The position numbers and the translations under genes were made by a program. Below the pieces are notes generated by a model. That model searched no databases and was not told the origin of the DNA. It was given only the letters and a program-made list of their open reading frames with translations. Source: Porphyromonas levii DSM 23370 (GTDB lineage Bacteria > Bacteroidota > Bacteroidia > Bacteroidales > Porphyromonadaceae). From it: a stretch of 64,000 bases of DNA. The stretch spans positions 1-64,000 of the forward strand of contig NZ_KB904204.1 of assembly GCF_000379925.1 (NCBI RefSeq), given 5' to 3'. Below, in pieces: positions 1 to 64,000 of the stretch (the first letter of the stretch is position 1; every line of letters starts with the position of its first letter).

Positions 1-172
1 TCCCAAAGTGTACCCATTTACAATAATTGTGGTATTCAGTAGCTTATAAATAGATAAAAAAGACAAAGACCAATCTCCAAAACAGCCAAACACCTCCCAA
101 AATACAGCAAAGAGCACCCCAAAGTACCCCCAAATACTACCCCCAACAGCGCCGATCTATACTTTGCGGAAT

Positions 173-234
173 CTAGGTTGTACAGAAAAATATTTTTATT
201 TGTACAGATAAATAAATTTATTCCTAGGAATAAA
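173..234. repeat. Decayed 22-bp palindrome array, sister of 34737-34820
   Basis: Two clear 18-bp palindromes lie at 195-212 (TTTATTTGTACAGATAAA) and 217-234 (TTTATTCCTAGGAATAAA), with centres exactly 22 bp apart. A degenerate third copy is at 173-190, again 22 bp away and centred on GTAC. The second palindrome is identical to the last copy at 34803-34820, and the first is the reverse complement of the copy at 34759-34776. The following flank (235-276, including TCACAACTGGCGC at 253-265) aligns with the flank after the 34 kb array. The two are therefore copies of one dispersed element. Confidence 0.8.
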
Positions 235-412
235 TTTGCCCGCTCCCGCTTGTCACAACTGGCGCTCGCCTGAGCGATTACGGTTAGTGAATAGAACACC
301 ACAATCCGCTAGGGGTCGTGATCAGGCATTACGAACAATTAGAGCATACATTTGCGCAATGTTCGGAAGCCCGAATGCTAAAGGATCGCTCTTGTTTCTT
401 TCGTGCAACTGT

Positions 413-468
413 TTCACAAAAAGAGGATGCATTGGAACGGTAATTCCAACACATCCTCTTTTTGTGAA
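413..468. terminator. Bidirectional terminator hairpin
   Basis: A 17-bp perfect stem (413-429 with 452-468) contains AAAAAGAGG and CCTCTTTTT. The loop holds a further small inverted repeat (TTGGAA/TTCCAA). It lies just downstream of the minus-strand susD-like remnant and would end that transcript. The A/T-tract arms suit termination in both directions. Confidence 0.85.
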
Positions 469-488
469 TAATTCTATCGTTAAGTCTC

Positions 489-1412
489 TTAAAAACCAGG
501 GTTTTGCTGAGTAGCTAAGGCTGGGGTGTTCTTGATGTCATCGAATGGAATAGGCCAGATAAACTTAGGATTATCGGCAGGTATCTTGAGTTCGAGATTA
601 TCAGGATTAAGGAACACACTTCCCATGATAGGGTCTTCCTGCGGGTCATGTCTCTGCATCCCTTCGCCCCAACGGCGGAGATCCCATAGACGCAAGCCCT
701 CGAAGACAAGCTCTCTAGCGCGCTCCTTTTTGATCTCGGAGAATAGCTCTGCTCCCTTAAGAGCGATTGGCTGTAGTCCTCTACTCTCCTTTAGGGCATT
801 TAGATATTTGATAGCATTGGCTTCGTCTTTCAGTAGGTAGGCAGCTTCGGAAGCGATGAGATAAAACTCCGCTATGCGGAATATCTTAGACGCATTCAAG
901 CCATTCGGGATGTATCCGTCCCAGTGCTTGTACTTTACTTCGTCCTTGGCATCGGAATACTCTTGGTTTCCTTTATTCTTTGCAACGACGTAGATGTCTG
1001 AAGCCGTAAAGGCGTCTAGGTAGTTGACATACTGAGGTTCAAAGTAAAGGTTCTTACGCAAGTCCTTATCGTCGTACATCTCTACCACCCATGCTGAGGG
1101 GATAAAGCTAGGACTATTGGCACCTACTGTACCATCCTCGTCCTCACAAGAGAGAGAAATATCAGGACCATATAGCGATGTGCCAGGGGCTAGTTCATCG
1201 GGCCTTTGGATATTGAGCGTTAGGATTGTCTCAGCCGACTTGTCGTGCAGCCACATATCCTCAAATGCTTTTGCCTCTGGGGCATTGAGCGGATAGCGCT
1301 TGGTATCGATGAGTTTTAGGGCAGCTTCGTATGCACCCTTCATATCATTCATGTAAAACTTCACTCTAGACTCAAGCGCAGTAATAGCATCAAAATTTAT
1401 TTCGGTAGCCAT
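489..1412 (-). pseudogene. 5'-truncated RagB/SusD-family nutrient-binding lipoprotein
   Basis: The translated C-terminal part is SusD-like: a TPR-type helix pair near the start, a central variable part, and the family's late motif region FRIAEFYLIASEA followed by KKERARELVFEGLRLWDLRRW, ending at NPGF. SusD proteins are usually 450-600 residues with a signal peptide and lipobox. Here only about 307 residues remain and similarity begins abruptly around ITALESRVKFYM, so roughly the first 200 residues and the export signal are missing. The frame stays open to 1526, but those extra 38 codons run through a terminator hairpin and look non-coding. No susC partner is adjacent. I infer the remnant of a lost susCD locus. 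The alternative, a short cytoplasmic protein starting at 1412, is unlikely to work as a surface lipoprotein. Confidence 0.8.
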
Positions 1413-1491
1413 TGGGGCGACTACCCTCTCTGGGACGGGCTTGTGGGGTAGTATCGGTCGATAGTTTACTGGTTGCCAGATGTATATACAG

Positions 1492-1535
1492 CGACAGAGG
1501 GTGGCTGCCCATGTTGGGACAACCACCCTCTGTCG
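1492..1535. terminator. Hairpin downstream of tricorn-like protease
   Basis: A 13-bp perfect stem (CGACAGAGGGTGG at 1492-1504 with its complement at 1523-1535) and 18-nt loop lie 22 bp after the minus-strand stop at 1558. The tail is not strongly U-rich, so this is a probable rather than certain terminator. Confidence 0.65.
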
Positions 1536-1557
1536 TTACAAATATTTTGGACGTTCC

Positions 1558-4500
1558 TTACTTCAGTAGCTCTTTCACGGCAGCCTCCATCTGACTGTCT
1601 TGACCATTGAGCGCTTTCTTGAAGTCGAGTCGAACCTTGACATCGGGCTCAAGCTCAAAGTTCTCTAGGTAATACCCTTCGGCAGTCTTGTAGCCCACAG
1701 CTGGGATACCGAAGTAGACAGATGGGTCTTGTAGGGTCACCCAGTTGACACTCGTCATGGTACCAGGTACTGGCATACCAACGAGCTTGCCGATACCCAT
1801 GTGCTTGTAGACCCATGGTGAACCATGTGCATTTGAGTAGTCTGCCTCGCACATTACCATCACACTTGGCTTTGTCCAACGCTTAGAAGGCATATCGCAA
1901 TAGTACTCGCCACGAATCTCTTGGGTGAGGTACTTAGTACCCGATAGGAATACCTCGATGTCCTCGTGCAGACGTCCACCACCATTGTAGCGAATATCTA
2001 CTACCAAGCCTTCACGCTGATAGTACTTACCCATGGCATCGGCGTACATGCGGCGGAAACTAGCATCGTCCATGCTTGATATATGTACATAGCCTAGGCG
2101 GCCATTAGATAGGCGATCTACCTCTGCAGCACGCTGCTTTACCCAGCGTTCATAGAGCAAACCAGAAAGCCTACTACTGCTGATTGGCTTCACTACCTCC
2201 TCGTAGGTCTTACCAGTCTCAGGAGAGTAGAATGTGAAGAGGACGTTCTTACCTGCTTTGCCTGCAAGCAATGGGAAGAAGTCGGTATCCTTTGTAATCT
2301 CCACGCCATCTATCTTGGCAAGGAAGTCTCCTACCTTTACCTTGCTGAGATGAGTATCGAAAGGACCGCCCACTATTACCTCCTCAATCTTGAGCCCCTC
2401 ATCGGTTGCCACAGAGAGATCAAAGAATAGACCGGTCTCTGCTACCTTATCTGCACGATTAGGGGCACCATAACCGCTACCAGTATGAGAGACATTCAGC
2501 TCGCCGAGAATCTCGGAGAGCATCTCTGAGAAGTCATAGTTGTTATTGATATGAGGAAGGAACTTCCGGTACTCCTTTGTCATAAACTCCCAGTCTACTC
2601 CGTGCATATCCTTCACATAGAAACGCTCCTGCTCTTCCTTCTTCATAAAGTCGAACATAAACTCGCGCTCTGCCTCAGCATTGAGATCCATCTCTGCACG
2701 CACCGATACTCTATCCATCTTCTCGCTAGAGAGGTTCATCTTCTGGATACTTCCACTACTAATGAAGAAGAGGTTGCTCTCCTTAGCATCGGGCTGGAAC
2801 TGTGCATAAGAGCCATCCAGCTTCTTGAGAAGCTTATTATCGCCCTTACGAAGATCCATTACCCAAAGGTCATAACCACCCTCAAAGGCAGCCATATAAT
2901 AGAGTTTCTTACCATCCTTAGTGATATAAGCGTCTCCGAGGTTGCTAGAAGCAGGGGTAAGGCGTACAATGCGGTCTTTGATATTATCGAGTTCTACAAG
3001 GATACCCTTAGCGTCGTCTTTCTTGTCGTCGCTCTTCTTATCCTTCTCTTCGCTCTTCTCAGCTTCTTTTGCCTTCTTCCCCTCCTCTGTCATAAGCTCG
3101 TACTCCTCCTCATTGAGGCGATATTTATCGTAAGCTTCACGGTTGAGGAAGACAATCATAACGTCGCTCATAGAGCCCCAGCTAGCGTGGTTGCGCATTC
3201 CATACTCCTCAGAAGCATAGATAATAGCATTGCCACCCATTACGAAACGTGGGTTAGAATTGAAGTAGCCACTCTGAGTGATATTGGTGAGCTTACCGCT
3301 CTTCGCATCCATAAGAACGATATCGGTAAATGGCTCATGGTGATTATCTACTAGCTCAAGAGCAATCCACTTGCTATCGGGTGACCAAGTGAAGTTGATG
3401 CCACCATCCTTCGAGGTGGTATGGCGTCCGTCATACACCTCTCTTACTTTGCCACTCTCTACATTGTAGATAGCAATCTTCCTGCGATCCTTAACGAATG
3501 CAATCTCCTTGCCATCGGGTGAGAACTGTGGATACATCTTCTCCGACTTATCTCCAGGGATAAGCTTTTGCTCATCGATAAGCGTAGCATTGGCAAAGTT
3601 AGGATCATTGCTCCGAGCCATCTTGGCGATATATAGGTCGCTCTGACCACCGCGCAACGACTCGTACACGATACTCCTATTGTCGCCACCAAAAGAGACA
3701 CCACGCTCCATAGCTGCGGTATTGGTGATGCGCTTAGTAGTAGAGTAGTCTGTACTTGCAACAAAGACCTCACCACGAACGATGTATGCCACCATCTTGC
3801 CGTCAGGAGAAACCGATGCAGAGGTCACGCCACGGGTAAACGTTAGCTTCTTGCTCTGGCTTTCGTCCAAATCATTGAGGATAGAGATATTCACCTTTGT
3901 AGGTGCACTGCCCTCCCTCATGGTATATATTTTACCATCGTAGCCGAAGCAAAGGGTTCCGTTGTTGGCTACAGAAAGGAAGCGAACTGGATGAATGTCA
4001 AAGCTAGTAAGCTGAGTAGCGCTAGCTTCTCCTTTGCTGCTGAGTGGCTGTTTGAATACATTAAATGTACCAGCACGCTCACTAAGGAAATAGAAGTGGT
4101 TGCCATCGGGTGCGTAGACGGGATTACGATCCTCTCCCTTCCAAGACACCAGTTGTTCGTAGCTCTTGTTCTTGAAGTCGTAAAGGTAGATATCCTTAGT
4201 CACTGACGAAGTGTGGTGCTTACGCCACATATTCTCCATACCCTTGGTATCCTCATAGAGTAGGAAGCGACCATCCTTACTGATCTCGCCATCTGACACT
4301 GGCGTAGGAATCTCTAGCGTAGTACGCCCTCCCGCTACAGGCACCTTGTACACTTCGTTGAGGCGACTCATAGGGAAGATGACACTAGATGCAGGATCCT
4401 GAATATGTGCCATGTAATAGATATACTTACCATCAGGTGAGAAGGCAAGTGGTGCAGTAGAGGTCGAATGTGTGGTGACCCTCTTGGCACCTCCACCATT

Positions 4501-4800
4501 AGCACTCATCACGTACACGTCCATGCTCCCTTGGTAGCGGTCACTCACAAAAGCAATCTGGCTACCATCAGGGCTCCATAGTGGTTGTGATTCGTACGCC
4601 TCATTGGTCGTAAGGCGTATTGCCTGACCGCCACTGGCAGATACCTTGTAGATATCTCCCTTGTAGGCAAATGCAATCTCCTGTCCGTTAGGAGAGATGG
4701 CTGGATAGCGCATCCATAAAGGTTCGTCAGCTGCATGAGCTATACCCCCAAGGCAAAGCACTCCTACAGCCGCAAGCAAACTCTTCGTAATACTCATCAT
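1558..4800 (-). CDS. Tricorn-like S41-family periplasmic protease
   Basis: This 1080-residue protein has an N-terminal signal peptide (to about residue 23) and many WSPDG/FSPDGK-type blades forming two beta-propellers over roughly residues 25-680. A Lys/Glu-rich insertion lies near residues 570-605. A core helical domain, a PDZ domain (about 755-850) and a C-terminal S41-type catalytic domain follow. The region YNGGGRLHEDI and the motif CEADYSNAHGSP place the likely nucleophile at Ser989, as in tricorn homologues. Archaeal tricorn degrades oligopeptides from the proteasome. The signal peptide instead suggests periplasmic peptide trimming, which fits a peptide-fermenting Porphyromonas. The gene is transcribed alone from a TAnnTTTG box about 40 bp upstream. 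An ATG at the next codon is an equally possible start. Confidence 0.92.
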   Translation of the reverse strand: MMSITKSLLAAVGVLCLGGIAHAADEPLWMRYPAISPNGQEIAFAYKGDIYKVSASGGQAIRLTTNEAYESQPLWSPDGSQIAFVSDRYQGSMDVYVMSANGGGAKRVTTHSTSTAPLAFSPDGKYIYYMAHIQDPASSVIFPMSRLNEVYKVPVAGGRTTLEIPTPVSDGEISKDGRFLLYEDTKGMENMWRKHHTSSVTKDIYLYDFKNKSYEQLVSWKGEDRNPVYAPDGNHFYFLSERAGTFNVFKQPLSSKGEASATQLTSFDIHPVRFLSVANNGTLCFGYDGKIYTMREGSAPTKVNISILNDLDESQSKKLTFTRGVTSASVSPDGKMVAYIVRGEVFVASTDYSTTKRITNTAAMERGVSFGGDNRSIVYESLRGGQSDLYIAKMARSNDPNFANATLIDEQKLIPGDKSEKMYPQFSPDGKEIAFVKDRRKIAIYNVESGKVREVYDGRHTTSKDGGINFTWSPDSKWIALELVDNHHEPFTDIVLMDAKSGKLTNITQSGYFNSNPRFVMGGNAIIYASEEYGMRNHASWGSMSDVMIVFLNREAYDKYRLNEEEYELMTEEGKKAKEAEKSEEKDKKSDDKKDDAKGILVELDNIKDRIVRLTPASSNLGDAYITKDGKKLYYMAAFEGGYDLWVMDLRKGDNKLLKKLDGSYAQFQPDAKESNLFFISSGSIQKMNLSSEKMDRVSVRAEMDLNAEAEREFMFDFMKKEEQERFYVKDMHGVDWEFMTKEYRKFLPHINNNYDFSEMLSEILGELNVSHTGSGYGAPNRADKVAETGLFFDLSVATDEGLKIEEVIVGGPFDTHLSKVKVGDFLAKIDGVEITKDTDFFPLLAGKAGKNVLFTFYSPETGKTYEEVVKPISSSRLSGLLYERWVKQRAAEVDRLSNGRLGYVHISSMDDASFRRMYADAMGKYYQREGLVVDIRYNGGGRLHEDIEVFLSGTKYLTQEIRGEYYCDMPSKRWTKPSVMVMCEADYSNAHGSPWVYKHMGIGKLVGMPVPGTMTSVNWVTLQDPSVYFGIPAVGYKTAEGYYLENFELEPDVKVRLDFKKALNGQDSQMEAAVKELLK

Positions 4801-4840
4801 GTAGGTTAAAAACTTTCTATTAATAAATACTCTCTAGGCA

Positions 4841-4865
4841 CAAATTTAGTCATATTTAGTCATAT
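4841..4865 (-). promoter_or_regulatory. Promoter and direct repeat for tricorn-like gene
   Basis: Reading the minus strand, TAAATTTG (complement of 4841-4848) fits the Bacteroidetes -7 box TAnnTTTG and places transcription start near 4835, about 35 nt before the ATG. Two copies of TATGACTAAA sit 11 bp apart and run into the box, a possible operator. No clear -33 TTTG is seen. Confidence 0.5.
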
Positions 4866-4877
4866 ACTTCACAGAAA

Positions 4878-4913
4878 GAGCTGTGCAATTGCCATATAAC
4901 AACTGCACAGCTC
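4878..4913 (-). terminator. Terminator after ABC-2 permease gene
   Basis: A 10-bp perfect stem (GAGCTGTGCA at 4878-4887 with 4904-4913) is followed on the minus strand by a short U-rich tail. It closes the dnaG-ABC transporter transcript. Confidence 0.75.
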
Positions 4914-4935
4914 CAAAACTACCTGATAGCCAAGG

Positions 4936-6246
4936 TTACTTGTACTTCACCCACTTTACCAGTTCCTTGAAACTAGGTTTCTTTCCATACATCAAAAGAC
5001 CTACTCGGAATACTTTAGCTGCAGCCCATACAAAGAAAACAGTCGTAGCCACCATGACTACAGCCGATAGTACTATTTGCCATACCGGAGGGGCAAAGGG
5101 CAAGCGAACCATCATTACATTTGGTGCTACAAACGGGATAAACGAGCCCCATAGAGCAAGAGGCCCATTGGGGTTCTCTGCAGAGTAGAGCGCAGCATAA
5201 AAAGCAAACATAAAGAGGAGGGTTATAGGCAGACTCATCTGTTGGATATCCTCGTCGCTATCAAACGCTGCTCCCATAGCTGCATATATACTTGCGAAAG
5301 AAAGGTAAGCACAGATAAAAAAGAAGACAAAGGCCCATATCATACCAGCAAAGTCAAATGACGTCAGCGGCATAAGTACATCTTGGATAAACTCTGCATC
5401 AACCCCTGAGGTCATCGCATTTTGTGTGAGCTGATCCATATCTATAGTCACATTGGAGAGGAATACGGCCTGCATCACAAAGAAGCCAATAGCACCGAGG
5501 ATAATCCAGATACCCAACTGGGTTAGTCCCACAAGGGCTACAGCAACCATTTTGGCAAATAGAAGGGTCGTAGGCTTGACCGAAGAAGCGATAATCTCCA
5601 CAATCCTATTCTTCTTCTCCTCCTGCACACTCGTCATTACCATACTACCATAAGTGATAACGAAGAAAAAGAGCATGATATTGAATGCCTGTCCTATTAT
5701 CATTGCCACAGTAGAAGATGCTGCTTGCTCCTCCCCATCCTTACTCCATTGTACTTCAGATATTGATAGATTGACCTTAGTATCATCTATAATTTGTTCA
5801 AGATTAGGGATATCGTAGGAGGCTATTTTCTCTTTCCTTAGTGCTGGTTGTAGATCGTCATTGATAGTAGTCTGGAGTGTAGGAGGAATAGTGGAATGGC
5901 TAAATATAGTAATCCCCTTAGGATTCTCTAGCAAGTCTTCGGTAATCAGTACATAAGCATAGATATCTTCCGACTTATTTTTCCGAGCTTCCGAGATCTC
6001 CATATCGCTCTTCACAAACTTGATACCCTCCTTTGGGTTGTCCTGAAGATAGCTCATGTACTTCCCCGTTTGGTCTATCACCATCACCTTCTTCTCGGAT
6101 GTATCCTTGGCATTCATCCCGAGGAATAGTGGGATTGCGATAATCAGTATAAAGATTAGAGGGGTAAAGATAGTCAGAAGCACAAAAGACTTCTTCTTTA
6201 CCTTTACATTGTACTCCCTCTGCATTACGATCCAAAACTTATTCAT
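4936..6246 (-). CDS. ABC-2 type exporter permease (NatB/YhaP-like)
   Basis: About 436 residues. There is one transmembrane segment near the N-terminus (after KKKSF, about residues 20-45), then a large soluble extracytoplasmic domain. A bundle of about five transmembrane helices fills the C-terminal half, with the ABC-2 family signature region around VQEEKKNRIVEIIASSVKP. This is the layout of NatB-like permeases, which export small ions, peptides or drugs; the substrate cannot be read from sequence. I chose the start at 6246 (MNKFWIVMQREY) because the longer frame to 6300 lies inside the ATPase gene. With this start the ATG overlaps the ATPase stop by 8 bp, typical of translational coupling. 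It pairs with the ATPase immediately upstream. Confidence 0.88.
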   Translation of the reverse strand: MNKFWIVMQREYNVKVKKKSFVLLTIFTPLIFILIIAIPLFLGMNAKDTSEKKVMVIDQTGKYMSYLQDNPKEGIKFVKSDMEISEARKNKSEDIYAYVLITEDLLENPKGITIFSHSTIPPTLQTTINDDLQPALRKEKIASYDIPNLEQIIDDTKVNLSISEVQWSKDGEEQAASSTVAMIIGQAFNIMLFFFVITYGSMVMTSVQEEKKNRIVEIIASSVKPTTLLFAKMVAVALVGLTQLGIWIILGAIGFFVMQAVFLSNVTIDMDQLTQNAMTSGVDAEFIQDVLMPLTSFDFAGMIWAFVFFFICAYLSFASIYAAMGAAFDSDEDIQQMSLPITLLFMFAFYAALYSAENPNGPLALWGSFIPFVAPNVMMVRLPFAPPVWQIVLSAVVMVATTVFFVWAAAKVFRVGLLMYGKKPSFKELVKWVKYK

Positions 6247-7228
6247 GGGCACCTCCCTTCTTGTACAATTTGCTCTCTGCTTCGCTAGTCTCATAGCCAT
6301 TAACCTGGCCTGTCTTATTCACCATATCTAGGAATATCTCATGCATGTCAGGGATAATCTCCTCAAAACTAATCACACTGCCGCGGTTGTTCCACTCGGT
6401 AATGATTTCTCGTGCAGGTAGCTTATTGATATTCTCCAATATAAGCTCGGTACGACCATAGCTATCCTGTTCACATCGCTGCACATGGTACCTACTATCA
6501 ATATCCTCAGGCAGCTGCAGTGGCTCCTCGAAGAGGAAACGGTAAGCATTGCCCTTGTAGCTCTGCTTCACACTATATACATCCCCCTGTAGCACTACGC
6601 GCGAACGGTTGATTAGCGAAATATTATCGCACAATTCCTCCACACTCTGCATGTTGTGGGTAGAGAAGATAATAGTATGCCCCTTAGCCTTGAGGCGGAG
6701 CATCTCATTCTTAAGAATCTCTGCATTAATGGGGTCGAATCCGCTAAAGGGTTCATCGAATATCAATAGTCTAGGCTCGTGCATCACAGTACAGATAAAC
6801 TGCACCTTCTGTGCCATACCTTTCGATAGTTCCTCTACCTTCTTATTCCACCAAGGGAGGATATCAAACCGCTCAAACCACTCCATAAGGATTCTCTTGG
6901 CATCAGGCTTCGATAGTCCTTTCAGCTGAGCCAGATAAATAGCCTGATCCCCCACCTTCATCTTCTTGTATAGTCCTCGCTCCTCAGGAAGGTAGCCTAT
7001 ACGCTCCAAGTCTTTTGCCTCAAAGGGGTGACCATCGAAGATAATCTCACCACTATCAGGAGCCGTAATCCTATTGAGGATACGGATAAGTGTGGTCTTT
7101 CCCGCTCCATTTGGTCCCAGTAGTCCATACACCTTGCCCTCGGGGACACTCAGACTCACATGGTCGAGCGCTCGATGCTTATCGTAGTCCTTGACTACAT
7201 CTTTTACTTCTACTACGTTGCTTGTCAT
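6239..7228 (-). CDS. ABC exporter ATP-binding protein (NatA-like)
   Basis: The 329-residue ATPase has a complete motif set: Walker A GPNGAGKTT, signature LSKGMAQKVQ, Walker B LLIFDEPFSGFD and switch histidine STHN. Homologues of this type carry a C-terminal extension of about 100 residues (DUF4162-like), and the protein has one here. It powers the permease encoded directly downstream. It begins 6 bp after the dnaG stop, so dnaG and the two transporter genes are probably one transcript. The substrate is unknown. Confidence 0.92.
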   Translation of the reverse strand: MTSNVVEVKDVVKDYDKHRALDHVSLSVPEGKVYGLLGPNGAGKTTLIRILNRITAPDSGEIIFDGHPFEAKDLERIGYLPEERGLYKKMKVGDQAIYLAQLKGLSKPDAKRILMEWFERFDILPWWNKKVEELSKGMAQKVQFICTVMHEPRLLIFDEPFSGFDPINAEILKNEMLRLKAKGHTIIFSTHNMQSVEELCDNISLINRSRVVLQGDVYSVKQSYKGNAYRFLFEEPLQLPEDIDSRYHVQRCEQDSYGRTELILENINKLPAREIITEWNNRGSVISFEEIIPDMHEIFLDMVNKTGQVNGYETSEAESKLYKKGGAHE

Positions 7229-7234
7229 ATATGC

Positions 7235-9250
7235 TTAATTCAGTAACTTATTCTTTGATGATATTATACGATCCCCCAGCATCCTACTCATATTTCTCTT
7301 TAGTTCGTTGTACTCACTCAATCGCCCGAGTAATTCCTTCACCTGCTCCTTATCCGAAGGATCAACTTTAGCTATTTCACCGAGCACCGACTTCACTTGC
7401 TCCTCCACCTTGTGAAGCTTTAGGGACAATACATCCCTCATTAGGAGCTTCACCACTTCCTCCTCCTCTGCCTGTTCACTGATATACCTATCATGAATAG
7501 GGCTTAGCGACAATTTATTAGTCACGTAATCATCGGCGTACTTAAAGATGGTCTCATTCTCCATACGGGTGAGAAACTTACCCACCTCTAGCTCGGGATT
7601 CTTCTCCTGAGCCTCCATTAGCACATCCAGCATTAGTTGGAAGTTATCGCTTAGTCCTCCTACCTCCCTTATATCCATAGTAGTATCATAGACCACCTCT
7701 ATACCATTCGCCCCGATCTGCCCCGATGTCATCTGGTAGTCCGAAATAAAAGTCATTCCATAGTCTATCAAGTCGTGCATTAGTGGAAGTTCGTATGGTG
7801 CAAAAGGATTCTTAATCTTTTGTTTAGGGATATTCGACGCTACCTGACCACTAGGAGCCTTAGTCGAAAGATTGGGCAACTCATGTGGTGGAACCACAGT
7901 AGGAGCCTCCACTGTCCGCTGTCTGCTCCTCAGTGCCTCTTGGTGGCGGTCGCCACGTATCTGATTCACTCTCTGGGTAAGTGCCTCATGCGTCACCTCC
8001 ATTTTGGCACTCAGTTCTCCTAGATACAGCTCCCTTGTTATCTGATTATCGATAAAAGCAATAGACTGTGCTAGCTCCTCAATTACAGACGCCTTACCCT
8101 GCGGAGTCGCACCATGCTCTGCTTCCAGCATACGGCTTTTGAAGAATAGTCCATCTTCCTCGTGCTCCTTAATATACTTCTGAATATCCTCAAGGGTATG
8201 TGCCTGAGCAAATGAGTCTGGATCCTCCCCATCTGGAAGGAGCAAGACATTGACCTTCATATCCTTTTCGAGACAAACATCCAGCCCTCTCAGAGCGGCT
8301 TTGATACCAGCTCCATCGGCATCGAAGAGTAGAGTAACATTGGAGGTCAGTCGCTTGATATGCTGTACCTGTGTAGACGTAAGGGCAGTACCACTACTAG
8401 CCACCACATTCTTAATCCCCTTTTGGCTCATGGATAACACATCCATGTACCCCTCAATCACGATACACTTATCCTCTTTAGATATATGGCGCTTAGCGAA
8501 GAAAAGCCCATACAGCTCATTACTCTTATCATAAAGCTCTGAAGCAGGGCTATTGATATACTTGCCCACATGCTCCATCTTCTTGAGGATACGCCCGCCA
8601 AATCCTACCACATTACCGCTAGAACTGTGGATAGGGAATATCACGCGCTCTCGATACCTATCAATATAGTCCCCTTTTTGGGTCTTCATAATGAGCCCTA
8701 GCTCCTCTAGGACGGATAGCTCTACCCCTTTTTCCTCCCCCCGCTTGACCAAGTAGTCCCAAGTACTAGGTGAATAACCTAGCTCAAACTCCTTGATGGT
8801 CTCATCGGTAATCCCTCGCTCCCTAAAGTATGCCAAGCCAACTCGCCTGCCCTCTGCCCCTTGGTGCATAGCATTGACAAACTCATCTCGCGCAAAGGCA
8901 TTGGCATTGATTAGCTTCTCCCTTTGGCTCTTGCGCTCCATCTGCTCGGGAGTCAGCTCCCGCTCCACCACCTCTATCCCATATTTCCGACCAAGATACT
9001 TGACTGCCTCAGGGAAAGAAAGGTGTTCGTGCTTCATGATAAAAGAGACAGGAGTACCCCCTTCGCCACAGGCAAAGCACTTACAGATATTCTTGGAGGT
9101 AGAGATGTGCATAGAGGGTGTCCTATCATCGTGAAAAGGGCAAAGCGCTACAAAGTCTTTGCCCTTACGATGGAGTGTTAGGAAGTCCCCTACCACATCA
9201 GCTATCTCAGCTCTATCGAGTATCTGATTTACTGTCCTTTCGTCAATCAT
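7235..9250 (-). CDS. dnaG: DNA primase
   Basis: This 671-residue protein synthesises RNA primers at the replication fork. The N-terminal CHC2 zinc-binding domain shows CPFHDDRTPS, then CFACGEGG at about residues 38-65. The catalytic core follows, with the TOPRIM motifs VIEGYMDV and LLFDADGAG at roughly residues 250-320. The C-terminal part, expected to bind the replicative helicase, is weakly conserved with a long linker around residues 440-500. The start MIDERTVNQIL matches the usual DnaG N-terminus. It is the first gene before the two ABC transporter genes, only 6 bp apart, which looks like co-transcription without an obvious functional link. Confidence 0.96.
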   Translation of the reverse strand: MIDERTVNQILDRAEIADVVGDFLTLHRKGKDFVALCPFHDDRTPSMHISTSKNICKCFACGEGGTPVSFIMKHEHLSFPEAVKYLGRKYGIEVVERELTPEQMERKSQREKLINANAFARDEFVNAMHQGAEGRRVGLAYFRERGITDETIKEFELGYSPSTWDYLVKRGEEKGVELSVLEELGLIMKTQKGDYIDRYRERVIFPIHSSSGNVVGFGGRILKKMEHVGKYINSPASELYDKSNELYGLFFAKRHISKEDKCIVIEGYMDVLSMSQKGIKNVVASSGTALTSTQVQHIKRLTSNVTLLFDADGAGIKAALRGLDVCLEKDMKVNVLLLPDGEDPDSFAQAHTLEDIQKYIKEHEEDGLFFKSRMLEAEHGATPQGKASVIEELAQSIAFIDNQITRELYLGELSAKMEVTHEALTQRVNQIRGDRHQEALRSRQRTVEAPTVVPPHELPNLSTKAPSGQVASNIPKQKIKNPFAPYELPLMHDLIDYGMTFISDYQMTSGQIGANGIEVVYDTTMDIREVGGLSDNFQLMLDVLMEAQEKNPELEVGKFLTRMENETIFKYADDYVTNKLSLSPIHDRYISEQAEEEEVVKLLMRDVLSLKLHKVEEQVKSVLGEIAKVDPSDKEQVKELLGRLSEYNELKRNMSRMLGDRIISSKNKLLN

Positions 9251-9270
9251 CTTTTCGATGAAGTAAATAG

Positions 9271-9304
9271 ATAGTAGAGACGCAACCAGTTACGTCTCTA
9301 CTAT
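9271..9304 (-). terminator. Terminator between slyD-like gene and dnaG
   Basis: A 12-bp perfect stem (ATAGTAGAGACG at 9271-9282 with 9293-9304) lies 21 bp after the minus-strand slyD-like stop. It separates that gene from dnaG. Confidence 0.75.
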
Positions 9305-9325
9305 ACACTATATCATCATATTATA

Positions 9326-9868
9326 TCAGCAACACCCGTGATCACCACAGCTGCAACCTCCGCTGCAGCTACCACCGCAACTACCATGCTGATGTCCGAA
9401 GTACTTATTGTACTCCTCATCGCTAGGCTCATGTACTTCTACCACCTCACCAGTGAAGTGAAGAGCCATGCCTGCAAGGTCGTGATTGAAGTCCATAGAG
9501 ACGGTCTCATCGGTAATCTTAGTTACTAGACCCTCAACCACCTGACCATCGTCCGTATTCATTGGCACGCGTGCCCCCTCATATACGATCTCGCTATCAA
9601 ACTCGCCATCAATCTCGAAAGCTGAGCGAGGTAGCTCTATCTGAAGGTCTGGATTGACTGTGCCATAAGCATCGTCTGGCTCTAGCACGAAGTCAAACTT
9701 ATCTCCAGCCTCTTTGCCTGATAGCTCCGCTTCAAATGCTGGGAGCATCAAGCCCATTCCAAAGATAAACTCCAATGGTGCGCCACCATTGGTGGTCTCG
9801 ATTAGAGCGCCCTCAGTATCCTCTAGCTTGTAGTGCGCCTGCACTAGAAGTCCTTTATTAATTCTCAT
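9326..9868 (-). CDS. slyD: FKBP-type peptidyl-prolyl isomerase, SlyD-like
   Basis: This 180-residue protein catalyses proline cis-trans isomerisation and probably acts as a cytosolic chaperone. It has the SlyD layout: a split FKBP domain (residues about 1-70 and 125-150, with PLEFIFGMGLMLPAFEAEL) holding the insert-in-flap domain. The C-terminal tail is rich in His, Cys and Gly (GHQHGSCGGSCSGGCSCGDH). In E. coli SlyD a comparable tail binds nickel and other metals, so metal binding is likely, though here the tail is more Cys-rich. It is monocistronic, with its own -7 box upstream and a hairpin downstream. Confidence 0.9.
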   Translation of the reverse strand: MRINKGLLVQAHYKLEDTEGALIETTNGGAPLEFIFGMGLMLPAFEAELSGKEAGDKFDFVLEPDDAYGTVNPDLQIELPRSAFEIDGEFDSEIVYEGARVPMNTDDGQVVEGLVTKITDETVSMDFNHDLAGMALHFTGEVVEVHEPSDEEYNKYFGHQHGSCGGSCSGGCSCGDHGCC

Positions 9869-9911
9869 GTCTGTAATCTATTTTTCCTAAATGTAAATAC
9901 AATAAGTCTTA

Positions 9912-9919
9912 CAAACTTA
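9912..9919 (-). promoter_or_regulatory. -7 box of slyD-like gene
   Basis: The minus strand reads TAAGTTTG, a match to TAnnTTTG, 43 bp upstream of the ATG. No clear -33 TTTG is present. Confidence 0.5.
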
Positions 9920-10092
9920 GGTATAAATTTCGACATAACCGACCCTAACCCCATTTTATACGGTTTCTGTTGTATTCATTTGGTTGATAAGAAGCCTTCT
10001 CTTGCTCGTATTATCCTGAATACTAGTTTGTCTACATATTCCTTGCTTGTTGTCGCTATAGCGGTTGACCCGAATACGTAGAGGGGATGACC

Positions 10093-10179
10093 ATTTAATA
10101 TATACTAAATGAGTGAATTAATATATACTAATTGGGTGAATTAATATATACTAATTGGTCCATTTAATATATACTAAAT
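10093..10179. repeat. Four-copy 23-bp palindrome array
   Basis: Four 18-bp palindromes lie at 10093-10110, 10116-10133, 10139-10156 and 10162-10179, separated by 5-bp spacers (exact period 23). Outer copies read ATTTAATATATACTAAAT and inner copies AATTAATATATACTAATT. The second and second-last bases change together, so base pairing of the arms is kept. The array is framed by ATGACC (10087-10092) and GGTCAT (10180-10185), itself an inverted pair. It could be an operator for a dimeric regulator, an RNA hairpin series, or part of a MITE-like repeat. Confidence 0.9.
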
Positions 10180-10500
10180 GGTCATGTACTCTATAGAGGC
10201 GGGGAATGGCTGATAGAGAGCGGGCTCTTGGAGAAGCTTTTGAACGGTTTTGCCTGAATATATTGACCATTTTCTGTGCATTATAACTTTCTACTTGACT
10301 TTATACCAGTAGGGCAGCACTGGAGGGTTGTCTTCTGCTTACTATTTTACTTGACCATGCGCACTGAGTAGTTGACTTTTTTATGCTGTGCACCAGAATA
10401 CATGTAGTCAGGAGCTTATCAAAACGACAATGCGCTAGGTATTAATACCTAATAATAGGTAAAATACGTATTTGATATATGTGCTCTCATATAATTATAG

Positions 10501-10508
10501 TAATTTTG
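10501..10508 (+). promoter_or_regulatory. -7 box of His-rich gene/TonB receptor operon
   Basis: TAATTTTG matches TAnnTTTG and places the transcript start near 10513-10515. This favours translation from the ATG at 10540 over the ATG at 10513. Confidence 0.55.
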
Positions 10509-10539
10509 CGCAATGAGATTTGGGAGCCACATATCTAAG

Positions 10540-10881
10540 ATGTCTAAGAGGAAGCTAAGCGCTGGTTTTTTACTGGTGCTCTTCTCCTTGTATGTGGGCG
10601 CCATTGTTGCCAACTATCACGCCAATCTTGTCAATGGCATACTAGTCGCCCACTCACACGCTAAGCTCCACAACACTCATGCTTCAGACCACCATGCTCC
10701 TGCAGAATTGGTAGTACTGCACCAGTTATCCCATATCCAAATTACTGGTGAGATAGTACCCGAACTAGAGGTAGAAGCACCTAAGGAGGTCGGAACACTT
10801 CTCCTTTTTGATCTTGAGAGCGAGGAGTATTCTACCATTCGCGATACCTACTACCGCCGAGGTCCCCCTATGGCTGCATAA
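10540..10881 (+). CDS. Small His-rich membrane-anchored or exported protein
   Basis: About 113 residues. A basic N-terminus (MSKRKLS) and one hydrophobic segment (about residues 8-25) look like a signal anchor. A histidine-rich stretch HSHAKLHNTHASDHH and further His residues (LHQLSHIQ) follow, then an acidic middle and a short C-terminus. I do not recognise a named family with certainty. Short His-rich proteins of this layout occur next to metal-linked TonB receptors in Bacteroidetes. A receptor gene starts 55 bp downstream on the same strand, so a role in binding or sensing a transition metal in the periplasm is a reasonable inference. The start was chosen from the promoter position; ATG 10513 would add nine residues. 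Confidence 0.7.
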   Translation: MSKRKLSAGFLLVLFSLYVGAIVANYHANLVNGILVAHSHAKLHNTHASDHHAPAELVVLHQLSHIQITGEIVPELEVEAPKEVGTLLLFDLESEEYSTIRDTYYRRGPPMAA

Positions 10882-10936
10882 TAGCTGGGGAGGATGGTAA
10901 TTGGTATTATAAATTAGGTAGAATAAATCAATCGAA

Positions 10937-13351
10937 ATGAATAAAATAATCTTTCGAAGCATACTTGCTGCTTCGACGGTTTGCGCTGTACTAAATAGCG
11001 CCAAGGCAGACGAGGTGACTGCAATCATCAATAATGAATCCAAATATAAAGTTGAGGGACGAGTAATAGACGCTCAGAGCAAAGAGCCTCTCCCATTTTG
11101 CACTGTAGTAGTACTAGGAACATCTCTAGGTGGAGTAACGGATGCCGATGGACACTTTACTATCGAGAATGTACCTACAAATGCGCCCAAAGTAAGGGTC
11201 AGTTTCGTAGGGTATGCCACTCAAGAGGTAGCAATATCGAAAGAGGGCGACCACGTAATAGCACTGACACCGACCTCTATCAATATGCAGGAAGTGGTGG
11301 TGAGTGCTAATAGAGCTGAGACACGTAGGAACGTAGCCCCTGTACTAGTCAACGTAACGGGACAGAAGCTCTTTAATGCCACCAATTCCGTGTCTGTAGA
11401 CCAAGCATTGAAGTTCAATCCTGGTATCCGTGTGGAAGACAACTGCCAGAACTGTGGTTTTAACCAAGTCCGTATCAATGGACTAGATGGCTCCTACTCT
11501 CAGATCGTCATCAACTCAAGATCCATATTTAGTGCGCTCGCTGGGGTGTATGCTCTTGAGATGTTCCCTACCTCTATGATAGACCGTGTGGAGGTCGTAC
11601 GTGGTGGAGGTTCTGCGCTATATGGTTCGTCGGCAATCGGTGGTACGGTAAATATCATCACTAAGGCGCCAACCCGCAATATGGCTGAAGCAAGCTATAC
11701 TATCACTAGCATGAAGGACAATTGGGGCAAACCATCACACGACGTTGGGCTCTTTGCCTCAGTAATAGACGATAGTCAGCGTGCAGGAATCTCTATTTTC
11801 GGAAAGGTAAAGAGCCGGAAGGGAATAGACTTAGTACGCCCTGGCAGTAAACTTCCTGGGGGTAAGGACGGTTTTACAGACTTGCCACAGCTCTACTCCA
11901 CAACGGTGGGGACAAGTACTTTCTATGCTGCAACACCCACTACTCGCTTGACACTCGATTACTTCTATACTCAGGAGGAGCGCAGAGGCGGTGATCGCCT
12001 AGAGCTACCTGAGCACGAAGCACAAATAGCTGAGAGCTTGCGCCACCGAATACATACAGGTATCTTGCAGATCAATCAAAACCTTTTCAATGGTGATGGA
12101 CTCCTCACTGCCTTTACAGCAGGGTCTCATACCTACCGCAATAGCTACTATGGTGGTGGTGACTTGGAATTTACAAACTTCCACGACAAGACACTTAAAG
12201 ATATTGAGCTGGCACTAGGAGCTTATGGAGTCACAAAGGATCTCACTATTCAAAGCGGTGTTCAGTATATACATAGGTTCAAGAAACTGCTCTTCATGCC
12301 CTCTGAACTATCTGGAGGATTCGAACATCAGTACAATAAGCTCAATGACAATAGTGGCTATCGTCCAGAGAAGATTGATCAGATAGTCAACACATCAAGT
12401 CTTTTCTTACAGAATGAGTGGCGTAATGATCGCTTCGGATTCCTCCTCGGAAGTCGATTCGACTATGTTAATCTCAATCCGGGCAAGAAAGACCTGCCTA
12501 CCAAGAAGCTCCCAATCTTTACCCCTCGTATGACCATTCGTTACAATCCTACGGATCGTCTACATATCCGAGGAACCTATGGAGAGGGCTTCAGGGCTCC
12601 GCTATTCTTCGACGAAGAGCTACACGTAGCCTTTGCAGGAGGTGAGGGCAAACCACGTGTACTTAGTCCCGACCTACGAGAGGAGAGGAGTCGTAGTGTA
12701 ACCCTTTCGGCAGACTACTATTTCACAGTGAACAAGGACTACCACTTCAATATCATGGGTGAAGGCTTCTACACTCATCTGAAAGACAAGTTTAACGCAG
12801 AGGACAGAGGGAAATTGCTCGAAGTTGTAAATGCTAGTAGCGTGCGTGTGTACGGTGTCAATGTAGAGATGCGTAGCTCATACCGCAACCTACTCTCGCT
12901 CGACCTTGGGCTTACGGTACAAAGGAGCTTATTCGACAAGCCTGAAAATGTTGGTATTGACGGTATCGATAGCCGAGAGGTGATGCGTACCCCTAATACC
13001 TATGGCTACTTTGTCTTCAACTGGACACCCGACCACCACTTCTCACTCACCCTTTCGGGCGACTACACAGGCAAAATGTACGTACCACATGAGGCTGGAA
13101 AGGTAATTGGAGACTATATCACCATCCCAGAGGGAAAGCTAGAGCGCTCTAAGAGCTTCTTCACCCTAGGGACCAAGGCCAACTATGCCATCCATGTACA
13201 AAACTCTATGTTGGAGTTTAGTATAGGTGCCAACAATATCTTCAATTCTTACCAAAAAGACTTTGACGAGGGACCCAACCGTGCTTCTAGCTACATATAC
13301 GGGCCTAAGCAACCTCGCTCAATCTTTGCAGGAGTGAAGCTAACACTTTAA
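10937..13351 (+). CDS. TonB-dependent outer-membrane receptor
   Basis: This 804-residue receptor has a signal peptide (about 1-24) and a carboxypeptidase-regulatory-like beta-sandwich (about 33-110, VEGRVIDAQSKEPLPFCTVV). A plug domain (about 125-235) contains a Cys pair, CQNCGFNQVRINGLDG, and the phrase VEVVRGGGSALYGSSAIGG. A 22-strand barrel follows, ending in an aromatic-poor VKLTL terminus. The plug resembles siderophore, cobalamin and metal receptors rather than SusC, and no SusD partner is present. Together with the upstream His-rich protein I infer uptake of a metal or metal complex. The ligand cannot be determined from the sequence. A strong terminator follows. Confidence 0.92.
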   Translation: MNKIIFRSILAASTVCAVLNSAKADEVTAIINNESKYKVEGRVIDAQSKEPLPFCTVVVLGTSLGGVTDADGHFTIENVPTNAPKVRVSFVGYATQEVAISKEGDHVIALTPTSINMQEVVVSANRAETRRNVAPVLVNVTGQKLFNATNSVSVDQALKFNPGIRVEDNCQNCGFNQVRINGLDGSYSQIVINSRSIFSALAGVYALEMFPTSMIDRVEVVRGGGSALYGSSAIGGTVNIITKAPTRNMAEASYTITSMKDNWGKPSHDVGLFASVIDDSQRAGISIFGKVKSRKGIDLVRPGSKLPGGKDGFTDLPQLYSTTVGTSTFYAATPTTRLTLDYFYTQEERRGGDRLELPEHEAQIAESLRHRIHTGILQINQNLFNGDGLLTAFTAGSHTYRNSYYGGGDLEFTNFHDKTLKDIELALGAYGVTKDLTIQSGVQYIHRFKKLLFMPSELSGGFEHQYNKLNDNSGYRPEKIDQIVNTSSLFLQNEWRNDRFGFLLGSRFDYVNLNPGKKDLPTKKLPIFTPRMTIRYNPTDRLHIRGTYGEGFRAPLFFDEELHVAFAGGEGKPRVLSPDLREERSRSVTLSADYYFTVNKDYHFNIMGEGFYTHLKDKFNAEDRGKLLEVVNASSVRVYGVNVEMRSSYRNLLSLDLGLTVQRSLFDKPENVGIDGIDSREVMRTPNTYGYFVFNWTPDHHFSLTLSGDYTGKMYVPHEAGKVIGDYITIPEGKLERSKSFFTLGTKANYAIHVQNSMLEFSIGANNIFNSYQKDFDEGPNRASSYIYGPKQPRSIFAGVKLTL

Positions 13352-13371
13352 TTCAATAATACTACGTCAGT

Positions 13372-17468
<4,097 letters not shown>

Positions 17469-17525
17469 AACACAGATAAAGCGCGGCACAAGTGCTTACT
17501 TATTGAGTATTTAAGGAATAATTGG

Positions 17526-17590
17526 TACCTTTGTGGCGCTTTTTCGGAAAGCCTGTCCGTGTGATGGGAAATTAGTGAAGAGGCTAATTT
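17526..17590 (+). promoter_or_regulatory. Promoter and leader of rplY
   Basis: TACCTTTG (17526-17533) fits the -7 box. The resulting leader is about 80 nt, unusually long for this window, and contains a 7-bp stem (AAATTAG 17569-17575 with CTAATTT 17584-17590). Leader-based control of a ribosomal protein is possible but unproven. Confidence 0.5.
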
Positions 17591-17618
17591 TGAGTAACAC
17601 ATTTATCAAAGACAAGAA

Positions 17619-18233
17619 ATGAAGACATTTCAGCTAAGTGCCGAGGTTCGTGAGGACAAGGGCAAGAAGCTTGCTAAGCAGCTTCGCAAGCAGGGTCTGG
17701 TACCTGCAGTTATTTATGGTGATGGCAAGGAGGCTACTATGCTGACTGTGAAGACCAAGGAGCTTCGCGACCTTATCTACACTCCAGACATCCACATCGT
17801 GGAGCTAACTGTGAGTGGTTCACTAAAGCGCTGTATCGTTCAGGACATCCAGTTCCACCCTGTTACCGACAACGTAATCCACATCGACTTCCTAGAGGTT
17901 CGTGAGGATAAGCCAATCGTTATTGACGTTCCTGTCAAGCTCGATGGTCACGCTGCTGGTGTACGTGCTGGTGGTAGCCTTCAGCTCGACATCCGCAAGC
18001 TCCGTGTTAGGGCTCTGTATGAGTTTGTACCAGATCGTCTACACATCGATGTTACCAAGCTAAAGCTCGGTAAGACCATCAAGGTAGGTGAGCTCTCATT
18101 TGAGAACCTCGAGCTACTCAACGCTAAGAATGCTGTAGTTTGCGCAGTACGTGCTACTCGTGCTTCTCGTTCGGCTGCATCTGCTGCAACTGAAGATGAG
18201 GAAGAGGAGGATACTGAGGAGTCTGCTGAGTAA
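17619..18233 (+). CDS. rplY: 50S ribosomal protein L25 (CTC/TL5 form)
   Basis: This 204-residue protein binds 5S rRNA in the large ribosomal subunit. The N-terminal L25 domain (about 1-93, with RKQGLVPAVIYGDGKE) is followed by the TL5-type beta domain (about 95-185) and an acidic tail (DEEEEDTEESAE). The two-domain length is normal for the general-stress/CTC type. Codon use looks highly biased (many CGT, GGT, AAG codons), as expected for a strongly expressed gene. A terminator follows, then DUF3109, pth and an S4-domain gene, a cluster tied to translation. Confidence 0.95.
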   Translation: MKTFQLSAEVREDKGKKLAKQLRKQGLVPAVIYGDGKEATMLTVKTKELRDLIYTPDIHIVELTVSGSLKRCIVQDIQFHPVTDNVIHIDFLEVREDKPIVIDVPVKLDGHAAGVRAGGSLQLDIRKLRVRALYEFVPDRLHIDVTKLKLGKTIKVGELSFENLELLNAKNAVVCAVRATRASRSAASAATEDEEEEDTEESAE

Positions 18234-18266
18234 TCGACGCATCACGAAGCAATTTAGACAACTAAC

Positions 18267-18309
18267 AAAGGAGGTTGATGCGGGCAATATGGCTTGCATC
18301 GCCTCCTTT
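18267..18309 (+). terminator. Terminator or attenuator after rplY
   Basis: The arms AAAGGAGG (18267-18274) and CCTCCTTT (18302-18309) enclose a second inverted pair (GATGC/GCATC). No separate promoter is evident before the next ATG at 18324, so downstream genes may rely on read-through. Confidence 0.65.
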
Positions 18310-18323
18310 CCTTATCTAAAGAA

Positions 18324-18917
18324 ATGATTGTAGTTGATGATGTATTGGTCAGTTCGGATGTGCTAGAAACTTACTTCGTATGCGACCTACAAGCATGCAA
18401 AGGAGCTTGTTGTATCGAGGGAGAATCAGGTGCTCCACTGATTGACCAAGAGCTAGAACCGCTATGCAAGACTGTCCCTATAATCTTGGAATACTTACCC
18501 CAGAGCAATCAAGAGTACATGGAAGAGCATGGTCTGATGTACGAAGACTCTGATGGAGATATGGTGACTCAGATTATGGATGGAGAACGATGCGTATTCA
18601 CCTGCTTTGAAAAGGATGGCTCAGCACGCTGCGCTTTTGAAAAGGCCTATAGTGAGAATAAGAACGACGTCTTTTACAAGCCTATTTCGTGCCATCTGTT
18701 TCCAATCCGAGTGAGTGTGCTAAGCGATGGGAGACATGCCCTGAACTATTCTAGATGGTATCCTATATGTGAACCTGCGAGAGCCCTTGGCAAGAAAGAA
18801 GGAGTGCGGGTCTATCAATTTTTGAAAGAACCTCTAATCAGAGCCTATGGAGAAGAGTGGTATGACAAATTGGTGGAGCAAGCTGAGCTCTATCTGGAGA
18901 AGAAAGAAAATAAGTGA
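18324..18917 (+). CDS. DUF3109 family Cys-rich protein
   Basis: About 197 residues, no signal peptide. The cysteine pattern ([11 protein letters not shown] near the N-terminus, then single or paired Cys in [25 protein letters not shown] and YPICEP) is that of DUF3109, related to YkgJ-type zinc or iron-sulfur cluster proteins of unknown function. I chose ATG 18324 ([11 protein letters not shown]); the longer frame would start inside the terminator. The pth start follows one base after this stop, so the two are translationally linked. Its placement between L25 and peptidyl-tRNA hydrolase hints at a role near translation, but this is inference only. Confidence 0.85.
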
Positions 18918-18918
18918 G

Positions 18919-19521
18919 ATGAACCCGAACAAGTTTCTAATAGTCGGGCTCGGCAATATCGGTACCGAGTATGAGGGGACAAGGCACAATGCTGGCTTCA
19001 TGGTAGTAGACGCGCTAGTGGGCGATACAGCGACATTCGAACCCAAACGCTACGGCGCCGTAGCGAGAATCAAGGTTAAGAACAAGGAACTTGTGGTGGT
19101 TAAACCCTCTACATTCATGAACCTCAGCGGCAATGCTGTACGCTATTGGATGAAAGAGGAGGAGATACCTCTGGAGCGCCTACTGGTAGTTGTAGATGAG
19201 CTTGCTATCCCTTTTGGGGAACTTCGACTCAGGGGTAAAGGCAGTGCTGGAGGACACAATGGACTGAAACATATTGAAGCCACCCTAGGGACTTCAGGGT
19301 ATGCCCGACTAAGAGTAGGCATTGGGAATGACTTCCCTAAAGGTGGTCAAATAGACTTTGTGCTCAGTAAGTTTGAGGGAGAAGAAGCCAAAGAGCTACC
19401 CCAGGTATGCCAAGATGGGGCTGAGATTGTCAAGGGCTTTTGCCTCTCTGGACTCGAACGAGCCATGAACCAATTCAATACGAAGAAGAAAAAAGATGGC
19501 GGAGCAGCAGAGAATAGATAA
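18919..19521 (+). CDS. pth: Peptidyl-tRNA hydrolase
   Basis: About 200 residues. It releases peptides from prematurely dropped peptidyl-tRNA, recycling tRNA. Family motifs are intact: FLIVGLGN with the substrate-binding Asn, TRHNAGF with the catalytic His, the FMNLSG strand and the Asp of [11 protein letters not shown], then GGHNGLK. The start at 18919 ([13 protein letters not shown]) gives the standard Pth N-terminus; the longer frame overlaps DUF3109. The 3' end overlaps the next gene by 26 bp. Confidence 0.95.
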
Positions 19522-19969
19522 GTGGCTCTGGGCTACTAGAGTATTCAAGACCCGTTCCATTGCCGCAGATGCTTGCAAGAAAGGGCGCATAACCCTCAAC
19601 GGACGCACGCTGAAGCCAGCCTCTATGATTAGCGTTGGAGATGTACTGAAGGTAAGGAAACCACCTATCACTTTTTCTTTGGAAGTACTGGGTCTAATCA
19701 GTAATCGAGTGGGACCAAAACTTGTGGAAAACTACCTACGCAACGTTACACCAAAGAGTGAATACGAGGTATTGGAGCTCCAAAAGATAGCAGGTAACGT
19801 AGGTAGACAAAAGGGAACTGGACGACCGACTAAGAAGGAGCGCCGTGACCTCGACCAATTCATCCACGACGAAAGCGCACCCGATTGGTTCCTTGATGAT
19901 TGGGATGACGAGGACGAAGATAAAGATGGACTGTGGGAAGACGAAGACTGGGATACCCTTTGGCAATAA
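19496..19969 (+). CDS. hslR: S4-domain RNA-binding protein, Hsp15-like
   Basis: This 157-residue protein has an N-terminal S4 RNA-binding domain (about 5-65, [16 protein letters not shown]). In the E. coli homologue this binds stalled 50S subunits carrying nascent chains. The middle is basic ([20 protein letters not shown]). The C-terminal 30 residues are strikingly acidic and Trp-rich ([18 protein letters not shown]). Overlap with pth and the shared theme of rescuing stalled translation support co-function. Other S4 proteins of this size exist, so the hslR name is by family resemblance. Confidence 0.85.
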
Positions 19970-20113
19970 TCGGCTGCCCACTCAAAAGAATCAAAGCCAT
20001 ATTGATTCATAATTCTAGACGCTTAGACTACCCGGTCTATCGTGCAACACAATAGGCAAAATACATTATTTATTGGTACTGCGGAATATCTTACCATTTA
20101 TCCCTATTTTTAG

Positions 20114-20121
20114 TAACTTTG
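20114..20121 (+). promoter_or_regulatory. -7 box of the purH-mre operon
   Basis: TAACTTTG matches TAnnTTTG and puts the transcript start near 20126. The apparent TTG start at 20119 therefore lies in the promoter, and the coding start must be at 20149 or 20161. Confidence 0.55.
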
Positions 20122-20160
20122 CGGTCTATAGGTGGTTTAGATATAGAGATGGAAAGTTGT

Positions 20161-21705
20161 ATGTCAGAAAGGAAGCTAAAGAGAGCATTGATATCAGTGT
20201 TCTATAAGGATGGGTTAGAGCCAATTGTAAAGCATTTATCGAAACTAGGTGTAGAGATAATCTCTACTGGCGGCACGCAAGACTTCATCCAGAAGCTGGG
20301 TATAGAGTGTACTGGAGTAGAGGAATTGACCTCGTACCCCTCGATACTAGGCGGAAGGGTTAAAACACTACACCCAACTATATTTGGGGGTATCTTGGCT
20401 CGCAGAGATAATCCTGAAGATGCTAAACAATGTGAGATGTACGATATCCCAGATATAGACCTTGTTATCGTAGATCTCTATCCGTTCGACGAAACAGTTG
20501 CCCATGGTGGAAGCCATGACGAAATCATAGAGAAGATAGATATAGGCGGAGTAAGTCTCATTCGTGCGGCAGCGAAAAACTATAAGGACGTACTTATTGT
20601 AGCCTCTCGAGAACTATATGGTCAGCTTCTACAGCTCTTGGAAGAAGGAGGTGGAGTGACAACCGAGAAGCAGCGCAAAGTATTTGCGAAGGCTGCCTTT
20701 GGCTATACTTCTGAATATGATACCCATATCCACAATTACTTCCATGGCGCTCGCTTTGCTGATAATCTCCCTGAAGAGGGTATCGACTTCTCAATTGCCA
20801 CGTCTTACGAGCTTCGTTATGGAGAGAATCCACACCAAGAGGCTAAGTTTTATGGGAGTGCGCTCACTGAGCGATTCGAAATTCTACATGGCAAGCAACT
20901 AGGTTACAATAATATCCTTGACCTGGATGCCGCATGCAACTTGATTGAAGACTTCGATGAACCAACAGCTGCCATAATCAAGCACAATACGCCTTGTGGT
21001 GTTGCTAGTGCGGATACCATTCTAGAAGCTTACACAAAGGCGCTTGCTTCAGACCCAGTCTCTGCATTCGGAGGTATTGTAGTGGTCAATAGAGCTGTGG
21101 ATAAAGCGCTCGCTGAGGCAATGAATACGCTCTTTATTGAGGTGTTGATTTCCTCCGACTACTCTGAAGAAGCTCTGGAGATACTGATGAGCAAGAAGAA
21201 TCGTCGCCTGCTCAAAGATAAGATAGGTTTTGACTCTTGCAAATACACTTTCCGCAGTGCCGTAGGTGGCCTATTGGCTCAGGAAAAGGATAGCAAGGTA
21301 GAAGAGGCTAGCGAACTACAAGCGACTAGTGACCACAGGGCTACCGATGAGCAGATTGCAGACTTACTATTTGCGATGAAGATAGTCAAGCACTGCAAGA
21401 GCAATGCTATTGTACTTGTAAAGGACAAACAATTGGTCGGAGCTGGATACGGACAGACCTCTCGTGTCGATGCTTTACGACAAGCCATCGAGAAAGCCCG
21501 TGCTATGGGCTTTGAAACCGAGGGAGTAGTACTAAGTAGCGATGCTTTCTTCCCCTTCTCCGATTGTGTTGAGATCGCAAATAAGGCTGGTATCAGTGCA
21601 ATCATACAGCCTGGAGGTTCCGTTAGAGACGAGGAGAGCATCGACTTTGCTCGTGAACACGGCATACCAATGTACATGACTGGTATCCGTCATTTTAAGC
21701 ACTAA
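20161..21705 (+). CDS. purH: Bifunctional AICAR formyltransferase/IMP cyclohydrolase
   Basis: About 514 residues. It catalyses the last two steps of purine synthesis, AICAR to FAICAR to IMP. The N-terminal MGS-like cyclohydrolase domain (RALISVFYKDGLE, STGGTQDFIQ, GGRVKTLHPTIFGGILARRD) is followed by the transformylase domain (RYGENPHQEA, KHNTPCGVA, DPVSAFGGIV, AIIQPGGSVRD). The start at 20161 gives MSERKLKRALISV, the usual N-terminus; ATG 20149 would add four residues. mreB begins 29 bp downstream, so purH probably leads the cell-shape operon, an arrangement I know from other Bacteroidales. Confidence 0.95.
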   Translation: MSERKLKRALISVFYKDGLEPIVKHLSKLGVEIISTGGTQDFIQKLGIECTGVEELTSYPSILGGRVKTLHPTIFGGILARRDNPEDAKQCEMYDIPDIDLVIVDLYPFDETVAHGGSHDEIIEKIDIGGVSLIRAAAKNYKDVLIVASRELYGQLLQLLEEGGGVTTEKQRKVFAKAAFGYTSEYDTHIHNYFHGARFADNLPEEGIDFSIATSYELRYGENPHQEAKFYGSALTERFEILHGKQLGYNNILDLDAACNLIEDFDEPTAAIIKHNTPCGVASADTILEAYTKALASDPVSAFGGIVVVNRAVDKALAEAMNTLFIEVLISSDYSEEALEILMSKKNRRLLKDKIGFDSCKYTFRSAVGGLLAQEKDSKVEEASELQATSDHRATDEQIADLLFAMKIVKHCKSNAIVLVKDKQLVGAGYGQTSRVDALRQAIEKARAMGFETEGVVLSSDAFFPFSDCVEIANKAGISAIIQPGGSVRDEESIDFAREHGIPMYMTGIRHFKH

Positions 21706-21734
21706 GTATATAGATAGAAAGAAATAGAATTAAT

Positions 21735-22754
21735 ATGGGATTATTCTCTTTTACACAGAAAATGGCAATCGACCTAGGGACTGCCAATACTGTGATCATC
21801 AAAGATGGAAAGATTGTAATAGACCAACCCAGTTACATCACTATCAATCGGAAGACTGAGAAGATTGAATGGGTAGGTAGCGAGGCATATCGCCGCGTAG
21901 GGAAGGAGAATAACAACCTCCAGACCGTTCGACCTCTAAGGGATGGTGTAGTGGCTGACCTAGGTGCTACGGAGCATATGATTAGGGGATTTATCCAGTT
22001 GGCGAAGACCAAGCGATCCATTTTCCCTTCTGCGCTAAAGGTCGTTGTCAGTGTTCCATCAGGTAGTACAGACGTAGAGATACGTGCGGTACGTGATGCT
22101 GCAGAGAAGGCAGGCGCCAGCGAAGTGTACCTCATCATGGAACCTATGGCTGCTGCAATAGGTATCGGGCTTGATGTACTCGAACCGAAAGGCAATATGA
22201 TTGTGGACATCGGTGGTGGTACTACAGAGATTGCGGTGATTACCTTGGGAGGTATCACAACTAATAAGTCCATCAAGGTCGCAGGTGATGAGTTTACCAG
22301 CGATATCGTGGACTACATGAAGTCTAAGCACCAGATCCGTATTGGCGAACCTACAGCTGAGGAGATTAAGAAGAACGTAGGCTCTGCTCTACCAGACCTT
22401 GAGAATGCTCCTGAGGACTTCTCTGTGATAGGGCAAGACCTAGCGAGCGTGCTTCCTCGCACAGTAAGCGTCAACTACAAGGAGATAGCTGGCTGCCTCG
22501 AGAAGTCTATCCAAAAGATTGAGACAGCAATCTCTAATGCCCTAGATTCTACTGCCCCAGAGTTGTATGCCGACATCTATAAAGATGGTGTATTCCTTAC
22601 TGGTGGTGGTGCGTACCTCAAGGGGCTAGATAAGAGGCTTCACGATAAGTTCCAGATCCCATTCCATGTAGCAGAGGATCCGCTCTATGCCGTGGCAAAA
22701 GGGACACATATCGTATTGGAAAATAGCAACCGTTACAGTCAGCTATTTACCTAA
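21735..22754 (+). CDS. mreB: Rod shape-determining protein MreB
   Basis: This 339-residue actin homologue forms filaments under the inner membrane and guides side-wall peptidoglycan synthesis. Actin-fold nucleotide motifs are intact: AIDLGTANT (phosphate 1), NMIVDIGGGTTEIAVI (phosphate 2) and FLTGGGAYLKGLDKRL (adenosine). The hydrophobic N-terminus (GLFSFTQK) can act as the membrane-binding helix. It is followed by mreC, mreD, PBP2 and rodA, with a hairpin between mreB and mreC. Confidence 0.97.
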   Translation: MGLFSFTQKMAIDLGTANTVIIKDGKIVIDQPSYITINRKTEKIEWVGSEAYRRVGKENNNLQTVRPLRDGVVADLGATEHMIRGFIQLAKTKRSIFPSALKVVVSVPSGSTDVEIRAVRDAAEKAGASEVYLIMEPMAAAIGIGLDVLEPKGNMIVDIGGGTTEIAVITLGGITTNKSIKVAGDEFTSDIVDYMKSKHQIRIGEPTAEEIKKNVGSALPDLENAPEDFSVIGQDLASVLPRTVSVNYKEIAGCLEKSIQKIETAISNALDSTAPELYADIYKDGVFLTGGGAYLKGLDKRLHDKFQIPFHVAEDPLYAVAKGTHIVLENSNRYSQLFT

Positions 22755-22765
22755 TAGTCAAGAGT

Positions 22766-22820
22766 AAGGAGTAATAGATAAAAGGTAACTGTACAAGCTA
22801 CTTTTTATTTATTGCTCCTT
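22766..22820 (+). terminator. Internal hairpin between mreB and mreC
   Basis: A 22-bp stem (22766-22787 with 22799-22820) and 11-nt loop are followed by the U-rich run TTCTTTTT. Three pairs are G-U in the plus-strand RNA and would be C-A mismatches on the other strand, so the structure fits mRNA from this operon. It probably terminates part of the transcription after mreB. Confidence 0.75.
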
Positions 22821-22837
22821 TTCTTTTTACCTCCAGT

Positions 22838-23692
22838 ATGAACCGATTGCTCGAATTCTTACGCTCAAATATCCACCTCATCATATTTGTCCTTCTAGAG
22901 GTGGGTGCCTTTGTGTGGCTATTTAGAGGAAGCACCTATCACGAGAGTGTATTCCTAAGTAGCGCCAATAGAGCTACTGGCGCCGTTATAGAGTATGCCA
23001 ATAAGAGCAATGAATATATAGGGCTTAGGGACGCCAATATTGCCTTGATGGAGCGAGCAGCTCAGCTGGAGATGGAGAATCAGCAATTGAAGTACCAGCT
23101 AAAGCGTCTCGAAGTAGACTCTCTCGCATGGCAAAGGCTCTCCACAGATAGTATCATACGCCCTTTTCCATACCACTACGAAGTAGCGCAAGTAGTTGGC
23201 ACAACCCTCTTCGGTGGTGACAACTATCTGACTATTGATATTGGATCAAAGGATGGGGTATACAACGACATGGGTGTACTCTCCAATCTAGGTGTGGTAG
23301 GTGTAGTCAAAACTACAGGGCAAAAGTACGCCAAGGTTATCCCTTTAGTAAATAGGAACTTCAACCTCAATTGCAAACCCTCACCTCAGAGTCAGTTCGT
23401 TGGCACCTTGGCTTGGGATGGCAAAGACCTTGAGCACTCACTACTCACCAACCTTCCCAAGCATGCCCCTTATAACAAAGGCGATAGTGTAGTGACCAGT
23501 GGTTACTCTTCAATATTTCCAGAAGGCTTGTTCGTAGGTACGGTTGAGGGTGAAGGGGACTCCCCCAACGACAACTTTAGAGCGCTTAGAATAAAGCTAG
23601 GAGCTCCATTCGCGACATTGAAGTATATCTATGTGGTACAAAACTTTGAGCGAGAAGAGCGCGAAGAGATAGAGCGCACGGAGAATGAATAA
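22838..23692 (+). CDS. mreC: Rod shape-determining protein MreC
   Basis: This 284-residue protein has one N-terminal transmembrane helix (about 11-30), a coiled coil (about 65-95, LMERAAQLEMENQQLKYQLKRLE) and the MreC beta domain (about 105-275, with GVYNDMGVLSNLGVVGVV and PEGLFVGTV). It links MreB to the periplasmic PBP2/RodA machinery and activates it. The gene overlaps mreD by 8 bp. Confidence 0.95.
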   Translation: MNRLLEFLRSNIHLIIFVLLEVGAFVWLFRGSTYHESVFLSSANRATGAVIEYANKSNEYIGLRDANIALMERAAQLEMENQQLKYQLKRLEVDSLAWQRLSTDSIIRPFPYHYEVAQVVGTTLFGGDNYLTIDIGSKDGVYNDMGVLSNLGVVGVVKTTGQKYAKVIPLVNRNFNLNCKPSPQSQFVGTLAWDGKDLEHSLLTNLPKHAPYNKGDSVVTSGYSSIFPEGLFVGTVEGEGDSPNDNFRALRIKLGAPFATLKYIYVVQNFEREEREEIERTENE

Positions 23693-24209
23693 GTTTTACT
23701 TTCGGTTTATAGGACAGAGCGCTCTGCTACTATTCCTCCAGCTTGTAGTGATGAATAACATCCGCCTCTTTGGTCTATTCATCCCTATCATCTACTTGTA
23801 CCCCCTGCTCTTCCTTCCTTATCAAACACCTCGATGGCTCTGTACAGTATTCGCTGCTATAGCTGGGCTACTCATGGATATGATGATGAATACCACTGGC
23901 ATCAATATGGCGGCTGCCACACTAGTGGGGTTTATCAGGCAACCTCTCCTCTTCTCCCTCACTGAAGAGCAAGAGTTGTATGACCTCACAGCACCCCTTC
24001 GTCCATCCATTTACACCCTTAAGCTAGGCAAGTATGTCCTTTATATGCTTCTATTGGCTTTTATCCATGTCGCTAGCACCATGTTACTCGAAGCCTTTTC
24101 CGCCAAGCTTTTCCTCAGGATGCTCCCTCATATCCTCGGGTCTACCCTTATCACCTTAATTATATACGCCACCTTCGAGGCGCTTTCTAAGCGAAACCAC
24201 TCAGCATGA
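23685..24209 (+). CDS. mreD: Rod shape-determining membrane protein MreD
   Basis: This 174-residue inner-membrane protein has five or six hydrophobic helices and little soluble sequence. Length, hydropathy and position between mreC and PBP2 identify it; primary sequence of MreD is poorly conserved. It overlaps mreC by 8 bp and PBP2 by 4 bp, indicating tight coupling. Confidence 0.88.
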   Translation: MNKFYFRFIGQSALLLFLQLVVMNNIRLFGLFIPIIYLYPLLFLPYQTPRWLCTVFAAIAGLLMDMMMNTTGINMAAATLVGFIRQPLLFSLTEEQELYDLTAPLRPSIYTLKLGKYVLYMLLLAFIHVASTMLLEAFSAKLFLRMLPHILGSTLITLIIYATFEALSKRNHSA

Positions 24210-26053
24210 ACGGGCTTCAGAAAAATAAGTTCGCTCATCGTCAGTACGCCTTTGCCTTCGTCGTGGTACTGATAGTGGTAATCTATGCCATCCGTCTATT
24301 CAATGTACAGGTTCTTTCTCCCGAGTATCGAATAGCCGCAGAGGATATTGCTTTCTACCAAAAGACACTATATCCATCGCGCGGTATGATCTATGACCAT
24401 GAGGGACAGCTCGTAGTATTCAATAACTCTACTGCAGATGTTCACATCATCTCCCGAGAGGTAAACCCCTTCGATACCCTAGAGTTTTGTAAGATACTTC
24501 ATATCGCTCCCCAAGAATTAGCCAATCATTTTGATCAAGTACGCGACCGCAAAATCAACCGTGGCTATTCTCCCTACACTCCACAGTTACTCATCTCTCA
24601 AATTAGCGAAGAAGAGGCGGGGCTACTAGAGGAAAAGCTCTACAAGTTCCCAGGCTTTTATGTTGTGCACCGTACCATCCGAGACTATAACTATCCCTCC
24701 GCTGGTCTAGTCCTAGGTTATATGGGAGAAGTTAGTCCACGGGATATTGAGCGAGACCCCTATTACATCCCAGGAGAACAGATTGGCAAGAGCGGCTTGG
24801 AATATAGCTATGAGCGCTTTCTCCGAGGGGAGAAGGGTAAGGAAATCTACATCCGCGATGCCCATGGTAGGGTAAAAGGTCGACGAGACAATAGCGACCT
24901 GGAAGAGGAGCTCACATCAGGGCACGACCTCAAGCTAGCGATAGATATTGAGCTACAAATGTATGGGGAGCGACTCATGGCGGGTAAAAGAGGAGCGATC
25001 GTAATGATTGAACCTAAGTCAGGAGAGATACGTGCGCTCGTTTCTTCCCCCTACTACGACCCCAAGCTCCTTGTCGGACGTGACAGAGGAAAAAACTTCA
25101 AAGCGCTCGAGAGCAACCCCCAGATACCTCTATTCAATAGAGCTATCATGGGCACCTATCCCCCTGGATCCACCTTTAAGCTAGCTCAAGCAGCGGCTTT
25201 TATGCAAGAGGGTGCAGTGACTATCAATGATGCCTACCCCTGCCATCATGGTTATCCAGTGCTACGGAATAGACCTGCTTGCCACAGCCATCCAAGCCCG
25301 ATATCTCTAATCCCCGCCATCGCAACGTCGTGCAACTCCTACTTCTGCTATGGACTACGTAACTTCTTGGACGATCGTAGTCGATATACCACCACAACAC
25401 AAGCATTCGAAGCGTGGAAAGGCTATATGGTCAAGATGGGATTTGGCTACACCTTAGGGCTAGACCTTCCAGGAGAGAAACGAGGATTCATCCCCAATGC
25501 TGAACTGTATAATAAGATATACGGAGAAGGGAGGTGGGGCTCCTCCACTGTGATATCTATCTCTATCGGTCAAGGAGAAATCCTTGCCACCCCGCTCCAG
25601 ATCGCTAATCTCGGTGCGCTTATTGCCAATAAAGGGTACTACTACACCCCGCACCTCGTGAGCGAAATTGTAGGTTTACCCTCAGACAGTCTCTATGTAG
25701 AGCGCCACGAAACTGGCATAGACCCCAACTACTTCGACTACATTGCCCAAGGGATGCGTGGAGCTGTCACTGGCGGAACATGCCGCAATGCCAACCTCCC
25801 CGACTTTGCCGTGTGTGGCAAGACAGGTACAGCCGAAAACGTACATGGCAAAGACCACTCTCTCTTCCTCGGATTTGCCCCACAGGAGGCACCTGAGATA
25901 GTCGTGTCGGTGATAGTAGAAAACGGCGGATTCGGTGCCACCTACGCCGTTCCTATTGGACGACTCATGATCGACTACTATCTCCACCACCATGAGATCA
26001 GTCCAAGCTCTAAAGTGTTCGAAACCTCCATGCTTAATAGTGTCATATACTGA
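24206..26053 (+). CDS. mrdA: Penicillin-binding protein 2
   Basis: This 615-residue class B transpeptidase cross-links side-wall peptidoglycan. It has a single N-terminal membrane anchor (about 15-35), a pedestal dimerisation domain and the transpeptidase domain. Active-site motifs are all present: SxxK as GSTFK with Ser322, SxN as SCN in ATSCNSYF, and KTG in VCGKTGTAEN. It forms the elongasome synthase with RodA, whose start codon overlaps this stop (TGATG). Confidence 0.96.
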   Translation: MNGLQKNKFAHRQYAFAFVVVLIVVIYAIRLFNVQVLSPEYRIAAEDIAFYQKTLYPSRGMIYDHEGQLVVFNNSTADVHIISREVNPFDTLEFCKILHIAPQELANHFDQVRDRKINRGYSPYTPQLLISQISEEEAGLLEEKLYKFPGFYVVHRTIRDYNYPSAGLVLGYMGEVSPRDIERDPYYIPGEQIGKSGLEYSYERFLRGEKGKEIYIRDAHGRVKGRRDNSDLEEELTSGHDLKLAIDIELQMYGERLMAGKRGAIVMIEPKSGEIRALVSSPYYDPKLLVGRDRGKNFKALESNPQIPLFNRAIMGTYPPGSTFKLAQAAAFMQEGAVTINDAYPCHHGYPVLRNRPACHSHPSPISLIPAIATSCNSYFCYGLRNFLDDRSRYTTTTQAFEAWKGYMVKMGFGYTLGLDLPGEKRGFIPNAELYNKIYGEGRWGSSTVISISIGQGEILATPLQIANLGALIANKGYYYTPHLVSEIVGLPSDSLYVERHETGIDPNYFDYIAQGMRGAVTGGTCRNANLPDFAVCGKTGTAENVHGKDHSLFLGFAPQEAPEIVVSVIVENGGFGATYAVPIGRLMIDYYLHHHEISPSSKVFETSMLNSVIY

Positions 26054-27519
26054 TGCCAAAGTATCAAGAACATACCAATAGCCCCAAGCTATTTCAAAGC
26101 ATAGACTTCCCCATCCTCCTTCTCTACTTAGTGATGGTTGGAGCAGGATGGATTACTATCTATGCTGCAGGCTATGATCCCGACCTACTAGGTGAGTCAC
26201 TTGTCATAGATGGACGCCCCAAGTCTCAGCTCCTGTGGATGGGCATTAGTTTTGTTGCGGCTCTCATGATACTCTTGGTGGAGCCACGGTTTATCCGCAA
26301 TGCTTCAGCCCCTCTCTATGCTTTCACCATATTACTACTCATCGCTACCATATTCTTAGCGCCCAATATCAAAGGCTCCCACTCATGGCTTGTGATTACA
26401 GAAACCGTCCGCATACAGCCAGCAGAGTTTACCAAGGTAACAACTGCTATGATGCTTGCGCTGTGGTGTTCACGCTATGAGTATGACATTAAGAAGCCTC
26501 AAGAATTAATTGTCTCTCTCTCAATCTTCCTCCTCCCCATACTTATCATTATCCTTCAGAGCGAGACCGGTTCGGCTCTTGTCTTCATGGCATTCGTTTT
26601 GGTGCTCTATCGTGAAGGACTCACGAGTGCTGTACCTTTCTTTGGCATACTGCTGGTTACCCTATTTGTCGTTACCCTTCGATTCGAGTCAGTCCTATGG
26701 GGTATTACACCCGCAGGTCGCCTGCTCACCTACCTGATTATCTATATCGCCACAGTACTATCCATCAAGGGGTATAGCCAGTCTCATACTCGGCACCTGC
26801 TGCCTACACTAGCCATACTTCCTGGAGTTATGCTTATCGCAGCACTCATCAATATTTTCACGCCAGTCAATTATGCTTACCCAGCGCTCATTTCTCTTAT
26901 AGCACTACTCACACTAACAGTAGTACAAGGCATCCAACGCAAAGGCAAATACCTCATACCTATTGCAATAGGTGCCATAATGAGCTTATCTCTTACCGCC
27001 GGTGTCGAATACTTCTTTGATGAAGTACTACAGCCTCACCAACAAACACGTATCCTCGTATCGCTAGGACTAAAAGACGACCCCTCAGGTGCAGGCTACA
27101 ATGTTCGCCAGAGCTTAATAGCCATAGGCTCAGGTGGAACTACGGGCAAAGGATTTCTCCAAGGAACACAGACCAAGCTCTCCTTCGTCCCAGAGCAGGA
27201 TACCGACTTTATCTTCTGTACCATAGGCGAGGAACAAGGCTTTATCGGAAGCATCGTATTATTGTCTCTTTTTTTGGTACTCATCCTAAGGATTATCTAT
27301 ATCTCAGAACGACAAGTATACACTTACGTTCGGATTTACGGCTACAGTGTTGCGAGCATTCTCCTTTTTCACCTTATCATCAATATCGGCATGGTTATCG
27401 GATTGGTACCAGTAATTGGTATCCCTCTTCCATTCTTTAGCTACGGAGGCTCCTCTCTCCTGAGCTTTACCATCCTTCTTTTCATACTTCTTCGTTTAGA
27501 TAGTCGGAAAAACGACTAA
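26053..27519 (+). CDS. rodA: SEDS peptidoglycan glycosyltransferase RodA
   Basis: This 488-residue polytopic protein has about ten transmembrane helices. RodA polymerises lipid II into glycan strands together with PBP2. SEDS hallmarks are present: the QPAEFTKV region, the extracytoplasmic loop with SGAGYNVRQSLIAIGSGG, and the C-terminal motif IGIPLPFFSYGGSSLL. The protein is longer than E. coli RodA (370) because of an extra hydrophobic segment in the middle, common in Bacteroidetes. It is the last gene of the operon. Confidence 0.95.
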   Translation: MPKYQEHTNSPKLFQSIDFPILLLYLVMVGAGWITIYAAGYDPDLLGESLVIDGRPKSQLLWMGISFVAALMILLVEPRFIRNASAPLYAFTILLLIATIFLAPNIKGSHSWLVITETVRIQPAEFTKVTTAMMLALWCSRYEYDIKKPQELIVSLSIFLLPILIIILQSETGSALVFMAFVLVLYREGLTSAVPFFGILLVTLFVVTLRFESVLWGITPAGRLLTYLIIYIATVLSIKGYSQSHTRHLLPTLAILPGVMLIAALINIFTPVNYAYPALISLIALLTLTVVQGIQRKGKYLIPIAIGAIMSLSLTAGVEYFFDEVLQPHQQTRILVSLGLKDDPSGAGYNVRQSLIAIGSGGTTGKGFLQGTQTKLSFVPEQDTDFIFCTIGEEQGFIGSIVLLSLFLVLILRIIYISERQVYTYVRIYGYSVASILLFHLIINIGMVIGLVPVIGIPLPFFSYGGSSLLSFTILLFILLRLDSRKND

Positions 27520-27696
27520 TGACACACATTAGTTAGCTAAGGTAATCAGATACCTGTAACCAATCAGTCAATTATAGGGAAAAGTTGGCTACAAAAGAAA
27601 AATATTTTTGCTTGTATATATTACTGATATATAGACCTATAAGGCAATACCTGATAATAATACCACAATACCGAGTAAAAATAGGGCGCTAAAAAA

Positions 27697-27727
27697 TTTG
27701 GTAATTAAAAATATTGTGGTACCTTTG
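27697..27727 (+). promoter_or_regulatory. Complete Bacteroidetes promoter for tRNA-Phe
   Basis: TTTG (27697-27700), a 19-nt spacer and TACCTTTG (27720-27727) match the full -33/-7 consensus for the Bacteroidetes primary sigma factor. This is the best promoter in the window. The tRNA begins 43 bp downstream of the box. Confidence 0.85.
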
Positions 27728-27770
27728 CGGAGCAAAACTGAAACAAGTAAGTGATGCAAACAAGAAAGTT

Positions 27771-27843
27771 GGTGCCATAGCTCAGTTGGTAGAGCAAAGG
27801 ACTGAAAATCCTTGTGTCCCCGGTTCGATTCCTGGTGGCACCA
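27771..27843 (+). tRNA. tRNA-Phe (GAA)
   Basis: A complete cloverleaf of 73 nt. The acceptor GGTGCCA pairs with TGGCACC. The D stem is GCTC/GAGC, the anticodon stem AAGGA/TCCTT with loop CTGAAAA (anticodon GAA), and the T stem CCCGG/CCTGG with loop TTCGATT. The discriminator is A. The 3' CCA is not encoded and must be added enzymatically. Confidence 0.98.
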
Positions 27844-27855
27844 CTCCCTCCCCCC

Positions 27856-27896
27856 GAAGGCTCGTTGATCTTCAATACTTGAAGACACGAGCCTTC
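27856..27896 (+). terminator. Terminator after tRNA-Phe
   Basis: A 10-bp stem (27856-27865 with 27887-27896) is extended inside by TCTTCAA/TTGAAGA, and a T-rich tail follows. Confidence 0.9.
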
Positions 27897-28055
27897 ATTT
27901 TATCTAATCCTATGAGCTCTTACCACCTAGCCTATAAAACCTCTCATCTGTGTATTTCTCAATTCTTTTAGCATAGTATCGAATCCATTTAATAGATATT
28001 ATCTTTTAGCGAAGTTGGATTCGTCCACGAATTAAGGCAGTATGAGTTTTTTCCT

Positions 28056-28063
28056 TATATTTG
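28056..28063 (+). promoter_or_regulatory. -7 box of outer-membrane protein operon
   Basis: TATATTTG matches TAnnTTTG, 30 bp before the ATG at 28093. Confidence 0.5.
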
Positions 28064-28092
28064 CAGGTGATTTCTATCAAGAATAATAGATA

Positions 28093-29424
28093 ATGATAAT
28101 ACGTATGCATAAAAATAGGAGAAGACTACTGACACTGACTCTCTCGGTAGCAACACTACTGGTAGCAGGAAGTGGATTCCAAGCTGCAGCTCAGGGTGTA
28201 GAGTCTACACCACTCACCAGACTTGGGTACGGTAATCTATCTAACACCTCACCAGTCGCATGGAGAGGAATGGGTGGTGTAGGTATCGGTATGAGTAGCC
28301 CTAAAGTAATCAATCTACAAAACCCTGCAGCATACGGTGCTACAGACTCCCTCTCCTTCATTATGGATATAGGAGCATCGGCTATTTGGGGGCACTACAC
28401 AGACCAGACAGGCTCCAAGAATGCGCTCCTAGGTGGACTAGACTACCTCGCCCTACAATTCCCGCTCTACAAAGATAGGATTGCGGTAAGCGCAGGTGTG
28501 GTACCATTCTCAAGCGTAGGTTATAGCCTTATCAGTGATGTCACCATTGATGGTAGGGAAAATGCCAACCTGATGCGCCAAACTTTTACAGGCAAAGGTT
28601 CTCTACAGTCATTTTACCTAGGATTAGGAGCCAGAGTAGCAGGAGGATTGTACCTCGGAGCCAATGTGAAGTACCACTTCGGCAGGCTCACGCATACGGT
28701 GCACCTACAACCAAGCGCTCAAGTGCTATCACAGGACTTTCAGAGCTATAGTATCCGCCTTGATAACTGGGGTATGGACTTAGGGGCACAATATAAGTTC
28801 AATCTCCCCACCAAGCAAAAAGACCAGGTAACAATAGGTATCACCTACTCTCCTCAGATCAAGCTCACCCCGGAGCTTACCTCTTTCGTCAATCGTAACT
28901 ACGGCTCCACAAATAAGCCCGATATTTCTAGCGACACACTCAGGTTCGCATCAGCTATGCCACATAAGATTGGCTTTGGTGTAGCGTGGGACATTCCTGA
29001 GAAGATGACACTAGCAGCAGATTTCGAGGCTCAGCTATGGGGCTCCAAGGGCATTGCTAACCCATTTGCTGGGGATGGTGTTGCGCTAAAGAATAGCTAT
29101 AGAGGAGCTCTAGGTGTAGAGTTCACCCCAGACAACTACTCACGCAGGTACTATCAGAGGATGTACTACCGTGCTGGTATCAACTACCGCAATTCATACC
29201 TCGATATTCCAAGTGTGGGACAGTTACACACTGTCGGAGCTTCCTTTGGTATCGGTATGCCAGTCAATCTATTTACTAGCGATAGAAGTTCGCTCGTCAA
29301 TCTCACCCTAGAGTACAATAGAGGTTTTTCCACAATACAGAAGAACTTCTCTCAGGATATGCTGAAGCTATCTATTAGCCTCAACTTTAATGAAACGTGG
29401 TTCAGAAAACTAAAAATCTATTAA
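28093..29424 (+). CDS. Predicted outer-membrane beta-barrel protein
   Basis: This 443-residue protein has a basic N-terminus and signal peptide (cleavage near AAAQ, about residue 36). The rest is dense in alternating, Gly- and aromatic-rich strands, ending FNETWFRKLKIY. The opening region (RLGYGNLSNTSPVAWRGMGGVGIG, NPAAYGATDSLSF) resembles FadL/OmpP1-like and PorV-like barrels of Bacteroidetes. I do not recognise a specific function. The next genes encode a TPR protein and LptC, an envelope-biogenesis context. A second ATG 12 bp downstream (MHKNRR) is also a possible start. Confidence 0.75.
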   Translation: MIIRMHKNRRRLLTLTLSVATLLVAGSGFQAAAQGVESTPLTRLGYGNLSNTSPVAWRGMGGVGIGMSSPKVINLQNPAAYGATDSLSFIMDIGASAIWGHYTDQTGSKNALLGGLDYLALQFPLYKDRIAVSAGVVPFSSVGYSLISDVTIDGRENANLMRQTFTGKGSLQSFYLGLGARVAGGLYLGANVKYHFGRLTHTVHLQPSAQVLSQDFQSYSIRLDNWGMDLGAQYKFNLPTKQKDQVTIGITYSPQIKLTPELTSFVNRNYGSTNKPDISSDTLRFASAMPHKIGFGVAWDIPEKMTLAADFEAQLWGSKGIANPFAGDGVALKNSYRGALGVEFTPDNYSRRYYQRMYYRAGINYRNSYLDIPSVGQLHTVGASFGIGMPVNLFTSDRSSLVNLTLEYNRGFSTIQKNFSQDMLKLSISLNFNETWFRKLKIY

Positions 29425-29526
29425 GAGACTAAACCGACTGCTACGAGTGTAATCACAGAGATATAAAGCTAACAATTAGTGGTCGGCTTATAGAACAGGA
29501 ATATATAATTATAAAGGAATAAGACA

Positions 29527-30903
29527 ATGAAGAAAGGACTTTTACTACTATCGGCTCTAATGTTGAGCCTGTTCTCACTAGTTAAGGTGAGTGCACAGAC
29601 AGGAGTAGCATCTGGAACTCCCTTTGGTCACGGCAACGACAGTATTCAGTGCCGTAGAAACATTACTTTCTACAAGACCTATCACCAGAGCCAAAACTTT
29701 AAGGACGCATACGACTTCTGGAAGAAGGTATATGACAATTGCCCTGCAGCAAGCAAGGACACCTATATCATAGGTAAGGAACTACTTAATTGGAAGGTAG
29801 AGCAGGCTAAGACCCCTGAAGAGAAGGTCAAGTTTGTAGACCTTCTTATGGAGATGTACGATACCCGTATCAAGTACTTCGGTGATGATGAGAATGCGGG
29901 TAAAGACTTTATCCTAGGCGATAAAGTATCTGACTACATGCGTCACATGGGCAATGAGTCTGACTACAACAAAATCTATAGCTGGCTAGAGCCAGTAGTT
30001 AAGGAGCTAGGTGTAAATACCGACCCTCTAGCACTATCACTATTTGATTACGCTTCTATGGCAAGGATGATTATGGATCCTAGTCTCAAGCAGCAGTATA
30101 TCAATGAGCACCTCATGGTAGATGGTTACTATGACCAAAAGATTAAGGAGCTTCAAGCAGCAGGCAACGAGAAGGCTGTAGCAGCCTACCAGGGATACAA
30201 GGAAGGTAGCCAAGCTATGTTTGCACAGAGTGGCGCCGCTAGCTGTGATGTAATGGAGAAGGTATATGGTCCACTAGTAGAGTCAAAGAAGAGCGACAAG
30301 GAGTGGCTATCAAAGACCGTAGCACTTCTACAGTCTGTTGGCTGTATCGAGAGCAACGTATACTTTACTATGTCTGAGCACCTTTTCAACCTTGAGCCTA
30401 CTGCAGATGCTGCTACAGGTATTGCGAATAAGGCATACAAGGAAGGCAATTATAGCCGTGCTCGCGAGTACTACGAGAAGGCTATTGACCTGAGCACCGA
30501 CAACAATAAGAAGGGAGAAATCTACTACATGCTAGCAGTAATGAGCCAGAAGCAGGGTAGCTTCGGCACTGCACGCAACTACGCTAACCAGGCTATGAGC
30601 CTCAAAAGCAACTTCGGTGCGCCAATGCTTCTTATTGCCAGTATGTACGCTTCATCTGCAAAGAGCATCTACCCTGATGACCCTATCAAGCAGAGAATTG
30701 TGTACTGCCTAGCAGTAGATAAGGCACAACGTGCTAAGGCTATTGATAGCAGCGTAGCTGGTCAGGCCAATCAATTGATCAATAGCTTCAGCCAGTACTA
30801 CCCAGCAAAGGAGGATGTATTTATGCACCCAGATCTTTCAGAGGGAGCATCCTTCACCGTAGGTGGATGGATTGGAGAAGCTACTACTATCCGGACTAAG
30901 TAA
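29527..30903 (+). CDS. Exported tetratricopeptide-repeat protein
   Basis: This 458-residue protein has a signal peptide (to about residue 24, VSAQ). Helical repeats run through the chain, with a clear TPR pair in the C-terminal half (ANKAYKEGNYSRAREYYEKAIDLS, then IYYMLAVMSQKQGSFGTARNYANQAMSL). TPR domains scaffold protein complexes. Three to five Cys residues in the mature part may form disulfides. It lies between an outer-membrane barrel and LptC, so a role in envelope assembly is plausible but unproven. Codon bias looks strong, suggesting good expression. Confidence 0.8.
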   Translation: MKKGLLLLSALMLSLFSLVKVSAQTGVASGTPFGHGNDSIQCRRNITFYKTYHQSQNFKDAYDFWKKVYDNCPAASKDTYIIGKELLNWKVEQAKTPEEKVKFVDLLMEMYDTRIKYFGDDENAGKDFILGDKVSDYMRHMGNESDYNKIYSWLEPVVKELGVNTDPLALSLFDYASMARMIMDPSLKQQYINEHLMVDGYYDQKIKELQAAGNEKAVAAYQGYKEGSQAMFAQSGAASCDVMEKVYGPLVESKKSDKEWLSKTVALLQSVGCIESNVYFTMSEHLFNLEPTADAATGIANKAYKEGNYSRAREYYEKAIDLSTDNNKKGEIYYMLAVMSQKQGSFGTARNYANQAMSLKSNFGAPMLLIASMYASSAKSIYPDDPIKQRIVYCLAVDKAQRAKAIDSSVAGQANQLINSFSQYYPAKEDVFMHPDLSEGASFTVGGWIGEATTIRTK

Positions 30904-30948
30904 GTTAGATTAACTAATTACTCTTTCCCCCTATGCGGGGTGAAGGAT

Positions 30949-31626
30949 ATGAGTGATAAATCGTCACGACATATAATAAGTAAGATGCTAGCACAGCCCA
31001 CTTTGTGGGTCTGTGCTGGCATCTTTTTGTATATCACAGCTGCACTATCGGCTTGTGGTGGTAAAAAGAGCGACACCATTCTCGCAGATGTTGACTCCCT
31101 TTCCTACTCCTCGATTACTCGTGATGTCTCCTCTCTAATATCCGATAGCGGCATCACCAAGTATAAACTCGAGGCGCCCATCTGGTATACTTACGATAAT
31201 CCAGAACCCTATTGGTATTTCCCAGAAGGGATGTACGTAGAGCAGTTCGACACCCTATTTACGACACAAGCCTCTATCAAAGCCGATACAGCCTATTATT
31301 ACCAGGCAAAGAAGCTCTGGCAATTGGTCGGCAACGTAGAAGTACTCAATAGAGAAGGAGGTCGCTTCTTTGGCAATTCTCTCTATTGGGACGAACAACT
31401 ACAGGAAGTATATTCGCACGAACACACCCTTATCATACCGAAGCCAGGACAGCTTATAGAGAGCAAGTACGGCTTCCGTAGCAATCAATCTATGACCCGA
31501 TACGAGCTCTATTCGTCATTCGGTCATGTGGATGTCGAAGACCACCCAATGGCACCAGCCGACTCCACCTCAACGGCATCTGGGACAGCGCCCGACACTC
31601 TTAGCTTAGCCCCAGCTGCCATTTAA
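30949..31626 (+). CDS. lptC: LPS export protein LptC
   Basis: About 225 residues. It has a hydrophobic N-terminal segment ending in a lipobox-like ALSACGG (Cys near residue 37) and an LptC/OstA-type beta-jellyroll region (PEPYWYFPEGMYVEQFDTL, IKADTAYYYQAKKLWQLVGNVEV, LYWDEQLQEVYS). LptC passes lipopolysaccharide across the periplasm from LptBFG to LptA. I chose ATG 30949, preceded by a GGTGAAGGAT stretch; a GTG at 30940 is an alternative. The C-terminus is Ser/Thr/Pro/Ala-rich. Confidence 0.88.
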   Translation: MSDKSSRHIISKMLAQPTLWVCAGIFLYITAALSACGGKKSDTILADVDSLSYSSITRDVSSLISDSGITKYKLEAPIWYTYDNPEPYWYFPEGMYVEQFDTLFTTQASIKADTAYYYQAKKLWQLVGNVEVLNREGGRFFGNSLYWDEQLQEVYSHEHTLIIPKPGQLIESKYGFRSNQSMTRYELYSSFGHVDVEDHPMAPADSTSTASGTAPDTLSLAPAAI

Positions 31627-31635
31627 TAATACCCT

Positions 31636-32889
31636 ATGATATACCTCGGAATACTCATCTGTATCCTGCTCTCTGGCTTCTTTAGTATGTCGGAGATTAG
31701 CTTCGTATCTGCCGACCGCCTGCAAGTGGAGCTCGATAAAAATAGAGGCAATGCACTCTCTCGCATCGCAACACACTTCTATAAGAACGGTGGTCGCTTC
31801 ATCACCACTGCCCTCGTCGGGAATAATATCGTGAATGTGGTCTATGGACTACTCGTAGCCATGTTACTAGAGAATCCGCTGAAGGCTTTCCTACATAGCG
31901 ACTTCCTTGTGGTCTTGATACAAACCATTATCTCTACCGCACTAGTCATCGTATTCTCAGAGTATATACCAAAGGCCATAGGTCAGATGAAACCCAATAT
32001 AACTGTTCGCATCATCACTTTTCCCTTCTTCATCATCTACATCTTACTATTTCCGATTACTCTTCTGGTATCTTGGATAAGTAAACTAATTTTTAAGCTC
32101 TTTGGCGTAAAGAACGAAGACGACACAGTACAACCTCTCTCCAAGATAGACCTAGACTACTTTATTGAGAGTAATGTAACACAAGACAGCAAGTCGGAAG
32201 AGGCTAGAATACTACAAAATGCACTCGAGTTTGCCGACATTAAAGTACGCGACTGCTTGGTGCCACGTAATGAGATAGTTGCAGTAGACTACGATATTCC
32301 GCGTGAAGAACTGACAGAACTATTCGACCGCACAGGCTTCTCCAAACTCCCAGTATACAAAGAAGACATAGATGATATTATCGGTTATATCCACAGTATC
32401 GAAATGTTTCGCCTAGGTAGCGAGGACGACTGGAAAGGTCGCATCCTACCTACTATATTTATCCCTGAGTCTCTTCCTGCCGAGAACGCACTAAAACAAC
32501 TCATGCAAAAGAAACGGAGTGTAGCCATCGTAGTAGATGAGCTAGGAGGTACAGCTGGGATGCTCACCCTTGAGGACATCGTGGAGGAAATCTTTGGAGA
32601 CATTGAAGATGAGCACGACACCAAGCGTATTGCTATGCGCAAAGTAGGTGATAACGAATACATCATATCGGGACGCGCCGAGGTCGACACCCTCAATGAA
32701 GAGTTTGATCTCGAGATTCCTGAAGACGAAGAATATCAGACCCTAGCCGGATTTATCCTACACCATAGTCAGGAGATACCCCATGCAGGAGAAGAATTCA
32801 ATATCCCACCCTTCTTCCAAGTACAAGTAATGAGGGCTACGGGCAATAAGATAACACTAGTAAGACTAAGGAAAATTGAACATATATAG
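31636..32889 (+). CDS. CNNM/CorC-type membrane protein with CBS pair (GldE-like)
   Basis: This 417-residue protein has an N-terminal DUF21/CNNM transmembrane domain (about 1-185, three or four helices, with [16 protein letters not shown]). A CBS pair follows (about 205-325, [43 protein letters not shown]), then a C-terminal CorC/HlyC domain (about 335-415). Relatives act in magnesium or cobalt homeostasis. In gliding Bacteroidetes the relative GldE is needed with GldD. It follows lptC after 9 bp and precedes aspS after 5 bp, so it is part of one transcript. Confidence 0.88.
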
Positions 32890-32894
32890 AGAGT

Positions 32895-34655
32895 ATGTAT
32901 AGGACAACTACTTGTGGCGCACTCCGTGCGTCCAACATTGGAGAAGAGGTAACCCTAGCAGGATGGGTACAGCGCAATCGAAAGATGGGAGGCATGAGCT
33001 TTATCGACCTCCGTGACCGCTATGGCATCACTCAGCTAGTATTCACAGAGGAGCACGATGCAGAGCTAGCAGAGAAAGCTGCGCACCTAGGTCGTGAATA
33101 TGTCATTCAAGTAACGGGTAAGGTAGCTGAGCGCTCAGCGAAAAACGATAAGATTGCTACAGGAGAAATCGAAGTAATCGTGGAGCGCTTGGAGGTACTC
33201 AATTGCTCTCAGACCCCTCCATTTACTATTGAAGACCAATCAGACGGAGGCGATGAACTACGTATGAAGTACCGCTATCTTGATCTCCGTCGCTCCGTTG
33301 TCCGTCGCAACCTCGAACTGCGTCACAAGATGGGTATCGAGATTCGCCAATATCTCGATGGGCTCAATTTCTTGGAGGTGGAGACACCCGTCCTTATTAA
33401 GTCGACCCCTGAGGGTGCACGCGACTTCGTGGTACCTAGCCGCATGAATCCAGGCGAGTTTTATGCTCTACCACAGTCACCACAGACCTTCAAACAGCTA
33501 CTCATGGTAGCAGGATTCGACCGCTACTTCCAGATTGTGAAGTGTTTCCGTGACGAAGACCTTCGTGCCGATCGCCAGCCGGAGTTTACCCAGATCGATT
33601 GTGAGATGTCCTTCGTAGAGCAGGAGGATATCCTCAATACCTTTGAAGGTCTATCAAAACACCTATTCAAGACCATTCTAGGCATTGATCAAACCGAGTC
33701 TTATCCACGTATCTCTTGGCACGACGCTATGAAGTATTACGGTAGCGATAAGCCAGATACCCGCTTCGGGATGCGTTTTGTAGAGCTTATGGATACCCTT
33801 CAGGGGCACGGTTTCTCTGTATTCGATGACGCCAAGTATATCGGCGGAATCTGCGTCAAAGGTGCAGCGGTTTACACCCGCAAACAACTAGACCAACTTA
33901 CAGAGTTTGTGAAGAAACCACAGGTGGGCGCCAAGGGTATGGTCTATGCTCGAGTAGAGGAGAGTGGCAATGTGAAGAGTAGTGTAGATAAGTTCTATAC
34001 CCAAGAGACCCTTCAGCAACTGGCCAAAGTCATGGAAGCTCAGGCAGGTGACCTTATCCTCATCCTCAGTGGCGATGATACCATGAAGACCCGCAAACAA
34101 CTCGGCACTCTACGTCTTCACGTAGCCGAAGAGCAAGGGCTGATGGATCCAAGCAACTTCTCATGCCTATGGGTAGTAGACTTCCCACTTCTAGAGTGGG
34201 ACGAAGAGACACAGCGCTACTACGCTATGCACCACCCATTCACTGCGCCCAAGCCTGAGGATATCGATCTACTCGAGACCAACCCAGGAGCAGTACGCGC
34301 CAATGCCTATGACATGGTCATCAATGGCGTAGAAGTAGGAGGTGGTTCTATCCGTATCCACGATAGCAAGCTACAGAAAAAGATGTTCGAGGTACTTGGA
34401 TTTACCGAAGAGAAGGCAGAAGAGCAGTTTGGCTTCCTCATGAATGCCTTCAAGTTCGGCGCACCACCTCATGGAGGTATCGCTTATGGTTTCGACCGCT
34501 GGGTATCCCTCTTTGCACAGCTCAATAGCATTCGAGATACCATCGCATTCCCTAAGAATAACTCTGGTCGTGATGTAATGATCGATGCCCCTTCTCAGCT
34601 CGATCCTGATCAGCTCGATGAGCTATTCCTCAAGACCATTGCACCAGAAGCATAA
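32895..34655 (+). CDS. aspS: Aspartyl-tRNA synthetase
   Basis: This 586-residue class II synthetase charges tRNA-Asp. It has an OB-fold anticodon-binding domain (about 1-105, [24 protein letters not shown]) and a catalytic core with [14 protein letters not shown] and motif 2 [24 protein letters not shown]. The bacterial GAD insert lies at about 290-410, and motif 3 is GFDRW near the C-terminus. Length is normal for the bacterial type. No Asn/Asp specificity determinants were assessed beyond this. Confidence 0.97.
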
Positions 34656-34736
34656 GCGGTTCAATTAAAAGCCGTTATCGCTACAACAATGTCTGGCTAG
34701 CGCTCTTATTCAATAGAATTAGCCAAAGTATACAAA

Positions 34737-34820
34737 TTTATCTCTAGGAATAAATTTATTTATCTGTACAAATAAATATTTTTATTCCTAGAGATAATTT
34801 TATTTATTCCTAGGAATAAA
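34737..34820. repeat. Four-copy 22-bp palindrome array
   Basis: Four 18-bp palindromes lie at 34737-34754, 34759-34776, 34781-34798 and 34803-34820, with 4-bp spacers and an exact 22-bp period. Cores vary (CTCTAGGA, CTGTACAA, TCCTAGAG, TCCTAGGA) while the TTTAT/ATAAA arms stay. The flank to the right (34821-34856, CCACAACAGGCAC at 34839-34851) matches the flank of the array at the window start. The array sits between aspS and the 3' end of the convergent GNAT gene; no good terminator is seen there, so it may also serve in that role. Confidence 0.9.
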
Positions 34821-34914
34821 TTTCTCCCCTAGCGCTATCCACAACAGGCACTCGCCTAATTATTATTATGGGATATGAATATTTCCACACACACAGATAA
34901 TATGATGAATACTA

Positions 34915-35418
34915 TTAATCCACACCATACACTGATGTATGTATTGCCTTTACGATGGCTTCGGTCGGCTCCATCCCATTCGTCATTAGGCGAAGAGGCA
35001 ATGGCGCATCCCCTACTCTATAAGGAGGCTGCAGGTAGGGCATATCCCAGAGCTTAAAGCCCAACCGCTCATAGAAGCCTATCCGACGGCATGCCATCTC
35101 CTCCTCCGGAAGCTCTACCTCGAAGATAATCTGCCGCTTTCCTAATAGGAAAGACTTCATCACTTCGGCGCCCACCCCATGTCCTCGGCAAGAAGAGTCA
35201 ATCGCAAAGTGCTCTCCATAATACCACTCGCCCAACTCCCAATAGGTAAGTAATCCTACGACTATCCCTTCATCCTCAATCCCCAAGAGGTGATACCTCG
35301 GTTCATCCGAAAGCAATCTAGATATTTCCTCCACCTCTCGACGCTCTTCCCGAGGGAATGCTTCGAGATAAAAACGCTCTACAGGCGCCATAGTCTTCAA
35401 TTCTCTAAGTACAATCAT
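34915..35418 (-). CDS. GNAT family N-acetyltransferase
   Basis: This 167-residue single-domain acetyltransferase has the GNAT core: strand pair LLGIEDEGIVVGLLTYWE, the beta4 segment GEHFAIDSSCRGHGVGAEVMKSF with the pyrophosphate-binding R-G-x-G-x-A/G motif, and the late motif GFYERLGFKLW. It would transfer acetyl from acetyl-CoA to an unknown amine. A TAGATTTG -7 box (complement 35423-35430) lies only a few bases before the ATG, so the transcript may be nearly leaderless, or translation may begin at the internal Met10. It stands alone between a palindrome array and the nth terminator. Confidence 0.88.
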   Translation of the reverse strand: MIVLRELKTMAPVERFYLEAFPREERREVEEISRLLSDEPRYHLLGIEDEGIVVGLLTYWELGEWYYGEHFAIDSSCRGHGVGAEVMKSFLLGKRQIIFEVELPEEEMACRRIGFYERLGFKLWDMPYLQPPYRVGDAPLPLRLMTNGMEPTEAIVKAIHTSVYGVD

Positions 35419-35460
35419 GTAACAAATCTACCAAATTTCCTCTTCTTCTTTTCGCTACTA

Positions 35461-35492
35461 AAAAAAGGGACTGCCACCTCTGCGACAGTCCC
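35461..35492 (-). terminator. Terminator after nth
   Basis: The stem GGGACTG (35467-35473)/CAGTCCC (35486-35492) is followed on the minus strand by six U. It lies 28 bp after the nth stop. Confidence 0.85.
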
Positions 35493-35520
35493 TATATCTA
35501 TACAATATTCTTCTAGCAAC

Positions 35521-36180
35521 CTACTTCTCAGGCAGAATAATACCTTTCTTGGCGTAATACCTACAGAAGGGAGCTAGCCCGCAGTTAGCACACTTAGGGC
35601 TACGTGCTAGGCAAGTGTACCGACCATGTAAGATGAGCCAATGATGCGATATTGCTCTCTGTGCCTCGGGGATATGCTTCACGAGTTGCTCCTCCACCTT
35701 AAGTGGTGTATTGGCGGTCTGTGGGGCTAGCCCTAAACGGCGAGCGACACGGTAGACATGTGTATCCACAGCTATACGGGGTTGATCGTAGAGTACGCTA
35801 AGGACTACGTTGGCAGTCTTACGTCCTACCCCAGGTAGCTTCACAAGCTCCTTAGGGTCTTGGGGAATCACTCCACCAAACTCCTCTGAGAGCATACGCG
35901 ACAATCCTTCGAGATGCTTAGCTTTGCTATTGGGGTAAGAGCAGCTGCGCACATACTCAAATAGCTCCTCAGCCGTAGCATGTGACATAGCTTCGGCAGT
36001 AGGGTATGCTTCAAAAAGAGCCGGAGTAATCATGTTCACCCTCTTATCGGTGCACTGAGCAGAGAGTACTACCGCTACCAAAAGTTGGAAGGGGCTTTGG
36101 TAGTCTAGTTCGGTCTCCGCTACTGGCACATGCTCCGCAAACCAGTCGAGAACAGCCTGATATCGCTCAGCAAGTTTCAT
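35521..36180 (-). CDS. nth: Endonuclease III (DNA glycosylase/AP lyase)
   Basis: This 219-residue base-excision enzyme removes oxidised pyrimidines. The helix-hairpin-helix motif LVKLPGVGRKTANVVLS contains the catalytic Lys, the catalytic Asp is in AVDTHVYRVARRLG, and the C-terminal 4Fe-4S loop CLARSPKCANCGLAPFC has the standard C-x6-C-x2-C-x5-C spacing. Its ATG overlaps the pheS stop by 4 bp, so it is translated from the pheS transcript. Confidence 0.96.
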   Translation of the reverse strand: MKLAERYQAVLDWFAEHVPVAETELDYQSPFQLLVAVVLSAQCTDKRVNMITPALFEAYPTAEAMSHATAEELFEYVRSCSYPNSKAKHLEGLSRMLSEEFGGVIPQDPKELVKLPGVGRKTANVVLSVLYDQPRIAVDTHVYRVARRLGLAPQTANTPLKVEEQLVKHIPEAQRAISHHWLILHGRYTCLARSPKCANCGLAPFCRYYAKKGIILPEK

Positions 36181-37211
36181 CGTGCGCCCTCGAACTGCTC
36201 TAGGAAGCGGAGGTCATTTTCGGAGAAGAGCCGAAGGTCACTCACGCTATACTTCAGGTTGGCAATACGCTCTACACCCATACCTAGGGCATAGCCAGCG
36301 TACTTGGTACTATCGATACCACAAGCCTCAAGCACAGCGCTATCCACCATACCACAACCAAGGATTTCCACCCAGCCAGTGTGCTTACAAAGGTTACACC
36401 CTGCACCGCCACAGATGTTACAAGAAATATCCATCTCGGCACTAGGCTCAGTAAATGGGAAGTAACTAGGACGTAGGCGAATCTTGGTATGCTCACCGAA
36501 CATCTCCCTAGAGAAGTGCATCAATACCTGACGGAGGTCTGCGAAGCTCACCTTCTCTTTTTCTGCAATATAGAGGGCTTCTACCTGATGGAAGAAGCAG
36601 TGTGCACGTGCCGATACCGCCTCATTGCGGTATACACGTCCTGGGCAGATGATACGGATAGGGGGCTGCGTACTAGTCATCACTCTAGTCTGTACCGATG
36701 ACGTATGTGTACGGAGCAGTACCTCGGGATGGTGGGATACGAAGAATGTGTCCTGCATATCGCGTGCGGGGTGATCCTCTGCGAAATTAAGGCTCTCAAA
36801 TACATGCCAATCATCCTCTATCTCTGGTCCCTCAGCTACATTGAAGCCTAGACGACTAAAGATATCGATAATCTCCTCCCTCACGAGGCTAAGCGGATGA
36901 CGTGTGCCTAGAGGCAGTGGATACGCTGTACGCGATAGGTCTAGCCCTTGAAGCTCCTCTGAGTGCCTTTCTGCAGCTAGGTTTTGCTTAAACTCCTCTA
37001 TCCTATTAGTAACATCCGTCTTTAGCTCATTGATGAGCATACCTACCTCACGCTTCTCCTCGGCTGGCACATTCTTGAAGTCTGCCATCAGCTGATTGAG
37101 GAGCCCCTTTTTACTTAGGTACTTTAGTCTCAAAGCCTCTAGCTCCTCTTCATTATGGGGAGCGACTAGAGCTTTAACCTCTTGGGAGAGTAATTGAATC
37201 TTCTCTTTCAT
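36177..37211 (-). CDS. pheS: Phenylalanyl-tRNA synthetase alpha chain
   Basis: This 344-residue catalytic subunit charges tRNA-Phe. An N-terminal coiled coil (about 1-85) precedes the class II core: HPLSLVREEI, DTFFVSHHPEVLLRTHTSS, motif 2 ICPGRVYRNEAVSARAHCFFHQVE, and motif 3 GYALGMGVERIANLKY. An extra CNICGGAGCNLCK segment before EILGCGMVD looks like a small zinc-binding insert, a form I know from other Bacteroidetes PheS. The beta subunit gene is not in this window. Genes nth (downstream) and the flippase-like gene (upstream) share the transcript. Confidence 0.96.
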   Translation of the reverse strand: MKEKIQLLSQEVKALVAPHNEEELEALRLKYLSKKGLLNQLMADFKNVPAEEKREVGMLINELKTDVTNRIEEFKQNLAAERHSEELQGLDLSRTAYPLPLGTRHPLSLVREEIIDIFSRLGFNVAEGPEIEDDWHVFESLNFAEDHPARDMQDTFFVSHHPEVLLRTHTSSVQTRVMTSTQPPIRIICPGRVYRNEAVSARAHCFFHQVEALYIAEKEKVSFADLRQVLMHFSREMFGEHTKIRLRPSYFPFTEPSAEMDISCNICGGAGCNLCKHTGWVEILGCGMVDSAVLEACGIDSTKYAGYALGMGVERIANLKYSVSDLRLFSENDLRFLEQFEGAR

Positions 37212-37216
37212 ATCTC

Positions 37217-38209
37217 TTATTTGTTATCTATTTTCGTATGTCGATTAACTAGCGGGAGCAAGCCTAGTGCTATCAGCCCCACCATATTAGTCCAGATAAA
37301 TACTTGGAAGGTATGCACAATAAGTGCAAAGTTCTGAGCATTGGAGGTCTCTACCCCAAATGCCATTAGGGAATATATCACCATAAAGTGCCAAGCTCCC
37401 ATACCGCCTTGGACAGGAGCGACAATAGCCACACTCCCCATTACAAAGGAGAGAAGCCCTACGGCTGGTCCTAGATCCGATGTGAAGCTAAAGGCATAAA
37501 AGGTGATATAAAACTGCAGGAAGTAGCTTGCCCATATCCCCACCGTGTAGAGGTGGAATAGCCACTTCTTATCCATCGTCCGTATAGTACGAAGCCCCTC
37601 TCTCACATTTCGGAAACTATGCATTGTCCTTTCGCTCTTCCGAACCCAATGCATTGCCACAAGCACTAATACAATAAGGAGAAGTAGCACTATATAGAGC
37701 CAAGGAGAGCGCATGACCCCTTGGAGCTTGAGGAGTGCATCGGGGTTGTTTTCAAAGAAACTAGTAAAGAAAGGGGTATTGAGCAACAGCCCTAACAAAA
37801 TCAGGACAGAGACAGCCACGACATCGTAGATACGATCAATGAAGAGGGTACCTACTAGCTTGGATATACTGATGCCCGAATAGTGCGACATAGCACCCAC
37901 ACGCCACACCTCGCCCAGACGGGGTAGAGCCATATTGACTACATAATTTCCGTGCGTAGTAAGTAGAGAATTTACTGCACGGACATTAGGGTCGAGACGT
38001 TTATTGAGCAAGTGCCACCTAAAACCCCTAAATGTATTCCCTAGGGTACCAAATAGGGATGCGAAGATGATGATACCAAAGTTGGCATCACCACGAAGCG
38101 TCTCTAATAGAGTCTCCACATCCATATTGCGGTACAGCAGCCACAGGATTAATACTCCGAAGGCCAACGGCACCAGCACCTTTAGTGTAGTCTTAAGTCC
38201 CTTATTCAT
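37217..38209 (-). CDS. Lysylphosphatidylglycerol synthase/flippase-type membrane protein
   Basis: About 330 residues with seven to eight transmembrane helices. Sequence such as GNTFRGFRWHLLNK, YVVNMALPRLGEVWRVGAMSHYSGIS and GGMGAWHFMVIYSLMAFGV places it in the UPF0104/AglD/MprF-N-terminal family, which moves or modifies lipids. No soluble aminoacyl-transferase domain is present, so lipid flipping is more likely than lysine transfer. I chose ATG 38209 (MNKGLKTTLKVL); the longer frame runs through the divergent promoter and into the start of ksgA on the other strand. It is first in the transcript with pheS and nth. Confidence 0.85.
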   Translation of the reverse strand: MNKGLKTTLKVLVPLAFGVLILWLLYRNMDVETLLETLRGDANFGIIIFASLFGTLGNTFRGFRWHLLNKRLDPNVRAVNSLLTTHGNYVVNMALPRLGEVWRVGAMSHYSGISISKLVGTLFIDRIYDVVAVSVLILLGLLLNTPFFTSFFENNPDALLKLQGVMRSPWLYIVLLLLIVLVLVAMHWVRKSERTMHSFRNVREGLRTIRTMDKKWLFHLYTVGIWASYFLQFYITFYAFSFTSDLGPAVGLLSFVMGSVAIVAPVQGGMGAWHFMVIYSLMAFGVETSNAQNFALIVHTFQVFIWTNMVGLIALGLLPLVNRHTKIDNK

Positions 38210-38240
38210 TGTCTCATCGCCACCCCTCATCACTTTTTTG

Positions 38241-38280
38241 TATCTTTGCATAGCAACGCGAGGATGGTTTCGCAAAATTA
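38241..38280. promoter_or_regulatory. Overlapping divergent promoters (ksgA and flippase-pheS-nth)
   Basis: The plus strand has TATCTTTG at 38241-38248, serving ksgA. The minus strand has TAATTTTG (complement 38273-38280), serving the flippase-like gene. Predicted start points (about 38254 and 38267) make the two transcripts overlap at their 5' ends, so the promoters should compete for polymerase. Confidence 0.55.
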
Positions 38281-38312
38281 CCATTTCTTCGGCAATATTT
38301 AGAATAAAAGAG

Positions 38313-39092
38313 ATGCAAAAGGTACGAGCAAAGAAAGCACTGGGGCAACACTTCCTCCGCAATCAAGATATTGCAGAGCGGATTGCCGACACCCTTGTAA
38401 AGCACAAGTTACCCATTCTCGAAGTAGGACCAGGCATGGGGGTGCTGACTCAGTACCTAATCCCTAAGTATCAAGAGACGAAAGTGGTGGAGATAGATAC
38501 TGAATCAATCAGCTACCTAAGAGTCGCTTTCCCATCACTAATTCCTAATATTATAGAGGCAGACTTCCTCTCCCTACCCCTCGATCGAGTATTTAATGGG
38601 CAACCATTTGTCTTGATTGGCAATTACCCCTACAACATCAGTAGCCAGATATTTTTCCACATGCTAGAGTATAGGGAGCTAATTCCGGCAGCATCGGGGA
38701 TGCTCCAGAAAGAGGTTGCGCAGAGATTGGCGAGCGGTCCTGGGTCGAAAGACTACGGCATCCTCAGTGTGCTCCTCCAAGCATGGTATGATATTGAGTA
38801 TCTATTTAGTGTGGCACCAGGGAACTTCGACCCACCACCAAAAGTGCAGAGTGGTGTGATACGAATGGTACGTAATAACCGTAAGGAACTAGGGTGCGAT
38901 GAACAGCTCTTCAAGAATGTGGTGAAGACGACTTTCAACCGCCGACGTAAGATGCTGCGCAATTCGCTCCAGCCACTATTAGGAGAGCGCCATCTACCAG
39001 AGGGGTATCCGCTTCTCCAAAAGCGACCCGAACAACTAGGGGTAGATGACTTCATTGCCCTTACCAACGATATAGCAGAAGTACTCCGATGA
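38313..39092 (+). CDS. ksgA: 16S rRNA dimethyladenosine transferase KsgA
   Basis: About 259 residues. It dimethylates the two adjacent adenines in helix 45 of 16S rRNA using SAM. The N-terminus KKALGQHFLRNQDIAERI and SAM-binding region ILEVGPGMGVLTQYL are followed by catalytic motif IGNYPYNISSQI and the C-terminal helical domain with FNRRRKMLRNSL. ATG 38313 (MQKVRAKKALGQHF) gives the standard start; the longer frame reads through the promoter region. It overlaps mgtE by 4 bp. Confidence 0.96.
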   Translation: MQKVRAKKALGQHFLRNQDIAERIADTLVKHKLPILEVGPGMGVLTQYLIPKYQETKVVEIDTESISYLRVAFPSLIPNIIEADFLSLPLDRVFNGQPFVLIGNYPYNISSQIFFHMLEYRELIPAASGMLQKEVAQRLASGPGSKDYGILSVLLQAWYDIEYLFSVAPGNFDPPPKVQSGVIRMVRNNRKELGCDEQLFKNVVKTTFNRRRKMLRNSLQPLLGERHLPEGYPLLQKRPEQLGVDDFIALTNDIAEVLR

Positions 39093-40447
39093 TAGAGATG
39101 AGTAATGAGGAGGCAAAGTATATTACGAGCCTCATAGAAGAACGGAAGGAAGAGGAGCTAAAGTCATTAGTTGAGCAGCTCTATCCAGCCGACATTGCCG
39201 AGCTATTGGAGGAGCTCCCAGCAGAGGAGACCCTCTTCTTCTACCGCCTGCTCCCAGGTACGGTAGCAGCCGATGTGCTGATGGAGATGGATGAGGTGGA
39301 GCGTAAGGAAGTCCTCGACCTACTCACGGACGAAGAGATTGCCGACACGTTCTTGACCCACATGGATTCGGACGACGCTGCCGACCTACTCCAAGAGCTT
39401 GACGAAGACAAACAGGATGCTATCCTCGCCCACGTAGAGGATATTGAACAGGCGGGAGAGATCATAGACCTTCTAAAGTACGGGGAGGATACCGCAGGAG
39501 GTATCATGCGGAAGGAGATGATGGTCGTCAACGAGAACTGGTCTATGCCCCGCTGTATGGAGGAGCTCCGTATACAGGCGGCAGAGATGGAGGATGTCTA
39601 CTACATCTATGTGATTGACGATGAGGAGCGACTTCAAGGTATTCTGCCTATTAAGAAGGTACTGACCAGCCCCAATGTGTCCAAGATAAAGCACGTAATA
39701 CTACGCGACCCTATCGTTGTTCATGAGAATGACACTGCAGAGGAGGTGGTACGCACCTTTGAGCGCTACGACCTAGTTGCCATACCGGTGGTAGATAGTA
39801 TTGGACGACTAGTTGGTGTTATTACTGTGGACGACGTAGTGGATCAGATGCGTGAGCTGCATGAGAAGGACTACCAGTTGGCATCTGGTCTTTCCTCCGA
39901 TATTGAGAGCTCCGATACTGTTGTAAGACAGATAGGGGCGCGGCTCCCTTGGCTACTACTTGGAATGGTAGGAGGAATGCTCAATAGTGTTATCCTCGGA
40001 GGGTACGACAATGTATTTGCTGCTGTGCCAGCTATCTCGCTATTTATCCCTTTGATGGGTGGAACAGGAGGAAACGTAGGGATGCAATCGTCAGCAATCA
40101 TCGTACAAGACCTCGCCACGGGTTCTATCAAGCCTGGAAAGGTAGGGTCACTCCTACTTAAGGAACTTGCAATAGCGCTGATGAATGGTGGTATCCTTAG
40201 CTTGGTTCTCTTCATATACAATTACTTCTACCTCAAGGATATCGTTGTGATGTCCTCGGTCTCTATCAGTATTTTCACAGTAGTACTCTTCGCTAGCTTA
40301 TCGGGAACCATTGTTCCGCTTACCTTGGAGCGCCTCAAGATGGATCCGGCTCGAGCTACAGGTCCTTTCATCACCATTATGAACGACCTTATAGGTATGT
40401 TCATATACATGAACGTTACCAACTTCCTATTCAATTACTTCAACTAA
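39089..40447 (+). CDS. mgtE: Magnesium transporter MgtE
   Basis: This 452-residue inner-membrane channel admits Mg2+. The acidic N-terminal domain of helical repeats (about 5-130) and a CBS pair (about 135-260) sense cytosolic Mg2+. Five transmembrane helices follow (about 290-450), with the pore-region motif PLMGGTGGNVGMQSSAI. It is translationally coupled to ksgA (ATGA overlap), so there is no room for a leader riboswitch of its own. Confidence 0.95.
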   Translation: MIEMSNEEAKYITSLIEERKEEELKSLVEQLYPADIAELLEELPAEETLFFYRLLPGTVAADVLMEMDEVERKEVLDLLTDEEIADTFLTHMDSDDAADLLQELDEDKQDAILAHVEDIEQAGEIIDLLKYGEDTAGGIMRKEMMVVNENWSMPRCMEELRIQAAEMEDVYYIYVIDDEERLQGILPIKKVLTSPNVSKIKHVILRDPIVVHENDTAEEVVRTFERYDLVAIPVVDSIGRLVGVITVDDVVDQMRELHEKDYQLASGLSSDIESSDTVVRQIGARLPWLLLGMVGGMLNSVILGGYDNVFAAVPAISLFIPLMGGTGGNVGMQSSAIIVQDLATGSIKPGKVGSLLLKELAIALMNGGILSLVLFIYNYFYLKDIVVMSSVSISIFTVVLFASLSGTIVPLTLERLKMDPARATGPFITIMNDLIGMFIYMNVTNFLFNYFN

Positions 40448-40453
40448 ATTAGG

Positions 40454-41986
40454 ATGAGAAAATACATTCTATTCGCCCTCCTATTACTCATAGGGCTTTC
40501 TTCGTGTAAGAGCAAGAAGGCACTTACTAACGACCAGTACGCTAATAAGGCTCAGAAAGAGGTGTACCAGCCTCAGAAGCGAGAGTTTAGAGCAGCATGG
40601 ATTCCAAATGCTTGGAGAGGAGAGTACATGGGTAGGAGTAGTGCATACATACAGAAGAGTCTGAGAGATCGGCTCGACCTACTACAGAGGACGGGCTTCA
40701 ATGTAATAATATTCCAGGTTCGCTCGGAGGCAGATGCTTGGTACTATAGTCCGTATGAGCCATGGAGCCGTACGCTAACTGGCACCCAAGGTGTTGCTCC
40801 TGCGCCCATGTGGGATCCGCTCGACTTCATGGTAAAAGAGTGCCACGCTAGAGGAATGGAGCTACATGCTTGGATTAACCCCTATAGAGCGGCTACGAAC
40901 GTAAATACTACCCTCGCTCCTAATCACCCCTACCATAGGCACCCTGAGTGGTTTTTCAAGTACGGCAATCAGCTCTACTTCAATCCCGCTCTCCCTGCAG
41001 TACAGCGCTATACTTGCCAAGTAGTCGACGACATTGTGGAGCGATACGATATCGATGCTATACATATTGACGACTACTTCTACCCATACCCGATAGCCGG
41101 GGAAGTGATTCCGGATATTGCAGACTACCAAGCGAGCCCTCGTGGATTTGCTAATATCGGAGACTGGAGAAGAGACAATGTGAACCAACTCATCAGCCAA
41201 TTATCGGCTACGATTAAGGCGCGCAAACCTCATGTCCGCTTTGGTATCAGCCCCTTTGGTATCTATCGTAATGAGAAAAGCGACCCTGAAAGGGGAAGCA
41301 AGACCAAGGGGCTCCAAAACTACGACGACCTCTATGCAGACATTCTCCTATGGGACGTGATGGGATGGGTGGACTATATTGTACCCCAAATATACTGGGA
41401 AATTGGGCACAAGACTGCCGAACATACTGAGCTCGCTCGGTGGTGGAGCCAGCATATACATCTAGCCCAATACTATATAGGTCAGGATGTTAAGCGAACT
41501 ATGGATCATGATGAGCTACACTCCAAACTCAATATAGCCAATCGCACAGCACTGGGTGTCGTAATGTGGCCTGCCGATGAGCTATTCTCAAACTATAAGG
41601 GAGTCACCACAACTATGCGCACTCGGTACTGGACAAAGCCCGCACTCGTACCAGCTTCTGCCTATCCAAGTAGTATCCGTAGGTTCAATGAACCGAAGCG
41701 AGAGACCTCTATCGTGAGTCATGAAGGCAAACTCACTCTCTTCTGGGAACCAGATATGCCGTATCCCTCTGGATTGGAGACTAAGTACTACGTTATCTAT
41801 ATCCATAAACCAGGAGAGAAGCTCTCCAAGGCGACCTCTGAGGATAATCTATTAGCGACTACCCAAGAGCCTTTCTACGTACTCCCCTATATTAATGGGA
41901 AGGAACGAGTGGCTTTCACTATTACTCGAATAGATAGATACAATCAGGAAACACTCATTGCACACAACGTAAAAGCCAAGATATGA
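40454..41986 (+). CDS. GHL10-type glycoside hydrolase lipoprotein
   Basis: This 510-residue lipoprotein has a signal and lipobox (LIGLSSCKS, Cys at about residue 18). A TIM barrel of the glycosyl-hydrolase-like 10 (formerly DUF187) family follows: REFRAAWIPNAWRGEY, VIIFQVRSEADAWYYSPYEPW, MELHAWINPYRA, IDAIHIDDYFYPYP, IDYIVPQIYWEIGH-like segment. The C-terminal beta domain is Fn3-like (about 405-510). Family members attack peptidoglycan or amino-sugar polymers in some species. The GH20 gene overlaps its end by 4 bp, suggesting joint processing of amino-sugar glycans. Confidence 0.88.
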   Translation: MRKYILFALLLLIGLSSCKSKKALTNDQYANKAQKEVYQPQKREFRAAWIPNAWRGEYMGRSSAYIQKSLRDRLDLLQRTGFNVIIFQVRSEADAWYYSPYEPWSRTLTGTQGVAPAPMWDPLDFMVKECHARGMELHAWINPYRAATNVNTTLAPNHPYHRHPEWFFKYGNQLYFNPALPAVQRYTCQVVDDIVERYDIDAIHIDDYFYPYPIAGEVIPDIADYQASPRGFANIGDWRRDNVNQLISQLSATIKARKPHVRFGISPFGIYRNEKSDPERGSKTKGLQNYDDLYADILLWDVMGWVDYIVPQIYWEIGHKTAEHTELARWWSQHIHLAQYYIGQDVKRTMDHDELHSKLNIANRTALGVVMWPADELFSNYKGVTTTMRTRYWTKPALVPASAYPSSIRRFNEPKRETSIVSHEGKLTLFWEPDMPYPSGLETKYYVIYIHKPGEKLSKATSEDNLLATTQEPFYVLPYINGKERVAFTITRIDRYNQETLIAHNVKAKI

Positions 41987-43899
41987 AGAAGTTGTTGCTC
42001 TCCCTTCTCCTCCCTCTATTTACCCTTAGTTGCCTAGCTCAGGTGCCACTGCTACCGAAGCCACAGCAAGTAGAATGGCTCAGAGGAGAAACAAAAGCGA
42101 AAGACCTAGGCGCTGTCACTTACTCAGACGCCTCCCTTTCGGAATATGCCCAACTTATCGGAAGTACATTCTCGCTAGAAGGGAAAGGCAAGCGAGGGGG
42201 CATACAGCTCCAGCTCAATCTAAAGGACAGCAATAAAGAAGCTTATCGACTCTCTATTACACAAAAGGGAATCGAAGTAAGCGCAGTTACCCCCACTGGC
42301 ATATTCTACGCTATCCAGACGCTTCGCCAGCTCTACAACAAGGAGACAGAGGCTTTCCAAATGGTCAAGATATACGATGCTCCTGCCTTCCCGTTCCGTG
42401 GCTATATGGTAGATGTAGGGCGCAACTACCAGAGTATCTCCCTGCTCAAGCAGCAGATAGACGTGATGGCAACACTCAAGCTCAATGTGTTCCATTTCCA
42501 TCTAACTGAGGATGTGGCATGGCGCTTAGAGATTAAGCAGTACCCACAGCTCACTAGCCCCGAGTCCATGACCCGTGACCACGGTCTATTCTATACCGAG
42601 GCAGACATCAAGGAGCTACAGAAGTACTGCGAAGATAGGCACATCACCTTTATGCCCGAGATAGATATGCCAGGGCACTCCAAAGCATTCGTCAGAGCCA
42701 TGGGCTTCGAGATGCAAACCCCTGAGGGCACTCAGGCTGTTGCCAATATCCTAAAGGAGGTGACAGAGACCTACAACTTCGATATCATCCATATCGGTGG
42801 CGACGAGGTCAAGATTACAGACACGAAGTTTCTACCTACAATGATACACATCCTAGAGAGCAAAGGTATCAAAGTAATGGGATGGCAACCTGGTGGCAAC
42901 CTCACCAATAGTGTTATCAGACAGCTATGGGGTGAAGACTCTAGCACTCTATCAGAGGGTTCCGACCTAGTCTATATTGACTCTCGCAACCTCTACATTA
43001 ATCACCACGACGCTTTGGAGGGCGTACCATTGATATTCAATCACAAGATAGGCGGGCAAGACAAGGCATCCGACCGTGCTATCGGTGCTACGCTCTGCCT
43101 GTGGAACGACCGTCGACTTCGGAGAGGAGAAGATAACTTCGCCCACAACGCAGTGTACCCTTCCCTATTCGCCTTTGCCGAAAGGACTTGGGTAGGAGGT
43201 GGCGACGCCTACTCCTATGTAGGGATTCAGGAGAAAACCCTGCAAGAACTCGCCGACCTAGAGCATCGAATAATAGCTCTACACCAAGACCTCTTCCCTT
43301 ATCTTCCCTTCCAATACGTTCCGCAGACTAATATCCGATGGAATATCTACGGTCCCTACAACAACGAAGGAGAGACCTCTCGTGCCTTTGCTCCCGAGAT
43401 AGAAGGTGTGGAGACGCTTCAGCCCGATACCACATTAGTAGGTGGCACAATTATCCTGCGCCACTGGTGGCACCCTGCAGTCCATGGGCACTTCCAAGAT
43501 GCGAAACCCAATACCACTTATTATGCCTCCCGCCAAGTGTGGAGCGACACCGATAAGATAGCAGACATGTGGATAGGCTTCTATGACTTCTCTCGCTCCC
43601 AGGCAACCCCTACCCCTGCGCTTGACACTTGGAATAACTATGATGCCAAGATATGGATCAATGGCGAAGAGATACACCCACCTAAGTGGCTCAGAGCAGG
43701 ACAGAAGGGAGGCGATAACGAGTACCCCTATGAGGATGAAAACTATATCATGCGTACTCCACACAAAGTACATTTGAAGAAGGGTATGAATACTATTCTA
43801 GTTAAAGCCCCTATCCCGTCCTTCAACTCCGGCATCTGGTACGCGCCGAATAAATGGATGTTTACCGCAGTCCTTCTCGATGGTTCTGAAACCAAATAG
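41983..43899 (+). CDS. GH20 beta-N-acetylhexosaminidase
   Basis: This 638-residue exported enzyme releases terminal GlcNAc or GalNAc. It has a signal peptide (about 1-20, ending near SCLAQ), a GH20 accessory domain (about 22-140) and a catalytic barrel (FRGYMVDVGRNY, VFHFHLTEDVAWRLE, FMPEIDMPGHS). The catalytic pair is Asp274-Glu275 in HIGGDEVKI. The C-terminal 200 residues form an additional beta-rich domain. It is coupled to the GHL10-type gene, and fits scavenging of N-glycans, mucin or bacterial wall amino-sugars. Confidence 0.94.
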   Translation: MKKLLLSLLLPLFTLSCLAQVPLLPKPQQVEWLRGETKAKDLGAVTYSDASLSEYAQLIGSTFSLEGKGKRGGIQLQLNLKDSNKEAYRLSITQKGIEVSAVTPTGIFYAIQTLRQLYNKETEAFQMVKIYDAPAFPFRGYMVDVGRNYQSISLLKQQIDVMATLKLNVFHFHLTEDVAWRLEIKQYPQLTSPESMTRDHGLFYTEADIKELQKYCEDRHITFMPEIDMPGHSKAFVRAMGFEMQTPEGTQAVANILKEVTETYNFDIIHIGGDEVKITDTKFLPTMIHILESKGIKVMGWQPGGNLTNSVIRQLWGEDSSTLSEGSDLVYIDSRNLYINHHDALEGVPLIFNHKIGGQDKASDRAIGATLCLWNDRRLRRGEDNFAHNAVYPSLFAFAERTWVGGGDAYSYVGIQEKTLQELADLEHRIIALHQDLFPYLPFQYVPQTNIRWNIYGPYNNEGETSRAFAPEIEGVETLQPDTTLVGGTIILRHWWHPAVHGHFQDAKPNTTYYASRQVWSDTDKIADMWIGFYDFSRSQATPTPALDTWNNYDAKIWINGEEIHPPKWLRAGQKGGDNEYPYEDENYIMRTPHKVHLKKGMNTILVKAPIPSFNSGIWYAPNKWMFTAVLLDGSETK

Positions 43900-43912
43900 G
43901 CTACAGCCAAGA

Positions 43913-43967
43913 GATAGTAAAACACGGGGTAGACTCTAGCGATGAGTCTACCCCGTGTTTTACTATC
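43913..43967. terminator. Bidirectional terminator, 24-bp stem
   Basis: A perfect 24-bp stem (43913-43936 with 43944-43967) and 7-nt loop lie between the convergent GH20 and upp genes. Both arms contain A/T tracts, so it can stop transcription from either side. Confidence 0.92.
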
Positions 43968-43977
43968 ACCTATTGGC

Positions 43978-44634
43978 TTAGTCGTCTAGCTTAGTTCCGA
44001 AAGCTAAGTCACCAGCATCGCCAAGACCAGGAATAATATAGGAATGGTCATCAATCTCAGGGTCATTGACCGCTGTCCATAGCGTACAATCCTCAGGCAT
44101 TACCTTAGACAAATAGTCTAGTGCAGGCTGGCTAGAGATAACTGAGGCTATATGAAGCTCCTTAGGAGTACCCTTGGTAAGGATAGCCTTGTATGCCAAC
44201 TCCATGGAGCTACCTGTAGCCAGCATCGGATCTACAAGAATCAAGGTCTTACCTTCAATAGAAGGAGAAGAGAGGTACTCTATCATCACTTCAAAATTGA
44301 GACGATCCTTGTACCTACGGTATGCCGATACAAAACAATTCTCAGCTCTATCGAAGTAATTCACAAAGCCCTGGTGTAAAGGTAATCCAGCGCGGAGGAT
44401 AGTTGCCACTACTACTTGGTTTTGATCCAACATATCGGTAGAGACAGCCAAAGGGGTCTGCACATCAGTCGCCTTGTATTCAAAGGTCTTACTCATTTCA
44501 TAAGCTAGCACCTCGCCGATACGCTCTATGTTACGCTTGAAGCGCATGCGATCACCTTGAATATTCACATCGCGGAGCTCAGCGATAAAGCGATTAAGAA
44601 TCGAGTTTTGCTCCGAAAGATTGATAACTTTCAT
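43978..44634 (-). CDS. upp: Uracil phosphoribosyltransferase
   Basis: This 218-residue salvage enzyme makes UMP from uracil and PRPP. The PRPP-binding motif TLILVDPMLATGSSMELA and the C-terminal IPGLGDAGDLAFGT loop, which contacts uracil, are intact. It lies 25 bp after the MltF-like gene on the same strand. If the neighbouring nuclease locus supplies nucleobases, this enzyme is a likely consumer, but that link is inference. Confidence 0.95.
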   Translation of the reverse strand: MKVINLSEQNSILNRFIAELRDVNIQGDRMRFKRNIERIGEVLAYEMSKTFEYKATDVQTPLAVSTDMLDQNQVVVATILRAGLPLHQGFVNYFDRAENCFVSAYRRYKDRLNFEVMIEYLSSPSIEGKTLILVDPMLATGSSMELAYKAILTKGTPKELHIASVISSQPALDYLSKVMPEDCTLWTAVNDPEIDDHSYIIPGLGDAGDLAFGTKLDD

Positions 44635-44659
44635 ACTTCTTTATATCATTTGTTTAGTA

Positions 44660-46043
44660 TTATTTTCTACTCAGTAAGGCATCGTATGCCGCTTTGCGCT
44701 CCAGCACTTGCTCTACATACTTGGTGGTCTCTCTACCCCTCAGGTAGCCATTACGGACAACCGCATCATTGTAGTACTCTGGGTTGCTCTTCAGAATAAT
44801 AAATTGCCTCACCCCTCCGTTCCAAATGGTATCTGGGGCATTGTGTTTGCGTGCCAACCGCATCGCATCTAAGACATGCCCTGCACCAGCATTGTATCCT
44901 GCCAAGGTGAAGTAAAGCCTCTGTAATGGATCCTTCACTTCCGAAAAATACCTATAGGTATCCATCAGCACATCCACAGAGACACGTACCGACACTTCTG
45001 GCTGTAACAACTGTGCCTTGCTAGCACCATGAGAGCGTCCAGTACTCGGCATAATGCCCATTAGTCCTCTTGCCCCACTCCAACCGACAACGTTGCTCCT
45101 GAACGTACTCTCTTGATAGGCAATAGCCGCAAGCAAAGTCCATGCCCATGGTGTACGCTTGGCTTCAGACTTAAATATATTATCATAGACCGAGATAGCT
45201 CCGCGCTCCAAAGCTACCTTAAGGGGCTTCTTAGTATTGCCTATGATAAATTGCCTCAAATGGCTATTCTGCTCCTTTAGCTCTGAGTAATGGCGAATCT
45301 TCTCGGGAGCCAAGAGATAGGTATCTAGTCGCTCTACCATTTCGCTATTGCCCTTAGCAACAGCCCAACTATAACGGATAGGAGCGCTCACCAAGAGACT
45401 ATTATCCAGACTAGGGTAGAAGAGCTTCATGCTACTAGCTAGCTCTTTGCCTGCTATCGCATACTTTATGCTATCCACCTGAGCCATCTTCAAGAGTATT
45501 TCCTCTATACTGAGGGTGTCTGGAATAGTTATATTTATTGGGTACCCTATCTCCTCTTCTATCTAGCTCCCCTGCGCTACCATACTCTGTCCACACATCT
45601 TTCCCAGCAATCTCAGAGAGGGAATGAACCACAGACCCCTTCTTCTGCACCAATACAAGCGAAGTAGTATCTACAATACCGCCGAAGTCAAAAGCCTCCG
45701 TATTGGCTTTGGTCATAGGAATAGGGGTAATACACAAATCTACTTTACCCTCAGATACCCAATTGAGAAGGCTATCGGTACTTTTCGCAATATGAATATC
45801 TAGAGCCAACTGGTGTGCTTGAGCAAAGTCGACAACCTTTTGGTACTCTTGACCCATAGTCTCCCCTCGGTATAGGTAGAAATCCTGTGGCGAAGTCATT
45901 GTCGCAATCCTAAGCGTATCCGACTCCTCTATCTCTGCCCACGAGCGAAAAAAAATCCTCTCACTCTCGGTAGTCTCTGTTGTGTCATCACAGGCGACCA
46001 AGAGTAAGAGGAAGGGTATCAATAAGAGTATTCTATTCTTCAT
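44660..46043 (-). pseudogene. mltF: MltF-like lytic transglycosylase, frameshifted
   Basis: Two minus-strand frames make one protein. The first (46043 to about 45560) has a lipobox (LLLLVACDD) and an SBP_bac_3-type periplasmic binding domain (LRIATMTSPQDFYLYRGETMGQEYQ). The second (about 45560 to 44660) has the end of that domain and a GEWL/SLT catalytic domain with catalytic Glu in AIAYQESTF, then GWSGARGLMGIMPST and LAGYNAGAGHVLDA. Homology moves from one frame to the other near 45545-45563, in a purine-rich stretch (AGAAGAGGAGATAGGG). The shift is +1, meaning one extra or two missing bases. It may be a real mutation, an assembly error or a programmed shift. Intact, it would cleave peptidoglycan at the outer membrane. 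The ATG overlaps the upstream methyltransferase stop by 4 bp. Confidence 0.85.
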
Positions 46044-47227
46044 ACTACGTAAAGTAAAAAGCCCTTGAGGTACTCACCCTCGGGGTGATAGATACTCACA
46101 GGATGATCGGCGAACTGACCGAACTGCTGCAGTACCCTTATCTCTCTGCCAGCATGCAGAGCACTAGTGAAGAGCGCCTGACGGAAGTCCTCCACGCTCA
46201 CTACTTGCGAGCATGAGAAGGTAAAGAGCAAACCCCCAGAAGCTATCTTGCGCATCGCCTCGGTATTGAGTTTACGGTACCCTTGTAGTCCATTTTTAAG
46301 CACTTCACGTCTCTTAGCAAAGGCTGGCGGGTCTAGTACAATAAGGTCGAATGCGCCCTCTTTCATATCGTATAGGTACTTGAAGGCATCCTCCACCACA
46401 GAACTATGCTTCTCTAGCTCTGGCTCCGAAAAGTTAAGCCTCATATTCGACTCCAGCATATCAATAGCTTTGGCAGAACTATCGAGGGAGACTACCTGAC
46501 GGGCACCACCCCTCAGGGCATAGAGCGAAAAGCCACCCGTATAGCTAAACATATTGAGTACCTTTTTGTCCTTAGCCAATTCTCCTACCCTCTGTCGGCT
46601 TAGTCGCTGATCCAGAAAGAAACCTGTCTTTTGCCCCTTCAGGATATCAGGAGCAAACCTCAGCCCATTTTCCTCAGCCACTATCGTCTCGATATCATGC
46701 CTTTCACCCCATAGCAATTGATCAAGTACGGGTTCCTCTATGGGCAGTGTGTCGCTCGACTTATAGTAGATGGCACTAAGATGCTGACCATAGAGAGCTT
46801 TCAGCGCCTCCACTATCTCCTTCTGCCGAATATGCATGGTTAGGGTATGCGCTTGGATGACAGCCACATTCCCATAGATATCTATGATAAGTCCAGGCAA
46901 CCTATCCCCCTCACCGTGAACTAGTCTATAAGCCTCATTAGGTGACTCCAGAAGACCAAGTACTCTCCTCATATCTAGAGACTCCCTCAGTCGGCGTACC
47001 CAAAAGTCGGCGTCTATGCTTTCCTCCTCATCAAAAGTAAGCAAGCGTACAGCTATACTCCCCTCCTCATAGTAGCCACGGGCAAGAAACCGATCCCCCT
47101 CGCCTACTACATCCACAATATCTCCTATCTCTATCCCCTTGACACTAACCAAAGCCCTAGAGAATATCCAAGGATGCCTACGGTCTAGAGAGGCGATACG
47201 CCCCGAATTTAGTTGCACACGCTTCAT
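46040..47227 (-). CDS. rlmI: SAM-dependent 23S rRNA methyltransferase, RlmI-like
   Basis: This 395-residue protein has an N-terminal PUA RNA-binding domain (about 1-80, RRHPWIFSRALVSVKG), an EEHEA-like middle part and a Rossmann methyltransferase domain (SAM motif VLNMFSYTGGFSLYALRGG, catalytic region DLIVLDPPAFAKRR, and the Cys of FTFSCSQVV). E. coli RlmI makes m5C1962 in 23S rRNA; the same position is likely but not certain here. It overlaps both neighbours by 4 bp (exonuclease upstream, MltF-like downstream). Confidence 0.9.
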   Translation of the reverse strand: MKRVQLNSGRIASLDRRHPWIFSRALVSVKGIEIGDIVDVVGEGDRFLARGYYEEGSIAVRLLTFDEEESIDADFWVRRLRESLDMRRVLGLLESPNEAYRLVHGEGDRLPGLIIDIYGNVAVIQAHTLTMHIRQKEIVEALKALYGQHLSAIYYKSSDTLPIEEPVLDQLLWGERHDIETIVAEENGLRFAPDILKGQKTGFFLDQRLSRQRVGELAKDKKVLNMFSYTGGFSLYALRGGARQVVSLDSSAKAIDMLESNMRLNFSEPELEKHSSVVEDAFKYLYDMKEGAFDLIVLDPPAFAKRREVLKNGLQGYRKLNTEAMRKIASGGLLFTFSCSQVVSVEDFRQALFTSALHAGREIRVLQQFGQFADHPVSIYHPEGEYLKGFLLYVV

Positions 47228-47910
47228 TGCTTACTTTGCTTACTATCTTTCTTCTTCAGCACCCTTTTCTTAGGTTGCTGTACATCCAAATTAAAATACA
47301 TACTCCTATTGAGTACCTTCTTAAAGCCTTCGAATATCCTAAGTCCTGCATAGGCATCGAGTGCAGCATAGTCTACTTGCCCCTCCGTAAGCTCCTCACG
47401 CTCCCAATCGGAGAGTCTTTGCCCCTTGCTAATACGCTTATTATATAGCACAGCATAAAGCCGAGTCAGAGAGAGCACCTCCACTCCTGCACCTTTCGCA
47501 AGCGTACGAAGGTCTACCATCCTATTCGTTATCAACTGGTGATCCGCCCACAACCCTTTGGCATCATCACCAATAGCTACACCGACCTTAGCGATACGCT
47601 TACTCTTGAGTATCTTCTGCAGCGGCTCCAGTAGCTTCTTGTCCCACGAGGGCAATAGACGAAAAAGCACCACAAAGTCGGGACTCGACAATTGTAGGAG
47701 AGAGACCTTATAGCTCTTGCCTTTGCGGAAAGAAGGCTTGGTCTCGGTATCAAAGCCAAGTACCTTATTACCCTCCTTCAGACGATTACAAGCCTCCTCC
47801 ACCTGCTCTATAGAACTGGTATGAGACAGCACCACCACACCGATAGGTAGGGTCTCAGGCTCCAGTTTCTGCAGCTCCTCTTTTGTGATATTTGTCTTAT
47901 ACTCTGCCAT
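47224..47910 (-). CDS. RNase D-type 3'-5' exonuclease domain protein
   Basis: About 228 residues, a single DEDD-family domain. The first acidic pair is in VLGFDTETKPSF and the last motif in VDYAALDAYAGLRIF, giving the DEDDy type. The C-terminus is very basic (PKKRVLKKKDSKQSKQ). Substrate, RNA or DNA, is not clear; in Bacteroidetes such short proteins are common. I chose ATG 47910 (MAEYKTNITKEEL), whose A overlaps the DUF5063 stop (TGATG). Confidence 0.88.
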   Translation of the reverse strand: MAEYKTNITKEELQKLEPETLPIGVVVLSHTSSIEQVEEACNRLKEGNKVLGFDTETKPSFRKGKSYKVSLLQLSSPDFVVLFRLLPSWDKKLLEPLQKILKSKRIAKVGVAIGDDAKGLWADHQLITNRMVDLRTLAKGAGVEVLSLTRLYAVLYNKRISKGQRLSDWEREELTEGQVDYAALDAYAGLRIFEGFKKVLNRSMYFNLDVQQPKKRVLKKKDSKQSKQ

Positions 47911-48476
47911 CACATCCAATCCTCATGTTCCCCATCCTCAGCAAGCTCGAAGTCGGGATCATTCAATAAGTCATGTAACTGTCGGAGTGCTGCCAATAGG
48001 AGCGTCCCCCACCGCTCCATCATCGTATAGCGTACCTCAGCCACGGCTTGATACATATTCTGCTCATGCACACTCCTCATAATCCACAAGAAGTCCGCTA
48101 GTGCTTGGTAGATATCGGCTAGCACTTCAGCCACACTTACGCTAACAGGTCTATCGGAGTACTTCATTTCCTCCATCTGAGCATTGAGAAAACGATCATG
48201 CTCTCCCAATACTCGCTCCAAGCGATTTTGGACAGCCTCATAGTCTTCCTCCCTTACTTGGCGCTCTAGTACGGTAAAAGGATCCAATGTAAGCGTAGGA
48301 AGTGCCAAGCCAAATGCATAGATATCAGCAAGAAGGCGTCTGCAGCTCTCTACTGTATCTCTATCCCATCTAGGAGTAGTCGCTGGCTCCACGAGTGCAC
48401 AGTAGGCTGCTGCCACTTGCACGAAGTCCAGGACACCAGGCATCCTCAATATACTCTTATCCTTTTCCATAGTCAT
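47910..48476 (-). CDS. DUF5063 family protein
   Basis: About 188 residues, no signal peptide, mostly alpha-helical and acidic (LVEPATTPRWDRDTVESCRRLLADIYAFGLALPTL; ending AEDGEHEDWM). I recognise the DUF5063 type, conserved in Bacteroidetes, without known function. It sits first in a transcript with the RNase D-like exonuclease and RlmI-like methyltransferase, so RNA metabolism is a contextual guess. ATG 48476 (MTMEKDK) was chosen because a TACCTTTG box lies just upstream; ATG 48470 is equally possible and the longer frame runs through the promoter. Confidence 0.8.
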   Translation of the reverse strand: MTMEKDKSILRMPGVLDFVQVAAAYCALVEPATTPRWDRDTVESCRRLLADIYAFGLALPTLTLDPFTVLERQVREEDYEAVQNRLERVLGEHDRFLNAQMEEMKYSDRPVSVSVAEVLADIYQALADFLWIMRSVHEQNMYQAVAEVRYTMMERWGTLLLAALRQLHDLLNDPDFELAEDGEHEDWM

Positions 48477-48498
48477 ATTACCGTCAGTATAAACCTCA

Positions 48499-48506
48499 CA
48501 AAGGTA
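48499..48506 (-). promoter_or_regulatory. -7 box of the DUF5063 operon
   Basis: The minus strand reads TACCTTTG, 22 bp before the chosen ATG at 48476. No -33 element is evident. Confidence 0.55.
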
Positions 48507-48625
48507 GCTAAAATCCCCCACATAGAGGGCGCATTTGGAAAGCAATCCAGGGCAATCCTATGTACAACCCCTACCAAGGAACCGTTTGCCCGAGATTAGC
48601 TATTGGTACTCTACCGAGCGGCTTC

Positions 48626-48711
48626 AGTCTCTCCCGGGAGGGACTGGAGTTCCTCCCGGGAAAAACTAGAGTCTCTCGCGGGAGAAACTGGAGTTTATAG
48701 CGGGAGAAACT
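48626..48711. repeat. Four-copy 22-bp GC-rich palindrome array
   Basis: Four 20-bp units with partial dyad symmetry lie at 48626-48645, 48648-48667, 48670-48689 and 48692-48711, separated by GG, AG and GG. The first reads AGTCTCTCCCGGGAGGGACT and is nearly perfect; later copies keep the AGT/ACT ends and CGGGA core with mismatches. The period is 22 bp. It has the same number of copies, length and period class as the arrays at 34 and 60 kb, but a different sequence. Confidence 0.85.
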
Positions 48712-48823
48712 CTAGCCACTAGGGTGAGAGAATACTATGACGACATATAGGGCAAAAAAAGAGACAAGGAAGAATTATCCACTAGATCACTAAGCAACAG
48801 TTTCCTAGAAGAGTATGTGAAAA

Positions 48824-48859
48824 CAGAGCTACGACAGGAAATGCCCCGCCGTAGCTCTG
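48824..48859 (-). terminator. Terminator of the nuclease/TonB cluster
   Basis: A 10-bp perfect stem (CAGAGCTACG at 48824-48833 with 48850-48859) and a U-rich minus-strand tail lie 18 bp after the last gene of the cluster. Confidence 0.85.
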
Positions 48860-48876
48860 CTATTGGTTACCGAAAA

Positions 48877-49947
48877 TTAGCGCTGTTGCACTAGGTATAC
48901 AACCACAGGGAAGTGGTCACTATAACCATCGATAAAAGAATTGTCCTGAAAGGTACGATGTGGATAACCTTTACGTTTGCCCTCCTGTGTAACTAGGAAA
49001 TCACGGTTAAACACTTCCATCTTCCAAAGCCTCAGTTTTTGATCATCGGTAAGTAACCCCTTAGATACTATCATCTGGTCGAAGAAGTTCCAGCTGTCTT
49101 GATAGACCAGCGTACCAATACCCTTCTCCAATAGCGATGCTGCGGGATTGTAAAGTCCTTGGGCACCGACCTCGCTCCTCAACTTCTTGGCATTGAGAAC
49201 CTCTGTCACGCTCCTATTGGTAGGGTCATCATTGAAGTCACCCATCATGATAATCTTTGCATTGGGCTCTTCTTGGTATATCTTATCCATAATCTGCTTA
49301 GAGAGGCGTGCCGCAGCTAAGCGAAGGGGCTCAGAAGCGCCACCACCATAGCGACTAGGCCAGTGGACTACAATGAAGTGCACCTTCTCACCAGCAATGT
49401 AGCCATACGCATGAAGCTGATCACGGGTAACGAAATCGGGCTGTTCTTCCCACTTAAGAGTATGGTACTCATAACCCTCAAGGGTAAAGATATTAGGATT
49501 ATACAATGCACCTACATCAATACCTCTACGGTCGGGACCATCTTCGTGCACCACCTTGAGCTCCATACCTTTTACCGCTTCCCGTTGTGTAAGATCCTCA
49601 AGGACTCTCCTATTTTCGACCTCAGCAACACCTATAAAAGCAGCACCGTATGGTGTTACCTCCTTCCCTAGAGAGCCGAGAACGCGAGCCAGATTATCGA
49701 GCTTACGCTCATACTGAATCTGAGTCCAGCGATAGGACCCAGTGGGTAGAAAGTCGTCATCCCCCGTATTATTGGGATCATCGTCGCAATCAAAGAGATT
49801 CTCTAGATTGTAAAATCCTACTGCGTAGGCGTTGTACTGCTTGCCGTCACTATTACGGGCAACTTGCTTGGTGGAGCCACAGCTCCCCAAGACAAGCGCC
49901 GTAATAACAACGATAATGGCACGCCACGTGTACAGTGTCTTCCTCAT
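48877..49947 (-). CDS. Endonuclease/exonuclease/phosphatase-family lipoprotein
   Basis: This 356-residue protein has a lipoprotein signal (LVLGSCGS, Cys at about residue 23) and an EEP (DNase I-like) domain. Metal and catalytic motifs are present: NLENLFDCDDDP, GVAEVENRRVLEDL with the metal-binding Glu, the His of IVVHWPSRYGG, MGDFNDDPTNRSV and the final SDHFPVVVYL. Family members cut DNA or RNA or remove phosphate from lipids and nucleotides. Surface or periplasmic location, and the three preceding genes (DUF5689-type lipoprotein, TonB receptor, NUC endonuclease), suggest nucleic acid breakdown. It lies 8 bp after the DUF5689-type gene. Confidence 0.9.
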   Translation of the reverse strand: MRKTLYTWRAIIVVITALVLGSCGSTKQVARNSDGKQYNAYAVGFYNLENLFDCDDDPNNTGDDDFLPTGSYRWTQIQYERKLDNLARVLGSLGKEVTPYGAAFIGVAEVENRRVLEDLTQREAVKGMELKVVHEDGPDRRGIDVGALYNPNIFTLEGYEYHTLKWEEQPDFVTRDQLHAYGYIAGEKVHFIVVHWPSRYGGGASEPLRLAAARLSKQIMDKIYQEEPNAKIIMMGDFNDDPTNRSVTEVLNAKKLRSEVGAQGLYNPAASLLEKGIGTLVYQDSWNFFDQMIVSKGLLTDDQKLRLWKMEVFNRDFLVTQEGKRKGYPHRTFQDNSFIDGYSDHFPVVVYLVQQR

Positions 49948-49955
49948 ACCCTTAC

Positions 49956-51923
49956 TTACTCAAAACTGATATTATCAATGTAAAGATCGTAAGCGGACTT
50001 GCTACCGTACTTGAAGGAAATCAGGTCTTTACCCACCTCTGTTGGAAGTGTCATTAACTGACCGTTGATAAGAGCTGTAAGATCTAGCGTAATCTTGGTC
50101 CAATTACCAACATTTATAGTGCCTTTGTAGTCGTTCTTTGTAACACCAGTTATCTGCTTAGCTCCATTTACATCTCCTAAGTTATAATTTACATATCCTG
50201 CTGGCTTTCTTTCTTTAGTCTTACTGTCATAGTAGGTAATCTTAGGATTCGTATTAAAGACATTGATAGATAGAGACTTGTCAGACTTACCCTTGATATA
50301 GAAAGTAATCTTCTTAACCTTTTTCATATCAATACCTTTAGGTACTTTGGCAGTAAAGATATAGCCATTCTGCGTATCAGTTGTACCTGACAACTGAAGT
50401 GCTCCTGAGCCATCTATTCCACCTGTAGCGGACTGCTTCCCAAACTTCAATCCATAAGTATTTAGACTACCGAGGAAAGCATTCCAATCATTAAAGTCAG
50501 AACCTGGGAAGAGCAGAGCACCAGGGGTTGGATCTGGTTGTGGATCTGGCTTTGGCTGTGGAGCAGGCTCAGTACCACCAGCAGCGAGCTTACCACCTTC
50601 ACTGGTGACCTTTAGGTTCTTAATCTGCCACTGACCAGAACTAGCATCGGTACAAACGTACTTATATGCAAAAACGACTTTAGACTGTCCGAGAACTGAT
50701 GCTGGGAGCACGATATCTCCACTCATTACAATCGTCCAATTGTTGCCTGCTGGATATACTGGAATTTCTACCTGTGTCCAAGTAGCATCAGCAACCTTTC
50801 CTGTATAGTTAGTAGAGACCCAAAGAGTCTGTTCCTGCTTCATCTTACTTACATCACCTTTATTGATGGTGTGTTGGAATGACAAAGATATACTCTTAGC
50901 ACTAGTAAGATCGAATGCAGGTGAAATAAGCCAGTCTTCATTAGGGTTGTTTTTACCGCCATTGAAACCAGACATACTAACATTCTTGTACTTAGTATCA
51001 ACCTTCCATACTTCATTACCCAGGATACTAACAGCAGTCATCTTGCCCATATCTGCAGCGAAGGTCTCGGCATAGATAACATTACCGGCAGGAGGATTAG
51101 GGTTTACTTCTCCGCCTGTGATAGGATCCTTACCGGTGAAGCCAGAACAATCATCAGCGGTACGAATAAAGAGCTGATAATCTTTGTTGAACTTAGAGAG
51201 AATACCTACGACAGTACCGTTGCCCTTAGGCAAAACATCGTTGGCGAAGCTAGCATATTTACTATTACGCACAATGAGTTTCTTGCCAGTGGTATCCTTG
51301 AGCGTACGGTTGACAGCGTTCTGAGCTTGATCACCATAAGTAGCAGTACCACCTAGCTCGAAATACACATTCTCCAACTTGATAAGCGTACCCACCATAT
51401 TATCGGAGAACTGAGCGATAGTTGTCGTCTTGGGCTTAGCCTTCTCAGCATCTGGTCGCTTATCTCGTAGGATCTGCTTCTTCACAACCTCATAGGGGAT
51501 GCGATTACTTTGGGTATCTTTCATTCCTATCTGAGTCACGCCGCCATAGCTCGTAGCAGCAAGACCTTGTAGCTTGATGAATACCTCCTGACCTACTTGG
51601 TAGTCGTTGGAAATATTATTCTGGTCGATACCGATGGAGATACCACCTGTAGCATCCTGTACGTAGATCTGCTTATAGATATTACCAGATACATCATTGC
51701 CCACTACAACAGCGCGGATGGCCAAGTTGTCCTCGATTATCTGACCTTCCTTAGGTACTTTCTTGAACTTATCCTTGTACTCAGCAATAGTGATCACTTT
51801 CTCATCACCAGGTGTCACTGTAGGATCAGCTAGCAGTGGCGCATCGTATTTACGCTCGCAAGATGCGAAACCTAACCCTAGCAGGGCAGCGAGCGAAATA
51901 AGTGACAATCTACTTAGTTTCAT
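49956..51923 (-). CDS. DUF5689/choice-of-anchor-type surface lipoprotein
   Basis: About 655 residues. A lipoprotein signal (GLGFASCERK) precedes a DUF5689-like region (about 40-270) whose segment EDNLAIRAVVVGNDVSGNIYKQ, then VGQEVFIKLQG, reads like an OB fold. A choice-of-anchor-J-like sandwich follows (about 285-450, EDWLISPAFDLTSAKSISLSF), then a Pro/Asp linker (PQPKPDPQPDPTPG) and a C-terminal jelly-roll (about 470-655). It occupies the SusD position behind a TonB receptor, so I infer it captures ligand at the surface. OB-like folds occur with secreted nucleases, consistent with nucleic acid binding. ATG 51923 was chosen for its signal peptide. Confidence 0.82.
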   Translation of the reverse strand: MKLSRLSLISLAALLGLGFASCERKYDAPLLADPTVTPGDEKVITIAEYKDKFKKVPKEGQIIEDNLAIRAVVVGNDVSGNIYKQIYVQDATGGISIGIDQNNISNDYQVGQEVFIKLQGLAATSYGGVTQIGMKDTQSNRIPYEVVKKQILRDKRPDAEKAKPKTTTIAQFSDNMVGTLIKLENVYFELGGTATYGDQAQNAVNRTLKDTTGKKLIVRNSKYASFANDVLPKGNGTVVGILSKFNKDYQLFIRTADDCSGFTGKDPITGGEVNPNPPAGNVIYAETFAADMGKMTAVSILGNEVWKVDTKYKNVSMSGFNGGKNNPNEDWLISPAFDLTSAKSISLSFQHTINKGDVSKMKQEQTLWVSTNYTGKVADATWTQVEIPVYPAGNNWTIVMSGDIVLPASVLGQSKVVFAYKYVCTDASSGQWQIKNLKVTSEGGKLAAGGTEPAPQPKPDPQPDPTPGALLFPGSDFNDWNAFLGSLNTYGLKFGKQSATGGIDGSGALQLSGTTDTQNGYIFTAKVPKGIDMKKVKKITFYIKGKSDKSLSINVFNTNPKITYYDSKTKERKPAGYVNYNLGDVNGAKQITGVTKNDYKGTINVGNWTKITLDLTALINGQLMTLPTEVGKDLISFKYGSKSAYDLYIDNISFE

Positions 51924-51951
51924 ATTCGTATTTGTATTCTTAATTTTTATA

Positions 51952-54705
51952 TTACCAATTATAGCTTGCATTGAGGAAGAAGTTGATCCCCTGCATATAG
52001 TAGTGCTTATTTGTAAACCTCTCGGGATGATCTAGGTTGATACGCCCTTGCTCGAAACCTCCTACGCGTACGTTCTTATTATTGAGAAGGTTGGATACTG
52101 AGAAGTTGAAGTTGATACGGTCTCTATTCTTTAGGTAGAGAATTTTACCGATACTTAGATCCATGGTAAAGCCCGCTGCAAAACGCTCCTGAGTAGTCGT
52201 CTGTACAAAGGAGTCATATAGCTTAGGATCGTGACCTGGCTGACCTGGAGCTACTACCGAAGTATAGTTGGAAGCCATCCTACGAATATGAGCAACGTCG
52301 ATATGATTGTATCCAAAACCATTGAAGTTGACATTGAAGAACCAGTACTTATAGAAGTAACCAACACCGAAGGTACCTAGCACCTGTGGTACACCACCAA
52401 TGTATAGGTTCTTCAAATATACCTTTTCTTCTTGGTTTTTGATACGACCATTGGTACTATTGAGCACACCCATTGGATCATTGCTATAGTAGTACTGAGC
52501 GGCAGTACCGATAAACTCAAGGGTAAGTGCATCGGTAGGACGATACTCTAGTCCTAGCTCCAATCCTTGGTGCACCTTATTCATACCGTATAGCGTATGG
52601 AGGGTGAAGGTACGCTCGCTATCATTATAGTATGCTACCTTCTTCATATCATCCCAGAAGCCGGTATAGAATGCTGAGATACGCCCTCTAAACTTAGGCA
52701 CAGAGAAGATATAATTAAGGTCGAAGTTAGCTATCTGCTTGCTCTTGAGTACTGGCACTACTTCGTCTGTAATATCAGGAGAGATGTACATCTCACGCTC
52801 TAGCTGAGGGCGATTGAGGTAGGATGCATTGGCAGTAATGAAGTGACGACCATTAATCTTGTAAACTACTCCTGCCTTGACATCGAAATTGATAAAGGCG
52901 TGTAGCTTGCCCTTACCAAAGGAATTATCGGGATAACGACCATTCTTCATCATACCCTCTCTTCTGATAGTATTGAGGGCTAGTTTGGCTCCGTAGTAGA
53001 AGTCTACCTTATCGTACTTATGTTGGTTCTGCGCCCATATACCTGCGTTATAGATATGGTAGCGGTAATCATAACCAAACACATCGCCCTTGGAGACACG
53101 GCGATCAGGTCTATTGAGGTCGTTTTGGCGCACTTCGTGGTTCCCCGCAAAGTCTCTCTCGGCATACTTGTCGTTATCCAACAAGTAGTCTGCGCCCAAG
53201 AGGTCATCTACGGTCTTGAAACGCTTAGACTGTGAGTACCTAAACTCTAGTCCACCATCAAACGACAAGGACTGAGAGATCTGCCTATTGAGGGTGCTAC
53301 TAAGGGCTATCTCGCCTAAGTCACTCCTCTGCTCCTCTACCATATAGATAGCCGAGCCATTACCTTGGAGATTATTGAGGTGGTTCACTTCATAGAGACG
53401 ATCCCAATTAATCTGAGAGATCTCACCGCTCTTCCATAGAGACTCATAGTAGTGCTGTACTACTGGAGCACCATCGAAGTAACTAGGGAGATAGCGGTAG
53501 TAATCAGGGCGAGGGTCGCTACCGTTGTACCAGTTGAGCGAACTACGACCATACCTATTGTAGTGGGCAGCTATACCTGAAGTAAGAGTAGTCCGATAAT
53601 CGGGCTTCCATACATGAGAGAGGATTGCTGTAGGGTCCCAGCTCTTCACCACTCGGGCATTGCGCTTCTTGCCATTCTGCCATCCCCAGTTGGGATTGTA
53701 TAGATTATCACCCACGAGCTTTACTGCCTCATTGACCGACGAGCCCTGTTGACCGCGCTCTACTGGCGAACCGAAAGTGATAAAACTAAGACTGTGTCTG
53801 CCATTGTCCCACACCTTTTCTACGCCCAACATATAGGAGATGTTCTTGTAGAATACACCTGGGATTGCGCCTTCGTGTGCATATCTTCCGCCGATAGCAC
53901 CAGAGATTGCCCAACCATTATCCATCAATCCGGTATTGTAGCTTAGGATAGAACGGAGGTAATAATTGCGGTTGGTACCAGAGACGGTAAACTTACCACC
54001 TCGGGTATAGTTGGCTGGGCGCATATTGATATTCTCCGAACCACCTATATCACCGAAGGAGAATGGGGAAGCACCCATATAATTAATGCGGTTCCCATTG
54101 CGCGTCATATCATTGAGTGCTCCTACAGAGGAGTAGTTGAATACCCCGCGGACACCCTCATTGAAGTTGATTCCATTGATATACCTCTGCTCGTATTGGC
54201 TATCATAACCACGTGTACGATGGCGGAACTGTGAAAATTGGAAGCCCGCATTCTGTAAGTAGACATCGTTGGAGAAGATAACCATTGTATTGGCGCTCTG
54301 CCCCTGACCCTCATCATCTATCTGATCAAGGTCGATATTGTCTACAATACCCACGAAGTGTGCATTATCCTTCATCACATTCTGTACCATCACAATGGTA
54401 CCCACATCATTTGTACGATTCGCCGAGATCTCCACTTCTCGTTCGACTGTAGCGTGGAGCGTAGAGGTGAGGACTAGCTTATCCTTTCCGCCCTCGACGT
54501 TGTAGAATACAAAGCTACCATCCGCTCCCGTGGTAGTCCGCTGATTATTATTCAGCAGTGTTACCACTATCCCGCCTATCGGATGCTCTGTACCACTATC
54601 CTTCACTACACCCCGGAGCGATGTGCCCGACTGTGCGCTAGCAGAGAGTAGAGAGACCGACAGCAGCGTGCAGACCATAGCCATAAGTCTATAAAGCCTT
54701 TGCAT
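51952..54705 (-). CDS. TonB-dependent receptor of the nuclease cluster
   Basis: This 917-residue outer-membrane transporter has a signal peptide (to about residue 24), a carboxypeptidase-regulatory-like domain (about 28-110, LRGVVKDSGTEHPIGGIVVTLL), a divergent plug (about 125-235, QSANTMVIFSNDVYLQNAGF) and a large barrel ending in FFLNASYNW, with the C-terminal aromatic typical of barrels. The plug lacks the usual EVVRGG phrase of siderophore receptors. It sits between a NUC-type endonuclease (79 bp upstream) and a DUF5689-type lipoprotein (28 bp downstream). I infer import of a product of extracellular nuclease action, such as oligonucleotides, nucleosides or phosphate. The ligand is unproven. 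Confidence 0.88.
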   Translation of the reverse strand: MQRLYRLMAMVCTLLSVSLLSASAQSGTSLRGVVKDSGTEHPIGGIVVTLLNNNQRTTTGADGSFVFYNVEGGKDKLVLTSTLHATVEREVEISANRTNDVGTIVMVQNVMKDNAHFVGIVDNIDLDQIDDEGQGQSANTMVIFSNDVYLQNAGFQFSQFRHRTRGYDSQYEQRYINGINFNEGVRGVFNYSSVGALNDMTRNGNRINYMGASPFSFGDIGGSENINMRPANYTRGGKFTVSGTNRNYYLRSILSYNTGLMDNGWAISGAIGGRYAHEGAIPGVFYKNISYMLGVEKVWDNGRHSLSFITFGSPVERGQQGSSVNEAVKLVGDNLYNPNWGWQNGKKRNARVVKSWDPTAILSHVWKPDYRTTLTSGIAAHYNRYGRSSLNWYNGSDPRPDYYRYLPSYFDGAPVVQHYYESLWKSGEISQINWDRLYEVNHLNNLQGNGSAIYMVEEQRSDLGEIALSSTLNRQISQSLSFDGGLEFRYSQSKRFKTVDDLLGADYLLDNDKYAERDFAGNHEVRQNDLNRPDRRVSKGDVFGYDYRYHIYNAGIWAQNQHKYDKVDFYYGAKLALNTIRREGMMKNGRYPDNSFGKGKLHAFINFDVKAGVVYKINGRHFITANASYLNRPQLEREMYISPDITDEVVPVLKSKQIANFDLNYIFSVPKFRGRISAFYTGFWDDMKKVAYYNDSERTFTLHTLYGMNKVHQGLELGLEYRPTDALTLEFIGTAAQYYYSNDPMGVLNSTNGRIKNQEEKVYLKNLYIGGVPQVLGTFGVGYFYKYWFFNVNFNGFGYNHIDVAHIRRMASNYTSVVAPGQPGHDPKLYDSFVQTTTQERFAAGFTMDLSIGKILYLKNRDRINFNFSVSNLLNNKNVRVGGFEQGRINLDHPERFTNKHYYMQGINFFLNASYNW

Positions 54706-54784
54706 TTCTCTTTCTTTTCTAATTAGTAAATTATTATTCTGTTAACTATGTTATCTTCAACTGATGTATACCGAACTCCCAAGT

Positions 54785-56389
54785 CTACCAGTCGCGACTA
54801 TTATTGAGACTCTTCACATGCGCAGCTTCCGACTCGGGGAGATGGGGGAAGAACTTCACGCCCAACTCTTTCTCTAGTTGCTGCACTGTACAAGTAAAGT
54901 CTGACCACTTGCTCTTTGTATCGATATTAGGCATCTTAACCCCTATAGATATCCATTTACCCCCTTTCTTCTTTAGGAGCACCTTCCAAGTATGGGTAGG
55001 GATAGGGCACTGCTTATCTCCATCCCTATCGGTAACGGTACCATTATTATGGGAGAATATAGGGCCACATGCTACATACATCGTATCGGTCGGATTTGCC
55101 CGCTTTGCCCAGCTATTCTCCTTATTCTCTAGCACATTCCAGATACCACTATTCTGAGATTGCTTCTGTGGTACCATATTGGAGTAGTAGAAGGTCGTCT
55201 TATTCAACTCTATTGAAGCAGTCCGTTGGTTACTTGCCAACATGTGCCCACGACTAAAGTCTAGCTCCCTAGGGCGATAGCTCCTGGATAAATTCATTTG
55301 ATACCTCTTGGGGACATCGGGGTCATACACCCAAGCATCGTTTCCTATCACTTTATCAGCCCTACCTGAGTTACCTACACAATCATGATATAGTGGATAG
55401 GCAACAATATAGGGTTGGAACTTATCCTGACTAAAGTAAACCGTATAGTTGCGCCGAACACCTCCTAAAGTAGACCCACCACCGAACCAAGCATCGGGAG
55501 CATTGTGCTGTACCACATACATATCTGTCATAGAACCATTCTGCACCAACACCTGCTCCATATACGAAGTACTGTAGACCAATGCTCCCGCTTGGACTAC
55601 AGCGGCACCATTCTCTAGCGATACCGTATAGCCATAATACTTCCCTCCTTCCACAGACTTAGAAGAAGACAACTTAGCATCGTATTGGTTACCATCGTGC
55701 TCTATCAGAATCCTCATGCCATCAAGTCTCTGTCCTGGCATCAAATAAGTATGGTACTCGCTACCACGGTGCACCAAAGAGAGGGAGGCAACCTCCGAAT
55801 CTGTAGTGAAGCGACCACTCGTCACGTCTAGTACACCTGTGGTAAGGACATCTAGCACGCTTACCTTTGCTGAGGTGCTAGGGGCAGAAGTCTTAGAGGT
55901 ATCGAGTGAGATACGGAGCTGCCCTAGCTTATGTGTAAAGTTGAGCGCCAGATTAGGCTCTGCATTGGTAACCGTACCCTTAGCCCAAAGCAATGGTTGG
56001 TTGTTTTCCTTAGAAAGGTCTACCCTCACAGCCCCATCTGTAGCCGAGGGATTGTATGGAGCATAAGCCCGAACAGCATGTGCTTCGATACCGAATGGAA
56101 TCGTAATCACACCTCCTGTAAAACGAGTACCATTGCCCTGCCCATTTGCCACATACCGTACATTATTCGCCTTTAGTGTAGTAGAGAATACCCCGATAGC
56201 GTCATCACTCGCCCAAGATTCACCTAGACTACCAGGCTGAATCACTACAGACGATTCCCCTAGCATAGAAGTGGTAAGCCCTAACTCCATATTCCCATTG
56301 TGAGCCTCCACCTCCTTTTTGCTCGAACAAAAAGAAAATCCCATGGCGAAAGCGATAATAACCAAAGGCAATGCTCTTGAACCCTTCAT
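54785..56389 (-). CDS. Exported DNA/RNA non-specific endonuclease (NUC family)
   Basis: This 534-residue protein has a signal with a lipobox-like FSFCSSKK (Cys at about residue 21). A fimbrillin-like beta domain follows (about 30-265, SDDAIGVFST, AYAPYNPSATDG), then the beta-beta-alpha-metal NUC domain (about 290-530). The catalytic His is His382 in FSRGHMLAS, and the Mg-binding Asn is Asn404 in YSNMVPQ, followed by GIWNVLENKE. Such enzymes cut DNA and RNA without sequence preference. Fusion to a fimbrillin-like domain is unusual and may serve as a surface anchor. It is the first gene of the cluster, with its own -7 box. Confidence 0.88.
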   Translation of the reverse strand: MKGSRALPLVIIAFAMGFSFCSSKKEVEAHNGNMELGLTTSMLGESSVVIQPGSLGESWASDDAIGVFSTTLKANNVRYVANGQGNGTRFTGGVITIPFGIEAHAVRAYAPYNPSATDGAVRVDLSKENNQPLLWAKGTVTNAEPNLALNFTHKLGQLRISLDTSKTSAPSTSAKVSVLDVLTTGVLDVTSGRFTTDSEVASLSLVHRGSEYHTYLMPGQRLDGMRILIEHDGNQYDAKLSSSKSVEGGKYYGYTVSLENGAAVVQAGALVYSTSYMEQVLVQNGSMTDMYVVQHNAPDAWFGGGSTLGGVRRNYTVYFSQDKFQPYIVAYPLYHDCVGNSGRADKVIGNDAWVYDPDVPKRYQMNLSRSYRPRELDFSRGHMLASNQRTASIELNKTTFYYSNMVPQKQSQNSGIWNVLENKENSWAKRANPTDTMYVACGPIFSHNNGTVTDRDGDKQCPIPTHTWKVLLKKKGGKWISIGVKMPNIDTKSKWSDFTCTVQQLEKELGVKFFPHLPESEAAHVKSLNNSRDW

Positions 56390-56448
56390 TCTTTTACCTA
56401 TTGTAGTAGTTAAATATTGACTTTATTTATCTCTCTCATATTGCTCAT

Positions 56449-56456
56449 CAAAGGTA
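56449..56456 (-). promoter_or_regulatory. -7 box of the nuclease/TonB cluster
   Basis: The minus strand reads TACCTTTG, about 60 bp before the ATG of the NUC endonuclease. It is the only good promoter seen for the four-gene cluster. Confidence 0.55.
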
Positions 56457-56522
56457 GCAACAATAAGTGAAGTTAGCCCGAACTGCGCCTCAATATTAAG
56501 TTAAGTAGTATTAATTATAAAT

Positions 56523-56564
56523 GGTCTCCCTATAGAAACCTTATCAGGCATCTATAGGGAGACC
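56523..56564 (-). terminator. Terminator after TlpA-like gene
   Basis: A 14-bp perfect stem (GGTCTCCCTATAGA at 56523-56536 with 56551-56564) lies 42 bp after the stop and separates the protease pair from the nuclease cluster. Confidence 0.8.
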
Positions 56565-56606
56565 ACCTACAATGGAGAAGAATACCCCCCTTCCATTAGA
56601 CCTCTA

Positions 56607-57767
56607 TTAGAGAAGTGAGGAGATCTGCTCTAGCGAACCTATCCTATGAAGCTCGTCCCCGTTATTCTTAATAAGGAATAGTGAAGGGAGAGAGGGGAGG
56701 TTGTACAACCCTACGAGGCGCGAATAAGCTCCATCTCTATCGATGAGACTAGTCCATGGCAGATCTTTAGCTGAGGTAATCCAAATATGCGGGTCTGTAT
56801 CTAGCGATACCTGAACTATCTTTAGCCCCTTTGCACTATACCTACTATAGAGCTGAGCTAGTGCAGCATTGAATTCTTGGCTCCAATTGGCTTGCATCGT
56901 AGAGAAGGCAAGTAGCAGGCTATTGCCCTGAGCAACGATGGCAGAGAGACTTACCTGGTTACCCTCTGTATCGGGAAGAGAGAAGTCGATATAACCAATG
57001 GGCTTAGCTGCCGCAGCCAATAGGGTACTATCCTGTGGCATAGTAGCAGCCTGAGCCATCCTCTTCTGTTCGCGCACTACAGCGATAGAGCGAAGCGCCA
57101 AATCATAGAGGTGCTTGGTGCGAGGATTCTCTGCCTGAAATGCCTGATATACGTTGGCAATGGCGGCAAAGGCCTTAGAGTCCTTCTCGTCGTATAGGTT
57201 GAATACCAGATTGCCATCTACCTGCTGGAAGAGTGCAAAGTAGGCAACGGGAGATTGTGGGTTGCTAAATATGAAACGCTCTGCCACACTCTTATACCCA
57301 CCAATAATGCTATCACGACGCACTGTGTAGAGACTGTCCGATGGAACGTTCACGAGCTTGGAGAGAGCTACATTGGCATCGAGCAATGCCAACCATACTT
57401 CTCGCATCTGAGCCGAAGCTTGATCGCCGCTAATAGAATAGCTGGTGGCAAAACTCTGTACATCGGAGGTAATCGTAAGGTCGGTAGGCAAGGTATCCAC
57501 CACAAAAGGAATAACCTGCTTGCCTAAGCGCAAGCGATAGAAATCGGGATACTCTGGCAATTCATGACTGAAGCTATACTTCCCGTCGCGACCAAGTGCT
57601 ACGGAGTCAACGACCTCCGTCCCAGCCAATCCTAAGTACTCTAAGTAAATAGTCTGATTATCGGCACCTGCTATAGTCCCGGCGACCCTAAATTCCTTGC
57701 CACTATTACAGCTACTTACGATAAAGATGCTGATAAGAGCGACGATGATGCTACTAATTCTCTTCAT
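56607..57767 (-). CDS. TlpA-like lipoprotein lacking the CxxC motif
   Basis: About 386 residues. It has a lipobox (IFIVSSCNS, Cys at about residue 20), an N-terminal DUF4369-type beta domain (about 25-130, FRVAGTIAGADNQTIYLEYLG) and a C-terminal AhpC/TSA-thioredoxin fold (about 255-386, IGYIDFSLPDTEGNQVSLS). Where TlpA proteins have WASWCGPC this one reads STMQANWSQE, so both redox cysteines are absent. It cannot act as a classical disulfide reductase; a binding or structural role is more likely. It follows the serine protease by 20 bp. ATG 57767 (MKRISSI) was chosen for its signal; the longer frame overlaps the protease gene. Confidence 0.88.
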   Translation of the reverse strand: MKRISSIIVALISIFIVSSCNSGKEFRVAGTIAGADNQTIYLEYLGLAGTEVVDSVALGRDGKYSFSHELPEYPDFYRLRLGKQVIPFVVDTLPTDLTITSDVQSFATSYSISGDQASAQMREVWLALLDANVALSKLVNVPSDSLYTVRRDSIIGGYKSVAERFIFSNPQSPVAYFALFQQVDGNLVFNLYDEKDSKAFAAIANVYQAFQAENPRTKHLYDLALRSIAVVREQKRMAQAATMPQDSTLLAAAAKPIGYIDFSLPDTEGNQVSLSAIVAQGNSLLLAFSTMQANWSQEFNAALAQLYSRYSAKGLKIVQVSLDTDPHIWITSAKDLPWTSLIDRDGAYSRLVGLYNLPSLPSLFLIKNNGDELHRIGSLEQISSLL

Positions 57768-57787
57768 ATATCTATTGTCTCTGTATT

Positions 57788-60007
57788 TCAATTCTTTGGG
57801 AAGTATGCCTTCACACGGTCTGACCACTCGGGTGTCTCTACATGGATGATAACCACCCCTACCCCTTCGAGTAGGTTCCGTGGGATGAAGAAATGCACGC
57901 CTACCCGTGTGTCGGAAAATAGTCTCTGTCCCTGAAGGGTGTATACATTGATATTCTTAACACTCTCCGCTGCAACCTCTCCAAGCGTTAGGAGCATCTG
58001 ACCATCCAGCGCTGGGGTGAGTCGAAGATGAGGTGCAGCTACATCTTGCGGCTTTAGTTGGGCATTGCTCAATAGCGGATCTATCCACAAGGAAAGTCCT
58101 CTATTACTTCCTCCCACAGTTGCTGGTACCCACTGGCTACCCACCAACCATTGAGCTGTACCTCGTGAAGCATCCTCGTGCTGCTGGTGGACAATACTCA
58201 GTTCGGCTGGCAGCTGGTTGAGCGCAAGCCCAAAGTGAATGGTCTGCTCACTACTCACCGTGATAGGTTTCTCGAAGGAGAGATACACCTCACGTGGTCT
58301 ACCATCATTGAGATTCAAGCCTAGCTCGCTCAGTGGCAACTGAAAAGTCTGAGCAGGAGTCGTCGAACCATCGAAATAGAGGTTGAGCTGCAAGCGATCA
58401 GTATTATTAGCTTTGCCATGAAGCATCAGATAGGCTCCATAAATTTTAGAGCCAGCCGCCACACGATAGCGCTCTGCTACCACTGTAGCACTCTGTGCTG
58501 CGCCTACCACCTCTGCTCTCCCTAGCTGTGGTAGAATCTCCAAAACGGGCTTGGTGCTCGGTGGGATAGACATATTGGTAACCCGTACAGGCGCTTGCTG
58601 GCTACTGTTACCACTAGTGCGCCCAGGAGTACTTGTGGTCTGTCCCTTCCCCGAGGGGTCAAGAGCCTGCACGAGTTTACGCGCTTCGTCGTCGGAGGAA
58701 GCCCATACACGCTCTAGAGAAGCAAACTGATCGGAATATCTCTGTGCACAAGAGGATTGTCCTCCAGTAAGCACTCCGATAACTCTGTGACCCGAGTCGA
58801 AAAGAGGCGAACCCGATGAACAAGAAGCTGTAGTCCCTATAGTCCATTGCTTAACAAATAGGTGCTGATCACGACCAAAAGGGTATGGTTTGCCTGTTGC
58901 AGGGTTAATATTTCCTGGGAACGAACCATACGTTAGATGATCCAGATAGAGATTAACCCTCTTGGTAAATCCATATGGGTGATGGATATTGAAATAAGTC
59001 TCTTGGAGATTGGGCTTAGCATTCCACCCCGAGTAGTAGGCAGGATACGCCACTGGTGGGCGCTGGTTCAACTCTATCAGACCCGTATCTGTATAAGGAT
59101 GGTACGCCAGCAGACTAGATCCAGCTATCGAATGACTGAAGCTAGGTTGTATAGACCCGTCGCACATAGGGGTTTGATACCCGAAGAAGTAAAGGAACTT
59201 GCTAGAGAAAGCTGTTACATCGACTTTCGAAAAATTCCAACTGATAACGTGTGCGGCAGTAAGAATCAATGGACGCCCATCCCCTGAACTATTATTAACC
59301 ATCACACCTGTTCCGAGTGCTTTTCCGTCGACCATAATCAGCACAACACTCTTGCCTACCTCGCTATATTCCGGATAGCAAGCGAGCTCTGGAGTGCATA
59401 ATAAGCTCTTCGGATTACCAAGACGTGGGGGCACCTTGAGACTACGCACACCATGGTGTACCTCTTGTAGATAGAGACGAGGGGAAGGGCTACCTTTAGG
59501 AGCCTGTAGCTCAATAATGACATCATCGGCAAAGATAGGCTGAACGGGCAACGAATGCTGGGCATTGTTATTCTCCGAACCAAAGCCTCCGATGACATTT
59601 TTATTATCGAGTGTACTATACACATAGAGATAAGCACCCTCAGGGATATCAAAAGTACTAAAGAAAAAACCTAGACTCTTAGCACCTGCCGAACGTACTC
59701 TGTAGCGCCAGACCTGTGTGCCATCCGACCACACACTCTTCTCCGCCTGCTGAATAATATCTACTCCTGCGGGAAGGGTGTGGGCAAAGACGTAGGTACG
59801 AAGCTCTGCCGAAGCCTGCTCCATAGCCATAAGCGCTGAATCTTGGTCAAAAACTGGCAACCTAAGTGTAGGTAATTGTAGCAATTCCGAGGTACGCACT
59901 TCACCGCCCTCTGCACGTCTCTCACCTCCAGACACTATCTGAGCCCTGAGTGGCAGTGCCGAAAGGAATAAGAGGAGCGCACTCCATATATATACAGTCT
60001 GTCTCAT
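57788..60007 (-). CDS. Secreted trypsin-like serine protease with T9SS sorting domain
   Basis: About 739 residues. A signal peptide (about 1-22, PLRAQ) is followed by a pro-region (to about 165) and a chymotrypsin-fold domain related to lysyl endopeptidase. The triad is His253 (LTAAHV), Asp307 (YTDTGLIEL) and Ser400 (CSSGSPLF). A beta-sandwich follows (about 480-650), and a C-terminal type A T9SS sorting domain (about 665-739, NINVYTLQGQRLF, WSDRVKAYF). It should be exported by the type IX system and attached to the surface or released. Cleavage specificity cannot be fixed from the sequence, though Lys/Arg is plausible. A TACTTTTG box (complement 60051-60058) is its likely promoter. Confidence 0.9.
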   Translation of the reverse strand: MRQTVYIWSALLLFLSALPLRAQIVSGGERRAEGGEVRTSELLQLPTLRLPVFDQDSALMAMEQASAELRTYVFAHTLPAGVDIIQQAEKSVWSDGTQVWRYRVRSAGAKSLGFFFSTFDIPEGAYLYVYSTLDNKNVIGGFGSENNNAQHSLPVQPIFADDVIIELQAPKGSPSPRLYLQEVHHGVRSLKVPPRLGNPKSLLCTPELACYPEYSEVGKSVVLIMVDGKALGTGVMVNNSSGDGRPLILTAAHVISWNFSKVDVTAFSSKFLYFFGYQTPMCDGSIQPSFSHSIAGSSLLAYHPYTDTGLIELNQRPPVAYPAYYSGWNAKPNLQETYFNIHHPYGFTKRVNLYLDHLTYGSFPGNINPATGKPYPFGRDQHLFVKQWTIGTTASCSSGSPLFDSGHRVIGVLTGGQSSCAQRYSDQFASLERVWASSDDEARKLVQALDPSGKGQTTSTPGRTSGNSSQQAPVRVTNMSIPPSTKPVLEILPQLGRAEVVGAAQSATVVAERYRVAAGSKIYGAYLMLHGKANNTDRLQLNLYFDGSTTPAQTFQLPLSELGLNLNDGRPREVYLSFEKPITVSSEQTIHFGLALNQLPAELSIVHQQHEDASRGTAQWLVGSQWVPATVGGSNRGLSLWIDPLLSNAQLKPQDVAAPHLRLTPALDGQMLLTLGEVAAESVKNINVYTLQGQRLFSDTRVGVHFFIPRNLLEGVGVVIIHVETPEWSDRVKAYFPKN

Positions 60008-60339
60008 ACTTTCAATTCTTAAAAAAAGGTACAACTCGCCTTTCTAGCTACAAAAGTAAATAAAAAATGCCAATAGAGGTTGTTACTTCGCAAGACATTC
60101 TCACCCATTTGCTCGCCAATCGACTGAGACTATGCACGGAGACGAAATACAAGGCGCTGAGGATGAGGATGACGGAAGCGTACTCGGGTACGTGACCAAG
60201 CCCAAATGCCAACAGCTACAGCGTGGTTGGCTTTTGGGCTACAGTTTCCAATTAGTATCGTACGTCTCACTGCCCCATACAGAGCGCAACACTAGCGGAA
60301 GTGCCTACTATTTCATGCGACCCACCATAGTGACTAATT

Positions 60340-60421
60340 TTTCCAAGGGTGGAAAGATAAGTTTCCAGCCTTGGAAAGATAAGTTTCCAGCCTTGGAACG
60401 ATTGCTTTCCACTATTGGAAA
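60340..60421. repeat. Four-copy 22-bp palindrome array
   Basis: Four 16-bp palindromes of the form TTTCCA-N4-TGGAAA lie at 60340-60355, 60362-60377, 60384-60399 (last base changed to C) and 60406-60421. The centres read AGGG, GCCT, GCCT and CTAT. The 6-bp spacers are GATAAG, GATAAG and GATTGC; the period is exactly 22 bp. A flank GACAACATTGGCAC (60463-60476) resembles the flanks of other arrays in the window. Confidence 0.9.
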
Positions 60422-60688
60422 ATGTTGGGAAAGTTGGGACTACACCCAAGCGCTACCGTTACGACAACATTGGCACCACATAGGGAGCACCCATTGATCA
60501 AGTAGAATCGCTTGGGCAGATGATGCTTAAAGAGGATAATAATTATCGGAGGAGTAGGATTACGCAAACGACACTCCGGAAGGTCTAACTATACTAATAT
60601 ACATTATATATTATACCTAAAGCTAGCAATAAACGGCTATGGTACTTAAAATAATACCCTTATACTACTACTCTATTCACTTTTTTTG

Positions 60689-60696
60689 TATCTTTG
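60689..60696 (+). promoter_or_regulatory. -7 box of membrane-anchored hypothetical gene
   Basis: TATCTTTG matches TAnnTTTG, 31 bp before the ATG at 60727. Confidence 0.55.
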
Positions 60697-60726
60697 GTGC
60701 GTTAATCAAAAAACATCCAAAAGTGT

Positions 60727-61314
60727 ATGAACAAGCAAAAAGGGTTACTGATAGGTGGCAGCGTCATAATAGTCATAGCTGGGGGCATAATGGCTTATAG
60801 TGCATTTACTAGAGGAAGGGGGAAAAACGAGACAGCTACAGCCTCTGCTCAGATATTTCGCCCAGAAAGCCAGCCTGCTACAGATATCTCTGTAGACGAG
60901 GCTACAGCGCTCATGGCCGAGGCTACTGGCGAGAATCCGCTTTACGATCTTTATCGTTTCTACAACGACAACAACATGGTCTTTCTGGATAAAGAGGCGC
61001 CCTGCAACAAAGGCACGGAAGCTCTGCAAGCCTTTGTAGAGCAATTTTCGAGAGATAGCCAGTTCCAAGCCAATCGTACAAAGATTTCGGAGGGTGGTAT
61101 GCGCCCCGACTTCAGTTCGCTTTCGCTGGTGATTGCCGAGCCTGATAGCACCAACTTCTTCGGAGCTTGGAGCAACATTGCACCTAATGAGGCATCGTTC
61201 TGCCACGGGTGGCTAGGCTCTGAGATGCTAGAAGAGTACACGTTTACACGTAAGGACAGTGCTTCGCACTGGGTACTTACCGACTACTTCTCAGCCCTGG
61301 CAGAACTAGACTAA
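60727..61314 (+). CDS. Membrane-anchored hypothetical protein
   Basis: 195 residues. A short basic N-terminus and one transmembrane helix (about 6-26, GLLIGGSVIIVIAGGIMAYSAF) are followed by a basic patch (RGRGK), a Ser/Thr/Ala linker and a soluble domain of about 125 residues. Text such as ALQAFVEQFSRDSQFQANRTKIS resembles DUF4348-type periplasmic proteins of Bacteroidetes, but I am not sure of this. Two Cys residues (APCNKG, SFCHGW) could form a disulfide, supporting a periplasmic location. It is a single gene whose stop lies 4 bp from the convergent nadK stop. Function unknown. Confidence 0.75.
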   Translation: MNKQKGLLIGGSVIIVIAGGIMAYSAFTRGRGKNETATASAQIFRPESQPATDISVDEATALMAEATGENPLYDLYRFYNDNNMVFLDKEAPCNKGTEALQAFVEQFSRDSQFQANRTKISEGGMRPDFSSLSLVIAEPDSTNFFGAWSNIAPNEASFCHGWLGSEMLEEYTFTRKDSASHWVLTDYFSALAELD

Positions 61315-61318
61315 GGCT

Positions 61319-62203
61319 TCAGAGGCGTGGGTCTTGCCCCCACATCAACTTCTTCCTCAGTGTCTGGTAAAAGGAATAGCTACTAGGGTGTAATACCTTC
61401 ACGTGTTTTTGCGCTCTTCGGATACGGATAATGGTACCCACAGATTCTGGCGTACTCTTTCCATCCATAGCAAGTAGGAAGCTCCCACTACGGCTCTCTA
61501 TATGGAGCTCGATTTCTACATTATTAGGCAGCACTATCGGACGCATGTTCAGCGTATGTGGGGAGATATAACTGATGAGCAATACTGGGCTCTGAGGCTG
61601 AATGACTGGACCATTGACACTCAGAGCATAGGCGGTCGAACCCGTAGGTGTAGAGATGAGTAGACCATCGCCATCGGTATTGGAGATGAGTTCGCCATTG
61701 ACATAGGTCGCCACAGAGATCATACTTGCGGTATCGCGCTTAGAGACTGCGACCTCATTGAGTGCCCAACCTCGAGACACCTCACTGCCATCCTCCTTCA
61801 CCACAAAGCACTCTACCATCTGGCGCTCCTCTGTAGTCCCTTGCCCAGCTTCATACTCAGCCCAAAAAGCGGGGAAGTCCTCGGGTTGCAAACTAGCTAG
61901 GAAACCAAGATGACCTGAGTTGATACCTACGATACCTGCCTTGGTACCAGCAATCAGTTTGGAGGTACGCAAGAAAGTGCCATCACCCCCAATACTCAAT
62001 AGCACATCTGTATCTATCACGCCCTTAGGCACTAGCATAGAGGTCCCTCCCAGATTATATCCCGATGACAGTAGGAAGCTATACAAACGCTGTTCAATCT
62101 CTACATGATGCTCGGAGCTGAGCGCTAATATGGCCTCGATAAGTGTGCGAAAACTCTCTTCCGAACTCCTCTGGTGCATTGAGCTGCAAACCGATATCCT
62201 CAT
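61319..62203 (-). CDS. nadK: NAD kinase
   Basis: This 294-residue enzyme phosphorylates NAD to NADP. The conserved GGDGTFLRTSK motif, the NSGHLGFL segment and the NAD-binding TPTGSTAYALSVNGP loop are present in order, followed by the C-terminal MRPIVLP segment. Length is normal. Its ATG overlaps the RNase Z stop by 4 bp, so the two are translationally coupled. Confidence 0.96.
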   Translation of the reverse strand: MRISVCSSMHQRSSEESFRTLIEAILALSSEHHVEIEQRLYSFLLSSGYNLGGTSMLVPKGVIDTDVLLSIGGDGTFLRTSKLIAGTKAGIVGINSGHLGFLASLQPEDFPAFWAEYEAGQGTTEERQMVECFVVKEDGSEVSRGWALNEVAVSKRDTASMISVATYVNGELISNTDGDGLLISTPTGSTAYALSVNGPVIQPQSPVLLISYISPHTLNMRPIVLPNNVEIELHIESRSGSFLLAMDGKSTPESVGTIIRIRRAQKHVKVLHPSSYSFYQTLRKKLMWGQDPRL

Positions 62204-63165
62204 AGTCCTTGTTCTCTCAATGTCTGAAAATCTAGCGTCAACCCATCTTCCGCAGCTATAGTGCGGGGGAATACGGCCTGCGCTTCCTGTAATAGCTCTT
62301 GTACCATTGCTCGGCTTAAATATCGAGCACTATAGTGCCCTATCAGCAAGTGCCCCACCTCTGCTTCAGTAGCAACACGAGCCGCATCTACAGATCTGCT
62401 GTGTAGGGTCTCATTGGCTCTACTGATCATCTCTGCGCCGAATGTCGTCTCGTGATATAGGAGGTCAACCCCCTTCACTGCCTCAGCAACACTACTCAGA
62501 TAGGCAGTATCGCTACAGTAGGCATAACTGTAGGGTGCACGGGGTGCGATAGTAATCATTTCGTTCTTGATAATGGTGCCATCCTCCTTTTCATAGTCTT
62601 GCCCCTGCTTTATCAATCCGAAGTAGGCCATAGGTACACCGTAGAAGTCCGCCATCTCTCTATTGAGGTGGCGTTGCTTAGGCTTCTCATCGAAGCGGTA
62701 CCCTACAGTCGCAACACGATGCTTCAGAGGGAATGCAGTGACAGAGATAGAGTGATCCTCGTAGACTACCGACCTCTGAGTGTGGTCTATCACATGAGCG
62801 AAGATTCTATCGGCATCTTCCCTACAGAAGGTCTTGAGGATAAAGGCGACGTACTCATCTATGCCCGCCGGCCCATATATATGCACGGGATGATCCAGTC
62901 CGCTCATGGACATACTGCTGAGTAGCCCTGGCAGTCCGAGACAGTGGTCACCATGCATGTGTGAGATGAATATACGATGGAGGTTTGCCCAAGAGGAACC
63001 AAACCTTAGGAGCTGCATCTGTGTTCCCTCTCCACAGTCTATCAAGAAGTGTTTGTCCCTCAGTCGTAGCATCTGTGCGCTATGCTGGTGCAATGGCTTG
63101 GGCATAGCCGAGCCACAACCTAGCACCTTGAGATACATTCCATCACCATAATTACACTCAGCCAT
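62200..63165 (-). CDS. rnz: Ribonuclease Z
   Basis: This 321-residue metallo-beta-lactamase-fold endonuclease matures tRNA 3' ends. The zinc motif FISHMHGDHCLGLPGLLSSM, the opening LKVLGCGSAMPKP, the HRVATVGYRF region, DTAYLSS and HETTFG with the late LLIGHYSARY histidine are all intact. Because tRNA-Phe here lacks an encoded CCA, a 3'-processing enzyme of this kind is needed. The start may be ATG 63165 (MAECNYG) or ATG 63138 (MYLKVLGCG); I kept the longer one, 3 bp after the MerR-type gene. Confidence 0.95.
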   Translation of the reverse strand: MAECNYGDGMYLKVLGCGSAMPKPLHQHSAQMLRLRDKHFLIDCGEGTQMQLLRFGSSWANLHRIFISHMHGDHCLGLPGLLSSMSMSGLDHPVHIYGPAGIDEYVAFILKTFCREDADRIFAHVIDHTQRSVVYEDHSISVTAFPLKHRVATVGYRFDEKPKQRHLNREMADFYGVPMAYFGLIKQGQDYEKEDGTIIKNEMITIAPRAPYSYAYCSDTAYLSSVAEAVKGVDLLYHETTFGAEMISRANETLHSRSVDAARVATEAEVGHLLIGHYSARYLSRAMVQELLQEAQAVFPRTIAAEDGLTLDFQTLREQGL

Positions 63166-63167
63166 CT

Positions 63168-63566
63168 TTAATTGCTTCCCAGTTGTTTCTGTACCATCTC
63201 CCTCAGTTGCTCCACCTTGTCTCGTATTTCAAAGAGTTTCCCCCGAATCTCTAGTTCAGCATGTACGCCCTCCGCATCTAGCTTTGCTTGGACGGCTGAT
63301 AATGCCAATCCTTTCTCCTGCAGCAGATATTTTATCTGCCCGACCGTCTCTAGGTCATCCTTATCATATAATCTAGCACCCGAACCACTCGCTCTTTGAG
63401 GATTAAGAGAAGTATGTTTCTCCCAGTAGCGCAACTGAGTTTCCTCCACATCGAACATCTTTGCCACCTCCGCAATCGAGTAATACGCTTTCTCCATATT
63501 CTCTACCTGCTTCTGGTCGAAGCGCCAATGCTTTTGTGGTGTCCCCTTTCTCCTCTTACGTGCCAT
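63168..63566 (-). CDS. MerR-type transcriptional regulator
   Basis: This 132-residue protein has a MerR winged-helix domain (about 27-95: AYYSIAEVAKMFDVEETQLRYWEKH, with the wing ARLYDKDDLETVGQIKYLLQEKGLAL). A C-terminal coiled coil for dimerisation follows (about 100-130, LEIRGKLFEIRDKVEQLREMV). No Cys-rich effector site is visible, so it is a minimal MerR. The first 23 residues are very basic (MARKRRKGTPQKHWRF) and may be coding or leader; an internal ATG at 63497 would give the more usual N-terminus. It sits between the Fic gene (5 bp upstream) and rnz. Confidence 0.9.
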   Translation of the reverse strand: MARKRRKGTPQKHWRFDQKQVENMEKAYYSIAEVAKMFDVEETQLRYWEKHTSLNPQRASGSGARLYDKDDLETVGQIKYLLQEKGLALSAVQAKLDAEGVHAELEIRGKLFEIRDKVEQLREMVQKQLGSN

Positions 63567-63571
63567 ACCCT

Positions 63572-64000
63572 TTAGTAACTAAAAGATTGCTCTATCCCCC
63601 TCAGTGCAAGCTCTAGATTATCGACATCATCAGTAAGTGCAGACTCTAGCAATACCCTAAGTTCAGTGTCATTAGCTCCGCTACGCTCTATTGCAAGATC
63701 ATAGCCAGTCTTGTCTATCTTACTCCAGTCCACAACCTGTCCTATCGACCGCCGGAGAATCTGGTTTAGCCAAATCCTCATCGCCCTTCCGTTGCCCTCC
63801 ATAAAAGGGCTCGCATAGTTCATCTCCACGTACTTAGCCACCACATTCGCCATTGTATCCTCGGGCATTGCCTCTATGATTGGGAGTATGGCATCTAGGT
63901 ATATAGCGTTAGCAAAGCGGCACCTCTCCTTCGAGATATTCATCTTCCTTATCTCCCCTGCGAAAGAGTAAAGCCCACCAAATAGAGCTCTATGGATAGC
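63572..64000 (-). CDS. Fic-domain protein, 5' end outside the window
   Basis: The frame is open to the window edge, so the N-terminus is missing; at least 142 residues are visible. Readable text AIHRALFGGLYSFAGEIRKMNIS, then RFANAIYL and KYVEMNYASPFMEGNGRAMRIWL, is the Fic core. Fic proteins usually transfer AMP with the motif HPFx(D/E)GNGR. Here the first residue is Ser (codon AGC at 63813-63815 on the minus strand) instead of the catalytic His, while the phosphate-binding EGNGR is kept. The protein should bind nucleotide but may not AMPylate. An inhibitory helix cannot be judged without the N-terminus. Confidence 0.85.
   Translation of the reverse strand, partial: AIHRALFGGLYSFAGEIRKMNISKERCRFANAIYLDAILPIIEAMPEDTMANVVAKYVEMNYASPFMEGNGRAMRIWLNQILRRSIGQVVDWSKIDKTGYDLAIERSGANDTELRVLLESALTDDVDNLELALRGIEQSFSY

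Follow-up and report, generated by a model that had tools for sequence, protein, structure and literature searches.

How Bacteroidota move DNA across the outer membrane is an unsettled question, and the described system closest to the locus reported here comes from Riemerella anatipestifer. A transposon screen for natural transformation in this species (PMC8459023) is the only paper naming DUF5689 that was found in our literature search. Markerless deletion of either RA0C_RS04915, which codes for a CarboxypepD_reg outer-membrane protein, or RA0C_RS04920, which codes for a protein with DUF5689 and DUF5017 domains, gave no transformants versus 5.4e-5 in the wild type, a loss below detection as for ComEC and RecA (PMC8459023). 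ComEC and a NamZ/DUF1343 protein are two other requirements for transformation in R. anatipestifer, and tonB mutants show lowered transformation, the effect of one tonB being confounded by iron. The enzyme making single strands was left unidentified by this study, in which deletion of RS04910 is not reported and nothing further is said of that gene (PMC8459023). RS04920 belongs to the NCBIfam family NF052645, named for R. anatipestifer M949_1556, and carries the NCBI annotation 'M949_1556 family lipoprotein'. The gene M949_1556 is known from antigenicity work, and the transformation role is absent from the family name. M949_1556 is reported to affect LPS/antigenicity, and therefore the transformation defect could be partly indirect. 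Porphyromonas gingivalis is also naturally competent, ComEA and ComEC being essential (PMC11532111).

Here we describe a locus of related composition in the window (the whole stretch of 64,000 nucleotides that was analysed) from Porphyromonas levii. Its four genes probably encode the outer-membrane stage of natural transformation in this member of the Porphyromonadaceae.

The operon and its transcription signals

Positions 48877-56389 of the window harbor four open reading frames, all on the minus strand and all confirmed as the nuclease, receptor, DUF5689 and EEP genes of the original prediction. The first, NUC (54785..56389, minus strand), codes for an exported lipoprotein-type protein in which a fimbrillin-like Mfa_like_1 domain is fused to a DNA/RNA non-specific endonuclease. 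It is followed by the gene of a TonB-dependent outer-membrane receptor with a CarboxypepD_reg N-terminus, a plug and a barrel (51952..54705, minus strand), an ortholog of R. anatipestifer RA0C_RS04915. The third gene (49956..51923, minus strand) codes for a DUF5689 and choice-of-anchor-J lipoprotein with an extra C-terminal domain, the counterpart of RA0C_RS04920 and a proposed DNA-capture lipoprotein. The last (48877..49947, minus strand) codes for a nuclease lipoprotein of the EEP family (Exo_endo_phos_3) that has no surface-export signal and is proposed to be a periplasmic DNA-processing enzyme. The intergenic gaps measure 79 bp, about 28 bp and 8 bp. The DUF5689 reading frame as listed reaches 51971, and its likely start was moved to residue 17 (window 51923) because the Met at this position is invariant in orthologs; the gene therefore does not overlap that of the receptor.

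A match to TAnnTTTG, the Bacteroidota -7 element, lies 60 bp upstream of the NUC start (TACCTTTG, 56449..56456, minus strand; a consensus match only), and a hairpin resembling an intrinsic terminator, AGAGCTACG...CGTAGCTCT then a T-run (GTTTT), was read in the sequence directly after the EEP gene (about 48825..48858, minus strand). These are candidates for the predicted single promoter and single terminator, and the four genes are likely transcribed as one unit, the single transcript being deduced from these signals. Reading for the Bacteroidota -7 element replaced a sigma-70 promoter and terminator scan, whose counts were near those of shuffles. Two other features were noted in this part of the window. 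Imperfect repeats of the type AGTTTCTCCCG(C/G)GAGAGACT form a short array between the EEP gene and the next gene (48600-48700, minus strand). In addition, an MltF-like gene encoding a solute-binding domain and, after it, a lytic transglycosylase domain (44660-46043, minus strand) is read in two frames, with a switch near 45470-45500, and is either disrupted or affected by a sequencing error.

Domains, folds and predicted locations of the four proteins

CarboxypepD_reg is the only Pfam match of the receptor, which has no match to the SusC/RagA family (TIGR04056). A sequence search returned no solved relative of its barrel; the AlphaFold model (mean pLDDT 85.9) shows a barrel with a plug inside, and its best Foldseek matches are TonB-dependent receptors. 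When the R. anatipestifer receptor was used as query against the window genome, only the window receptor was returned (30% identity, 4.1e-91). Moreover, in a tree of 40 receptors (IQ-TREE, LG+C20+F+G4), both proteins belong to the same clade, REC1, whose split from REC2 has 100/100 support. R. anatipestifer also carries a REC2 paralog (L220:5556-8159), which is present in the receptor deletion and yet does not rescue the mutant. An EEP gene adjoins REC2 in only two of the REC2 loci inspected. In L209 and L210, from genomes without REC1, an EEP nuclease comes after REC2, which makes REC2 a possible candidate for DNA uptake in the absence of REC1.

The protein encoded directly downstream of the receptor matches DUF5689 (1.7e-66) and also has a choice-of-anchor-J domain. 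It was searched in Pfam for a SusD-family domain, and only DUF5689 matched at E values up to 0.05. Against NF052645 it scores 160.6 bits, below the cut-off of 475, whereas the R. anatipestifer protein scores 599. The lipobox pattern is matched by 23 of 25 DUF5689 orthologs, the other two having a candidate Cys identified by eye, and many of them display an acidic stretch after this residue, for example CVKDDEFD, CVKEDFDEP and CERDYDAP. This stretch resembles K-(D/E)2, the export signal of surface lipoproteins (PMC5080379); the resemblance is weaker in the window copy, CERKYDAP. The signal sequences therefore suggest that the DUF5689 protein lies outside the cell. In its structural model (mean pLDDT 85.8), the anchor-J part matches sandwiches of the carbohydrate-binding type. 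The model also matches several HIN-200 chains, including complexes with dsDNA and ssDNA, at moderate similarity (E 1e-4 to 6e-4, probability 0.98-1.00). HIN-200 domains are tandem OB folds that bind DNA, and residues 83-149 and 196-268 of the model each contain at least five strands, as expected of two OB folds. In a VIA-align comparison, matches to the anchor-J domain took up the whole list (Z up to 16.6, 8jiy; gingipain adhesin domains), and the HIN-200 match could not be assigned to a residue range. The DUF5689 domain may therefore bear a moderate resemblance to the tandem-OB, DNA-binding HIN-200 domains.

Both nucleases harbor the expected catalytic residues. NUC matches Mfa_like_1 (2.4e-25) and Endonuclease_NS (3.9e-37), exceeds the PF01223 cut-off (128.5 bits versus 23) and possesses the RGH motif and the catalytic Asn; the RGH at residue 380 is aligned with EXOG, and the NMVPQ segment with the region of the EXOG catalytic Asn. 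The EEP protein matches Exo_endo_phos_3 (PF19580) over its full length (3.5e-111, 371.6 bits versus a cut-off of 27) and contains the motifs NLENL, EVEN, HWPS, GDFND and SDHF. Sequence search found no solved relative for it. Its assignment to the ExeM/NucH family NF033681 was rejected (18 bits versus a cut-off of 300). The EEP orthologs carry plain signal peptides or, in the genus of the window, a Cys with neutral or basic residues after it, which suggests a periplasmic location. The domain matches agree with the earlier view that every accessory protein of the locus fits nucleic-acid binding or cutting.

Conservation of the locus across Bacteroidia

Co-occurrence of the genes, the check put forward with the original prediction, revealed strong linkage. 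In a sample of 247 genomes of Bacteroidia, 52 have a clear receptor, and 40 of these 52 carry an EEP gene no more than 10 kb away from it (0.4 expected). EEP genes are also present in many genomes without the receptor (139 versus 57 of 247). Within the family of the window, 28 of 38 genomes harbor a DUF5689 gene, and the best such gene adjoins the receptor in 28 of 28; no DUF5689 gene was found in the receptor-less genomes among the 38. Clustering of the open reading frames of 23 loci outside the family identified only the receptor, DUF5689 and EEP as broadly recurrent, the next family being present in 6 of 23. As these loci were picked partly by their DUF5689 match, a cleaner test is provided by the class sample and its receptor-EEP count. 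The conserved core is therefore receptor-DUF5689-EEP and not all four genes.

The R. anatipestifer-type locus (L132, on a 2,164,087-bp contig of G335) has a receptor 93% identical to that of the locus in a named R. anatipestifer genome. Its order is comEC, two genes, EEP (minus strand), receptor (plus strand) and DUF5689 (plus strand), which fits the tags RS04895 (ComEC), RS04910, RS04915 and RS04920, and the domains agree with those described (PMC8459023). By gene counting, RS04910 would be the EEP nuclease. Identity between the window and R. anatipestifer is 26% for the DUF5689 proteins and 40% over 299 residues for the EEPs, which belong to the same EEP family.

The surface nuclease has a narrower distribution. 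In the window's family, 25 of the 30 receptor genomes have a PF01223 nuclease no more than 9 kb from the receptor (0.4 expected), and 25 of the 48 PF01223 nuclease genes of this family sit at the receptor locus. It is possible, if rather unlikely, that the receptor and the DUF5689 lipoprotein take up DNA while NUC is an independent passenger, a biofilm or NET DNase or a limiter of incoming DNA, co-transcribed by chance of descent. The distribution of NUC would fit such a passenger: at this locus it was found solely in the window's family and in a single further genome of the order (L100), its position varies (mostly upstream within the genus, but downstream in the sister genus), and so does its partner domain (Mfa_like or BACON). 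However, 25 of 30 genomes have retained NUC close to the receptor although its position shifts, which argues for functional coupling. Other arrangements were also observed. Diverged REC1 receptors at L071:6108-9752 and L072:5864-9635 have a NUC nuclease directly after them, in genomes without any DUF5689 gene. In three loci of the window's genus (L062:1366-3387, L063:9542-11002 and L064:4021-6090), an extra lipoprotein-like gene absent from the window lies between NUC and the receptor; in L062 it consists of Mfa_like and a weak DUF5017.

Concerning the later steps of transformation, ComEC is encoded in the window genome (G000:C32:32062-32856, 1.6e-50). A NamZ/DUF1343 protein is also present, a weak piece of evidence as the family is found in unrelated control genomes too. 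Co-occurrence of receptor and ComEC was uninformative, as every near-complete genome of the family has ComEC, whether or not it has the receptor. The genome G006, which we take to be P. gingivalis ATCC 33277, harbors ComEC, lacks any DUF5689 gene and has only a REC2 receptor (G006:C1:986932-989397; L213:7906-10506 in G006), without nuclease neighbours. REC2 was considered as a possible counterpart of this locus in P. gingivalis, where neither DUF5689 nor EEP lies beside it. P. gingivalis is competent without the pair, and competence in the family therefore does not everywhere require the receptor and the DUF5689 lipoprotein. In this species, the outer-membrane step must be a different one.

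Proposed function and comparison with known systems

Transformation as the probable role of the operon is drawn from its gene content, the orthology to transformation-essential genes of R. anatipestifer, the conserved linkage and the predicted locations and folds, the function itself being carried over from one distant species (26-40% identity). From these we infer DNA as the substrate in P. levii, and the following order of steps. The DUF5689 lipoprotein, with its putative tandem-OB, DNA-binding-like domain, would sit on the receptor at the cell surface and hold extracellular DNA. The NUC endonuclease, also at the surface, would cut long DNA and provide ends, and import through the receptor would be powered by TonB. 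The EEP nuclease may then trim the imported DNA in the periplasm or turn it toward single strands. Finally, ComEC, encoded elsewhere, would take one strand into the cytoplasm.

Surface capture followed by TonB-driven import, as proposed originally, is still the best reading of the locus; the purpose assigned to it has changed. The original prediction took the imported fragments as food. In a nutritional scheme of this kind, NUC would shred DNA or RNA at the surface, the DUF5689 lipoprotein and the receptor would import oligonucleotides by TonB, and EEP would degrade them in the periplasm for phosphate, nitrogen or bases. Two nucleases and a TonB receptor in one operon, with NUC linked to the receptor in most genomes of the family, speak for such scavenging, and a surface nuclease seems wasteful for transformation. 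However, transformation of R. anatipestifer depends on the orthologs of the receptor and DUF5689 genes (PMC8459023), and this process ends at ComEC and RecA rather than in the catabolism of nucleotides. In addition, no recurrent nucleotidase, phosphatase or nucleoside transporter was found at the locus by clustering of the 23 loci outside the family, and upp, at a distance of 4 kb, belongs to another gene group and not to the operon. A nutrient locus is thus improbable and less likely than natural transformation, which may nevertheless coexist with a nutritional side role. Least probable of all is that the pair serves another substrate or an envelope function and that the R. anatipestifer loss is an indirect effect of an altered surface structure: the reported effect of M949_1556, the namesake of the RS04920 family, on antigenicity/LPS and the competence of P. 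gingivalis without the pair would fit, whereas a loss as complete as for ComEC and RecA, the nuclease neighbours conserved across the class and the DNA-binding-like fold all argue against it. The original prediction is therefore partly supported, being right about a nucleic-acid acquisition locus and its parts, with transformation as the more likely purpose.

Beyond P. levii, we tentatively suggest that many Bacteroidota might take up transforming DNA via a dedicated TonB-dependent DNA receptor and a surface OB-fold lipoprotein instead of a type IV pilus/secretin. The linked EEP in the periplasm and NUC at the surface could then be dedicated processing enzymes for the missing step between double-stranded DNA outside and a single strand at ComEC. 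Throughout the class, the EEP gene repeatedly accompanies the pair, and one family adds a surface nuclease; these are concrete genes to delete and assay.

Several known systems share some of these features. Like SusCD polysaccharide-utilization loci, the operon combines a TonB receptor and its partner lipoprotein at the surface with a hydrolase acting there; in contrast to them, it has no SusC/RagA match and, as first noted in the original prediction, no SusD or glycosidase. Pfam searches found no glycoside hydrolase or lyase in it. Our literature search found no described nucleic-acid utilization locus of this make-up. Nuclease action accompanies DNA entry in competence, as with the competence nucleases EndA of Streptococcus pneumoniae and NucA of Bacillus subtilis, and EndA, like NUC, belongs to the non-specific nucleases of the beta-beta-alpha metal type. 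The envelope and anchoring are different in these bacteria, and a competence role of NUC and EEP is here a presumed one. The extracellular nucleases ExeM/NucH (NF033681) have in common with EEP the type of catalytic domain, by a weak match, and the REC2 receptors form the sister clade of the window receptor, without DUF5689 beside them.

The R. anatipestifer locus is the closest relative, with an orthologous REC1 receptor, an adjacent downstream lipoprotein with DUF5689 and choice-of-anchor-J/DUF5017, an EEP beside them and ComEC in the genome. It differs by a divergently oriented EEP gene whose product is not a lipoprotein, by comEC lying three genes beyond and by the absence of a NUC gene, whereas the window has four genes on one strand and ComEC on another contig. 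Contrary to the earlier statement that no described system of this exact composition was known, the receptor and DUF5689 pair is a described one (PMC8459023). The locus is thus a variant of a little-studied and mechanistically open system, in which the involvement of two linked nucleases is new.
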